From NCBI GenBank assembly GCA_008508345.1, contig QNGE01002656.1:1-64000 (forward strand): DNA of 64,000 bases, given 5' to 3'. Under the pieces are notes generated by a model, which saw only the letters and a program-made list of their open reading frames with translations, was not told the origin of the DNA and did no database searches. This DNA comes from Paragonimus westermani. Its lineage: Eukaryota; Platyhelminthes; Trematoda; Plagiorchiida; Troglotrematidae. A program made the position numbers and the translations under genes. The first letter of the stretch is position 1. Each line of letters opens with the position of its first letter. Positions 1-64,000 of the stretch are shown piece after piece.

Positions 1-880
1 CTCGGTGTGAACTTGGATCGTTAGCGAACGATTCAATAGCTAGGTCTATTCGTAATTGTGCAAGCGCGGTCACCCACTGTATATGCATTCCACGAAGCTA
101 CAAACACAACAAAGGATGTACTTAAGGTACATTACAGTCAGTTAAAACCAGCTCAACCGCCGGATGGAGCTCAAATGCGGACCCTGCCGATACCACGTGG
201 CAGCGTTCCGATCGCCAAGTAGACAGTCGAAATCCAAGCCCAAGGTGGTTGCAGCAACGTTGGCTGTACCGAGGCACTTGGGGCAGTGCCACATTGTAAG
301 GGGACCAGTGTGAAAATACGGTTGGCGGCATGCGATTCGGATTAGCCTGTCACAGTGACCGAAGCCAAAGGACGCCTGCGCTTAGCCATCACTGCAATTG
401 GCTTGCGCTGCACCAATTGCAGTTCCACCAACACACCACATATCCAGTGTAAACCCGAAGTAATAAGACTGGGAGGTGTGCCAGTGGGGCCTTTGAGCCC
501 AGCCGGCCAATGATGGATGGCCACTTGATTGGCCAATAAGGAAAGGAAACCCCTATCTCTCGGAAACTGAACTGAGAGAGGCTGCAATGACGAGATCTAT
601 ATTAAGAAGAAAGATTTTTTGAATTGTAATAAAAGAAGCGTTGCAGTATAGGAGTGCAGTTTAGTGCAACCTAAAGAAGATAGGGATCAAAAGCAAATTT
701 CTCATTGGACTATGAAAAGCCAGGCAGACCATTCATCATATATATTACATCAACAAAGCCGAAGAAAAGAATGGGTAGAAGACCACAGACACTCAAGTTC
801 CTGAAAAGAAGAGCGGATTAATTGTCAATGACTAGGATGTTGGCCAATGCGGTCATTAACAGAAGTAGAATAAATATACC
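1..880. other. No supported gene
   Basis: Open frames on the minus strand at 122-331 and 342-587 have no recognisable motif, no splice context and no repeat similarity that I can see. I regard them as chance. Confidence 0.5.
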
Positions 881-884
881 GATA

Positions 885-1250
885 CTCATACACACACAAC
901 AACAGTAATGCATGGGGAAAAACGAACATGTATCAAACACAATGTTGTACTTGATATTGAGAACGCACTGCAACAGCGCGCCCCACCCAGCGGTAACATT
1001 CATGTCGTTCCACACGACAAGCGCACGCTCAAACGCGACGTTGCTTCTAGGAACAAACAACAACAACAGCCGCACGAACCGACGCAAACACCCAATGCTC
1101 ACCAAACAAAATACACATCCGCTCACATATCACACACACGCACACAATCAATGGCCCGTCCACCACAAACCGAAACAATGTCGACAACAACAAACGCCGT
1201 AGGTCACCATACGTAACAAAAACCAGCACCACAGAACACACAGCTCGGCG
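885..1250. repeat. CA/ACA-rich low-complexity stretch
   Basis: The + strand is strongly A and C biased, with ACAACAACA and CACACACGCACACA runs. The bias suppresses stops and produces several overlapping frames on both strands. None looks like protein. Confidence 0.7.
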
Positions 1251-1640
1251 TTCCCTCCCTTGTTATCTATTTCAAGTCGCCCACGTACGCACTATTTGGC
1301 GTGTTCCACACGACGTGAACGTCCCTAGAACTGTGACATTCGATTCCCCCTGAACTTAATTGTTCGAGACGATTTTAAAAAATGTTGTTATTGGGACTTT
1401 GATTTTCGTGTTCCCATTGGCATCGTGCTGATCACCGCCCTGTCTCTGTATCGCCAACACACTGTTTGTGATAGATTGTCATGTCATCCCCTGGTTTTGG
1501 ATTGCGTCAGGACCGCTGTCCTGTGTATATATTTGTAGTCTTGTTACACAGGAAAAAAGAGATTAGAAAAATCGCGGAAATCCTTGAAGAAGGAATACCG
1601 CGGCCAGTTTAGCGTCAATAATAAATAATATTTTGATGGA
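1251..1640. other. No supported gene
   Basis: Unique-looking sequence without ORFs over 60 codons. Nothing recognised. Confidence 0.4.
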
Positions 1641-1850
1641 CGCATTCATCTGTACCTTTCTGATTGTTCTAGTATTTCCACCTACTTCTTTTTTATTCAG
1701 GCCATTCATTTCGTAACATCCGTCCCGGAGCTAAAAGAGCAATTCGCTCATGCCTAGCTAGTTTGACGTATTTCTCTGTACACTCCATTCCCCAGGGTCG
1801 ATAATGATACGCGGGGATCAAAGCGCTGAGTCTGGGATGACTGTTGAAAC
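1640..1850 (+). repeat. Dispersed repeat family A, copy 1
   Basis: This shares the run from a CACCTACTTC stretch through CATCCGTCCCGG to CGATAATGATACGCGGGGAT with copies at 2,800-3,057 (same orientation), 5,414-5,671 and 20,960-21,130 (opposite orientation), with a weaker piece near 26,820-26,890 (opposite orientation). The family appears to be the 3' end of the CR1-like element whose RT lies at 1,937-2,800, though I cannot exclude an LTR. Confidence 0.7.
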
Positions 1851-1936
1851 GCGCCCATCTTAAGCGTATTCTCTGAAATAACCTCTTCTCCCCGACTCAG
1901 CACGGCTGTCTTCCCTATCGGTCATGCACAACCAAT

Positions 1937-2800
1937 ATGTTAATCTTCTCCGGTCGCCTAACGGAGGCTGAAGACGGTAGTCAAATCTCAGGTGTTATCT
2001 TCTTCAACTTTGCTGAAGCCTTTCACAGTAACATACACGGTCCTCATATACATGAACCAGAAGTTTTTGAGATCAAAGTGGAAGTTCTCCACTGGATTAC
2101 CTTCTTTCTTGGTAACAGGACTTACGAAGTAAAGACCGGTTCGAGCTTTTCTTACCTCTCCCTGACCTTCGCTGGGGTTCGTTAGGAATACGTATTTGGT
2201 TCACTCTTGTACCTGATATACACCAATAAACTCCCCGAAATTATTTCTAACAACACTCTTTTATGCTGGTTAGTTGGCAATGCAGATTGACCTTGAACGG
2301 ATTAACTGCTGACAAGATGACTGGAGTCTCCGTTCAAACGACAGTAAGAGTGCACCTGTCGCTCGAGGGACATTCCGGGTACGTACTCGTGACACACAGT
2401 GCACAAAGTGTAATAGATGATCAAAAGTTGACTGTAAAAAAGGGCGTAGGGATTTGGCTTTTGTCTGGCGTATCCTCCTATCATCACCACCAGATGGTCA
2501 CCAAGAGGGGATTTGAGACAGTTAGGGTGGTAAAAAGAGCTTCTGCCCGAAAAGACAGGCACGCCATGAAAAGGCTTCACGGAGACTGTATAACAACACA
2601 CACCGAGTAGGCCAATCAAGTTGGTAACACCGGCATGAAGAAGGATATAAGCTCCATTGAAGGTGTCGAGTGAGTAGAGAAAACGGTCACCAGCATGCGG
2701 CAAATAAACTAGGAGTACCACGTCAGATTTATCGAACTTATTGAAATCGAGTTTCGACAAAATAGCAGCGAATATAATGTTAATTATTTCTATGGTTGCA
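1937..2800 (+). mobile_element. CR1/Jockey-type non-LTR reverse transcriptase fragment (broken)
   Basis: The + strand encodes the RT core across stops and frameshifts. A GVIFFNFAEAFHSNIHG-like stretch corresponds to the DFSKAFD motif, LHWITFFLGNR to the following helix, and GVR(stop)EYVFGSLLYLIYTNKLP to the [21 protein letters not shown] motif. Next come a GIWLLSGVSSYHHHQMVTKRGF stretch and RVVKRAS, typical of the RT thumb of this superfamily. The catalytic FADD box is not readable. The same family recurs at 14,888-15,700. The minus-strand open frame at 2,302-2,865 is a shadow. Confidence 0.82.
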
Positions 2801-3057
2801 GTCATCTGTACCATTCTGATGGTTCTAGTTTTTCCACCTACTTTCGTCTTAATCAAGCTATCCATTCCGTAACATCCGTCCCGGGGCTAAAACGGCAACT
2901 CGCTCATGCCTCATTAGTTTGACGTGTTTCTCTGTACACTCTATTCCCCAGGGTCGATAATGATACGCGGGGATCAACGCGCTGAGTCTTGGATTTTAAT
3001 TTTCGACCGGTTGTCGATAGTGAACGATGACTGGGTTTTATTTTGTTGAATCAGTTC
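2800..3057 (+). repeat. Dispersed repeat family A, copy 2 (left inverted arm)
   Basis: Nearly identical, in reverse complement, to 5,414-5,671. It ends with GTTTTATTTTGTTGAATCAG, an end also seen at 5,414 and next to the Gypsy element at about 16,878. Likely the 3' end of the preceding CR1-like fragment. Confidence 0.8.
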
Positions 3058-3329
3058 CAACACCTGCGGCTTGAACTGTTACCGTTATCCTCCTTTTTAA
3101 CACTCTGCTGACTAGATTTACCACCACCCAATGGAATCTGTGGTTGGCAGTTGCATTTCGGCTCACGAACGCTATGGGTCCTTTGCTCCACGTGGCATTT
3201 CTCACGGCTGTTTTACCCTGTGTGGTTGAGTGGTATTACCTCCTCTGTTGGGATCACTTGACAATATATCCAGCAATCAAGATTGAACTTGGGATCTCCT
3301 GTGGAAACTCTAGGGGATTAGCTTCACCC

Positions 3330-3960
3330 GTCAGCACCAGGGGTCTAAAATCCACCATACTTCCTCGACTCATTGTAGCTCGGGAGACGGATATTGGGGA
3401 AGAGCAGGCAGCGTTTTGCCCCGACCGAAGATGTACAAATCACATTTTTACCCTTCGACAAATTTTGAAGCGGCGTCACGTGTATTGCTTGCCAACAATT
3501 GCCGTATTTTTCGAATGTGGAGGTGCGTTTGATCCAGTGGGTACATCTACACATTTCGAGTTGCGCAAACGCAGGTTTGTTGCACACATGCAAAAACCTG
3601 ATGCTTTACAAGGTAGGCGTAAATAATACGGAGCGCGAAATCAGAATAGGAGTAACTGGTGGAGACCTAACGTATAGTACATGATATTCACAGCAAGTTT
3701 TGACCAGCGCAAAACGACAGTGATACGCGGAAGTAGATGTAGAGTTAAGGATCTTACCGTTGAAAGCGCGAACAAGTCAGAAATGTCAATGTGCCAGACA
3801 TGCCGAAATATGCTTTGTAGTTTCAGAGTTTAAAGTGACGGTACAAGACCGTTGCAGTCACACAGATTTAATGTTGAATGTTGAAGCTTACGAGGTTGCT
3901 AGCCGGTTTTTTTACTTGGGAAGTTGAAGGTGCGGAAATTGAAATAGAAGCGCATAACTG
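3330..3960 (+). mobile_element. RTE-like reverse transcriptase fragment (broken)
   Basis: The + strand reads STILPRLIVARETDIGEEQA, then FCPDRRCTNHIFTLRQIL and a GGAFDPV stretch. This is the EEQAGFRPGRGC, IFTLRQILEQRHVY, FLDFKAAFD pattern of RTE-clade elements. The catalytic aspartate box further on is not readable. A RFFYLGS-like stretch near 3,910 suggests the RT thumb but is weak. The same family occurs at 45,700-45,915. Confidence 0.75.
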
Positions 3961-5413
3961 TAGGTTTGTGGCGGACACGTCACTATGCGCTCCACCATTA
4001 TCCAACAACATGTGGTCCCAACAGGCTTTAAACTAAAGCAACGCGTTGGGGTTTGGAAAAAGACGTATAGTTCCAGCAATGTTTGGAAATAAAATGGGTA
4101 GTTAGTTCCAGCCTAGTTTGAGATCAACTGAAGAAACCAAGGAAAGGAACAAAGGAAGTGTGAAGTGGGCTGCAGCCCGCCAGGCGGCACTCAAATGCTC
4201 ACCGACTGAAAAGTGTGTAAAAACCTCGAGTGCGTTCAGCAACGCCCGCAGGGTCCAGGTTAAACAACCTCGAAGAATGGAATGATGGATGGATCGTTGG
4301 GACAAGAGCAAACATTCGTTGCGTGTAATTAGTTGCATGGGGGTAAACAGTGGTACTGAGTATGTATCAGACCCACTATAGCAGACGTACACAAAATCTT
4401 GCGTAGAGGACAGACGAGCAAGAAAACACGGTTGCAAACGTATCTTTAGAGAAGCTGCACGATCGCTGTCTACTACAGGTGGTATTCGTTAATGTAGCAC
4501 ACCTCTAGCGATAAGAAGGCTCGAAGGACGCGTACATAAAGCGAGCGTGAGTGTTGTACGACTTTACAGCAGCGGAACTTGGCCGCTCAGGATGGAGAAA
4601 TGGTATCAACCCTAGGTACCTGACCGGCGACCCATACCCTCGATCGATCGCACCGACGGATATGCAACAGAGGTGAGGAAGTTGTGTGGTTTTGACTGCT
4701 GTCGTCTACTGAGCTAATCAATCGAAGAAATATAAGAACAGGAATCCTAGCCCACTAAGCAATCTCAGTTTAGTGGAGATAAATAGCACTGTTTTATAGA
4801 GGAACGGCGCTGTTCTTCAATACAGTATAGCATCTACGACTGCTATTGAGCGGCAGACGTCTTCGCTAGTCTGGCTAGTCTTGGCTAGTCCGTTGCCACG
4901 CTGTCCGACGGCCTTGAATACTGCAACTCAGTTTCAGCGATTTTCAGAGATTCTCAGCGAACAAACTGGTTCGAGGTTGGGGGCTAAATTACCCGGATCC
5001 AGTCAATTTGTTCATTTCGATGTGTGGTGCTTTTCTCCTGATCTGAATAAAGGTCACTGAAAGTAGGGTGTTGCGCCGCTCTTTGGGGTTAAAGCGAGTA
5101 ACAAGAGCAGAGCAATGTAATTATTTAACAGAACAGAGGAAATTAATAATCCAACATTTTCATGACAAGGTGAGGGTCCAACAACACTTGTAGACGGTTC
5201 CTAGAAGGGCAGATGGCAAACACCAGTTTAAGGTCGTTCCAGCGAATGATAACTCCAAAAGAGAAGACCTGTTGCATGAGAAAGGTCAGGAATCGAATAT
5301 TATAGAGCATTTCATCGAGAGTACTTCGAAATTCATAACCTACTGGTGTGAAGAATTGCTGTAAGAGTCCAATTCTGGAAAGTTCACAAGAAATGAGTCA
5401 CCAGAGAGAAGCA
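3961..5413. other. Degenerate sequence, no supported gene
   Basis: This lies between the RTE-like RT piece and the inverted family A copy. Short tandem motifs (CTAGTCTGGCTAGTCTTGGCTAGTC around 4,866-4,891) are visible. The minus frame at 4,102-4,437 has no recognisable motif. Confidence 0.4.
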
Positions 5414-5860
5414 GAACTGATCCAACAAAATAAAACCCAGTCATCGTTCACTATCGACAACCGGTCGAAAATTAAAATCCAAGACTCAGCGCGTTGATCC
5501 CCGCGTATCATTATCGACCCTGGGGAATAGAGTGTACAGAGAAACACGTCAAACTAATGAGGCATGAGCGAGTTGCCGTTTTAGCCCCGGGACGGATGTT
5601 ACGGAATGGATAGCTTGATTAAGACGAAAGTAGGTGGAAAAACTAGAGCCATCAGAAAGGCACGGATGGATGTGACCATCGAAGTATTATTTATTATAGT
5701 CGCTGCATAACTGTTCCACAGGGGGCTAGGAAGTATTACACAGGCCTTCGTTATTGCAGAGAGGGAAGAAAAATCACGTCTTTTTAACTGATCACAGTTA
5801 CAGGGTAATACACACAAAGAATGACTGCATTTGATAGCGAATGTCAAAGTTCGGGGATGG
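5414..5860 (-). mobile_element. Family A copy in reverse plus adjoining 3' part of a CR1-like element
   Basis: 5,414-5,671 is the reverse complement of 2,800-3,057. The adjoining minus-strand frame to 5,847 (a CDQLKRRDFSSLSAITKACV-like stretch, then LWNSYAATIIN) has the look of the C-terminal part of a CR1-like ORF2, where a WN-xLP-type motif is usual. Truncated, with no RT core. Confidence 0.6.
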
Positions 5861-6179
5861 GGGTCGGTCGAAAATAGTTGTTGCGCCGGTATGATTCGCT
5901 TATTTATGTTATCTAGCCTTCGGTGCGCTTCTTGTCTATCTCAGCGGGCTGCCCAACCCCAAAACTGTTGAGAGTAAAGAGTGGTAGGTTCGTCCAGCGC
6001 TGTACGATGGGTAGGTGGGATTTGTCTCTCCACGCACCATGTTGGGATCGTCTGGAAGAGAGGAGAAACACGTTGGAGTGCCCGCAGGACAGGCAGAAAA
6101 AAGATGACCCGTCATGTAGACGCATCCGGTGGACTAAACAATTTCAGGACCAACGTTTCATAGACAATGCAACCTTGAG

Positions 6180-7600
6180 TGTCAGTGCATTTGGTTTCCT
6201 TTTCTCTTTGTAGTCCTGTCCAAAGTTGATAGACTCAAACAAGAAAAAGGTAAGCAAGCGGGTGAGCCTGGTGCAGAACAACGCCATTTGAGTTGTGGAC
6301 CTGGTAACGCATAAGATAACCGCAAAAGCATGAGAGTCAAAACGAACAGTTCGTCTTTTTTACGTGCCAGAATACCCACAATTGATAAGTGACTGAGTAG
6401 ATAGGTAGAGCCACTTTAGCGTGATAAAGGTCTACCAGATCGACGTGCACGTGGTGAAAACGGGCGACTGGCCCAGAGAAGGTACCATGGGGCTCTTCTT
6501 ATGACGGTGGATTCTGAAGTGTTGGTATTGGAGGCAAGAACGGTTCCGATTGCAAGAGTCATCGTTTATCTTAGTGCAAACGAATCGTTCAGTGCAAGCT
6601 TGGCTGAGGCGCGTATGTCAGTGTGGGACGAATTGTGTAGTGTCTCAAACACTGCACGGCAAAGAGGATGCAAGCACTACTGGGCGGAGTGTCGCAGAGG
6701 ATTGTTCCCTCTGAAGATGTCAGGGGCATTGGCTCTTTTGGCGAAGATGCTTGACCTCTGGGTCAGTGGATTGCGCGGCAGCCATGACTGCCAAGTCAAT
6801 GCTGTCATCAGCAGATGCGCTGAGGTTATGAACGTGTGAAAGAGCGTCCGCGACTGTGTTTTCGGCATCTAAGGCATGTCGGATATCAGTCGTGAACTGA
6901 GAGATATAGTCCAGGTGCCCAACTTTCCTTGGGAAATGCCCATCGGATTAAGTGCTTGAGGACTAGGTTAACAGTTTATAGTCGGTGTAAACCGTAAGCG
7001 TCCTGCCTTCCACTGAAGGGCGGAAGTGGCAGATGCCTAAATAGATAGCTAGCGATTCTCCATCGAACGTGATGTGGCGGGATTCCGTGGGCTGTAAAAT
7101 TTTGGAGAAGAAAGCTAACGGATATCACTGCTTTTCGACGGACTGCTGTAGAACAGCATTGACGGCTGTGTCCGAAGCGTCCGCTAGGATGGCCAGTGGT
7201 GCGTTAAGGCTGAGATTATCAAAGAGAGCTAGTCCAGCTACCGCATCCTCGAGTTTAACGAACGCAGTGCGTGCAGCCCCGGTGAACTGGAATTTACGGT
7301 CACCTCCACGGAGAAGATCGGTCATTGACGGCATTAAATGCGCACAATGAGGTATGTAGTAGCTGACTGGACGACTAAAACGGCGAATTTGCCTGAAGAT
7401 TCTTAATTCGGGGTATTCGCTGATAGATTTGACCTTATTCGTGAGTGCGACGACTCCCTTTCCTGAGATCTTGACCCAGAAAGTCTACTGTCGTCTTACC
7501 TAGTTCGCGTTTGGTGGGGCTAATCGTGACACCATGTTGGGCTGAACGTTCCAGTATGGTGTAGATATGCGTAAGGTGTTCTCGCTATGAAAAAATGGCC
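6180..7600 (-). mobile_element. Ty3/Gypsy pol remnant: RT end, RNase H, integrase (broken)
   Basis: Read on the minus strand: 7,590-7,350 gives HGVTISPTKRELGKTTVDFL, the Gypsy RT thumb pattern. 7,334-7,125 gives FQFTGAARTAFVKLEDAVAG, then APLAILADASDTAVNAVLQQ, the RT to RNase H junction with the TDAS-type aspartate. 7,110-6,700 continues RNase H, with an AENTVADALSHVH stretch. 6,480-6,190 has a degenerate integrase core. Stops and frameshifts break it in at least four places. No gag or LTR is identified. It is a different copy from the one at 16.9-19.6 kb. Confidence 0.82.
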
Positions 7601-7714
7601 GTTAATATATAACCCAAATTAGGGTTATAATGATGATAATATATGGTTCTCTGCACGTTTTTTTAAATCGTCCAATATCTCACCGGGAATCGGTCGGCTA
7701 ATTCATGACACCCA

Positions 7715-8340
7715 AACCCACATGTTTGTATTTACAAAGACTTGGCTCACAGGTGACATCAGTGAGAGTGAACTTAATGTCCCGGGGTATCCAGTTTGCT
7801 GGGCTGATTCCACCTGAGAGACAGTGGAAGGCTCTGCGATTTTTTTCAGCAGTATCTGCCCACACTCACGGTCATCGGTGACTTCCAGTCTCCTGATTAG
7901 TTTGACGCTATGTGGTTTCGGCCAGCACTGTGTGGTCAATACTCACTCCTGGTGGAGATGTTTATCGTTCTCCCTCGTCCGACGGCTCCGACGACAACAC
8001 CCTTCCAGTAGACCTGGACAACTTCCTAAGATTATAGCGCTTCACTTACCTGCTCATTATAGGTTACTTCAATGAATCCAAGATAATCTGGGCATCAGTT
8101 TCTCACCGGGATTGTGAAAGTGGAATCCTGATTTCCGCAGCAACACTGATACGATGGAAAATGTGGACAAAGCGCGTCAACGCCCCGACGCGGTAACGTT
8201 CTGTTCAGATTTCATCTCTGCTCGATCTAGTCATCATTGATGTCTAAAAATACGTGTTGCCGAACCAAAGAGGCACACGAGGTCTCCTCCTAAGCAGACG
8301 TATCAACTTCAGGAGCTACAGTAGGATTTGGCCATCGCGC
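7715..8340 (+). mobile_element. CR1-like apurinic endonuclease domain fragment (broken)
   Basis: On the + strand, across frameshifts, KTWLTGDISESELNVPGYPV corresponds to the TETWL and ELNIPGY motifs of non-LTR endonucleases. Further on, LGYFNESKIIWASVSHRD resembles the GDFN-xxxIDW motif, with glycine-tyrosine in place of glycine-aspartate. SSLLDLVIIDV corresponds to the SLLDLVLT motif. No RT follows, so it is an internal fragment. Confidence 0.75.
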
Positions 8341-8544
8341 TACATGCATCACAAGGTAGATTTTGCTCAAGCTCGAGTGATTCACAACGGTCTGCCTTTC
8401 TGTACGGAGCGGTGCTGTGCTGGAGCTATCACCATTGAGACACTGCACGCTTGTGTTAATCGCAAGGCCTGCAATGTGGCATGGATGGATGAACAGCACC
8501 ATACACGGAAGCGTTCTATTTTAAGCTCTCTCGCTCCCACTTGA

Positions 8545-9540
8545 CAGGCAAAGGATTAGTCCAATCCAGACAGATGCAGTGCATGTTGACCTGACCACAG
8601 CAAATCCCACCCGACCCTTGTTATAACGGACACGTGAGAAGCACACTGAGTTATGCGCAATCACTGCAGGAATTTACAAACTATGGATAAACGAATAATT
8701 AAACAGTAGCGAAATGGTGAAGCCTGCAGTCAAGAAGGACGTGGTCAAAAGGCAAATGACCGTAGTTTATGAAACTTGGACGCACGAAACATAAAGGAAG
8801 ATAGTTCGCTCGCTTTCCAGACTTAGTCTAAAAATGGTATGTTACACTAATTTACTTTTTACAGGGTTGTGAGATGTGAAATTTTTTAAATAGTTCAAGG
8901 TCACTCCTGGATGGAGGCCCAAACGCATCTTTGGAGTGTTTCGCCACTATGGGAAAAATTGGCGTCCGGAAAATGTCAAGATAAGTCGGCTTTGTCGAGA
9001 CAGGGCGGAAAATCCCAAAATCCAGCGAACAGTTTGGCAGATTCCCACGCAAGATTTCGTGGATCGCTCGAAAACGTCGAAAAGTTAAATATCTCGTGAA
9101 CCGTTCAGCCAAGACGATGTTCCGCACGTTCATTCGTCTTAGAAAAATCTCTTTGCTCAGTGAATAATATGGGGATCGGAAAGGAGAATGTAATTCCACA
9201 CGTTAGAAGAGAAAATGTGGGGTTATAACATTTACTATGACAAACAGTGTGTATGCGGAAATTTTGACAAAGAACTCACACGATATTATTATTATTGCTA
9301 TGAGTATTGGAATATATAACCCTATCTACTGCTCGTTGTAGCATTTTGCAATGTACTCAGGATTTATTCTGGCAAGCGGAGAATTAAGTCGATGGTTTGG
9401 AAGGCCGCATGAAATGTGCGTGTGACCACTAAAGCTCACATGACGTCATCCTGCTAGACTTATTTTTAAGCGCCGCGCTCATATTTCCTAGTAATATGGA
9501 CACCGCATGTGCATGAATAAACGCATGTCATTAGAATATT
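8545..9540. other. No supported gene
   Basis: Both strands of 8,852-9,199 are open for 60-115 codons but no motif is recognisable. ATT repeats occur near 9,284. Confidence 0.4.
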
Positions 9541-9856
9541 GTTGGGTTTAAAACGGTTTGGTTGGCGGGCAGTAGGCCAGGTGTTAAATGATCTGGTGAG
9601 TAAACCATATGACAAACCATTTCAAGCAGGCTGTCTTTCAGGGGCGTTAGACAGCGGGGTTATTATCTACGTAATACGCATTCAACGGCTAAATGTTTCT
9701 CGGACCGCACTCAAGGAGGTCATCAGGTGACAGAGAGTTTCAAGATAGACATTGTGTTTGTCAACGTAAGATAGCTGTCCAAACCCTTTTTAAAACGCTG
9801 AATGTTGTTACTGGCTCTGACTTCATTTGGAAGTTTATTCCAAATGTAGGAATGCT

Positions 9857-12800
9857 TTACAAGGAAGAAGATTGACGTATATTTTTCCGGGATATCAGGG
9901 TTGGCAAGGTGGAACCCTTATTTCTTAGACTATATGGAGGGCTGTGTTGTAAGTGGACGGTGAACGCTGTGGTAATCACATTTGAATATATGAGTTTACA
10001 CAGCAGCGTCAGGTTCAACTTTAGTCTACGCAGCCAAAGTGGATCAACACCAAGTTTGCCACAACGTTGTCTGTAGGTGAGCAAAGAAGAATTTCCTAAT
10101 AAGCTTCTGGCAAACGATCGCTGAATGTTTTCCAACACAATCCTATCAGACTTGCGTAGATGACAGTAAATGAAAGTGCAATACTTGAGTTGAGGCCGGA
10201 CACACATTTTGTAGAGCGTCAGCTTCGCAGCTGGTAGACTGAACGTCTTTCTGATACAGCCTATTGTTCTTTTAGTTTTTGCCACCTGGAGGCATACATG
10301 TTCAGAGAAATTGAAGGAGTTTGAGCACCTTATTCCTAGATCTCTGACCGGAGTGGCTCTATCAATATTACAACCATCTAGTAAGATGAAGCCATGGGGT
10401 AGTTTACAACCATAAGTGATGATGTTTGATTTGTTCGCCGAGAACGACATCAGCCGTGGTCTGCACCACAACTGCAATTACGCTAGGTCGTATATTTTGT
10501 AGACAAAAATTGATGTTACTACTCCGGTGGAATGTGTAAACCATTTTGATATCGTCAGCAAACAGAAAGGGCTCGCCCTGTGTAATAACGTCGCATAAGT
10601 CATTTATGTACATTAAGAAGAGCAATGGGCTCAGAACGCTTCCTTGGACCACCCCGCTAGCCACTGGTTTTGGTGTTGAGCAGTGCTCCCCTATTTTGAC
10701 TGTTTGAGTGAGACCTTCAAGGTATGACGACAGCCAGCTATACGAGGGATCTTGTATGCCAAGAGGTTTATAAGGCGCACGACCAAACACTTTTCGTATG
10801 TCCAAGAGTGTGATAATTACCGCAGTTCCTGCGTCGACGGACGTCGATATATGGTTCAAGAATTCTAGCTGACATGTCATACAAGAGCGCTTACTAAGGA
10901 AACCGTGCTGTGAGGGGTTTGTGAGGTTGTGTCCTTAAGAACTCCGCCGTGTGCACCTTTATCATCCTTTCAAACATCCTCGAGCAGATTGACTTGTGGC
11001 TGATGGGACGATAGTTACTAACGTGCTACCTTGGACCACTCTTGTGACGAGGCATAATGATTGAGGTTTTTTACTGAGGAGGAAAGGTGCTGGATAGAAG
11101 TGATAGTTTGAACAAATTTGGTAAGAGGATGGGTATATCCTCACCTGCCTGCCTGATGACCGTTGGTGGGATACCATCTGGTCCGGGATGGATTGAGGGC
11201 ATGATGCTAGCTAACTGTAAACGAACACTTCGAACATCGATTAGAACATTACTCAAAACTTTATTTGTTTTCGATGTGATATTAGCAGGTAATGGGGGTG
11301 CTTTCTACGCTAAACGAGGCAACGAAGTGTGGGTTAAAGATTTCGCACATCGCTACGGGATCACCGACAACAGTTTTGTCTTTGGGAGTGATCATTCTTA
11401 TAGCAGGCTCTCTCATGAAATTTCTCCGTCTCATCCGTTGCACTAGTTTTGTGCATCTCTGCTCACCACGGAGCGCGAGTTTCTCCTTGTCTATATGACG
11501 GAGTTACGTCCGACGTTTTGTGCGTTCAAACATTTCGCTCATTTGCATCATCAGGGAAAGCCTAGTGTTCTTACGTACCCCGACTTAAGCAATTTAAGTC
11601 TGTCGGTCTTTTTTGCAGTGAGGATTTCCACTTGTACATACGAACCGACGAGTTTTGATGTAATGGGGGCCAAAACGGCAATGCGAAACGTTGGATTTCT
11701 GATAACTTCTCCGGCCGCTATGCTTGGGTGTGATGTGCGGACGGAGGTATTTCATTTTTAGGATCTTAATATGGTGAAGAATACATTCCAATCTATTAGT
11801 TTGATCGAACAGTGGAATACAACCCTCGCTTTTCCCATACTGAAATGGAACAGACATTTGCCGACAGTTCGGACGCTTCTTGTGAATTGTCAGATAATAT
11901 ATATCCCTACAGATGAAATACCTACGATAATTATAGAACCCACACTGTGCCCCTTTCTCGGTGGCTTCAGGGCATGTTGGTTCCAACCATTCTGCTGAAT
12001 GCATGGAAGGAAATCGGCCTGTTTTTCTGGAGCAGAGAATGAGGTCCAGGATATATCAGGCATGTTTAATTCACCGCCTTCTATTTTGTGTTCACAAGGC
12101 ATGTTGGACTATGATTCACTATCTCCACAATTTCAGTCAAATCACTGCTCGCAGCGTTAGGCGGTCTGTAGATGCATTCTATAAGTAGCTCGCGGAAACC
12201 AATAGAGACCATTAACCACGAGTCCTCCGGTATATGAAGTATAGACTCATCAAGTGTGCCTGCGGAAAATTGCTCTTTCAGGTAAATGATTCATCCAGCT
12301 CCTCGTCCTGTGAGATGATCCTTACGAAACACGTTGATCACGCTCTCCTGAGTGTGTTTCTCACAAATACGTCGAGAAATATAACATTATTATTATTATC
12401 CTACGATGCTCATCTGACCGTCTGGGATATCAGGAGTGTACCACTTCTCAGTTATGAGAATGATATGCGGATCAGATGAAAAGACGAATTGTTTGAAAAT
12501 GTGCATCTTACCAACCAACGATCTTGCGTTCATTATTCATACAGATACAGCAAACAAACTGCTAAAAACTTCAAGACAGATGGGCAGTGTGTTGCGAAAT
12601 ACCAAATGGAAAGACCCGATCTAGGGAATTTACCGAGTTTCTGCTCATATTCGAGTGGATGTCGTAAAAGTTTGACCCCATGATAGGAAGTGCTGGAAGA
12701 GTGCCATTATGGAAAGATGACAGTGGGATTTGGGGAGGGGCGCCAGGTGGCGGTTGATGAAATACCGGGGGGATATATGCGCTAAATGGACTGGTTTGGC

Positions 12801-13830
12801 ATACATTTTTGTTGTTGACATAATGAGGTGATGGCGTGCTTGCTGGGGTATACATATTGGGAACTTGGTTTCTAGTAGCACTCATATTTTGGGTATGAGG
12901 ATGAGTTACTATGGAGCTGTCGGATAATGAATGGTAACCGTGACCCCTAGTATAGTAGTAGGTTGACCTGGAAGCAATGGGAGTCAAATTGTGCAGTTTT
13001 ATCTCAGAAGCGTTGTTTCTTAGAATGTGATTTTGAAAACCAGATTCATGACGCTTGTAAAGTCTTTTCAGTTTACTCTTATACTACAGATCCGAAATAC
13101 TGCGCTCTGGCCAACACCTTACAGGTGCTTATGTTGTTTTGAAGCATCGTTCGGGTGTTTTGGATTTGGCGTTGGTATTTCCGACTGCTCCATATATTGA
13201 AGAGAAAGTCCTCTCATATGAAGTCGACGGCCCTGCTCGCGCAGCCACGTCATTATCGGGGGCATTTACTCTACTTCTTCCAGTGTTCTGAGTAACTATG
13301 AATGCCCTAGGTCTAGGACTTTTTCTAGTCAAGGCCTCGGTTGACAGAGTGAGACGTTGAGAACTGGGGGATACGTTTTCAGGAATTGCCGTGAGTTTCG
13401 TTACGGAAACTTGAACACGCCTGGCGTTATCAGAGCTAGACGTAGTTTGTTGTTCGGTGTTCGCCTAGACCAGCGACGCGACGGTATCTCCAGCTGTAAC
13501 TTGCGGGTTCAGTGAACTCGTGGAGCAGTCGAGGTCTACCGTCAGATCAATGAAATTATTAACTGTTTTTTCTTGGGAAATATTGGCTCGCCACCAAACA
13601 CTTTTGTGGACTTAAAATTTGTGTCACGCCTGATTTCCTCTTGTCTTCTGACAAATTCGTTCACTACAATTTCACTTATGATCTGTAGCAACATGTCCTA
13701 GTAGCACACTAAGACAATCGACCGTCTTTTGAGTGCTCTTTGAGTGTAAGACTCTCAAAAATTTCACCAATGAAGCAGTTTCAACGTCACATTTCGTAAC
13801 TTTAAGAACTAGAAACGTGCACAGGACCCA
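9857..13830 (-). mobile_element. Near-complete CR1-like non-LTR retrotransposon (inactivated)
   Basis: Read right to left it has the full order. A possible ORF1/5' region lies at about 13,830-13,130 and a proline-rich ORF2 N-terminus at 12,987-12,571. The endonuclease is at about 12,560-11,600, with NARSLVGKMHIFKQF, DPHIILITEKWYTPDIPDG and LNMPDISW. The RT is at 11,260-10,440, with PGPDGIPPTVIRQAG, NYRPISHKS, GVVQGSVLSPLLFLMYINDL and the catalytic FADD at about 10,555. The RT C-terminus, at 10,477-9,857, has an RPQLKYCTF stretch. Frameshifts (near 10,450 and 11,050) and stops prevent translation. It is the most intact element here and abuts the presumed promoter of the + strand gene. Confidence 0.85.
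10404..11260 (-). pseudogene. RT core of the CR1-like element
   Basis: The segment 10,880-10,404 is continuous and carries the substrate-binding motif VVQGSVLSPLLFLMYINDLC and FLFADDIKM with the aspartate pair. Upstream in another frame is PGPDGIPPTVIRQAGEDIPI. The frame is lost once between the two and again near 10,450, where it passes into the frame 10,477-9,857. Confidence 0.88.
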
Positions 13831-13919
13831 CTATACATAGTTGGAGCCCAGTTGCCGTTAGCTAATTTTTGTTTAGTCACAGCACATGACCATTGGTTTG
13901 TGAGTGCGCGTACAAAGTG

Positions 13920-14030
13920 GCCAGCTCTAACGCGCGACCGAAACCAGCGAGCGCGCACGAATTGAATTCGAGTTGTGTGACGGGGCGTGCTGCTGTGTTG
14001 ACGGTGCCGTCTTAGCTTTCGTTTGGGTAA
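13920..14030 (+). promoter_or_regulatory. CpG-rich stretch with splice donor, possible 5' UTR exon
   Basis: This stretch has many CG dinucleotides, unusual for the window, and ends in a consensus donor GTAAGT at 14,027. It lies just downstream of the 5' end of the CR1-like element and upstream of the first possible coding exon at 14,551. It could be the promoter and non-coding first exon of the + strand gene. There is no direct evidence for transcription. Confidence 0.25.
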
Positions 14031-14550
14031 GTCGAATGCATGGCGCACTGAGCCTTTGGCTCATGCTTGTTCGTATTGCTTCCCTTTTTAGAACTGTTGT
14101 TCGAACCCCTGCTTCGGAAGAGCGCTGTCCCCTTGTGCGTCCACGTTGCCCGAATGTTGGTCCGCAAAGTCACGGACATCCGGAGTAGAGTCGGCTGGCC
14201 TGCGTGCTACACAGCCATTTGCAACTCCGGGTTTGCAGGTGTAATTTGTAGGGGGTTGCAGACAATGCGTTTCCGTTCCAACAACCATTGTATGGTCATA
14301 CTGCATGATCTTATTGAAGAGGTATATTGTTCTATCTTCAAAATTAATTGAGACATTTTAATCGGAGTTTGAAAACTTGCATAATTGGCTGAAATGTGAA
14401 CAAGTTCAGTTTGCATTTTAATGGTCACCCAGCTATCATAGACTCGTAAGCGTTCGATTTTATTAACCACCTTGAGATTCTCGTTGATTCCATAACAGTG
14501 GTATATTGCTGTAATTTCAACAATAACCGAATTATTCCACTTTCTTTCAG

Positions 14551-14648
14551 AATCGGACTCTCAAGTGGCTATCAGAAGATGTGAAAAATTGGATGAAGAA
14601 CGTGGAGAACAATGGTTACACAGGAAAATGGAGAAGAACATTCACCTT
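14551..14648 (+). CDS. Possible 5' exon of the CC2D2A-like gene
   Basis: A good acceptor (pyrimidine tract then CAG at 14,548-14,550) opens this stretch. In the frame starting with two carried-over bases it reads SDSQVAIRRCEKLDEERG and then a lysine-rich run containing an in-frame ATG at 14,628. A weak donor, GTGAAT, follows at 14,649. That frame ends in phase 0 and would join the phase-0 exon at 16,259. Another frame also reads well for 33 codons (NRTLKWLSEDVKNWMKNVEN) before a TGA, so the reading is ambiguous. I see no similarity to known CC2D2A N-termini, which are poorly conserved. It could instead belong to a small unrelated gene. Confidence 0.35.
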
Positions 14649-14887
14649 GTGAATAAATATTTCTGCAGTCTGTGCAGAAGTTCGGCAAGATCCACGTTTC
14701 TACTGTGTAGTTTCGCTATTCCAGCCTCTGATTCCCTTATTTTTTAGCCTGACCTAAGTATACATTGGTAATGGAAACTGAACATTGTCTAGTGTTTTTC
14801 CTTTCGTGTGATGTGCTAAAATTTGCTGTTGAGACGGCCGTTTTAGCAGCGGCCTCGATCTCCTTTGCAATAGTAGAGGTGGGGTAG

Positions 14888-15910
14888 GTGTTTACTGAAC
14901 TATATGAAGAGCTTACATCTTTCTTCACCGTCAATATACATTTTTCTCTTAACCGATCATGCATGACGAACATGCTTATTTTCATGGACAGTCCGATGGA
15001 GACCAAAGACAATGGCTCCATTTCAGGTGGCACGTTATTCGATTTTGCTGAAATTTTACACCGTACCTCACACTACCCCCTGAAACACAAACTGAAAGCC
15101 TACGATGTTCAAAGGGACGTTCTTCGTTATACTGCCCCTGTTTATGATAAAGAAACTTTCGGGGTTAAAACCAGATCTGATCTTCCGCTTCCCTCTTCCT
15201 TTTCTGCGAGATTTTCTCAAGCGTCAGTGGTAGATCCTCGATTATTCCACATTTACATCAAAGACCTTCCGAATAACATTTCCAGCAACGCCCTCCTATA
15301 CAATGATGACCTAAAAATGTGGCATGCAACTTATCCAAGTACTCTGCAGATTGATTTCGCCACGATTAAGTGCTCGTCGGACCATTGGATTCTCAAACCA
15401 GATGGAAATAAATGTGCTCACATGTCACGCGATAAAGATTCTGGTAATGCATTTAGAATAGTACTTATCATGAGAATTAATCTGGGGGAAGATCTGGGCA
15501 TCTGGTTGTCGTATAACTTATCCTTCGGGTATCACCATGGAAAAGGCTGTAAAAAAGAGGGATTCCGTTCTTAGAAACATTGATCACACTCCCCCCTGCA
15601 TGGACAAGAAAACTTCTGAGACGCTTTATGGGGTTAATGTAAGACCGCCCCTCGACCACGTTAATCTGGCCGTGTACACCGGCCTGAGGAAAGACATATT
15701 AGCTGTTGAATGTGTTCACATCGATGCTAGCACGCTGGTTGCAAGCCCGAGTCAGGTTTTGAAATTCTTTACCTATACCCTCTTGAATTTTGATGACTGC
15801 GATGATTTAATTCTCACAAACGTCTTCATTAGAGTAGGTCTTGTAGAGAGTGAGGAGAACCGGCGAGGACGTAACAGAAAGCTTTCCAAGCAACGTCTTT
15901 GAAACTTTCA
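14888..15910 (+). mobile_element. CR1-like RT fragment, same family as 1,937-2,800
   Basis: One + strand frame at 14,888-15,574 reads GGTLFDFAEILHRTSHYPLK, then VVDPRLFHIYIKDLPNNISS and LLYNDDLKMW. The last is the catalytic box, with YNDD where FADD is usual. It continues to a DLGIWLSYNLSFGYHH stretch. A second frame to about 15,900 carries ALYG-VRP and LRKDI-type motifs of the RT C-terminus. Degenerate at both ends. It lies between the possible first exon and the next exon of the host gene. Confidence 0.82.
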
Positions 15911-16258
15911 CAGGCATCACTCTATTCCTTAAATGGTGATCAACCATTGAATCAATCTTCTTTCTGATGTCCTCAGCGGCGCTTCTAGGTATCATTTTGA
16001 AACGTTGACTGATTCTCATTTGCCAAGAAATTGATTATGTAGGTGAAATTATCCTGTTACTGATATTCAACTCAACATTCAAAAGCTACTGTTAATAGTT
16101 TTTCCGACAAACTATCAATATTTTGAAAGTTTGTTTGTGTGCATCAATGATGTTGTTTCTGTCGGCATTGTGTTGACACTTTTAATCAGCGGAAAATTGA
16201 AATGGTGCGTCGAATTACATTACACGTTGTTTTATAAAACACCTTCTATTATATGCAG

Positions 16259-16405
16259 GATGGACCTGATAAAGCACTTGTCTGGTACAAAGTAGGATAC
16301 ATTTGTTACGCGACTAAAGTACAGGAGGCATCAAAAGAGGATCTTGAAGAGGCAAAGAAGCTTTCGGAAGAACTTACATGTATTCACTCTATGAAGGAGG
16401 AGGAG
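16259..16405 (+). CDS. Probable N-terminal exon (helical, acidic/lysine-rich)
   Basis: The acceptor is ATGCAG ending at 16,258 and the donor is GTATTT at 16,406. The exon is 49 codons, phase 0 to phase 0. It reads DGPDKALVWYKVGYICYATK and then a charged helical run rich in Glu, Lys and Leu that ends in Glu-Glu-Glu. I do not recognise a domain. Assignment to the CC2D2A-like gene is inferred from strand, matching phase with the next exon only 44 bases away, and onward phase compatibility with the recognised exons. It could be the C-terminal part of another upstream gene. Confidence 0.5.
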
Positions 16406-19400
16406 GTATTTTTTATCATTTTTCTTTGTTTGATGGAGTACGCTTTCAGATGGATGAGAAATTCAAGGCGTCTATGGATGAAAACTTAGACGCTTCTCTT
16501 TCTTCTGTTTTGAAGAATTCACGAGACACTTCTCAGAGGAATGAATTTCCCAGTGACTTAGTTTCGAAATCGATCAGAGAAGTCAAATCTTGTAAGTTTT
16601 TTCAATTCCTCGGCTTTATTTGAAGCTAAGTTGTTTGTTTGATCTCAGCTGAAATTAGATAACCGATCGTCTGTTGGGTTTTGGTTGAGGCTGAACCAAT
16701 AAGAGTCATAACTTCTACAATAAAACGAAGAATAGACTAACAATGTTAGAACGTTAAACCAAAACACTGGATTTGACGTAAACCGAAAACTTTTTTTTGA
16801 TTGACAGAGAAATTCTGACGAAACTGGTTCCAATATAATATGCGTTGAAAAGAATGTTGTTACAGTTTGTTGGAACTGATCCAACAAAATAAAACACTGT
16901 CAGTGATCACAGTCGACAATCAATCGACAATGGAAGGCCAGAACTCGATCGAGTTTCTATCACAAAGAATGGTTCCATCTATACTGAGCAGTGGAATTGC
17001 GCGTAGCTTCAAAGAATAGCGTTGTAATGAAGTTTGAAAATCAGGCTCTCGCTCTTGGGTCGCAGCTAAATCACTGAGGCCAACGGATGTAGGCATGACC
17101 AAGGTTGCAGGGACGCGTGAAAGAGCGTTAGCAACAGGAGTAAGAGCACCTAAGACATACCGCATGTCGCAGGTGAACTGTGAAGTGTAGTCCAGGTGTC
17201 TGATCTCCCTGGGGAAGTACCTGTCCGATGAAAACCCGAGTGCATATACCAAGGGCTTATGAACAGTGAACACAGTGAAAGGACGACCTTCAAATGCATG
17301 GCGTAAATGACGGATACCTCGGTAAATAGCAAGTAATTCTCTTCCAAACTTGCTGTACCGGGATTCAGCCGGTAACAAGCGCTTGGAGAAGAAACCTAGG
17401 GTTGCCACTTGTGGTCGACAAACTGTTGTAGTACGGCACCGAAAGCTACATCCGACGCATCAGTGAAGAGATAAGTTGTGGCCTGGAAGTTTGGATGGTC
17501 CAGAAGAGCAACGTGGGATATGGCTTTTTGGCTCCAATAAAGCCATGCATGCTGCGCCCGTAAAGTTGAATTTACATCTATCGCCCCCGGTTAAGTCCGT
17601 AGGGGGTTGCAGGAGTTGCACACAGTAGGGTAGTAACTAGCCAGGCCGACATAACGTCAGGCTGCTTGAAAGATGTCGGCTCGGGGAAATCTTTGACGGC
17701 ACCTACATTTGCTGGAAAAACTTGATTACCGAAAGCGGAAATAATGTGGCCTGAAAATTCTCTGCTACCTTTTCAGAGTTTGCACTTGTATGCGTTGATA
17801 GTTATTCCATGCTGGGCTAACCTAGCGAACAGGGAATGAAGTTGCTGCATATGTTCCTCCTCGGAAGATCTAGCCACTAACATCATCTAAGTGGGGGTAG
17901 ACGAAATCCAAGCCTCAGCACACTTCATGATTGAAATGCTGGTAGTTTTGTACAGCGTTATTAAGGCCAGATGGCATTCGAATAAATTGGAATAGACCAA
18001 AAGACTTGATAACAGCCGTTCGGGGGATACCCGCCTCCTCTACTTGGACCTGGTGATAGGCATGAACCAGATCAATCTTACTGAATACAGTTTTGACAGA
18101 AAAGCAAGCTCCCAAGTTCTGTGTGTGTGTGACAGAATACCTATCAGTGACTGTGACCTTGTTGAGACCACGATGACGTCAGTCGCCTGAATTCTTGGGG
18201 ACCATGTGAAGTGGAGGGGCCTATGGACTTTTGGAAGAACGGATTATCCTGAGTTCGAACATGTTTGAACTCCGCCCTAGCTACTTCAAGTTTGGCCGGG
18301 GCCAGATGTCTTGGTTTACAGGATACTGGTAGGACTTTAGTCGCAATGTGGTGAGTGTAAGTAGGAGTGACTGGAAGAGGCTCGTTTGTAGATCGAACGG
18401 GCTGTACAAAAACTAAAAATACGGATATGTAGAGCTGAGGGGTTTCAGGCTGAAGGATAGGAGGACTGATGGCTTTTGAGTATGCCTGGATCCCGTTGAC
18501 ACTATTTTTTATGGGAATCGACCAGTTTCCGTCTTCGCCTATCGACCACGAGGTCGGGGTGCTGAAGAAATCTGATCCCTACAATAGCGAAGGGTACGGC
18601 TGCAATTGCGAAAACCCAGCGAAATATTCGCAAAAGACCGAGGTCAAGCGTGAGTGAGCGTTGACCGTAGGTGGAAATGGGTGTACCGTTAGCGGCACGA
18701 AGCATGGGTGAGGAAGAATAGTTCATCTCGCCGAATCTTGGAAGAATCACGCTGTCTTTCCTCCCGGTATCGACCAGGGACGTGATCCCAGAACTTAAAT
18801 CCGTTACGTGGAAGAGGTGACTGTTACTGAGGGTGTCGGATGCGTTTGTTGCCACTACGGGCCGGCTTGGTAGTTTCCCTGGCTGAATTATTTACAGGGG
18901 GCGACGCAACGCCTTGCCAGCTTGCCGAACTTGTTATGGTACCAGCACAAGTCGCTAGATGCCCGAGGGCGTTTACGCTAGGACTTACTCCGACGTCGAC
19001 GCGAAGAGGAACGTGTTCTAAGGCGGGCGAAATCTCGCTGAAGTGCTGCTATCTTCGCCCAAACCGTGCGCCAATCATCTGGGGGCGGACGGGATGGTCG
19101 CTGTGAAGCTGAAACCGCTGCCGCACGACTCGTCACCATCGTAATATAGGCAGGGGAAACGGTGCAAAAACGGTCCTGAATCTCTTCTGCGAGTTGTGCT
19201 GCGTCTAACAAAGACGGGGACTTGACTGCTATGAGGATAGCTTGTATGTTGATAGGGAGACGTTGCATCCACGAATCCTTAAGGAGTGTCTCCTCCATGG
19301 ATGAGGGGCCAAGCAGCTGTTCCATTTGAAGCAATAGGCCAGGCGGTCGCTTGTCTCCCAGCTACAGATTTCTAAAGAGCTGTTGTAGCCGTGATCTGTC

Positions 19401-22400
19401 AGACGCTGTGATCCGTTTGATAACGGCTTTCTTGAGGGCTTCATGTCTATGTTCGATGGGTTAATTCAGCGGGAGGTCACGCACTTGTATCGTGACATCT
19501 TTGGGAAGCCTGGCCAAAAGTTGGTTTAAGTTAGCCTGATCTGCCGTAACGCGCTGGTTGTGGAACGTCGCCTCTAAGTCGTGAACCACAAGGCAGGTTC
19601 CTTATCTAAGAACTATAGAACAGTAATTTTGACTGCTCCAAACATCGGATTCCCTTCCGAGTCCATTACAAAGTAAGGCGGGAATATATATATATATGTA
19701 TACATTATAAAAACCAACGAAAGTTTACGTATATATATATATATGAACGAATAAAATTGTCAACTGAACTCCTAGAATTCAGAACGGTTAACCGGGATTA
19801 TTAGATTTCGGGTCCACTAACCTGTTGCAGCGGACCGGGGAAGAAAAGCACTAAAAGGAAAGTGATCAGTACTCGGGCTCATCAAATTATAGAGAACTTG
19901 AACGTTCCTGTGTTTATAACCGTGCCTATTCTTCACAATAATCAAACCAGAAAACCGAAACACTTGACGACGGTGGTTATTGCAAGTAGGCTGGGAAAAT
20001 GAACCGTGAGTGAAGCACAACAAAAATCAGAGCACGACCAACTAGCTAGCGAGCGACCGAAAGTTCTAATTAGTGCGACTTTGGACGGTCGAAAAAACGA
20101 GAGTGTGCAGACATGCAACTGAACAGTATCAACAATGCCAACAATGAAAGACAGCAAGGTAGCCTGGAAACGTGGCAAACCAACAGCATCTGTACATCTT
20201 TTGAACGTCTTGTGATAAAATGAGAACCTAATTTTTATCATCCTTTCATCTTTTAAATTGCAGCTTTACCTATACATGTTTTGGGCATCCTTCGTTTCGC
20301 CTTTCACAAAAATATTAGACCTTATCCTAATGTGGGTACTGTAGTGGATCTCAAGGCAATCAAAATACTTGAGTATGAACGCGGAGTCCAAATGTGATGA
20401 AAACAAAAGGAAATGACTCACAGTAGTTCGTGAAGGTGCGTTGGTTTAGCAATCTCACTACATTGAATGAGGTGTCAAATGGATACGGTCAGTAGTACTG
20501 CTCCTAAGAAATTTTTGCTGAGATAAATGGTTGGTTCCGTTGGTATTTAGTTCTCCCGAAGCCTGCACTCGAGCGACACGGAACGCAGAGAAAACGCACG
20601 GCTCACGACCCGGAAAGTGAATTTTCTATTGGTGATTATTGAGTCAATCGATTAACTTGGTTTAAACATGGAGTGTACAAGTGAGTTGGAGAAAGGCGAA
20701 AAAAGCCAACAGTGAAAATTATAAAGTACAAAATTCTGTACAAAACGCTACAGTACCATGTTTACACACAATGTTACACGCGAGGCCACACGTATGGTTT
20801 GTGAAGGAGTAGAAAAACTTCCACTTCCTTAGAGCTTAACGTCCTAAGCAACGAGGACAATGCCAAATTTGTCCTCTGATGTCTCAAGACACAGCCTAGT
20901 CACTTTAATGCTGCTTGTTAGCTGCACTTTGTGTTGTTTGGCTGCATTAAGTTTTCCCACCAATTATCCGTCGTCCGTCAATCTAGTAATCTGCAGGGTG
21001 TACAGAGAACTACATCAAACTAGCGAGGCACGGAGCGAGGTGTAATTTTGGCCCCGGGACGGATGTTACAAAATGGATAGCCTGACTAAAACAAAAGTAG
21101 GTAGAAAAGCAATATAGTCGGAAAGGTAGAGAAGAACGCGACTATCAAAATTTTTATTATAGTCGCTACATACGGAGGGAAGTCGGCCAACCAATAGCTG
21201 CGTTTATCAGCGCTTAACGGGAGCCACCAATATTCCGGTTCACAATGGACCTTTTCCAGATTACCTTGCATAAAAGCTTTATCCGAATTTCCCACCGCCT
21301 CTGTGTCATCCTTGAAGGCGCAGCAGAGCCACATCAGAACCCTAGTTAATTCATCAAAAACACTTTAAGAATACTCATGGCATCGGCAGTGATCACCGTT
21401 TGTTCAGTTTCAGTTTCATGCGCACGCCCGCGGTTTTTTGTTTTGTATGCTTTTTGTCCTATGCGCACCAGCTGCTCTAGTCACACTTGGTTGCGCGCCC
21501 AACGATTGGATTCCCAGTCTTTGTGCGTCGACTTTGTATAGCGTTTCACGAGACCTGCTGCAACCCTTCTTATAACATACGTATAATCTCCCACTCATCC
21601 GTGTTGTGATTTTGCTTCTGATTCATAACACGTGCACTTGGTGGTAGATAACTTGATGCAGATACGCTGAAACGAAGATATCATTATCCTGACCTTGGCA
21701 TTTATCTCCGACAAATACAGAACCGCTAAACTAAGGCCAACTGGCAAGTAATTTAGAACATGAAAGTAGAATTATACAGCATGTACTCTGCACAGGCATT
21801 TCGATATGATACACGGACTGTGAATGGTGCACATGCGTTAGTTCAAATATGCATGAAATAGAAATGGATCACCGGCTGTAATAAGACTAACACACAGAAC
21901 TAGTCAGTTTCGAATGGACTGTAATACATTAAAAACAAAAATATTAAATCGTGAACATATCTAGCAAGGAGGTGCCAGTGCGGACAATATCAATGCAACA
22001 GTGAGGCACGCGGAAGTAAACGGAGGCTACTAGGTAACCTAAAAGTAAGCCCAAGATGACAGAAATGAGTGAATTTGTGTAAACAGCACAACAAAAACAT
22101 TCAAACATTTAACGAATAGTATAAAATCAGACTATCAGCCCTTCTGTACACAAGGAGAGAATTTATAACACGCGTAAAGCGTTCTCCACTCCGATCACAT
22201 GTCCCGTTTCTATCCGAACGATTAGGAGCACCGGTTTTGTTGTCCACTAGCAACTTTGGAATGTGATGTCAGACACATGATGACAAATCTACCACTTTCA
22301 TAGTGTTATGGGTTGGAAATCGTGAATTTATACAACTCGTCAAGTGTTTATTATCATAATTTGAATGTTCTAGTTGTGCTGTTTACACAGTTTCACTTGA

Positions 22401-25400
22401 TTCTCTCATCATGAGCATACTGTGAATCGGATTGGTTTTAATTTTTATCAATGACCCACTGACACCATCAACATTCTGAAATGCTTATCGCTGCAACTGC
22501 TCGGAAGCATTTCTCAATAATCTAATGGTTGTATCTACGAGCGGTCTGCAGAAATTAATTAGAGATTGCAGTCTATGAAGATGATGGTTTAGTGCGGTCG
22601 TGCACTAAATAGATGTTCCCCAGGTATGCGCAAAAACCAGACGCGATAATTACATATGAGCAGTGGAGTGAGACTGAAAATACAAGGATTGAACTAGGTT
22701 TCAATCAGCGCTAACGACGCCGATAAGCGGAAACAGTTAGGTGGTTGATGGCCCGACACACGAGTGCAAGAGCGAGACGAAAAATTGTGGCTCAGGTCGA
22801 CACGTATGCAACCAAACAAATGCGATCGCATCCAGCGAAACCACACCACAAAAGATTAACTTGTCACTATGCACAGGGTGAACTAGGATCTTGTGAAGAA
22901 TTCTACACATCGCATAGCAAGAAGACCGGGAATGTCTCGTCGTCAATAAAAAGAGGAATCTGGTAATGTTGATGTGGATGATGTAGTTGATCTCAGCTTA
23001 CATACTCATCTTTCAGGCATATGCTACCAAGGATTTTGTTGCGCAAATTGTTTCATGCCTCCATGTGTGGAAGATTTTTCTAGTCCTTGTTGAATTCTTT
23101 TTCGAGCACTTCGCCTGTTTATCTTCCTCTCCACCAGTCATCCGAGCTGCGTGCTACTTTGTGGATGGTTGATTTCATCATCATCAAGGCAGTCAGATGA
23201 AGTAGGCTGTGCCCTCGTCACCTCCGGTCACTGAACTTTCCTAGATCCTTTGCAGACGATCAACTGTGTTGTCCATCGTAACAAGCAATTGGTCACATTC
23301 CACTTGAGTCTAAGACAACCTTATGAAGACTCACCTTCTGAGGAACTTAACAGATTGACTTCATAAGTGGCAACCCATCGGTTGAAAATTTTCCATTTTC
23401 ACCTCGGCTTTTTGTAGATGGATTTTTTGTCGTCACCAGTAGCCACACTCCACCACCCGTCCTTCTATCCTGCCCACACACTGTAAACAAAGCAATCAAG
23501 AAGATAGATGGTGTCTACTAGCGCCTCTTGTTGTAACCCTGTCTCCCCGATGGTAGCAACACTCTTCATGCCAGGCTTCCCTAGATATTCTCTATTTGTC
23601 ACCCGTGTTCTTGTCGTTAATGTTCAAAATACTTAGGGACCTCTCTCGACCGCACTTCGAAGAATTCTTCTCGAGATGAGGAGCAATCTGTTGCTCACGC
23701 GTTACACCCGAGTTTTCATGCCCACTTTTGCTGAAAGTGGCATTAGTCGTCATACAGATTTTACCAACCCTGACTGACTACTACAAATTATTTTAATATG
23801 AGAGTAAGTAATTTAGAATAGTGGTCAAATCAGCAGGTAATCGAGTCATCTACAGACGCCGTTGCCAGATATGTCCGCCGCGGCAATCCGCATAAATTAA
23901 ATTACTGTTACCGGCACTTTCTCGAAAGTTTCCCTATCCAACCAAATCACTAGACGTGATCACGTCATAACGGATTGTAATGAATCTTCCTGCCGATCTC
24001 TGGAATCGATCAAGTTACTTCTGATCAGCGCATTTAACTATTATAGGTCACTCATAGTAATTGCTGCCACTTACCCAAAGTCGGCACTTGCTTAACTGCA
24101 ACATGAACAGATATGTTCACCCGCCTCACGAATTACATCAAATGATGTCTCAGTGTTTTATTTTTCGCCTTCTGTCTTTTGTGGGACTTCCAACCATACG
24201 ACTGATGGCCACTCTAGAGAGCTGGAACGTCTCTATGTTTATAACCGTGCTTATTCTCCACAATAATCAAACGAGAGAAGCAAATAATAAACAACGACTT
24301 TTATTGGAAGTAGACTGGGAAAATGAGCTGTAAGCGAAGCATGACAAAAAGTAGAGAACGACCAACCAGCTAGCGAGCTACCGGAAGTTCTTTCTACTGT
24401 GACTTTGGACAGTCGAACAAACGAGAGAGTGCAGACAGGCAGCTGAACAATGTCAATAATGCCACCAATGAAATGAACTAGCAAGGTAGTTGAAAAACGT
24501 GGCAAAACAAGAGAGTCTCTACACCACATTCCCGTTTCTAACAAAGACTAAAACAACAGTTGCTGCAGGTCCGATAGCAGCCTTGATAAGATTTTCTCCC
24601 TATCATGTGCTTCTTCAGGATTTTTGACTTGTGTCTTGATTTTCTCGCAAGTACCTTCCATTGATCTCTCCAACTTTTTAACACCGCAGTTTATTGGCAG
24701 CTACACAACCTTCAATGTTGCGATCTTTCGAAACTACATACACTTCCTTGCATTAATCAGTCTTCTTCTGTGAAACATTGGCAAACAAACAGGTACCTCT
24801 TTCGGTATTAGCTTTGACTTCAGTCGCCACCACAGGCCATTCAAGTGCACCACTATCCTCCATTCCGCTGACTGTTATCTGCCATTCTCTTGTATGACCC
24901 ACTTCAATTCCTTTGGGTCGTTTGTCGCCAACGCCGTATTTTTAGCTGCAAAGTTCGAAATGTGAGTGCTTCATACGATGTTAGTCACCACCTGAACCTC
25001 ACTCCTTCTTATCACCACAGACTTTGGCGTCTTGCCTGCAACTAGCAATCCTTCCCTTTTTTAACCACTTTCATCGCGTTTGATGTCAACTGTACCAGTC
25101 AATTTACTTTGATGAACCATTCTATTTGAAATGAAGGCAACCATTACGTTATGCACTTCACATCATCTGCTACAATGTGTATGCCTACGGGTGTTGCAGA
25201 CACAGTCTGGTTAGGTATAACGATAACAAATTGTCAGCGGAGCATTCGCTGGTAGCGTTGGTTTAATGGTACTATCCCGCAAATTGGTCAGTGTTACAAG
25301 AACGGCCCCTGTAGAGTCCACTTGAGCGTTGGTTAGTATTGTCTCGCACTCTAAGTAGTGTATGAGGCAATCATCAGTAATACTTTCCATCGCTTGAGAA

Positions 25401-28400
25401 ATGAGATGCGAACAGAAATATTAAACGGTGATTGATTGAACTTGTTCTTGGTCGCCCTCACAAATTGGCGTGATTCTGACGGCCTTACAGGGACAGAATT
25501 CTGCCGTCACTTTATGAGGTCGTTAGATTTCCAAGAGTTCATGTTTGGAGGACATAACTGGGCATACCGCCCACTCCGTGTGATTTGCTCAGATGGAGGA
25601 GAGTAGGCTTTAATCTAAAGCTTTCAAAATTGAGAGATATCGCAGTACCGGGCGTATCAATATAATCTTATCAAAGATCAGTTATTTTCGAAGCAACCAT
25701 CATCATAGGCCCGCAAGTGGTGCCTACTCAGTAATTCTGCACTCTCCATGACAGCAGTGGACCTGTGATTTTTATGAGCCAGACACGAGATGTTTGTTTG
25801 ATGAGGTTAACCTATGAATGTGTTTAGGCTTACTCACGAACTTCAACCATAGGCGAACTAAAACGAATGTCCAATTCAATTCAAATAGCTATGTATATTT
25901 GTTTGGTAGTGCTGTTTATTTTTAACACACTTATTAGGCACTCTCAAGGCAGAGGGTATCTCAGAGGGTGCGCTTCAAATGAATTGACCTACTCGTTTTC
26001 ACCTTGATCCATAAGTTCGAGATCGATGGAAACGGAATCAACACAGGTGTCAAGAGTTGAATCGCTTTCTGTACGTTAGCCTCCATCGAAATCCACTGCT
26101 TGTCATCAATGAAAGTACTATCCCTTCATGACCAGTTTGCTTTCTAAATGGATTCCTTCATACGGGTGAAATCAGTTTGCATGAAGCTACTTCTTGCGAC
26201 CGCTGATGATAGAATTAAACCAGCTTCAGATATAAACCTAAAGTTGGGTTCCATATAGTGGATGCTACTCGGTAGTTGTAATACTACAGTTAGCCCACGA
26301 TTAGCGACTCGATTGTGAGCATCAAGTCAGTAAATAATAGGCGACCTTGAGTACATCACATTCTAAAACCATACACACGATTCACGAGTCTTAGGTCTTC
26401 TATGGTTGTCTGGAACGCTGCAGATGCATAATTTCTTGACTGTTTTTCGTATTTCAAAGGCTGATTAAAACGTCGCATCAAAAGTAAGCTACTGTATGTA
26501 GAGCATGTCCTGCACAGCACCCTAAACAGAAGGTCGTCAAAATGCCACGTTTGAATAACAGTGAACGGTAAACCCCACCTAACATCTCGAGTCAGATTAA
26601 CGTTGCTTCTGAAACCTGTAGTAAGAAACCGGTCGTTCATGTGAAATATTTAAGGTGCCTTCTAGATACAGTGCACGATCTCTACGGGCACTCCTTAGTG
26701 ACATTGCAGGGTTGGATTTTATTCGAACATTGGAAAAGAATATTACTTAGCCTGCTTCTCATTACCGAACCACGTATGGTAATCAAAACACAGATTCAGT
26801 ACGTCTAACTCGTGTATTAATGTCGACCGTGGAAAATAGAATGCACAAAAATGGTCTCATGCTAACGAGACACGAAGCGGCACGTCCTTTCGACTCTTAG
26901 ATGAAAAGTCAGTTATGCGAACAGCTGTTTTCGGTAATTCTCATCGGGCTTTTACAATTACATAGGGTACATGCGTTTTATATAAGAAAAAATGGAGCAA
27001 GTCGAATGGGTTATTAAGGTCATAGGCATGGGGCGGATGACAGTCTGTTGGAAGGGAGTGGGAGTGTTGGTGAATGTGTTACACTGTTACTCGTGCCGGC
27101 CGTGAGATATGCAGTCGTCGGTGTCAAGTGGTTCACGCTTGCTTGAGTTTCAAGTGGCTGTGAAATAGTTGGTGATAGGAGATGTAGGGTTTGCACGAAC
27201 GGTTGTAGAGTCTGATGGCAATAACCTCGGCCGTTGATAACAGTCGCAACCTGACAGCTCTGGAGTGGGATTGACGAACCTTGTAGATAACTCGGAAGGC
27301 TTCGTCTGGATCAATTTGGTGACCGGTGTCAATTAAGTGGGAACCGATTGCACTGGCAGTGGGCTTTGTCGAACCGTTGCGAATCCATTTCGGGAGGTGT
27401 TCACGAATCCTTTCAGATAGCCGTCTTGTGGTTCTCCGTCATCCGCCCCATGTCTATGATCTTAATGACCCATTTGACTTGCTCCAGTTTTTCCTATATA
27501 AAACGCATGTACCCTATGTAATTGTAAAAGCCCGATGAGAATTACCGAAAACAGCTGTTCGCATTACTGACTTCTTATGAATCCCATGGGAATCTGGAAA
27601 CGATCTTAGATGCAAGTTACAAACTTACAGCGCGAATAGAACAAAATTAGGTGGGAAAAAATCAACTAGAGTTTACAATAAATTGCGACCAGGAAAAATA
27701 TCACCTTGTCTGTTGAGGGCTCTAGGGCAACATATCAATTCCTGAGTCACATTTTTATTCAGCAAACAGTGCGTTAGTCCTGTGGCTAAACATGAGAAGG
27801 TAGTGTTAGGTTAATTTCATACTGACAATAATAATACTTTTTACAATTAGAAAAAGAGCAGCAGTAGCAATATTACCAATGCCCGGAATAGCTGGCAACT
27901 TAAAATTACGAATGCTAAGTGGGGATCAGTGCCGATGATTGGGGAAAACAATATGAAAGTAAGCCAACCCAGACGCCTTTTAAGACCTCATGACAATTAC
28001 AAGAACACCCTATCCTAACATTGATCAACCTTTTTATACTCATTCACAGTTTTCAAAGTCACCACTTTTCTGGGGAACCTGTTCTATGAGTGTATAGTTC
28101 AGATAAATGAGAAGTTTCCGCTCCACTTGGCTATACAGCCGACTTGTCTTATCAAATTATCCATCGGTCTGACTATCCAACCCTCTTTCCAGTCTCTCAG
28201 GTGTCCATGAATGCACCAAATCTTTTGTCATACTGTGTATTTCGACCAGGTTCTCTGTCTTGCGCCCATGCTACAGTGAAATCAGTTTGAAATTACTCCG
28301 CCCATTCACGCACGTCACGGCTGACGGTCTGTGAACTCCCAAGAGTGGCAAGGAGCCGAATGCTTCCCAGAAGTGTTGTGCTTTTAATCAGCCGACGTTT

Positions 28401-31400
28401 CCAGATTGTCAGGAAATACATCAAATGTGATAGTTCCGTTATCCTACTCACAAACAATGATTTTTCGGCCAGCTGAGCTACCGAGACACCTTGAACAAAT
28501 AGCATAAAAGTACAGTTAGGAGAGACTCTGAAGTTGTTTGCCCGGATAACTATCTAATTCCCTCTAGTTGTAATTTCCAGTCTACCTGATCCCCTGTATA
28601 TGACAAAACTTGACACTTACCGGGGTTCAGCAAACGCTGGCATCTGAATGACTCCTCATTTGTTCAACCACTGCCTAGCCCGAGGTGTTTACCGCGTGCA
28701 ACAGTCTTTTAGTTTGACGCTATCTGCAAATAGAGGACAATCAATCAAATACACAGTTCATTAATGTCTACTAGCTACAATGGTGTGCAGCCCGCTGAGT
28801 GGGAGGCCAATATCGAACAAAGTGTGCCGAGTCCTTAAACTTCTGGTTTTGCCAATCGGATGTTTGCCGAGCTTGCTGAACGAGGTGACATCATCAGTCT
28901 GTGAGTCGTTGAGTGTCCAAACCCACTCCCCCAAACAGCTACACACTGGTGATTTCACCTCGCTGGGTGGTTAGATGTGCGCAATCTGAATGCTATGCTC
29001 GGTAAACAACCGTTTACGTTAATCATTAATCCTAGCTGCGAACACCACCACCACTGTTTCCAACCATCAAAAACTTCTGGTTTCGCCCATAAGCATTTGA
29101 CCGATCCACCTGCATACTACTGCTTGGCCGCTGGGTGGCGGTGGTTCACAAAGCCTAGAACATCTTTACGGTCAAGATTAGCAACATTCGCCTTCTCATC
29201 TTTTTCAAGAAACCAGTATTGTTGTTGGCCTATTAACTTGCCTTGAATAAGGTAGGGGCACGCTCGCTACTTCACAACACTTGAGCGGCTTGCACTGCCC
29301 GTTTACCGCACACACCAGACGGAAGTCGGAAATCTGTCCTGCGTTCCACCTGTTCTACAATGGTCCTAACAAAGTCTCCGTCCAATCCTCCGCAACCACT
29401 CCATCCGCAAGGGAGTAATTACCTAACCCTGTTGCGGGTACCACCAATCCCTTTGCCAGAACTTTTGTCGTGGTTTGTTTTGATTCGTTTTACGTAACGT
29501 AACCTTCACTTCTGGTACTTCCATGTACTGTAGCATGGCAGTTACGGTACAGTAAGCCCTCTGAGTTTTCAATTTACAAGGCAGAATTACTCCTCAACAT
29601 CTTTCATCTGAGTAGTGTTAATATTCCTTAAGTGTCAATCATTTTTGTTTATTCTGTTAATTATCAATAAACCATTGACGAAAATTGCATATCAAACCAA
29701 AGTGGACTTACATATAATCGTTTTAGTACACACCATGCTGGCTTGAGAACATCAATCGCGACCGCTCCAGTGAGACGCAAGAAACGCGGATTAGCGTGGC
29801 GCACCATAATCCTGAATGTTGATTCAGGATTCAGTCGAAGTTCGTCAACTATACATTCTGATGAGAAATGTGTCTAGCATGGTAGGCATCCGTTCTTTTC
29901 CAGCTTATAGGTGACCGTCACATTAGCATGACAAACGTTGAACCGTTTTACTCTCTCATCGATTGTTTCCGAGGATTGCGCAAACATGAATATTTCATCC
30001 ACATGACTTTTGTAAAACTGCAGTGATGAAATGTCTTAAGCAGTTCTCCTACCGAGTTTTAGATATCCACATCGCTGGCAAGGATGATGGATCAGTAAAA
30101 AGGTGTGTGTAGCGAAACCCTACCTTGACTGGTCAGTACGCTCTCTTCACAAGCTTTACACCAATGAAGAGCAAGCGAGCATTGGTCAGAACATTGTTTA
30201 CGCGTGCTAGTCGCATTTATTCATCAGAATCTTTAACTGATGAACTTTGACTGCTTACGAACACTTTAAAGGATAATGGGCATCCGCTGAGATTTATCAG
30301 TAGACAGCCATCAACGCATAGCAGTGGACAAGGTTTCCACGGTTGAGTAGAAGAAAGTCTACATTGAAATACCATTCAAAGGTGACCCTTCTTCACTTCG
30401 AACCGCAAAATTTCTCGTCGCATCCATTAAGCAGACAATGCGGGTGAAATCATAATCGTTGACTGAACTTGTAGGCTACCGTTAGCTTCAGTAAATGGAG
30501 AGCAACCTGTTGGCGCCAACTCACTGTACATATCAATTTGTGTGTAACTGCGACGAAATTTACGTCAGCAGAACCGACAGGTGCTTGAACTCTAGGATAA
30601 AAGAACATCTGCCGAAATCGGTTCAGGATGTGACTGCACAGTCTACTTTCTTCGTCCGGGGATCATGCAAACTTCCGGCCTCGTATGTCACTAGACCTAT
30701 GTTGGCCACCGGATTAATCCCGAATCAACATTCAGGATTATAATGCGCCACGCTAATCCGCGTTTTACTAGTCCAGTCTTGAAGAGCGTATCAAGGAAGG
30801 GACATTGAACAAGTGAGATGGGTAAACATTCTTTTTAGAGCATCCTAAAAAGCGGTAGTAGAAAAACATGTTGAATATGTGGTTACTTAAAAGGTAACCA
30901 AAAGATATTTGAAAAACGAAACCGTGAGTGGTTCCTGGACGGCTGCGCATACTGATCCGCGAGAATGAAGGAAGTGCTACCTAACTTGTAATAGAAATTC
31001 TTTCGCAACCTCAAGTAGATTCATGCTTCCAGAACTTGTTCTGGAAGACGAAGTATATTCTTAACCGGGATCCTTAAGAGGGGCATATGAGCATTAGCCA
31101 CTATGATGACCAACCGGGTTAATTCATGGACAATAAATTCGTTAATCGATACATCAGTTACTTCCAATAGTGTTGGCACCATCAATGAACAGTGTCGGTT
31201 GAGTGATAGCAGAATACTTAAACTCACGACGTGTAAGCAGATGAATTAACGGGAACTACAGAGTAATTAGACATGCTTTGTACCTATTAAACAAGTGAAA
31301 CGAGTGATACGGACCATACTAATCTGACGACAGTTTGCGTTGAACATTGCTTTATGACGTTACGTGATGCTCTTGGTTAAACGCTGGCCCCAACGGGCAT

Positions 31401-34400
31401 TTTTCTCCGGAGAAACACCCAACCAGTTTTCAAACAGGTTACAGAACGTTTGGATTGACAGTTCACTACATGGGGATTTCAACCCAGGTTTTAGAATGTT
31501 CTTAGCACTGAGACGTTTATCAAGAAGCTACTTTGTTCATTAAGTATAAGTGGCGAGTGCAAATCATCAACTGTCTTCAGACATGATTAAAAACTAAAAG
31601 TTGAGTGTATTCAGTTAACTTTTGAGAATTGTGCGTAAGCAGCTTCCCTACAATAATGTCAGTGACGGTTACTTAAACAAGGCTATAGGTAACAGTAAAT
31701 GAGGCGGCCAAATACCGACGGCGGGAGAACACAATCTTTTAAAAACAGGCTGATGGACATAATTGTGGGAAATCTGCCATCAGGTCATTACAGTTCTAAG
31801 GGTTAAATAATAGACGTCGAGTAAAGCTTGAGAACAGTTACAGTTGAACAACATGAAAGCACTCAAATCAGTCCTATCCACCAATAAGGTGGATTGGGCA
31901 ATCAGCCAATGAATGAAATGTACGCTCATGGGTAGACGTGACCAGCGCATCTATGGCGTTTCCCAAGGAATGTGTCAGATGTCACTAATACCCAAATTAG
32001 ATCTGGGAACACCGTACGAACCAAATTCGCCCAGATATAATCTCACAGAGAAGTCATGTTGCAAGGCGAATGGACACGTACCGTGCGCAGGCAAGTGAGT
32101 TCCAACGGTTGATCAGTCAACGGTAAATTTCTCTAGATGATTCTGATGAAGAAGAACGTGAGAGTTTTATTGCTTTTGCCCAACTTGTAGTCGGCACACA
32201 AGTTTTGAAGATATAGTATAGCGAGTAGTCGTCCAATAAAGCGCAATCTTTATTGTCAAAATCGCCAGTCACATTCAACGCGCGCCCTCTCGTTTGAGTC
32301 ATAATTCCAACCCACAACACCNCGAATGACCTGCAACCTCACTTTAAGTTCCAGGATAATCCAGAAAAGTATGTCCATAGTTTTTCAGTGTCCACCTTGA
32401 TGCCACGTTCCGCGGGGTTCTGTCACTAGTACCGAAATTTTGTCTCTCACGTCGTAGAGGTGGTCAAATATCAGTTAGGTTCAGTTTGAGAATTTTCACA
32501 ATCAAGCCAGTCAGCTATGGTATTGATATGTTCGCCGAGCTTGGCATTTAGTTTGCAAACGTTTCATCACCAAGCGAGGTGACATCATCAGTGCGTAAGT
32601 GTTTCAGCGTGTAGTTTTGAATGTGGCGTTTGGTGAAGTTGGATCGATGCCTGCTCTTATATATAGCAGAGTGGGTTGACCTACTGACCTGAATTCTGGT
32701 TGGTCGCTTTCCGTCGTTTCGGTTTACCGGTATTTGGGCTTGATGGCATTTTCGTCTCCTCAAATCCTTGATTCTCTTTGGTTCATAGATTTTGTCTAGT
32801 TCGATGTGTTTGTTTATTGAGCCATCAGAAGCCAGTCAGCTACCTCTAGCTATTGATGTCTAGCCATTGATGTCTGCCCTAGTCAACTGCATTTATCAGT
32901 GTGCTCATTCGCATGTGATATACGGAGGCCCGCTAACTAGAAAACAGTAGAATGCTTTACAACTTTCAGATGTAGGCTTGAACGTAATAATCACTCGACC
33001 AGATAAAGGCTTAAGAATAGTGTTCCTGGAAAAGCGACTGTATCTCTAACGTATCCTCTACCTTATCCTTTGAACCAAGTTTCATTCAATCGAATAAGGA
33101 AGAAGATAGGGCGCACGTGAGCGAGTAACCGATAGTGAGTATTTTCAAACATCTCAAACAGCCGTGATTAGTTTCAGAAGCTAAGTCGGACCGAATCACA
33201 CCGAAGGGTTCTGTTACACCTCGACTTTATGGGCCCCTAAAATTCACAAGTGTAACCACATGCCAAGGCAAATATTGGACATGTGTAGTACTCTATCATA
33301 GCGTCGCCTAGTAGCTTGTGTAGGCTTTAGAGCCCATACGTCAATGCCTATGTCAGCACAGTCTGTGTGACATTCTGAAATTGCGCAGGCTACAAAAGAC
33401 CTGAATGTCGATAAGTTCGTGTGCACGTTTAATATCGCCTTGTTGTTTACAAAAGTGCCACTGGTGGAAATCACTTGTGAGTATGTTGATACGTCCGTGA
33501 TTGGACTACTGTTTCCGACTTCGTCTGTGAAGAAAATAATCCTCCGCTGCAAATTCAAAATGCAGTTTATAGTCAACGGATTGCTTTATCGATAACTCAA
33601 AGGCATGGCTAGGAGACCTCTAATCGGCTCTTTGCTATCCCATATATTCATTAGCGAGCCTGAGTATGACCAGATGAAAAGCTCGATCACTGGCTTATTT
33701 TTTTCAGTCGTTGTGTAGGTGACGTTTTTACGATGGGAGATGTCTTGGGCGGAATTGATAGCATTTTGTGCATGGTTAAAATAGCTCACCCTTCTACACA
33801 GCTCACGGCAGAGATAGAAGCGAACAGCACGTTCCATTTCCCTAGTGTTAATTTAATCAGATGAACAGACGACCTGCTGAAGCGAGCTATTTACAGGGAG
33901 CTGACATGGACAGATCAGTATACTTTGTTCAACAGTTTTGTGATGTTGGGGCAAAAGCCGAATCTTATCCACAGTTCCACAAGTACAGCAAAGAAATTTT
34001 TTTGGAGCTTGCTAACATTTCCAGTGGTATGAGATAAAATGGCTCTACCGAAAGACTTGTTGTTGAGAACGTGGCAGAAATATCATTGTCCTCTGGTAGC
34101 TATTTGGACAAGAAACCCATATTCCCCAACCAACCATTCAAAGGCGATTTAGCAGCGGATTTTCCCAATCACAGTACTGAGAACCTTTTCGGCCGCGACG
34201 CTGCAATCCTGGGTCACAAGTACGTGCATGCAATCTTCTAACGCAAAAAAACACGATGCTTGTCCACACCAAAAATATGGCTGTTTACCCTTCCTCCTGT
34301 TGTGCAGCGGAGTGCATTGAATGCATGACGAGGCATCTTGGTGAGCACACGAGGGGACATCATCCAGCGTGGCTTAGAGGCGTAGTCATAAAATCAATAA

Positions 34401-37400
34401 CTAGGGCTATTGTAGAAAATTTGGCGACATAAGTCACAACGTGATCCTTTTGCGCCTTTTACAGAGCGTCTGGAAAGTAGCCAAGGTCAATACAGCGTCG
34501 AAACAGTGACAACTGAAACGACCGTCATTCGATTACATCATCCTGAACTATCGTTGTCACAAGAAGTTCATTTAAGCTCTTGAACTCTAGTCACCTAACC
34601 ACGAACGTACATTCCATTCATTCCATTCATTGGCTAATTGCCCAATCCACCTTATTGGTGGATAGGACTGATTTGATTGCTTTCATGTTGTTCAACTGTA
34701 ACTGTGCTTTTCTCAAGCTTTAATCGACGTCTATTATTTAACCCTTAGAACTGTAATGACCAGATGGCAGATTTCCTACAATTATGTCCATCAACTTGTT
34801 CTTATTCTAACTGATCGCATGGATGTTCTGGGCCTGTTGCGTAATTTCGCCAAGTTTATTTCACACACTATGCCTTATAGATGCACTGAACTTGAAAGCA
34901 TTTCAGCCAAGTAAAACTCGGTGCATTATTGCACAATCGGGGTTTTAGTTCTATGAAATTGTTTATCAGACAGGTGTGATTGGTGGACATCTTGAAAACG
35001 ATGAATTAGTGTCATCTGGCCGATTGTTTAAATGAGGTCTCTAGCACTGTTAAGCACCACGCACACATAGGTCAGTTAGTTACGATTGTCCCCAGAAGTC
35101 TCTATTAAAGGGGTAGAGTAAATGAACAGTGCTATTTGAATGTTGAGGTTAGTTTTGATTTTGTGGAAGTTTCAGTAATAGCAGTAAGTATTGTCAGCAA
35201 CATCGTCCTCATCATCCCAGTCGGTGTCAACAGTGTGCTTTCAGATGATACGAGTGTATTACTACCACAAAATCGAATAATAGAGTACACATTTATAGCA
35301 AAATAGAAATGCTAAATCAGCTATACTCACACTAGTAAAAATGATAAGGGAACTGAGGTGGATACCAACACAAAACACTCATAAGTACATGATGAAATCT
35401 CCAAGGCTAAGGTGTTCATTTCACGTTATTTTCCGCCAGGTTGTTCAGACGTGAACAGAAATGTCTTTAGTGTTCGTAACCGATCTGGTTCGGTGAGGTA
35501 GCAGTCCACTTCATGGTTATGGTCGTTAAAGCGAATCTAACCTACAGTTAAATGAAATGTCAAACTGCGTTGAATGGAAACCACGGGAAAAAGGGTTTTC
35601 TTAATAACGCCAAACTAATGTGTGCTAGGTTTCTTCTGTGCGCTATAATACCAACATCCGGTAATTTGTAATGGGGTTAAATATAGGTAGATATAAGGTG
35701 CACCCTTTTCTCTGTTCCATCCTACAATCTCCACACTTTGTGGAAAATGTGAGATAACAACCAAACACTTGAATGTCGTTTGTAAGTAAGGCGGCTTCCA
35801 CAAGACATTACATAGAATAACTAATTAATTTCATTTCACAGAAAGTGACGATTTTCATAATCTCAAGTTCAACCACCTGCTATCTCCTGTGACATTTTCA
35901 TCCAAGGACCAAGGAATTTGCATCCTCATATATGAGCACTATACGTTGTTCCTAGTTTATTATTGATTGCCCTGATCTGCGTCCACCGTCTCCTAGGCTG
36001 CGTGAGTTGTGGTTCACGGCAAGAATACACGGAGTAATTAACGGTAGACCTACGGCCTTAATAAATGGCCCAAGCAATCTTACTAACTACAGGAAATTTT
36101 GGAGAGTTACAAAATAAATACACATTGTTTCAAATATTGTACCTTCAGAAATTTTTGATGTCCATGCAGATTATTGCGCAACACGGTTTGCTGGCGCCAT
36201 TCAATCTTACAAACTCATAATGACGAACCACCGGATAGCGCCGGAAACGCCCTTTACTAGGCATTTAAAGTTTTTCACTGAATATATGTAATAAAAGATG
36301 TAGTGAACAGTGAACTAACGATCAGATTTTTAACCATTGTTTTATGCTATTTCGCTGCGTTAGCAAACAGAATGTTCTACCATTAGAAATCTTTCTTTTT
36401 AAACCAAGCTTTGATATAACTGTCATCTTGTTTGTGAATCTGTCAAAGACCTTGATTTACCATCTCGTATTTGCATGATACTAACATTGCTGCACCGTTA
36501 TGTTCTTATACTGGTAAAACCTCTAAGTTTTTTCTCATCTCATTTTTGTGTTGACTCAGCCACATCAACTCAGGCTGAACCGAAAACAGACGGTGAAGAG
36601 CGTCTGAACAGAAGACTTTTTGCTCAGTCAATACGTGATCAGTTACGGGCAAATGTAAGTGAAATTCAGTTGGTAATTTACATGATTTAAGTAAAATAAG
36701 AGTAACTTTGTGAGATGAAGTACGAGAAAACCTCGGTTTGCTGCTGTCACGAGAGATGTGTAACTTCAGAAAAAAGTAGAAAACTAAAGGTGTTCACGGA
36801 GTTCTAGTAGGTCACTACTTACTTTCTTCCAAAAGGCAAATACGAAGGGTTTTTGGGCATATCTGGTTTGTAGTTAACACGTATCTAACCAAATACTTTT
36901 ATGGTCTATAATGTCGGTTTTTGAACCAAATAAAACAATCAAGAACACCAGTGTTAAATCTAGAGTGAATAGGACAAAGTTTGACTTCGTTTTTGTTGGT
37001 CAAGTAAACGAACTATTTGATCATTCTGAAAGTTAATGCCTCTAGAAAGACTATTGCATTTGGCGTGCATCTTAAACGTTAGTTAACATTATATTACGTT
37101 ACAGCACAGTCGTACATTATCACAAATAATCTGCAGCACCTCAGGACATATTGCTCTCCAATCCTTTTTGAAACACTAACTTTCAGTGATATCACATGAT
37201 CTATTGACTTGACCAAAGCAAACAAACTTAAATTCCGTCATGTCCACTCCGGCTTAACATAAATTGGCTACTGAGAAGGCATTGCATCTGTTTCCTCAGT
37301 AAAATTCAGCAGATTGATTTTTTCCCTCTTGTTTCTTCTAATTTCAGATCAGACGTTCTGCACATGAAGGTGAGATGGAATACGCGCATGATTTGGATGA

Positions 37401-40400
37401 AAAGCTCGTGCACACCACTCACCAATTAAGTCTTGCCTCTACCGTGTCAAAAATTTACAAGCAGCCTACAGATTCTTGTAAAAACCCGGTACCAAACTGG
37501 TTACTCGAAGGAAGGACAGAGCAGAGTTATCCTTATGGTGATGACATGAAGCAAGTAAGGATACATTGGTGAATCCCTCTTTACCGATATCATTTGTGGT
37601 TTAATACAGAATGTGTGATTGCACCCAAATGAACTTAAGTATAATCTCTTGCTTTCACAGTATCATAGAACTAACCGTACAATGCAAAACAACTTTACAA
37701 GTTGGCAGTCAACAAATTGTCTTCAAGAGGACTGTTGGAGATACCGGAAATTACAACTGGTATTTGCACTGCCGATTGCCCGTCGTTGATGAGATACGCG
37801 CATGACAATTCGCAAGCACTAGGATTCCATATGGATAATCTGTGGCATCTTATAGAGTATAACTCCAGTAAATTTACTCTTGAGCTGACGGCACTTGTCT
37901 TCGTAAATGTGGGTTGGTTTGTGTTTGAACTGAACGGAAGTCACCAACAAAGTTCTTTACGTTTGACCACAGTGTACTTCAATCGGCATGATATAAAGTA
38001 TTCCGTGAGAGTACTCTTCTGTATGTTTTGCAGTTGATCCCGATGGGAACCAAGCAGGATCCAGCGGCTGGTAAAACAACGAACCGTATGCTTACAACAA
38101 AGTTGGGGAATGGGAGATTGTTCGGTTCTAGTCCACTGTCGGACCAACGGTGAAACTAAGTACCTAAATAGAACGGACAAGGAAAACCGCATGAATCCCA
38201 CTGAAATGTGTCTGTTGGTACATTGAACAGCTACGCTCACGTCAAACAGTCGATTTTTCCAAGATCACAAACAAATATTACTAACCAGGCAAACAGCTGT
38301 ATGACCTATTGTCAAGAAAAACAAACAACCCATTGTGTACAGTGCACTACACATTTGGTTTTAATGGCACCGAGTTTGGATCAACGTCATTTATAAGTGA
38401 GGCAATCGATATAAACACAAAATATGCATGTAGGTATATAACGGATATCCCCTGGAACATTGAAAAACTCACACTATCTGGGGTTGTCGCAGTAGAATGC
38501 CCATTTAATGAGGTGTGACTATCGTAAGTAGGTCGTAGTTGGATGTAGCATCGAGGCATAAACAGCCATAGGTTATTTTTTATTAAGACGTCAACTGATC
38601 CAGTTCATAATCAAACGTTGTCATAATCGTGTACGCAGCACGTACTGAACGGACCTCTGTGTAGTCATAAACCTAGACTAGAATCTAAACCGAATCTGTT
38701 GTATAAAACAGTACTATAATCTGTCTTTAATCTCGTTTGTCCATTCTCATTCGTCGTTGACTTGCGTGAGCTCATTTGGTGATGTGCCAATTGTCCAATG
38801 CCCTTAATGGTAATTATCACTAAATAATGTTCGCTTTTTTCTTTTCTTGAGTGCTAATTGGTTGTGTGGTGTTCGTCATCACGCCGGATCACACAATTCA
38901 GTACATACCACCATCTGATCGCTAGCAAGCACGACTATTGCTGGGCTTATCTGGCTTCACCGACTGGTCCCAGGTGACGTCTGTTCCAGCCGATGATCAA
39001 CATCAGCTGCTGCCACACAACTCACCAATGAATTTAGAGCTGTACGTAGACATTCAATGGGGTTAGAGGTACAGTGATTCGCATTGACGATAAGTCTTCC
39101 AAAGAGGAGAGTTTGTTTCTCTCTTCATGCTCATTCGTCACATCTGTCAAAGATGTTAACTAGAGTACTTCTGTGGCTAACCGGAGGTTACTTTTCGAGC
39201 GAATGTGGAAACGTGTTGATCTCGCGGTACTTGCGTAAGTCCTTCAAACAGTGATCAATGTCAGATATTCTTACGCTGATGACTTCTGGATGTAGTCATG
39301 CGGAATACAACGTTAAAAATGGGTTGAAATACATAATGACTAGGTCCTACTAGAAGTGGCAATGGATTATATCCATACCACCCTGCCATCTAACATCATA
39401 GTGTTTCCATTTTACGGTACCCAGCGGCTGACCGTTATATTTAGCACTCATCCACATAGCCTACATCCACCCCTTCATCGATTCACACGATTGACAGAAG
39501 AGAACCCATAGTCAATGTGTGCTGAGAAGCCGAATCTATCGAAAGATCAGAGGCTTCCGCAGCAATTCAAGGTGCGACATTTTCACATACACATCATTTC
39601 ATGTTCATAGGGAGACCAGTGATCCAGATGTACATACATATATCGTAAATGTAGATAAAGAAATTGCCGTGTGTGCTGTGGGAAAGGAAAATTCAACATT
39701 CCCACTACCACATTTTCAGCAGATAGATTATTTAGTCAAATTGTGAATTTAACTGTACGATCAATTCCTTTACCAGATTTCTGGAATTAATAAGAAAACA
39801 TGTTAGGGATGGGAGAATAAGTAAACCGTATAAATGGATACGTACACAGATTTCAAAATGGGACTTAGCTGAGGACGGGAATATACAGTTATGTAGACGA
39901 GAATGAAGAGGGTGAGCGGACTTGGACGACTGTAAGTCACTGTGACTACAACGAGCACCACTGTTCTAGCTGGACAAACGCCTCATTAATCTAGAAAGAA
40001 GTCAAAAATCTGTAGCTGGAAGACCAAGAAAAATTACCGCAGAATATTTTATTCAGAAGAGGAGCACGTATGCATTCACGGGACAGAGGATAAGATTATA
40101 CGAGGCTGAAAATAAGTTTAAACGTAAAACATGAAAAGTCTTATAGCTTTAGTGAGAAACATTGTCAACATGATTAGTCCCTAACAATCTGTGGTTCAGA
40201 GTAACACCTACATGCTCAACAGACTTGGATTTAGGAAGAAATTTGTTTTCAACTTCTATTCGGGACAAGCATCAAAAAGTTGCCTGTTAACAGCCTATTC
40301 ACAAGAGAAATATAAAACATTACTACATTTGAACGTATTGAACGGTATGTATATACATGTATGTGTATAAAACCTGAACACAAGATGTGTACACAGAGTA

Positions 40401-43400
40401 AAACAGACAGACGGGATTAGAGGACAGAGCTACGAATACAATAAATGCATGCAATTAAGATAAAGTTATTGTAACTTAATATGCCTGGTTCGGTAAATCG
40501 ACTACTTACCAGGACAGCTGCAATGTCGACATAAGTTATTTGCTTACTTGATAGCTTTTCAGCAATTCTCAGAATGTATTCCTCTGACTGTCACTATAAC
40601 GAACGGAGTGTTTTTAAAGAAGCTGCTCAGAGTCTCATTTCCAGCATATGGCTGGCGGCTGAATGGGCTGGATTTCGCTCCTCTGCCGGTAAACTTATGC
40701 TAACAATCTTCTGCTGTGCACAAAGTTATTTTCGAACGTGCTCTTAGACCTGCATGTTCGATGGGCGACTAGCCTTTTCAACGTAGTAACAGTCGTAACT
40801 ACCTGACATAGTCATGCCAAGCGTACAGGCGGAGGTCTTCGCTATTCCTCTACGGAAACCTGGATACGGCCTAACATCACGGGGACCGTGTGACCAGCCA
40901 TATCAGTGGCTGGAAGCTCTTCCAAATGCAACCGCTTTGCTGTCGGTGGCAAGATTACATCTTTAGCAGATTACTAACAATTTTATATTTTCCAAGTTGA
41001 ACATCACTCATATTTGATCGCAGCCTCCGCATTCAAACAGACTGTCCAATCGACCCCTTTCGAAAAGAAACACTAGACTCGAGTTTCGGTCTTCTTATAG
41101 CTCGTCAGCGGTGCGTATCTTTTCGACGACCAGCATAAGAAGTGCGGCCACGCTTTCGTGAGACAACCGTGTGGGCCGCTGCGTCATTCACCGCATACTA
41201 GGCGCGATCAGATCACCATACGACAAGCCAAGCGACAAACACCAATCACAAATGCTGTTCATTCTGAAATTAGCCGGTTCCCCGACTACCCATCAGTAAT
41301 CGGAAATATCGTTCAGCAGGTTTATTGAGGTCGGAGATTTCGGCCTGTCTCGGAAGTCATAATCACGGGGCTATCGATTGGAGTTAACAGGACAGTTACT
41401 GTGCCTGTTCTCAAGACGATCGTGCAATCAGAGTATTATCGACAAGCATGTGTAGCTTGGCGTTCACGTATGGTGGTCTGATCGCGCCTAGCATGCGGTG
41501 AATGACGCAGCGGCCCACACGGTTGTCTCACGAAAGCGTGGCCGCACTTCTTATGCTGGTCATCGCAAAGATACGCACCGCTGACGAGTCTAGTGTTTCT
41601 TTTCGAAAGGGGTCGATTGGACAGTCTGTTTGAATGCGGAGGCTGCGATCAAATATGAATGGTGTTTGACTTGATATCAACCAAATATCCGACTGCTCAT
41701 CGGAGATCCCATACTTTTATTTGTTTCCCCTTTTTATATCGTTCCTACTCATCGACCCGGAATTAACTTTATCATTATCAGAAGCAAACGCAACCCGAAC
41801 AGTAATACTGGCGAGTTCTTTGAATTTGCTCATTTTGTCCATATCTACGTATGGTGGGCTTTGTTTCATGTGAACATCTCTTGATAACCATGCTTACTGA
41901 CTTTGGTCTTTGAATTAGTTACCCTGGGGTGATTCGCGACGTTCGAAATTAGATGACCAAAGTAGTGAACAGTTCTTTTCAAATGAATGGATCACAGCAG
42001 CACCAGACCACAGTCTGGACGCAGTCGTTGACTCCATTCATCAGCATCCAACCGGAGTGACGAAATCACAATATCAGAAAAGACGGATTGCAAACAAAGG
42101 CCAAGACAGTTCATCAACATATCTTCAGGTAAGTTCAACATTCATATTCACCAATTTGGATATATTTTGGGAACCATGCTCAGTGGCCGATATACAGCAG
42201 GACACCTTTGTATAAAACTGACGAAATGCCCAGTTGCCTATGCAGATTACGCATTCCACTTGATTGATTGCTTAATTAGTCGATAATTGATTAATTGAAT
42301 AGTTGATGTTCGCCTGTCCTTGCCACAGCCGGGATTTGAACTCCGGTCACGCGTTCATAAAGCAACCGTGTTGACCACTGCGCCCCCAATTGACCTCTTA
42401 TTAGGCACGACCAAACCAGCAAATCTGAACGCTCAACCACTTTCGCCTTGGCAAGGATATGCACTACTGACGAGCTCTGATGAGAGCGAAACTCGAGTCT
42501 AGTGCTTCTTTTCGAAAGAGGCTGGCTGGAAAGTCTATCTGAATGCGAGGGCTGCGATCAAATGTGAGTGATGGTCAGCTTGAAAACAAGCCAAATCCCC
42601 GACTACTCATCAGTAATCGAAAAGAAGAACTGTTGGTTTTCCCGTAGTACTAGAGACAGGTCATGCTGTTCTCTAGTTTTACTGTACCACTTGTGAACTC
42701 TGTCACGAGGTTATATAGCTCTGTCGTCAAAACACTAAGCGGCATATGGCACTTTTCAGCTTTTGGGCCCCATTAGTGGCGTATATTTACTTCCGGTTAA
42801 TATATATTGCTGTCATTTGGTTCCTTTAAGACGCTGAAAATCACTTAAAATGCCTACGACGAGAAGCACCACATTAAATTCTGCCTTAGGAGAAACAACT
42901 AGTAATAGTGAACCTTATTTTCATACTCTACAGATGAACCTTGAATAGCATGTGGATAGTCCTGGATCCCATTACCCAGGACCAGCCGTATTTTTGTTAC
43001 CAACAATGTTGATTCCCGCCCCCTCTTTCAGGATGAGTAAAGTAAAAACGTCGGTGTCTACCTTATATTATATCAATGTACAAGGACCTAACGTCATATT
43101 GGCAAGATAGTACTCAAAACTAAGGTTGCCATTTTTCGTGCATTACTCGGAATCGGCTGAATCTATTGAGTAGAGAAATCTATCATTAACCGCTGGAAGT
43201 ATGCATTCCAACATTATCATCATGAAAATAAATGAATAACAAAATATTAATGTCCAATCCATGTACTCACAAACTGGTTGAAATTTTGCTTGCGGTCTTG
43301 TTAACGCAAAGTTAGTTTCCTTGAACGTGGTGACAGCACACACCGTAAAGCAGTCTCAGTTGTTATAATTCATTCCCAGCTTACGGCTATTTTGTGGGTC

Positions 43401-46400
43401 TCCATGATCAGGGAACGGTTCATGTACCCCCTGTTTTTGAGGTAGGTTTGGGAGGAACTCTGTGGAATAATATTTGGATCGAAGTTCTTCTGACGTATTT
43501 TTTGAAAGCTGATTGGATTTACGCCTGTGCTCAAACTGTACGTGTGATTGACCCCCCATTTCGGTTCATTGAACTTTTATTAGATTATATCATTGCGGGA
43601 ACACCACGGGTAAATCTGAAACCAATCACCGCTGATGGTTAATTTTATTCTAAAGAGGGTGTTCCAGAAAATGTCGACGAATCCAACAGGTCAGCTCATT
43701 CTCATGTGTAGTAAACCATTTTCACTGTCCACCACTGTCTCATTACCACCATCATGGACATCAATAAATAACTGGTCCTGGCTGCCGCTAAACAGCCAAA
43801 CAACCATTAAGGAAGGAACAAGTACGGGGGGACGAAGAGAACGGGGAATAAGGTCAACTTGATTAATAAAACAACCACGTTCGTAATCAAACATTCAAAA
43901 TCAAGGTGTCTGTAACTTGAAAACAAACAACCAAGCTATGAGTTAAAGTGTGCCTTCGTCAACAAGACAGCTTCCTTGAGTCGTTCACTGCATCGCACCT
44001 TCAATTGGATAACCCGATGAACTAATGGCGAATTTCACTTCACTGAGTCCGATTGACCGCCATCTCACCCAACGTCTCCAACCACCGACTCTGTGAGTCC
44101 CGAGTGCCTCAGCCTGCGAGACAAACTCGACCTACAGTGGCCAATGCCTCGACGAATGACTTCACTTCCCTACACCACGTCACCATTTGTCCACCCCACA
44201 CCGTACGCCAGTCAGCCGCTGAGTCGACAAAGAGCGCTCGCTGTGACAGACGACTAACTAGCGTCCTCACTTCATGGCCTCATCACTAAGTCTGTGTACG
44301 GTTAAAGACGGAACGACAAAGTTCGGTTGACACTGTCACAATCATTTACATTACTTATATGCGGTGAATTCAGGCTTGGATAAGAGATGAAGTTAGGGAA
44401 GTAGAAACCACTTTTGTTTCAAGGAACATCGTCAAACTCTTCAACCATATCCGTGGTACTGGTTCCAAACCACAGTCTGTCACTGAGGCTCTTAGTGAGG
44501 TAGACGGTGCACACGTCCACACTAAGTCCAGAAGGTTAGACCGGTGGCTGGAACGATTTGACGGCCAAACCAGCTGGTCTACTGTTTGTGTAATGTTTTC
44601 ACCACAAACTTTCATTACAACACGTGGGGCAGCAGATTTAGCATCACCCACCAAGACTGAAGTCCGCAACTGCATTCCGGTTCTCAAAAGTAATAGGCCA
44701 GCTGGAGCACATGAATTCATGTCANAAAACAACCACGTTCGTAATCAAACATTCAAAATCAAGGTGTCTGTAACTTGAAAACAAACAACCAAGCTATGAG
44801 TTAAAGTGTGCCTTCGTCAACAAGACAGCTTCCTTGAGTCGTTCACTGCATCGCACCTTCAATTGGATAACCCGATGAACTAATGGCGAATTTCACTTCA
44901 CTGAGTCCGATTGACCGCCATCTCACCCAACGTCTCCAACCACCGACTCTGTGAGTCCCGAGTGCCTCAGCCTGCGAGACAAACTCGACCTACAGTGGCC
45001 AATGCCTCGACGAATGACTTCACTTCCCTACACCACGTCACCATTTGTCCACCCCACACCGTACGCCAGTCAGCCGCTGAGTCGACAAAGAGCGCTCGCT
45101 GTGACAGACGACTAACTAGCGTCCTCACTTCATGGCATCATCACTAAGTCTGTGTACGGTTAAAGACGGAACGACAAAGTTCGGTTGACACTGTCACAAT
45201 CATTTACATTACTTATATGCGGTGAATTCAGGCTTGGATAAGAGATGAAGTTAGGGAAGTAGAAACCACTTTTGTTTCAAGGAACATCGTCAAACTCTTC
45301 AACCATATCCGTGGTACTGGTTCCAAACCACAGTCTGTCACTGAGGCTCTTAGTGAGGTAGACGGTGCACACGTCCACACTAAGTCCAGAAGGTTAGACC
45401 GGTGGCTGGAACGATTTGACGGCCAAACCAGCTGGTCTACTGTTTGTGTAATGTTTTCACCACAAACTTTCATTACAACACGTGGGGCAGCAGATTTAGC
45501 ATCACCCACCAAGACTGAAGTCCGCAACTGCATTCCGGTTCTCAAAAGTAATAGGCCAGCTGGAGCACATGAATTCATGTCAGCAATTTTCAAAGAAGTT
45601 GGAAGGAATTTATTGAGGGTCTAAGTGCGGTTGTTTCAACTTGTGTAAATGATTGATAACACCCCTCCCCCTATTGAGCTCACTCGATAATAACTCCCAT
45701 GCTCAAGAAGGGAATTAGAGGCTGTTGTGAATATCATAGGGAAATTAGCACGACCTCAGTCATTACTAGGGCTCTAACATCCATCATACTCCATCGACTC
45801 ACTGTGGCTTGGGAGGAAAGCATTAGTAAAGAACAGGCAGGATTTCATCCCGGGCGGGGATGTATTTGTCAAGTTTACACTCTTCGCCAAATTCTGGAGC
45901 AGCGTCATGTATATCNNNNNNNNNNNNNNNNNNNNNNNNNNNNNNNNNNNNNNNNNNNNNNNNNNNNNNNNNNNNNNNNNNNNNNNNNNNNNNNNNNNNN
46001 NNNNNNNNNNNNNNNNNNNNNNNNNNNNNNNNNNNNNNNNNNNNNNNNNNNNNNNNNNNNNNNNNNNNNNNNNNNNNNNNNNNNNNNNNNNNNNNNNNNN
46101 NNNNNNNNNNNNNNNNNNNNNNNNNNNNNNNNNNNNNNNNNNNNNNNNNNNNNNNNNNNNNNNNNNNNNNNNNNNNNNNNNNNNNNNNNNNNNNNNNNNN
46201 NNNNNNNNNNNNNNNNNNNNNNNNNNNNNNNNNNNNNNNNNNNNNNNNNNNNNNNNNNNNNNNNNNNNCACTCGGGCTCAGTGTTATTGTTGTTTGACTT
46301 AGTTTTCTATGAAGTGAGTGTACTTAGTGACGCGGGGTAGTGAAGGCCGTGAGGAGGCTGTCTTGTCGATGACACTTTACTTCCACTCCTAGCTTGGTTG

Positions 46401-49400
46401 TTTGTTTGCAAGGTGTGGATGCCTTGATGCTAAATGCTTGAATATAGACGTGGTTGCTTTCAGTAGTTAGGTTCTCTCCTCTCTCCTTCTATTTTCTTCT
46501 CTATTCTCGTAGTCTTTTGTTTTTTACTTCGTGGTTTCGTGACAGCCAAGCATCAGTGTGAACCACTGGTATTGCAGTTTATGATGATGATAATGGCTTT
46601 GTCGTTAATCGTACTGTCAAGTTAGAACATTGTCCTGCAGCTGCCTATCCTAACTCCGTGGGGCGGTTCGTCTCGTCTAGCTCACACATGGATAATGTAA
46701 AACAGGATGGACTTGTAGACTTTAGGTGCTTGCTCCACGGTATATTTGTGGAAATCTGAATTCTGTGACTGAACGCTTGCTCTGAGCGTTTCACTCCAGC
46801 CGCCAGACTTCATGGCTACCCTCTAATTGTTACACAGGTTGCCACCATTCGAACTTTCCAGATTTTTCTTGCTTTCTTCTATCCAGCCTCTCGGGCGATT
46901 ACGACGACGGCGGAATTTTACGTTGGTCAAAATATCGAGACGTCTGTATTTATCAACAGACGGACGACTGGTTCACCGGCTGAGATCCTTGTGGGCACAT
47001 CTTCGAGCTCAGTAATGGCCACATAAGTCCGAAGCTCCGCTTGCGCAACTGTGGTGGTATTAGTCTGCACCAATGACATCTAGTCATCCGGGTGCAATTG
47101 AGGCGGTTTCGTTCAACTCTTGAACCTGGAGCATCGGTGTCATTCGAACTTGTACGAGCCAGACGGTCTTTGTGTCTCTCGTTCCACCCGTTTACACCTC
47201 AACTGTATGATCTCGTTCACTTTCGAAGTCCAGATAGGCCTCTTCACACATCCCAAACTGACACCGATATATCTTAATCTGGCGGTGTTAAGTTTCGTAA
47301 AGAGATGTGAGGCTTATTACACCAGATTGGACTTGGGTTTCATCAATAATCATGCTTACCTAAAGCAAGCTATATTAACGAGTAAATGGGTGTAGGGTTG
47401 CACAACGGATTGTGACTGAAGAAATCCATAATGATCTGCAAGATCCAGGAATGCTCGTAAAAAGAATGGATTGGACGAACTCCTCAATAGGAGTTCGACT
47501 AATGATTTCTGAAAGGCTACGGTCATTCGGTGTCGGTAACCTCACTAATTTGGTGTCAGCCTTGTGACAAAGCCGGATTGTATTCCGGTGTGGCGTCGGA
47601 TTTAGTTGTAGCAAGTGCCAGCGTTAAACGAATTACTTAAATATGTGGCGCGTTGAAGCAAACAGGCTACAAGCTGAGCCGAGCCGGCCAAACAGGAAAA
47701 CTGAGGCTTTGACATCAATTGTATTCCTTCATTTTACTGGTGTTTCTTGTCTATAAAATGACCCACGGAAATCCAAAAAAATGGAAATTTTCCTTGTCTC
47801 ACAAGTTGTGCCTTCGATTTCATTTCAGAAGTTAGTAACTGTTATCAGTACTGTAAAATTTTCACATATCTCCAACGGAGACCGTGAAAAGAGAGTAAAT
47901 TTTGCGTAGGTTGCCCGCATTTCACAGCTTCAAGTACAGAAAAAATTAACTTTAACCAGGGCTGCTGACGTTAGATTTCACCAGTCATTTTATCTTCATA
48001 GCGTGCACCTGCCGAAGTTGAGCACAATAATGTTCTGATCAAAGATATTCACCACAATTAACCACGTTTGATTTTCGAATGGAATCCTCACAATATCCCT
48101 ACCAACCTTCAAAACAAGGTGATTGTGACTTTAAATTCAGAGTTTCCGGTCTCTATGACTTCACCTTCGTTTCCATTCACAATATGATACAGAATGGTTC
48201 ACACACACACAGAAGGCAGAAGTTGAAACATTTCAAAAGTGACCCGTGTGATCGTCCTAGTAAAAGGTACTTGATGAAAAGGACGCTTTTGTAGTTACAG
48301 TCTTAGTAAATCGTACCTGACTGCAAATTTGGAACATTGATTTTGAAAGGTTCTTGTATGATGGAGTTAAAGAGCTTGCGTCCATACCAAAGTACAGTTA
48401 GAATTGCTGCTTCACGTTGGCATATGTTACGATACTACTTTATATGTAGCAGTCGACAAAACTAACAAATAACACTTCTGGACTTAAAAACCAACACCAC
48501 TCACCCAGCTGATTATGGCAGTGCCTTATATACAGAAGCAATTCACATGTGACATATTCTTTATTTCTCGTTAGTTACTGTGTGTAGTGGACTAGAATCC
48601 AGCTGAATGTCCACTGTACTTCGGAAAGAGGCGTAGGTCGTTTAACTTTCTCCAGCGTTTTTTAAAACCATCGTCATTGTCAACATCAATGACGGCGCAG
48701 AATTTGTGGCGAGTATTGAGCAGAGGAATCTAGTGAGTCTGAGATGCATAACGGAAGTAATTAGCAGATAAGTTTCTGATGAGTAGTCAATGATTTGTTT
48801 GAGCTGTCAGGTGTGAGGTGAATAGCGCAGTGGTCAACACGGTCTCCTCATCCGAGGCGCGACCGGAGTTCGAATCCCGGCCGTAGCAACCATATATGCA
48901 CTACTGACAGGCTCCATTCAGAGCGAAACTCGAGTCTAGTGCTTCTTTCCCAAAGATGCTAGCTAGAAAGTCTATCTGAATGCGGAGGCTGCGATCAAAT
49001 GTAGGTGATGGTCAACTTGAAAATAATTTGCTGTTTTAACTCTGACGTTTGTTGTTTCTGTCGTAAAATGTGTGGTCAAAATACATACACTACGAATGGT
49101 AGCAACCACGAAAACCACTGGAATGCCTCCGTGAATCTTGGTCAGTTAACACCTGCTAAATGTTTTACCGCAACTTATATTGTTTAAGTTGACCATCACT
49201 CACATTTGATCGCAGCGTTCGCATTCAGATAGACTTTGCANTGAATGCGAACGCTGCGATCAAATGTGAGTGATGGTCAACTTGAAAATAAACAAAATCC
49301 CCGACTACTCATCAATTATATTGTTTACTTGACAAATCATTCTGTGATCAGCCTTGGGGATGAAAAAGTGGCTTGCAAGCACATACTACTCTTTAAACAT

Positions 49401-52400
49401 TGCGAAGCCCTATCAGTTAATTCAAAAATCAAACATTTGTTTATTCTACGATAGTGTGAAAGCACCAGCTGGCAAACGATGTATTAAACTTACAACGTGT
49501 CCATTCAAATCTTCTTGAGTTGTCTGTGCATGATCCTCGATAAACTGTTGCGCTAAGCGCTGACGCTATTCTTACAACTAAGTCTGAACGGAACTTTGCT
49601 TCGAGGTCTAATGCAGAATACAGAAAAACCGTGTGATATCATCGTGTTATTTCTTGGACAGTGCTCGCAGCCGACTGTGTATCCATAGTTCGAGGACAAC
49701 TTGTAAGCAGTGGGTAACATGGTGTGATGGTGACGGCTCGCTTTTGTGTCGCGGCGACACGTCATCAAATTACCAGTTGTCCGTAAGTTGGTTATAAATT
49801 ATGTGAGATGACTATGTTTGCGTTCATCCACATCATCCCAAAAGTCCAGTCATTCAAATTAGTAGCTCAATAAATATTTGGGTGAAGTACTGTGCAGCTG
49901 ATGTATGCCAGCGTAGTTGTCGTATATTACAATTTGGTAGTCACTTGAGGATTTTGAATAGAATCTGGACGCAGGACATAACATGAGCACCATTCTGCAT
50001 AACCCATGCTGTCACACGGAGCTTGAGTTTCGGACAGACTCCGGTGACGTTTTTTTCCCCGTGACACAGCTATTCGTTCGGGCTGGCGTATGCAACCACA
50101 TTTCTGTTTTGGTTGGAGTCCAGAGTGTTCAATAAAGCGAGCCACTCCAAAAATGTTCCACGTCTTTTAGCTGATAGACGAAACAGAACCTCTGATTTCC
50201 GACCTTGGAATGATTCTGAAAAGTAGCAAAGACTGCACTCTGTCTGGTCGTGCAACATGGCCTGCAAACTGGGAAAGAAAAGATGTTGAAGCTGGATTTT
50301 TGTACTATCCGCCAGACGAAGAGGGTGAGTTTGCATAGTGAGTGAATGGTTATTTTAATAAAATCCAATCCAGAGTAGCCCCAGTGGTGGCAACTATTAA
50401 TATAAATATGATCCGCATAAACTTTTTATATTCTTATTTAGACAACGGAATGAACACTTAATAAAACAGGTTTCGATGGCCAGCCGATAGAATTGCTCGA
50501 TATTTGTCGCTCCTTTCTTTTGATAAAGTTTTCTAACTGATCTTTGTTATGAATGGTGGCTCGACCACATGACCACGTTCGTAGAGGCTTGTGTATACGC
50601 ATGTGCGTCATCCTCGGAGTGACGTTATGATTCACTGTTCAACTGTACACACATGATTGATAAGTTTTACCGTTGTCATATGGATGAAGGAGTGTGAAAG
50701 GCGTTGCACCGCTCATTTGCACTGAGGAGAGGGCAACTAACACAGCCTGATTAGGTGCGATCGTGAGGTAAACAATATTGACCAGTAATGTATGTTACAA
50801 ACAGCATGTCAACCCAACAGAAATTTTTAGACGAAATATAAAAGGATGGTGGATGACTTTTACAGTCAGATGTGGTTGCGTTACTGATAAGTAGTTCGAC
50901 AAACTCTTGATAAATTTGAAGAGGATCAACTGAGAGAAATCTGAACTTCAGGCGCATTCAAGCCAGCGGTAGAAACGGTATGCCTGAGTGCGACAGGTAG
51001 TCCGCCAGCCGACTACAACATCCTATTTGGGTAATCAGTCCGCTGAATCAATTAATTCTTTTCGTGTGACAGCGTGTTGTGTGGGTAACTGAGTCCAGAT
51101 GTGAAATTCTTGATCTTTCAGCATGTCCCCTTAGATCAAATAGTAAAGCAGTTGCCACATCTGACTTACTCTTTCTGTCGCTGATTCGAAGTCCGGATTT
51201 TTCTCAGTTGGTTGCCACCTAAAATTGCGATTGCTTGTGAAGATCCACAATAAAAGCAATACTTAAACTTTTATCAGACAGAAGAAGAGATGGTGACAAG
51301 TTTTGTGGAACAATATGTGAGCAAACGCTGTAGCGGCCAGCGGACTTGACGTTGGCGCAACAGTTTTTCTGTTTATAGTTATCCCTCTTGGCTACAAGTG
51401 TTTATCAAATAGTGTAGGTCGGAATCTTGACTTCTGGCACATTTGTTCATATTTAACCGTACTTTAAGATTTGTCGATAGTTGACAGACAGTGAGTAACA
51501 TCGACTGCACCACCGGTTACTTTCATAGAATCGTGGCCCTGACTCATCTCATTTGAAGGGGCGTTACTGCGACTTACGTAGACCCTACCAAATTCGGTTG
51601 CGTTGGATTGGGGCTTTGGTTTTGGTAGATGTATCCTAGTTCTGTCAGCTTGAACTACAGTGTCCTGGCTGTTGATCGAAAGGATATGTGTTGACAGGTT
51701 TAAAGAGATTGTATATTTTTCCTTGGGCACAGTTGTAGCAGAGTAGGCCGAATATTCTGCCCATCAAGCCTAACTCACCAGAGAAGTAGTTTCGTTAAGT
51801 CTGAAACGTTTAGCAATCTAGAGCTGTAGCGTATTCAACCCGTCGACAGGCATCTCCATTAATTTTAGCGAAATTCCTTGATTCTGTTTCCTTCTAAGTC
51901 AAACCAACACCAACGGAATCTTCGGTCCTCTTATTATCAGCACATTGGATTACTTTGGCGTCTTTCGGTTATCCAACCATGTCTTACCTAGTGGACCTTA
52001 TTACTCTTTGGTATAAAGATTTTAAACTACTACATACCGTTTCGGTGCCTAATCTTCGTGTGTTGGCGCTCTGCATACCTAGAAACAGCAAGTCACCACA
52101 AAACGTTTCACATATACCATATTCCTGTCACCCTATAGTTACTACAATTAACCACTCTACCATCACCAAACTTTTCAAGTGTGAAGTGAACCCTCTGACA
52201 TCGACATAGTCTGTACGGATGCATCAGAGGCGTATGCCAAGAGAAATCTTGTCAGTAAATAAAATCGAACAGTTCCCGTGTGACTCCCCAAAAATAAGAC
52301 TGTCGAATATCAAAATAAAGAGAGGAACATGAGCCATTTAATTACTTAGGAAATTCACGTACAAATGTAGGCTATTTTTCAACTTTCAGTAGGTCGAATT

Positions 52401-55400
52401 TTTTCTTAATCCTGTGTAGACGTTGATGGAAAAAAAATCGAAAAAATCACATCTACTCTCAATCAAAAAAAATTAAAACAGCGCAATAACGTAAACAGTT
52501 TGTTCCGAATAAATGGTATTGAACGAAAACCTATGGTAGTAACTCTGAACAAACCCCATTCTTTCATTCATTTCGTTAGCAAGACAGGAATATTCCATTC
52601 CTTTCAAAAACAGTTGGTGAAATGGTACGTTTAAATTGCTTAACGAATAGGTACACAAGTTATTTAATGAGCAAAAGCGTTGATAAACTGCTTAAACACT
52701 ACGCATCAGCTATTTGCTTACACCATCATCATTATCACCATCAACGTCATCATCGTCAAGGTAATGTGACACAACGACACAGTTATGGTTCATACTGATG
52801 TTTTACCGCCACATAACCTTACAAAGAAAAGTAAAGTCTAGCTAAAAAGCAAAACGCCTGTTTCCGAAATCTGTTTCCCACAAGTTCTGATTATTAAAGT
52901 TTTACGATATTGCTTAAGTTTTGCGTTACTAGTAGGAACTTTGATTACCGATCGATAATAAATTCACACCCGTGCATAACCTTTATTTAACGGTAGCCCC
53001 AACTGAACTGAAAACAGGAGGACAAGTCCCACGTTACCTGGATGATGAAGGGTTGTATGTCGGTCGATCACCCTATGTGGTTCCGTCGAATATTCGGCGA
53101 CTAGAAAATCGAATCATACAGCAAGCAACCGTCGATGCTGCCAAAACGAACGTGTTGACAATTCAACCTAAATCTACTGATGTCCTACAACCAGATGGGG
53201 AAATGCAAAACCAGAAAAAAAAACTAATTCAGGTGGATTATTCGATTACAACGGTCCATTCTACCTTCAAGTTAACTTACACTAGTTTCATATGCAACCA
53301 ACATACTTTATTCGTGGAGGCCATGAATAATTAAATCGGTTCACTGCAACTAGTGATAAAGTTAACTTTTTACTAATGTAACGTATTCTAGCCATAATGT
53401 TATTTGCCAAAGAATATTGTAATACGTTGTTTTGAAATAAATCTATGTTTATGTCATATCTCACCTGTGCTCCATTTTCATGCCATTAATGTCGGACTAC
53501 ACTCAGGCGTAAAGCGACACACCAAAACAATTTTACTGGATAATGAAACAAAGAATTCAGTCGACAAACAAACATTGTGATTGTTTGGTTTGAATAAGTA
53601 ATTCGACGGAAAACAAAACACTGAATAGTGTCTCTCACACTTGTTTTTTCTACTGTAGTTCTTAAAATATCTGTACTCCACCTTGGAAGGTCAGTTTTGT
53701 TTATTAAATTTCCTTTGGTTTCTATATTTTTACGTGAAGCCGTGGTTTGGAGAAGACGGAAAACTTGCGCTTCAACCAAATCCAACCCGAAGCATACCCA
53801 GCCGATTTCCGCTTTGGGACGACCAATTTAATCCTATCCCGGATGCACTGAAGACGGATTACATTCCAGTAAGCGGAAAAGGGGACACACTACAAACGTC
53901 TTGGGTTTAGTTGATAGCAGTCACTGATGACTGCAGCCTGTAGATTAAGAACTAACAAATTCACATTTGCAGCAGCCGAACGAACAAGGTGTGCTCACGA
54001 CTAGCCGAAATGGTGTCCTCTAAGGATAAGTTCTCGTTTTGCGTTCATGGCTGATATGGGCTTGGCAGTGTGTAAAGAAAACATACGCCAGCAATTTTTG
54101 TTTGTGCCCTAAACTTTCCCTGTCTGATTTCTGCCGGCTTATAGCTTCACTAAAACTGATGGCACGATGAGTTGTTGTCTCGGGGTAAACAAAAGAAATT
54201 GGTCACTGACGGAAACCAAACCTTAAGTATAAAGTGTCATTATCAATGGCAACTCGTTCGTTATTTTTTATTTACTTATCTATTTATATTTTATTGACAC
54301 CACTTCTTACGGTCAGCTCAGTTTACTTTCTGTGTGGTAATTTCTCAAAATAAACATGGTATCACTAAAACTGATGAACGCTGGGTTATAAGTCGTAGTC
54401 TGCGTAAACGTGTAAACATTTTAAGCGAGAACCATTGTGGTCGTACAAACGTCAGTACATAAATTTGTGGATAGTGCCTGTTCCTTTACTCGGTTGCAGG
54501 AAGCCAGTTTGGTCTTGGAACAAAGAGTACACAGTTTCGCAGATACCAGTAAACACCGCCGATTATTGATTACTTTCGGCTGCAATGTGTTTTGTTTGCC
54601 AATGTTGCATCGAGTTCTTCGCTTGTTTTCAGAACATCCCAATGTGAATCTTGTAGAGGCCGAGGTTGTTACATCACTTCTTAAAGTTTGTCTACACGGT
54701 TACTGTCTGTTGAGTTCTAGCAAGATCGAAACTCCAACCAGTTGCTTTTTTGGAGGAAACTGGCTGGAAATTCCTTCTGAATGCGAAAGCCGTGGTCAAG
54801 TATGAGTAATGTTCAACGTGAAATTAAGTAATTGTTAACAGACCATGTCTGAGTAGAGGTTGGATAACATTTACCCTTTCAAATATAATTCACCTGGCTT
54901 CTAACAGGTTATGTGTGACTGCAGCTTTGTATTCTAATTTCAACTGAAAATCTTGTTTAGTGATCTTAGTACGTTCACTCAGCGTTGTGTTGCTTGGTGT
55001 TTTAAGATTAATTGTTCAGTACTCATTCTTTGACGCTTGTCCACTTCGCAGCCTTTATCCCGTGAAAACCTGCGACATTACCTGGCATCCACCCAAAAGT
55101 GCAATGAGTTGCCCTACCCGAAGAATGCAACCCTCGGAGGACGGCTTCGACGAGCACCTGGTATTGGAGTACTTCATGGTTCCAGTGTTCACTTACTTCA
55201 GGTTGAACTACACCTGCTCAAATTTGATTTCCATCCTCTTTACAGCTGGGAGCATGTTTACGCACAAAATCTTCAGGATGTTGTACAAGCTTATGAGAAC
55301 GAAGTGGCACGAGACCAAGTCAATGCATGCATTCAGCGGGTAAATGAGACTAATATTTATTGCTGCCGTTACAAATGAAGAAAAGACATATCAGACATTA

Positions 55401-58400
55401 GACGTTCAACTTGGCTCAAAACTGTCTCTTTGTTCTGGTAGTACATTATTTTAGCCCATTGTGTGGGACATAAAAGTAGTTACAATTATTATCCATACAT
55501 ATCTGATCAACAAATCTCATTGCAATTTTCAATATCATTTCCATTCGACATTACGATTTTGAATATTGCTTTTGAGAATATGAGAGAGATTTTGTCACTT
55601 TGAATTTTGCCGTGTTTCTTTATACGGTCCCTACTTGCTTCTTTTTTTCAGATACGTGCATTGAAACGGGCTTTGCAGCAAATAAATGAAAAACGCCAAG
55701 CATCCCCCGTAATAATTTGTTCACACTTGAATGCTTTTTCATGAGAACTGGAGGAATTTGGCTGGTTGTGAAATGACTGATTCTCAAAGCTGATATTGAC
55801 GAATCGATACTACATTCACAGGAACAAGGTTTACATTCAGAGGGCATGAACTATAAAGTCTGTTCTGTTCAACAAAAGCTGATGTTCTAACCACGAAGTA
55901 TCAGCTATTAGATGTGCCAGTATGGATGTATTAAACGTTTCAGTCGTAGCTAGTTGAGTGTGGTATGCATAAGGCTGTTTTTCTAGCATGAAAAGAATTG
56001 TGTAAACGTTCCTGATAATGACATTCAGTTATATCTGCGTTTCCGAAATAATCTGGGAATTTTAATGCCATTATGACATAATGCTACGCTCAAAGATATA
56101 CCAGCGCTATCCTTATTTATAACCGTGAAGAGTAATTAGATATTAATTTTGCGATCAGATGATTGTAATTTATCACTTTTGGTGGCTGAATCTTCTTTGG
56201 GTTGCTCAACAGTATTTGTCGCGGAAGTCCAGCATATTTTAGACTCATCTAACTTAAATCTAATTTCGAACTACAACACAATAGACGAGTGTGCTGAAAC
56301 AACTGACTGAGAGGAAATAAAAATTTGGAGTAATTGCCTTATAACCCACGGTAAGTGTCAAATTTCTATGGCGCTTTGGTGTCAGCACCTCTTTTTATTC
56401 ACTCTTGTCTTCAAGTGACATCATACCACACATTTACTGGTGGCTTGGCAGCCAAAAAAGGTAAATTGACATCAATTGAAAGGACATTACGGGTTTGTTT
56501 GTTCGTATATAACCTCCACTAAACTTTCTCTGAAACACAGTCACTGGGTTCAACCCAACCCTCAAGTTTCTTGCCATCCCTCATCAATTCTGATTGGCAT
56601 TGGCCACTCATTGTGCTCACGTGTAAAGTGAGCACACGCGCACTGTGATCACTGTGTGTTGTGAACTGGATGACCGAGATGTTTGGGCCTACACTCGTTA
56701 ACCCATCTGTCTAGGCTGTGGACACACCTGACAATAAACCGTCCGGCTTGACAACTTGATCTAACCATGTTAGGAAAGCAGCTGTCTGAAAGCCAGAGCA
56801 CTTCAAGCAAGTTGTGAGGGCCGGACTAAAGACAACGTCGAGGGTGTGAACTTTACCTGTTGAATGGTGGCAGAATAAAACTGGCAATAACTGGCTAAGG
56901 ACGACTGTTACGGCCTAACTGCGGTGAACACGAGCCGTGTATTGTGGTAACAGAATTAAAAAGGGCAGAAAAAACTGCGTTATAACAACAGCTCCTGTCC
57001 TCTGCAGCACTGGTCTTGTTGGAAGCGATAATCTTCATAAATCCTGGACCAGACGGAGTCACTAGTTTTCGGTTACGAATTTCTACTGAAGTGCGGTAGT
57101 TGCCACTCTGTCGGACTCGTATTCAGCCACCAACACATTCCTGATGAGTTTTAACAAGAAATAAACTCGAGTTCCATGCTTCGTTCTAAAACAGGTACTT
57201 CACAAAAGTATTTCTCTGAATAAAAATGATGGTCAACAGTCAATGATGTCCCATGTGCGTATATACTGCTGGAGTACACTCGCGAACTCTAACAGGAAAA
57301 TTGCGAGTATTCGAAAACATCCACTAAAGTAGGAGAAAAAACGAGGGAGCCAAAAAATGGCTTTTTATGAGAGGCTATGGTGCGTGTTGATGTGCAGCTA
57401 TTAGTAATGACACAATTTGACATCTCCAAATCTATCAGTTCTCTGAATCGCCTTGACAAATTTCCGTATATAGGTGGGCTTTTAACATAAAAACGTAGCA
57501 TTTCTTACTCCTCCAGTGTTCTTATGAAATATACTGTACAAATTTTGTATGAGGCCGACAGTTCACTGTTGAAACACTCATTGAATAGCGCATCTATTGA
57601 TTGTTAATTTATACCACGGTTTTAATTTATTGATTGCCAACCTTCCTGTACATTACATTTAGGAGAACAATATAGATAGCTCCGTCGCCGCACAGTTGGA
57701 CAAAAGCATCGAAGAGTATGGACGTGAAATAAGGTAAATAATACACTCTTCTTCAAGCTGCTCAATGGGAACCATGTCATTCTTTTGGTAGAGCCGTTGC
57801 ACCTTAATGCTGAGTGTCTTCCTTTACATATTGGTCAGGGACACGTCATTAACTTACGTTTTCGACCTGAATAATGGGAGGTTTGCATGCAATCCCGAAG
57901 GGGAAAATTTTTTATTAACAAGTAACGCGTCGTATTTGATGGGGCACGGGCGGATAAGCGGAATCTCGTCAAGTCCCTACATAAGTCACTAGATGCCAAT
58001 TGCTCACGGTGAATGTTTTTGGTCATGCTTACCAGGTTTTTATAGCTACGCATATCTTGTGCACGTGGCATCCACAATTCTTCTCTATCATCACATATAT
58101 ACATATATAGTGATTGAAAAAGGGCCACACACCAAGTAATGAACAATTTATTGTGATGTTTCAAATGCCCACTAGGATCCGTTATCAAACATATATATAT
58201 ATATATACATTCTGGGCATATTCACAGGCCAAGCACTAGTTTGATTAGAGCCATCTTCCAAAAAGTAGGAAGTACAAAATCAATTTGTGGTTGCCTTGAA
58301 TAGGGCATTCTTCGTTCACTAAGATGAGGAGGGTTTACGGTTATGACCCGTTCCACCGTTCATCACCGTTCGTAATGATGAACGAATCTAGCGCAATTGG

Positions 58401-61400
58401 CTCCGGTGACGTCGCATCTAGCAAAAATGACTACTCTTTCCAGGGCCTGCATTCTCCACTGCTGTCGACTTCTCACACATTGAGGATCTCCGTTTACTAT
58501 TATCTAGTGGTACATCCGCAGCTATCCTTTAACTCTGGCTTTCACCATGCTCCAGACATTCTCAACTGGATTCAACATTGGTGAACAGGGTGCCAATCGT
58601 AAGGTTTGTCCTCCATTATATAAGTCCTCAGCAAACACCTTCTGGTTCGGTGTGACACGGTGCCTTGTCGTATATCAGCACACTTTCGGACAGGAGTATT
58701 GGTCCTCATCTGATCTAGCAGGGTTCGCAACCAGCCCTTGCAATCATTACTGTATTATACTCCCCGCCTCGTCGTATAGCCTACCATCGAGTTTGCTGTT
58801 ATACCTCCAATCAAATGAAGATTACGACCTTGGCTGTTTATTACAGAGACGCATGCTTTGAAAGTCCCATTGACCTCGTACAGAACAAACTGAAGTTTGT
58901 CTGGCCTATCCAGCATTTGCATAACACTCCATCATTCAATAGGTGAACAGTCGTCATAACTCCAAATTCTCATTTGAGTTTATACCAACGGGTACTTGAC
59001 GGCTATGCACCGGCCATCCAAGTATCGATTAATGGTTGTGGCCATGGTAGGTGCAGCGTCTGAACAAACCGTTTTTGGTGATATAATATCGGGTCAGCCA
59101 GCCTAATTCCGATAGCCTCGGCAGTACAAAGTATTCTGATTCGGACAGCTTTTGATAGGTTGCCTGACAGGCGATATACCACTCTGAAGGCTTCATCGTT
59201 TTAGTCGACAAGTCCTTCTCGAACTCAGTCTTGACGCGCAATGTCAAAAATTGCTGTGTAATCGTTGGGTTCACGGAAATCCACTCCAATGATTCTGTCA
59301 GAATTTTGCTTCTCTGTCCTTTATGATCCCTAGCTTCATAACTGATGCAATCCACATGAAGCCACTTGTAAGCAGTATTACACTTGACTCTGTTCAGAAG
59401 GGCAACCGTACGCCACTCATCGCCTCTTTCGAGTGCTTCGATAATACTTCTGCGTGTCCAGGGATTGATGCGAGTGTACTTGTGTCCGCCAACCATGTGT
59501 GCGAGGGTACTAATGAAAATGTTTTCACAAACTGGCTCACTCTCGCATTACAGTTTGAAGTCTACCAGGACCCCGAACCCCACTTCCATTGAACGTGATA
59601 TTCACAGACACCCCTAACCAATCGCAACCCTCTACCTGTCAAAGGAACCAATAGGACCCGCGGTTTGATAAATTAGTAGGAACAGGGTCAGGTGATCTGT
59701 GCTCTACTTTGACTGCTAACCCCGTTCTCAATAAACAAATCCGTCGACACTCTTCGAATAACTTAAACCGCTAACTCTACCAAAGTAGCCAATGCGAATT
59801 ACTCTACTTAAGATTGGTTGTCCCTTACGGTTAGTTGGGCCAATCGCGTTCTTGCCGTCACGTCCAAGATTCTCAGGGGGGAATTCGAATGCATCAAAGT
59901 GATTTGCTTTGGAATGTAATGAAAAATCTTGTACCTAAAATGACAGTAGATATGGAAAAAGGTATAGTATTCCAAAACTACTGCAAGGACCGACAGGTTT
60001 TCCTGACTGTCTGAACACACCCTCTTATTGAGGTCATGTCTTATATCTCGTCTTCCACACACCTTTTCATTTCTTACTGCAAACTTTAATTTAATTAACT
60101 TCTTGTTGATAAACGGTGCGATTTGGTTAATATAAAGTAATCATTGCATGGCTGACTGCAGCTGTCGCATTCAAATAAATTTTACAGCCAATTATGGTAT
60201 TATCTTACTAGTTGGAAGGAGTGAATGAACATTTGGGCACGATTATCCGGTCGTGAAGTTGACAACGCATTAGAAAATACAATTACTTTGTGGAACCGTA
60301 AGCCGGAGTTTAAGCTTTGGTCATGGGGGAGATATCCACCTAACAAGTGCGGACCTCAATTCTAGGGCTTTTTTTCCCCAAAAATGGTAGGCCGGAAAGT
60401 CTTCTGACTGAAAACTCAACCACTGAACTCAAGTTTTTTTTACTTGCTGCTTTGTCCTACTAAGTTTATCGAGCGATTGTAATTTTGAAAGAAATCATGA
60501 TTTAATGCTGACGAACTTTTGTCATTGTTAAAGAGGAGATGACAGAAACAGCACTAAGGGTAAACTTGTGAGAAAGGAAAATTGGACGCATCGAATGTTC
60601 AATGAACAATCTCTGTTTGAATGAATTCACTGAGACTAGAAATGTCCAATGGATGCATGGGCAAATAGTTTTTATTTTGGACAGAATTGTTTCAGACCAT
60701 GGTCAGTGAAGCTGGAGATAAGAAAGACCTTTCGACGAAGGTGTTCTGATTTCGCCTTAATCAACTAGTGTACGATTAGTGTAATGCATTATGTTGCACC
60801 AAAGTAGATTACAGTTTTAAGCCTGGCTGTACTCTGACTGTCTCGCATATTAAGCTGCAAACCAGTCTACAGACTTCCTCTGAAAGTACTGCAGTTCAGT
60901 TCAAGCTAAATACAGTGAGTGTATTATTGCTTTCGAGGTCATAACTCATAATAGTCGACCGACAGAATATGGAGAGCTCTTGAGCTTTATAGCGTAAAGT
61001 GTCGTTAGTGGTGTATTGTTGTGTGAGCTGGGAGTATAGCTTACACACGTTTTGTCATCATGGTAGCTAACACAATCAACACAACTTCATGTCGGTCTAT
61101 ACCTACTGCTGGCGTTGTTACTTCTAGTGATTCGGAACGCCTTAACAGCCATCCGAGAGAATAAGTTAACACGCGCAACACTGAACCACCGAACCACGAA
61201 TCTTCCCAACTACTACCAGCTAGTAGAATCAGAAGAATTCTGCATGCGGTTGAACGTATCAAGTACAATAATCTTTTAAACATTCTTTTTATTTGGTGGC
61301 TGATCTTCGTCATTCCTACAATAAAGTAAGTAGTAACGGGTGATTTCTGTAAATGAGATCTTTAGTTTCGGAAAGTTGTCCCTAGTTTATATGATTTTAT

Positions 61401-64000
61401 GACTGTTTTAAGTCAGAAGTAACTGAGTAAAATCCTTTTGGCAATACGATTGAATATTTGGTGTCATTTATCAGAGATCGTCGTTTACTAGGATTATCGG
61501 TAACGAAAACAAAATGTAGCTGGTCTGTGTGAGTGCTAGTCTGAGTGAGCGTGTGCCAAGCGTTAGTTTTAATGAACGTTTATTGCCATCTGTAAGACAC
61601 TCGTAATTGGAGCCTTACACTTAGTGACTGAGGTAGGTGGATATGTTGGTCAGTAAACAGTAGTAACTTTACGTAACAAATTTTGGACCGGAAAGATAAA
61701 CAATTTACCACCAACAGAATTTCACTCTGATACGAACACTCCGTTCATTTTCTATTTAGCTTGATGCGATGTGCACGAAATCACGCTGAATCTGTTCACC
61801 GAGGTCTTCTGGCCTCAACACTAAGAGCTTGGAAACGAGTCAAATCAGCCAGACAGGTATCAGGATGCGTTAACACGACCATACGACTTAAAATAATCAG
61901 GTAGGTTTATTCATTTTAGTACTAGTCCAGAATAAATTCATAACTCCTTCGTCCGTCTGACTTTTCGGCAACTTTTCTTTGATTATACCTGCCGTAAATA
62001 TTAATTTTTCACTGTTACTTCCCGTTTATTACAACAGACAGGCCGTAGACGAGTTTGAGGAGAAAAAGGAATGGAATCAAGAATTGGACGAACTGGTGAC
62101 CGAAGCTCAAAAACGGCATGAATACTGCAACATACGATTAAGGGAACAGTATCTGGAAGAACTGGACAAATACAAACAAGCTAAGAGAAAACATGTAAGA
62201 ACCCGGAAAAGGATTACGTAATATCCATGGATTGCATTTTACTTTCTGTTACTGTGTCATTTTTTATGTAATCAGAAGAGAGAAAACTATGAATATTATG
62301 ATTTGCAGAGTACGTGGTTGAAGAAGTCGCAGAATCTGACTTCCAGAAGAGTCAAGCTGAGTGAGTGTTTTAGTTATCTGACGAAGTTGTCTGAGAAGTG
62401 AGAAATAAAATAGACTAATGTGAGGAATACTGAAGACGCTACCTTACCCTCATGCATGAAATGACTGTTTTTCAGAACTGCAGTGGAAGCCGTAAGGATT
62501 ATGCATTACTTTTACTGAAAATTCGATTGTCACTTTTCGAGGTCCAGGCAGATTTCCTTCTGTTGAGATGACAATCAAGCAGCAAAGCAAACTAGTGATG
62601 TAATATGTCTCTAATATTGCTGATTATTATCTCCAAACTAGAGCTTTTACTCATTCTTCTCTCCAACTGTCCGCCTATTGTTACCCGTGGTGGAAACAAT
62701 ATTACGATATGCAACTCAGTCAGTGCATTAACATTCAAAAGAAAGAATCATGACAAAATGTTTCCAAGAAATATCGGAGTTGATAAGATCCTCATAGTTT
62801 ATAACGTTCTTTTTACATGCAAATCTGGTAATGATCGTAGAATTTTACTACTGCTGACACAACTAATGCCTGCCTTCCTGATAAGGAAACAATCATACAT
62901 TCACTTGCAGATGAAAGCACTGGAGCGTCAACGTCAACGAGAATCCAGACAAAAACTAGAGTCAGGGGTGAGTAAATGCATTGATCGTTTGCGTTCTGTA
63001 TATCAGTATGACTAATGCTTCGATTTTTACCAATAAAATCGCCAACCGGTGCTTAATTTACAAACTGAAGAATATAGGAGCTTAAATCAAGCTATTCTGG
63101 ATTTTCGTTGTACTGAACCTCAGTCATTTTCAAGCAAACACATTTTTGAGTAATTCGCATTCGAAACGATTTTTGCCATATATATTTGTTTGGAAAGTTT
63201 TGTGTTGATGTAGTATTGGAGTAACACACGATACAACCTATGTATTGGCTACAGATTAAACCCTAATTCATCTTATCTTTTGTAAACCTTATTTCTTCGC
63301 ATGATAGTGACCTTTATTCTAACTCATATGATAGCTGGGCCAAACGGCGTTTGTGACTTAGATGTCAGTTTTAGCGATGGTTAGACAAATCAAAGAGCCT
63401 TGATCCGTAAAGTTACTATGTTATCGCGTCCATCTTAATACTAAACTGTAAAATTTGGTATGTGAATTCCTGCCTTTTCATGTTCTATCGCTCTCTTATT
63501 TAAAACTATGATACGGACTACTCAGTTGATGCAACCGACTGCTGCTGAACATGTGGGTGTTACGTTGACTAGTTAGTTACAGAAGAAGACATGAAGCAAT
63601 TGCCTTGTAACAGTTAAATCACGGGTTAGTCACTTGTACATTCTGGCTGATGGTGTTGGTAATAGTGTGAGTACTGATCACTAATTTTCGAAAACGTACC
63701 CGAATATGAACGAATAAACATTTTAGAGCATTGTAAAACGCAAACGTCTGTTGTGGGGCCTAGGTGTATCTCAGGTCATTACATCACAAATGCAGCTTGT
63801 CTACCATATACTATATTGCTGTATATTTTGTGTTTAATTAAATAGTCAACACACAGATAATGAATGCTTCGTCAAACAAGCTTCACTGTTTTCGAATGTA
63901 AAATAATTTGGAAGACATTTCTCTCCAAACCACCTCATCCGTTGACACAGAAGCCAAGCGTTCCACCTGGACTCTGTCTAGGGAAATTGGAGTATATAGA
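16259..64000 (+). CDS. CC2D2A: CC2D2A orthologue (N-terminal half, multi-exon, continues past the window)
   Basis: This entry spans the whole split gene; exons are listed separately. CC2D2A is a scaffold of the ciliary transition zone (MKS/B9 or tectonic-like complex), needed to build cilia and gate their membrane content. In a flatworm it would serve protonephridial flame cells, sensory endings and sperm. Recognition rests on an ordered series of matches: a block with PRYLDDEGLYVG (from 53,027), then PWFGEDG followed by IPSRFPL (53,740-53,868), then a block ending HPLYSWEHVYAQNLQ (55,052-55,339), then the charged coiled coil (55,652-62,194). This is the order seen in vertebrate CC2D2A, where the blocks span roughly residues 300-600 of about 1,620. 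The window therefore lacks the C2 domain and the C-terminal transglutaminase-like part. Splice phases agree across every junction from 52,997 to 62,360. The coding sum is about 730 codons in about 47 kb. The 5' end is uncertain. Confidence 0.88.
16450..16591 (+). CDS. Probable N-terminal exon of the CC2D2A-like gene
   Basis: A TTTCAG acceptor ends at 16,449 and a strong GTAAGT donor starts at 16,592. The exon opens with ATG (MDEKFKASMDENLDASLSS), so it could also hold the true start codon. It has 47 codons plus one base (T). The next supported exon at 36,560 begins with CC, completing a serine codon, so phases agree across a 20-kb intron. The sequence is polar, likely disordered, with no recognised motif, as expected for the poorly conserved N-terminus of this family. 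Confidence 0.6.
16878..16925 (-). repeat. Family A end at the edge of the Gypsy element
   Basis: Read on the minus strand this is a GTCGATTG-like stretch followed by TGTTTTATTTTGTTGGATCAG, the same end as at 3,040-3,057 and 5,414-5,430. It directly abuts the RNase H of the neighbouring Gypsy element. Confidence 0.6.
16926..17600 (-). pseudogene. Gypsy RNase H remnant
   Basis: 17,600-17,430 reads a LFTDASDVAFGAVLQQF stretch with the catalytic aspartate. 17,408-16,920 is open for 162 codons with LGFFSKRLLPAESRYSKFGR, then ELLAIYRGIRHLRHAFEGRP. The DHKPL aspartate is replaced (VHKPL). It ends with an ANALSRVP motif and the linker to the missing integrase. Confidence 0.85.
17600..18430 (-). pseudogene. 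Gypsy reverse transcriptase remnant
   Basis: At 18,115-17,915 it reads FSKIDLVHAYHQVQVEEAGI, then PRTAVIKSFGLFQFIRMPSG and LNNAVQNYQHF, the canonical Gypsy RT palm. Upstream (about 18,300-18,170) an SPLHMVPKN-type motif is recognisable across frameshifts. The YLDD-type box lies near 17,880-17,900 and is degenerate. Confidence 0.8.
18500..18855 (-). pseudogene. Gypsy aspartic protease remnant
   Basis: The 117-codon frame reads HLFHVTDLSSGITSLVDTGR, with the DTG catalytic triad, then a LRAANGTPISTYGQRSLTLD stretch and IVGIRFLQHPDLVVD (normally ILGADFL). It is the retroviral-type protease. The residues after DTG are altered (RKDSVI where AEVSVI is usual). Confidence 0.8.
18970..19620 (-). pseudogene. 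Gypsy gag remnant
   Basis: It contains RHEALKKAVIKRITASDRSR, then LQQLF, GDKRPPGLLLQMEQLL and DSWMQRLPINIQAILIAVKS. This is the retrotransposon gag pattern of a YE-ILK-type helix, a GD-PS-L-xx-LxxL stretch and LP-NVQ. An arginine/serine-rich tail follows. There is one stop at about 19,460 and a frameshift near 19,330. Confidence 0.75.
19680..19745. repeat. Two (TA)n microsatellites
   Basis: Runs of alternating TA at about 19,684-19,699 and 19,731-19,745. Confidence 0.85.
19889..20200. repeat. Dispersed repeat family B, copy 1
   Basis: About 310 bases sharing clear similarity, same orientation, with 24,215-24,523. Common stretches include TGTTTATAACCGTGC, CTAGCGAGC and CTTTGGAC-GTCGAA. No coding capacity is seen. 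Family unknown. Confidence 0.75.
20960..21130 (-). repeat. Dispersed repeat family A, reverse copy 4
   Basis: Carries a diverged GTGTACAGAGAAC, then GGCCCCGGGACGGATGTTAC and an AAAGTAGGTAGAAAAG stretch in reverse orientation relative to 2,800-3,057. Confidence 0.65.
21131..24214. other. Intronic sequence, no supported gene
   Basis: Several 60-80 codon frames (for example 21,086-21,334 minus and 22,745-22,966 plus) show no motif and lack convincing splice context. Confidence 0.4.
24215..24523. repeat. Dispersed repeat family B, copy 2
   Basis: Direct-orientation partner of 19,889-20,200, diverged by roughly a fifth by eye. Confidence 0.75.
24524..26901. other. Intronic sequence, no supported gene
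   Basis: A weak family A fragment in reverse is visible at about 26,820-26,890. The minus frame at 26,356-26,640 has no recognisable motif. Confidence 0.4.
26902..27577 (-). mobile_element. Penelope-like GIY-YIG fragment between inverted repeats
   Basis: The middle (about 27,445-27,150, minus) encodes RRLSERIREHLPKWIRNGST, then a TASAIGSHLIDTGHQIDPDE stretch and AFRVIYKVR. This is the C-terminal GIY-YIG nuclease region of Penelope-like elements: the R-x-L-x-RI-EHLP motif, then SAI-HL-DTGH and F-VIYK. The flanks 26,902-27,041 and 27,438-27,577 are near-identical inverted repeats, and the right arm also carries the start of the GIY-YIG domain. The RT is absent. Confidence 0.75.
27578..28760. 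other. Intronic sequence, no supported gene
   Basis: Nothing recognised. A short minus frame at 28,293-28,505 has no motif. Confidence 0.4.
28861..28975. repeat. Two degenerate Penelope-associated hammerhead-like pieces, opposed
   Basis: On the minus strand at 28,883-28,897 is CTGATGATGTCACCT, identical to the start of the hammerhead-like core at 32,591, but the GGTGAT-GAAAC half is deleted. On the + strand at about 28,949-28,975 is a mutated core (CTGGTGATTTCACCTCGCT then GGGTGG). These look like ends of decayed Penelope-like insertions facing each other. Confidence 0.5.
28976..29780. other. Intronic sequence, no supported gene
   Basis: The + frame 28,977-29,246 is open for 89 codons without a recognisable motif. 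Confidence 0.4.
29781..30850 (+). mobile_element. Penelope-like element fragment: RT C-terminus and GIY-YIG
   Basis: The + strand, with stops, reads a MDEIFMFAQSSET-like stretch on the other strand's complement. More clearly it gives RTL-x-DNGHPLRFI-type residues near 30,250, then VEKKVYIEIPFKGD at about 30,350-30,390 (the conserved KK-x-Y-I-PFKGD motif). 30,495-30,743 gives CTYQFVCNCDEIYVSRTDRC, then LNSRIKEHLPKSVQ, the GIY-YIG domain with VSRT for the usual IGRT. Short inverted repeats flank it (29,781-29,832 and 30,720-30,775). Confidence 0.72.
30851..31750. other. Intronic sequence, no supported gene
   Basis: Between two Penelope-like insertions. No motif is recognised in either strand. 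Confidence 0.4.
32322..32322. other. Single N (assembly join or ambiguous base)
   Basis: One of three isolated Ns in the window. Confidence 0.95.
32555..32594 (-). ncRNA. Hammerhead-ribozyme-like motif of a Penelope-like element
   Basis: Read on the minus strand: GCA (32,594-32,592) as half of stem I, CTGATGA (32,591-32,585), then an extra T, then GTCACC and GGTGAT forming a six-pair stem II around a TCGCTT loop. GAAAC (32,565-32,561) follows, then GTT and TGC (32,560-32,555), the other half of stem I. Stem III would be only AC/GT, self-complementary, as known for minimal hammerheads of Penelope-like elements that act as dimers. The extra T after the core is a departure from consensus. It lies antisense to the RT at 32.9-34.1 kb. 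Confidence 0.6.
34794..36559. other. Intronic sequence, no supported gene
   Basis: Last part of the 20-kb intron. Nothing recognised. Confidence 0.45.
36560..36654 (+). CDS. CC2D2A: CC2D2A-like exon, conserved basic helix near the N-terminus
   Basis: The acceptor CTCAG ends at 36,559 and the donor GTAAGT starts at 36,655. It reads TSTQAEPKTDGEERLNRRLF then AQSIRDQLRAN and ends in phase 0. The arginine-rich helix continuing into the next exon (IRRSAHEGEM) resembles the short basic helix in the N-terminal part of vertebrate CC2D2A (an RMREKLQAARSKAE-like stretch). The similarity is modest and the join to 16,591 is inferred from phase. Confidence 0.65.
37348..37554 (+). CDS. CC2D2A: CC2D2A-like exon, N-terminal linker
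   Basis: The acceptor ATTTCAG ends at 37,347 after a long pyrimidine tract, and the donor GTAAGG starts at 37,555. The exon has 69 codons, phase 0 to phase 0. It begins IRRSAHEGEMEYAHDLDEKL, continuing the basic helix of the preceding exon, then becomes polar and low in hydrophobics, ending GDDMKQ. No domain is visible. It is open through its whole length and flanked by consensus sites, which is the main support. Confidence 0.7.
37661..37759 (+). CDS. CC2D2A: Probable CC2D2A-like exon missed by simple ORF length
   Basis: A CTTTCACAG acceptor ends at 37,660 and a GTATTT donor starts at 37,760. The exon has 33 codons, phase 0 to phase 0, reading YHRTNRTMQNNFTSWQST and on to RYRKLQL. It lies only 106 bases after the previous exon and fits phase with both neighbours (37,554 and 41,919). 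There is no recognisable motif, so the call is based on splice signals, phase and openness alone. It may be an alternative exon. Confidence 0.5.
37760..40992. other. Intronic sequence, no supported gene
   Basis: A + frame to 38,037 and overlapping short frames to 38,518 continue after the exon at 37,661-37,759 but show no motif. An alternative longer exon cannot be excluded. Nothing recognised in 38.6-40.9 kb. Confidence 0.4.
40993..41673. repeat. Inverted pair of SINE copies (long hairpin)
   Basis: Arms 40,993-41,234 (minus copy) and 41,455-41,673 (plus copy) are near-identical, separated by about 220 bases. Each contains a diverged tRNA-like head (GACGCAGCGGCCCACACGGT), the hammerhead segment and the SINE body ending GGCTGCGATCAAATATGA. 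The left arm holds 23 bases within the hammerhead that the right arm lacks. Confidence 0.85.
41070..41114 (-). ncRNA. Degenerate SINE hammerhead ribozyme, left arm copy
   Basis: On the minus strand: GCACCG, core CTGACGA (41,108-41,102), a 14-base stem II region with little pairing, GAAAC (41,086-41,082), TCGAGTC with the cleavage triplet, and TAGTGT. Core residues are intact but stem II is disrupted and stem I has one mismatch and two wobbles. Confidence 0.6.
41919..42128 (+). CDS. CC2D2A: CC2D2A-like exon upstream of the conserved block
   Basis: The acceptor AATTAG ends at 41,918 and a strong GTAAGT donor starts at 42,129. The exon has 70 codons, phase 0 at both ends, and reads LPWGDSRRSKLDDQSSEQFF, then an acidic stretch with DHSLDAVVDSIHQHP. 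Vertebrate CC2D2A has an acidic segment with a similar hydrophobic-acidic pattern just before the conserved EDEGLY block, so position fits, but the similarity alone would not be convincing. It sits about 150 bases upstream of a SINE in the following intron. Confidence 0.62.
42300..42625 (+). mobile_element. SINE with inverted tRNA-like head and intact hammerhead
   Basis: The body (42,450-42,625) is sense: hammerhead, then a GAAAGAGGCTGGCTGGAAAG stretch, GGCTGCGATCAAATGTGAGT and the tail CCCCGACTACTCATCAGTAA. Upstream, at 42,325-42,395, a tRNA-like head lies in reverse. Its complement has a GGGGGCGCAGTGGTCAACAC box A region and GGAGTTCAAATCCC as box B. So a head fragment from an opposite-orientation copy abuts a head-truncated sense copy. 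It lies in the intron between exons 42,128 and 43,380. Confidence 0.85.
42461..42505 (+). ncRNA. Hammerhead ribozyme in SINE (intact motif)
   Basis: Every conserved element is present. Stem I is GCACTA (42,461-42,466) with TAGTGC (42,500-42,505), six perfect pairs. The core CTGACGA is at 42,467-42,473. Stem II is GCTC with GAGC around a TGATGA loop. GAA is at 42,488-42,490. Stem III is ACTCGAGT, self-complementary (42,491-42,498), ending in the cleavable GTC triplet, with predicted cleavage after C42,499. Schistosome SINEs of the SM-alpha type carry comparable ribozymes. Confidence 0.85.
43380..43441 (+). CDS. Tentative CC2D2A-like exon, frame unresolved
   Basis: The acceptor CCCAG ends at 43,379 and a GTAGGT donor starts at 43,442. 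Two frames are open. The phase-0 frame, compatible with the preceding exon, gives a MIRERFMYP-like stretch recalling the MEREMLFIP stretch of vertebrate CC2D2A. The other gives a VHVPPVF-like stretch. Neither frame joins in phase to the next recognised exon at 52,997, so an exon is missing in between or this one is wrong. Confidence 0.4.
43868..45582. repeat. Tandem duplication of 857 bases joined by an N
   Basis: 43,868-44,724 and 44,726-45,582 are identical by eye except for one base (C at about 44,280, A at the equivalent 45,138). The single N at 44,725 lies exactly at the junction. Most simply a failed merge of overlapping contig ends. Confidence 0.9.
44000..45915 (+). mobile_element. RTE-like non-LTR element, linker and RT start, cut by N gap
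   Basis: The + strand (each duplicate) reads IRDEVREVETTFVSRNIVKL then FNHIRGTGSKPQSVTEALSE, a DRWLERFDGQTSW stretch and TKTEVRNCIPVLKSNRPAGA. This is the RTE linker between endonuclease and RT (an RGPG-like motif, a D-WAxYF-type region, then the NGRAPGxDG-like start of RT). After the second copy, 45,700-45,915 gives STTSVITRALTSIILHRLTV, then EEQ-like KEQAGFHPGRGC and YTLRQILEQRHVY, then the N run begins. The minus frames at 44,370-44,732 and 45,228-45,593 are shadows. Confidence 0.8.
45916..46268. other. Assembly gap, 353 Ns
   Basis: The gap falls inside the RTE-like RT and within the 9.6-kb intron where an exon appears to be missing. Frames spanning the Ns are meaningless. Confidence 0.99.
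46269..48780. other. Intronic sequence, possible RTE 3' remnants
   Basis: Several + frames of about 60-90 codons (46,827-47,015; 47,092-47,395) have no recognisable motif. They may be degraded RTE-like 3' sequence. Confidence 0.35.
48770..49020 (+). mobile_element. tRNA-derived SINE with hammerhead segment, near full length
   Basis: Head with pol III box A (TAGCGCAGTGG, 48,823-48,833) and box B (AGTTCGAATCC, 48,867-48,877), then the hammerhead segment (48,898-48,942), then the body AGCTAGAAAGTCTATCTGAATG and GGCTGCGATCAAATGTAGGT to about 49,020. Just before the head, GATGAGTAGTC (48,777-48,787) is the SINE tail in reverse, a remnant of an opposed copy. Confidence 0.88.
48898..48942 (+). ncRNA. 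SINE hammerhead, core mutated
   Basis: Identical layout to 42,461-42,505, with perfect stem I (GCACTA/TAGTGC), stem II (GCTC/GAGC, CATTCA loop) and stem III (ACTCGAGT) with GTC. The core, however, reads CTGACAG instead of CTGACGA, exchanging the catalytic G8 and A9. Predicted inactive. Confidence 0.8.
49186..49320. repeat. Perfect SINE-body palindrome around a single N
   Basis: 49,186-49,227 and 49,242-49,283 are exact reverse complements (42 bases), with an N at 49,241. The right side continues into the SINE tail CCCCGACTACTCATCA. Confidence 0.9.
49321..52996. other. Intronic sequence, no supported gene
   Basis: Many short frames on both strands, none with a recognisable motif, including the open stretch 51,955-52,209 (+). 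The missing CC2D2A exon inferred from phase could be here. Confidence 0.4.
52997..53232 (+). CDS. CC2D2A: CC2D2A exon with the LDDEGLYVG signature
   Basis: A TAG acceptor ends at 52,996. A possible donor, GTGGAT, starts at 53,233 in phase 0. The exon reads PTELKTGGQVPRYLDDEGLY, then VGRSPYVVPSNIRRLENRII, matching the conserved CC2D2A block (vertebrate PRFLEDEGLYTG followed by an ENR motif). After the match it carries about 30 extra polar residues ending in a lysine run, absent from vertebrates. This is one of the two most diagnostic pieces of the gene. Confidence 0.88.
53740..53868 (+). CDS. CC2D2A: CC2D2A exon with the PWFGEDG signature
   Basis: A GTGAAG acceptor ends at 53,739 and a GTAAGC donor starts at 53,869. 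The exon has 43 codons, phase 0 to 0. It reads PWFGEDGKLALQPNPTRSIP, then SRFPLWDDQ. Vertebrate CC2D2A has RRWFGDDG, then NPIKPFPSRPP, at the same place, directly after the LDDEGLY block. The order and spacing with the preceding exon make the orthology call solid. Confidence 0.9.
54680..54835 (+). mobile_element. Decayed SINE copy
   Basis: Degenerate hammerhead region (CTGTTGAG, then GATCGAAACT at about 54,720-54,735) followed by a body piece AAACTGGCTGGAAATTCCTTCTGAATGCG and a GTCAAGTATGAGTAATGTTCA stretch. Confidence 0.6.
55052..55339 (+). CDS. CC2D2A: CC2D2A exon, largest visible, HPLYSWEHV block
   Basis: A TTCGCAG acceptor ends at 55,051 and a GTAAAT donor starts at 55,340. It has 96 codons, phase 0 to 0. 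The N-terminal half (PLSRENLRHYLASTQKCNEL onward) is family-specific linker. The C-terminal half contains VELHLLKFDFHPLYSWEHVY and then AQNLQDVVQAYENEVARDQV, aligning with the vertebrate block in which a short beta-like segment is followed by HPCFSREHV and a helix ending in a LARHQ-like stretch. Confidence 0.9.
55652..55708 (+). CDS. CC2D2A: CC2D2A exon, start of coiled-coil region
   Basis: A TTTTTTTCAG acceptor ends at 55,651 and a weak GTAATA donor starts at 55,709. It has 19 codons, phase 0 to 0, reading IRALKRALQQINEKRQASP. It corresponds to the vertebrate helix containing LQALRNAVQ. In phase with both neighbours. Confidence 0.82.
55710..57662. other. Intronic sequence with a decayed SINE piece at its edge
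   Basis: Around 57,140-57,240 a CTGATGAG, then AAACTCGAGTTC and GAATAAAAATGATGGTCAACA-type run recalls the SINE hammerhead and body. A short hairpin GTGCTCACGTGTAAAGTGAGCAC lies near 56,614-56,636. No gene. Confidence 0.45.
57663..57733 (+). CDS. CC2D2A: CC2D2A exon, coiled-coil region
   Basis: The acceptor TTTAG ends at 57,662 and the donor GTAAAT starts at 57,734. It reads ENNIDSSVAAQLDKSIEEYG then REI, ending in phase 2. The vertebrate counterpart has SLDTIQKTINEYKSEI at this point, so the match is clear. The remaining AG joins the first C of the next exon to give serine. Confidence 0.88.
58080..58210. repeat. (AT)n microsatellites
   Basis: ATATATACATATATAG at about 58,095 and a longer pure AT run at about 58,189-58,206. 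Confidence 0.8.
58380..59496 (-). mobile_element. Tc1/mariner-type (IS630-like) transposase remnant
   Basis: The minus strand begins MVGGHKYTRINPWTRRSIIE, then ALERGDEWRTVALLNRVKCN and TAYKWL, a homeodomain-like helix-turn-helix. A SLEWISVNPTITQQFLTLRV stretch and a DLSTKTMKPS stretch follow, typical of the second DNA-binding helix. The frame is lost after 155 codons, but the catalytic domain is still traceable: FVLYEVNGTFKACVSVI (first aspartate lost), then a NLHLIGGITANSMVGY stretch and a WHPVHQC(stop)IQLRMSGAW run corresponding to the LAPYSPMLNPIEN-W motif. Inactive. It lies in the 4-kb intron between 57,733 and 61,760. Confidence 0.78.
59620..61759. other. Intronic sequence, no supported gene
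   Basis: A weak SINE-body echo at about 60,360-60,415. The + strand 61,050-61,320 is open for about 85 codons in one frame, with no motif and no clear splice sites. Confidence 0.4.
61760..61900 (+). CDS. CC2D2A: CC2D2A exon, coiled-coil region with conserved WK motif
   Basis: The acceptor TATTTAG ends at 61,759 and the donor GTAGGT starts at 61,901. It reads LMRCARNHAESVHRGLLAST then LRAWKRVKSARQ and TTIRLKII, starting in phase 2 and ending in phase 2. It aligns with the vertebrate segment in which a basic helix is followed by an IKVWKEMKSLRE stretch and then TPLKLVLR. The WK pair and the following basic residues are conserved. Confidence 0.9.
62038..62194 (+). CDS. CC2D2A: CC2D2A exon, main acidic coiled coil
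   Basis: The acceptor CAACAG ends at 62,037 and the donor GTAAGA starts at 62,195. It begins with the A completing an arginine codon, then QAVDEFEEKKEWNQELDELV and on to LREQYLEELDKYKQAKRKH, phase 0 at the end. It is strongly helical and charged, matching the vertebrate coiled coil with its DEEAYEAEI and INELLEEHTEEY stretches. Confidence 0.9.
62276..62360 (+). CDS. CC2D2A: Probable CC2D2A exon after the coiled coil
   Basis: The acceptor AATCAG ends at 62,275 after a T-rich tract and the donor GTGAGT starts at 62,361. In phase 0 it reads KRENYEYYDLQSTWLKKSQN then LTSRRVKL plus one base. The basic character continues the lysine-rich end of the vertebrate coiled coil. It does not join in phase to the exon at 62,911, so another small exon may lie between, for example at 62,476, where an acceptor is visible. 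Confidence 0.6.
62911..62967 (+). CDS. CC2D2A: Probable CC2D2A exon, short basic helix
   Basis: The acceptor CTTGCAG ends at 62,910 and the donor GTGAGT starts at 62,968. It has 19 codons, phase 0 to 0, reading MKALERQRQRESRQKLESG. The composition fits the basic helical region after the coiled coil (vertebrates have an EQEVRERAAQSRRR-like stretch). Confidence 0.65.
62968..63950. other. Intronic sequence, no supported gene
   Basis: AT-rich, no open frames of note. Confidence 0.5.
63951..64000 (+). CDS. Possible next CC2D2A exon, cut by the window end
   Basis: An acceptor ACACAG ends at 63,950 after a pyrimidine-rich stretch. In phase 0, matching the donor at 62,967, it reads KPSVPPGLCLGKLEYI and is open to the window end. 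Too short to align. Confidence 0.4.

Follow-up and report, generated by a model that had tools for sequence, protein, structure and literature searches.

Organization of the locus

The DNA analyzed here is a stretch of 64,000 nucleotides, referred to as the window, which carries a complete hammerhead motif on its forward strand. The motif belongs to one of several copies of a short repeat, for which one genomic unit of locus L035 (431 nt, family A) was taken as the reference. This unit is composed of a leader (positions 1 to 218), A and B boxes near positions 231 and 273, the hammerhead (303 to 347, with predicted cleavage after position 341), and a tail that extends to position 431. The copies and parts recognized in the window are as follows, with similarities given relative to the reference unit.

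40986..41218, minus strand: old copy, 77% (unit alignment); its ribozyme at 41070-41114(-) keeps the core motifs intact but lacks some pairs in stems I and II
41279..41701, plus strand: old copy, 72%, head-to-head with the 40986..41218 copy at 60 nt (unit alignment)
42317..42446, minus strand: inverted left arm, unit 173..299 (leader with the A/B boxes), 84%, placed 5' to 5' with the right arm
42332..42383, minus strand: tRNA-like A-box/B-box pair on the strand opposite the ribozyme (box-pattern scan)
42445..42623, plus strand: right arm, unit 287..431 and then 1..34 (end of the box region, ribozyme, tail, and ~30 nt of the next unit), 95.5%
42461..42505, plus strand: type I hammerhead with intact core and stems, predicted cleavage after C42499 (Rfam, motif scan, covariation in families A and B)
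48812..49026, plus strand: second copy, in the usual order of boxes, ribozyme, and tail, 85% (unit alignment)
48825..48877, plus strand: A-box/B-box pair of the second copy (box-pattern scan)
48898..48942, plus strand: hammerhead remnant with mutated core (CTGACAG), expected to be inactive (sequence comparison)
49178..49240, minus strand: left arm of a tail-only head-to-head cassette, unit 369..430 (unit alignment)
49242..49314, plus strand: right arm of the tail-only cassette, unit 382..431..23 (unit alignment)
54712..54827, plus strand: old 5'-truncated copy, 74%, unit 314..431 (unit alignment)

The copy at 42461 is a cassette-like locus with an intact ribozyme and an inverted, more diverged promoter half. 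Similarity to the relatives compared does not exceed 87% for its left arm, against 95.5% for the right arm, which indicates that the two arms differ in origin or age. A target-site duplication is not evident by eye at this locus, and one of its two outer ends, at unit position 299, lies outside the preferred 3' ends described below. The first-pass annotation had placed this ribozyme within a SINE that carries A and B boxes, which does not hold for the copy itself: the box-bearing part (42332-42383) is on the opposite strand, and the ribozyme is therefore not downstream of its own boxes. Since the promoter half is both inverted and more diverged, the copy is probably dead or passively transcribed. 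In the 48.8-kb copy, which had been singled out for its clear boxes, the A and B boxes do precede the ribozyme in order, but the core is damaged. The three other ribozyme-bearing copies examined in the window are all degraded; in the 41279..41701 copy, a deletion near 41581 took away stem II along with some of the core.

The hammerhead motif

The motif at 42461-42505(+) presents stem I (GCACTA/TAGTGC), the core elements CTGACGA (N7 = C) and GAAA, stem II (GCTC/GAGC) capped by the loop TGATGA, and a stem III made of the palindromic ACTCGAGT, with cleavage predicted 3' of C42499. Hammerhead cleavage follows the triplet rule NUH. The CUGANGA...GAAA core and an NUH triplet are both present at these positions. 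A passage of PMC8490949 gives the hammerhead core in the same form, CUGANGA/GAAA.

The Rfam family RF00163 (Hammerhead_1) aligns over the full length of 42461-42505 with 32.4 bits (E value of 2.3e-6 for the 401 bases searched; gathering score, 34), and RF02275 (Hammerhead_HH9) scores 31.9 bits (E value of 4.2e-4 for the 64-kb window; gathering score, 52). The core and stems of both families can be aligned to the window copy, with the outer part of stem I of HH9 aligning partly, and the copy scores below both cutoffs. Applied to the whole window, the gathering scores return no match, so that a default annotation would overlook the ribozyme. A full-motif scan (core, stem I of at least 5 pairs, stem II of at least 4, the first two pairs of stem III, and the cleavage triplet) retrieved 42461-42505 as the sole site in the window and nothing in 200 dinucleotide shuffles. 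A looser pattern without the stems gave six matches, compared with 1.28 expected. The folding energy of the motif is unremarkable to moderate, with z values of -2.03 for 45 nt and -1.00 for 75 nt.

By sequence and covariance, 42461-42505(+) is confirmed as a real type I hammerhead, for which self-cleavage is predicted. The initial claim of an intact hammerhead in 45 bases is thereby upheld, given the complete type I motif, the RF00163 alignment, and the unique full-motif match. The Rfam covariance search over the window and the genome, put forward in the same annotation as a check, gave a divided outcome, as the motif aligns and has genomic relatives that reach 47.5 bits but itself falls below the RF00163 gathering score.

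Abundance and families in the genome

The genome assembly spans 823 Mb in 9,701 contigs. It contains 4,951 exact occurrences of the 21-base sequence GAAACTCGAGTCTAGTGCTTC, 2,591 of the commonest 33-base catalytic stretch, which is one loop base off the 42461 copy, and 3,978 exact places of a 29-base tail stretch; the same patterns read backwards do not occur. The genome search with RF00163 yielded 136,546 candidates at first look, of which 74 were scored, and at least 72 matches with an E value of 10 or better, 35 of these 72 at or above the cutoff and the best at 47.5 bits. Since the 42461 copy is absent from the 72 matches and the candidates at first look were so numerous, 72 is a lower bound. 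Prokaryotic control genomes gave matches at an E value of 10 in 11 of 14 cases, none of them above the cutoff. Searches of IMG/VR and GTDB contigs retrieved no relative and no exact match.

The first 30 loci were sorted by eye into three families, as follows: A, to which the window copies belong; B, with GTGGTG...CACCAC; and C, with CTCCAC...GTGGAG. The hammerhead stems of families B and C differ from those of family A and are mostly complementary. A perfectly palindromic stem III occurs in 9 of 10 aligned rows of family A, 11 of 19 of family B, and 1 of 3 of family C. The samples consist of the first places in contig order or of the best-scoring ones and are not random draws.

The 431-nt unit and its boxes

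Longer copies run into a second unit, with position 431 fused directly to position 1, and form partial head-to-tail multimers. Among the first 100 listed occurrences of the 33-base stretch, four (counted by eye) are followed by a second one exactly 431 nt further on the same strand, and many family A copies are monomeric or truncated. The unit is non-coding, falls within 150 to 450 bp, carries a type I hammerhead, and occurs in tandem copies, all of which characterize metazoan retrozymes.

The A/B-box pattern has two matches in the window and none in 100 shuffles. At the box region, no tRNA was called by ARAGORN in 16 loci or by Rfam in five loci and 402 nt of L035, and the window stretch shows a weak, sub-cutoff match to mascRNA, a tRNA-like family (E value of 5.7). 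The lone ARAGORN call among the 16 loci, at positions 948 to 1028 of L043, is located outside the element. The boxes are preceded by the leader of ~218 nt, and copies reach beyond the point where Pol III would be expected to start, some of them into the previous unit. In a tail-anchored sample (20 of the first 30 listed places of the tail stretch), none of 23 5' ends falls at unit positions 215 to 225, near the Pol III start, and 5 of the 23 lie upstream of the boxes.

The description of the repeat as a tRNA-headed SINE is thus correct in part. It is a high-copy repeat of SINE size with tRNA-like A and B boxes, but a long leader comes first, and "tRNA-headed" is an overstatement, because neither program calls a tRNA despite the box pattern and the mascRNA match is weak. 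The likeness to schistosome Sm-alpha that had also been suggested is supported, since an intact type I hammerhead lies in a SINE-sized, high-copy repeat with A and B boxes, comparable to Sm-alpha and Sj-alpha. Judged from sequence, the repeat is a non-coding, non-autonomous retroelement of the Sm-alpha or metazoan-retrozyme kind, in which the hammerhead, whose cleavage is predicted, forms the catalytic part.

Covariation and conservation of the ribozyme

In an alignment of 29 sequences (10 from family A and 19 from family B), 26 of which came from the covariance-model search, which favors paired stems, standard pairs occupy 92.2% of the pair cells, compared with 17 to 41% when partners are slid. 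Cells changed on both sides number 53, against 20.4 in shuffles, and none of 500 shuffles reaches 53. Two of the five covariation measures are not above the shuffles, namely, both-side-changed pairs (7 versus 6.5) and further pair types (17 versus 15.9). The covariation comes from stems I and II, whereas stem III hardly varies. Conservation of the paired positions across copies, on which the first-pass annotation had made its interpretation depend, is therefore seen in the proportion of paired cells and in the both-side cells but not in these two measures.

To look for selection, 44 ribozyme units of family A were compared, their loci having been retrieved with the tail stretch or with the whole 48.8-kb copy, a query that includes its own degraded ribozyme. 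The 12 core positions are changed in 10 of 528 cells, compared with 72 of 1,452 elsewhere (P = 0.002), and variants present in at least three loci are confined to N7 and loop II. The ribozyme block as a whole is not better conserved than its surroundings, with 0.961 versus 0.954 to 0.959 in the whole-element set and 0.925 versus 0.914 to 0.958 in the tail set. An undamaged core together with undamaged stems is found in 24 of 36 units from the whole-element set, in 5 of 9 from the tail set, in 15 of 33 from the 21-mer set, and in 1 of 4 in the window. Selection on the ribozyme of propagating copies is supported, though not proved, by these data.

Anatomy of the insertions

Among 133 aligned segments of at least 40 nt, 43 have their 3' end at unit positions 421 to 431, 52 at positions 21 to 40, and 38 elsewhere, as placed by BLAST ends that are accurate to a few bases. 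Two 3' end classes, with peaks ~28 nt apart, hence hold 95 of the 133 ends. The 3' ends examined terminate in ...GAAAATAA or ...CAGTAATC, without a long A-tail. The 5' ends are variable and scattered across the unit.

Inverted neighbors within 1 kb are head-to-head in 21 of 22 cases (11 of 11 and 10 of 11 in two lists of 100 genome places), and the single other pair sits between two cassettes in L082. Abutting arms show the same bias, with 34 junctions of the (-,+) type, none of the (+,-) type, and 2 of the (+,+) type; 32 of the 34 are distinct, the other two being places counted a second time, and three lie within the window. The gap at the junction ranges from -7 to +2 in 26 of the 34, as though the arms had been joined at short overlaps. 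Close pairs of family B, taken from 20 covariance-model loci, comprise nine (-,+), no (+,-), one (+,+), and one (-,-). An inverted GATTACTGATGAGTAGTC in L042, considered as a terminal inverted repeat of a DNA transposon, proved to be a short head-to-head arm.

Direct repeats of at least 7 bp flank both outer ends of 16 of 57 inserts built from segments of at least 88% identity, compared with ~0.7 expected (1.2% of mismatched end pairs), and the target-site duplications span 7 to 15 bp. Ten of these 16 inserts are head-to-head cassettes, each inside one duplication, and so were probably inserted as a single event. Both outer ends belong to the 3' end classes in 8 of the 10, the exceptions being L067 and L086. 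The flanks are mildly AT rich (63% and 67% over the outermost 10 bases, against ~57% in the window). The two arms of a cassette are nearly alike in L038 and L103 and as different as unrelated copies in L033, L057, L061, and L073, as well as in L049 and L070, where they lie inside a duplication. Arms that are unlike each other and have no duplication could instead reflect nested insertion, and some inverted repeats could be assembly errors.

Cleavage and the insertion template

The 5' ends do not accumulate at the predicted cleavage site, as only 1 of 23 in the tail-anchored sample falls within 5 nt of it, and a 5' pile-up was accordingly discarded as a genomic trace of cleavage. Nine other tail places keep the 21-mer intact, which puts their 5' ends upstream of it. 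Multimers were compared for the alleles of their units. In L044 (unit positions 227 and 269) and L049 (367, 392, and 409), the two units carry different alleles, each of them found in several other loci, inside a 12-bp duplication, a pattern that would not be expected from a single monomer circle. The units of L035, L038, and L044 differ less than the mean between loci, yet in each case another locus is closer to one of the units. Rolling copying of one monomer circle was rejected as the source of all multimers, with five of eight multimers against it. Neither the 5' ends nor the multimer comparison provides genomic evidence of a cleaved or circular RNA as the insertion template.

These 5' ends and multimer alleles, together with the differences between arms, suggest that the inserted RNA may often be uncut, in agreement with the in vitro result for Anolis described in the next section. 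A ribozyme core can apparently persist in a family in which insertion does not begin at the cleavage site. The 431-nt unit folds with a z value of -2.58 (1 of 100 shuffles as low) and 53 leader-tail pairs. A conserved leader-tail rod was considered and rejected, since 91 of 204 changes keep the pairing, against 83 predicted by the substitution spectrum, with four both-side changes pairing.

Mobilization of the element

The insertions present traits reported for Penelope-like elements (PLEs), having two 3' end classes ~30 nt apart and head-to-head cassettes within one duplication. According to sections of PMC11167929, the purified protein of an Anolis PLE cuts and extends both strands, and synthesis starts at two adjacent internal sites, which explains an optional genomic tail of 30 to 40 bp; its hammerhead cleaves only with the protein and is dispensable for insertion in vitro. 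Rotifer Penelope elements are described in parts of PMC3846280 as having pLTRs, an optional 31-bp tail, and inverted repeats that are mostly head-to-head, and Penelope is given in a passage of PMC8166898 as ~10% of two diphyllobothriidean tapeworm genomes, which would be relevant here if the host belonged to that group.

A genome search with PF01541 gave one GIY-YIG match among the 150 of 281 candidates that were scored, and PLE endonucleases are possibly too divergent for this model. Judged by eye, the match resembles host SLX1 rather than a PLE, and no autonomous PLE emerged from this search. No recurrent partner sequence abuts the copies in the 66 upstream flanks compared. A partner element with a common tail was rejected, as abutting matches in these flanks occur only within one locus (L082, L022) and the matches across loci (L052-L072 and L082-L072, 70 to 73%) do not abut.

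The following route is proposed. Transcription would presumably be driven by the internal Pol III-type boxes or else read through multimeric loci, and the ribozyme would trim the resulting RNA, as suggested by the conserved core and by the complementary stems in separate families. A Penelope-type reverse transcriptase would then copy the RNA into new sites, as the insertion anatomy suggests, with an internal start of synthesis at either of two sites separated by ~28 nt. Extension would take place from both ends of the broken target, and the two cDNAs would be joined 5' to 5', often at short overlaps, to give a head-to-head cassette inside one target-site duplication. It appears rather probable that this is an element of the Sm-alpha or retrozyme kind whose RNA is trimmed by its ribozyme and inserted by a Penelope-type reverse transcriptase. 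More tentatively, such elements may be SINE-like parasites of PLEs and not of LINEs, that is, hammerhead RNAs with A and B boxes whose tails are read by the PLE reverse transcriptase from both ends of a cut target. A single insertion would then often contain head-to-head copies of two RNAs, which in some cases would belong to different subfamilies. Under the parasite reading, the arms of L049 and L070, which differ like unrelated copies inside a duplication, would represent two RNAs of different subfamilies in one insertion. The palindromic stem III, best preserved in family A, could help to pair two RNAs.

Some of the same features are found in an ordinary SINE mobilized by a LINE, in which the hammerhead would merely hitch-hike and the inverted 5' parts would result from LINE twin priming. 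The internal A and B boxes, the 5'-truncated copies with preferred 3' ends, and target-site duplications of 7 to 15 bp all agree with such an origin, and the 42461 copy resembles a product of twin priming, with inverted unit 173..299 followed by direct 287..34 and an overlap of 13 nt. Nevertheless, two 3' end classes and cassettes with 3' ends at both outer sides are unexpected from twin priming, the copies pass the expected Pol III start and in some cases enter the previous unit, the 3' ends have no long A-tail, and the arms at 42461 diverge unequally (about 85% versus 95.5%), unlike those of one twin-primed event. LINE mobilization is therefore considered unlikely. Quite improbable, too, is a rolling-circle retrozyme, in which the ribozyme would cut multimers to a linear 431-nt RNA, a ligase would close it, and repeated copying of the circle would generate multimers. 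Unit size, tandem multimers, and the type I hammerhead fit the animal retrozymes of PMC7229834, insofar as sections of that paper describe them; the tandems are of exactly 431 nt, and three of the eight multimers (L035, L038, and L044) have units that are closer than the between-loci mean. The other five (L032, L033, L049, L064, and L069) have units at least as different from each other as copies from other loci are, L044 and L049 each hold different alleles, both seen in several other loci, inside one duplication, and 5' ends do not cluster at the cleavage site. These points against rolling-circle copying are compatible with circular RNA arising as a by-product.

The hammerhead might also be a decaying passenger with no present function. 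This would account for the many broken copies (with 24 of 36, 5 of 9, 15 of 33, and 1 of 4 intact in the respective sets), for a ribozyme block conserved no better than its surroundings, and for the 42461 copy, which its own boxes do not read. Against this, variants common to at least three loci avoid the 12 core positions, the stems differ between families and yet pair, and the motif is kept in three families, which makes a passenger highly improbable. With insertion by a Penelope-type enzyme as the preferred reading, the two 3' start sites and the double-ended, head-to-head insertion seen in the sampled copies bear on what moves animal ribozyme repeats, because both are reported PLE traits; the question of the mover is thereby directly testable with purified PLE protein.

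Comparison with known ribozyme repeats

Hammerheads in tapeworms are not reported in the top-ranked literature matches, which are mostly open-access text, and the word "hammerhead" is absent from PMC12471100, PMC12582326, and PMC12274263, which treat cestode and flatworm repeats and genes. In schistosomes, passages of PMC2770079 and PMC8490949 describe Sm-alpha as a tRNA-Gln-like part joined to a hammerhead. In these descriptions, Sm-alpha and Sj-alpha resemble the present element in being short non-coding repeats with thousands of copies, a tRNA-related part, and a type I hammerhead, active in theirs and predicted to be so here. Sm-alpha elements are called as tRNA-Gln-TTG by software, according to the same excerpts, whereas no tRNA is called in the element described here, and its unit of 431 nt compares with 335 bp given in one passage for W36.2, which is similar to Sm-alpha. 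The head-to-head cassettes and the two 3' ends have no counterpart in the sections of PMC2770079 and PMC8490949 that give an account of Sm-alpha. A palindromic stem III, and hammerheads in dimeric form, are already mentioned in a passage of PMC3088659.

The PLEs that have hammerhead pLTRs share with the element its partial tandems, an optional 3' tail of ~30 nt, head-to-head inverted copies, and the hammerhead, as described in parts of PMC11167929 and PMC3846280. In contrast to PLEs, the element has no open reading frame, measures only 431 nt, and contains A and B boxes. Metazoan non-LTR retrozymes, in the sections of PMC7229834 that describe them, also have a type I hammerhead, a non-coding unit of a few hundred nucleotides, tandem partial copies, and duplications of more than 4 bp, and the same 2020 paper names PLEs there as no more than a strong candidate for moving animal retrozymes. 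From the retrozymes so described, the present element differs by its Pol III-like boxes and by an insertion anatomy that points to PLEs.

Head-to-head cassettes and predicted folds

One of the cassettes in which two inverted arms abut head to head lies at locus L103 of the P. westermani genome, as follows:

L103, 28-202 (-), first arm of the cassette
L103, 204-514 (+), second arm of the cassette

Both arms carry the same compensatory change in stem I of the hammerhead, from A-U to G-C, which suggests that one template RNA gave rise to both. A head-to-head cassette composed of tails only also accounts for the long hairpin at 49175-49297 of the window; its matches to miRNA families in Rfam were weak and all below the cut-off. 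For the 431-nt family A unit at L035:1502-1932(-), structure prediction gives a long leader-tail rod around the boxes and the ribozyme (z of −2.58), and a search for covariation in this rod found no support.

Hammerheads of families B and C

The other two hammerhead-bearing families were located as follows:

L001-L006, L008-L010, L013, L014, L016, L019, L022, L024, L025, and L027-L030, family B elements
L011, L017, and L020, around 1501-1543, family C hammerheads

The elements of family B are of the same type as those of family A, and the family is older. Its members are roughly 70 to 80% alike, head-to-head arms are present here too, and a box-like stretch is visible by eye upstream of many of them. 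One copy occurs at both L029 and L030, in inverted orientation and about 10 kb apart (G000:C345:231462 and 241958), an arrangement that may reflect a large palindrome or an artefact of assembly. The family C hammerhead of L011 scored 47.5 bits against the HH9 model (RF02275), for which the cut-off is 52, and inspection by eye revealed another tRNA-like stretch upstream of it.

Other repeats and genes

The remaining features are as follows:

Window 10404-10934 (-) and 16920-17459 (-), fragments of reverse transcriptase (RVT_1) and RT RNase H from other retroelements
Window 43868-44167 and 44726-45025, identical 300-nt repeats, 858 nt apart
Window 44368-44778 and 45226-45624, ORFs
L111, 1458-2171, GIY-YIG gene

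The two ORFs, one with each repeat copy, are for the most part the same frame, and a run of N at approximately 45.9 to 46.3 kb adjoins these duplicated sequences; the repeat pair with its duplicated ORF is possibly an assembly duplication. The GIY-YIG gene, the sole match to PF01541 reported in the genome (150 of 281 candidates scored), looks like the host SLX1.
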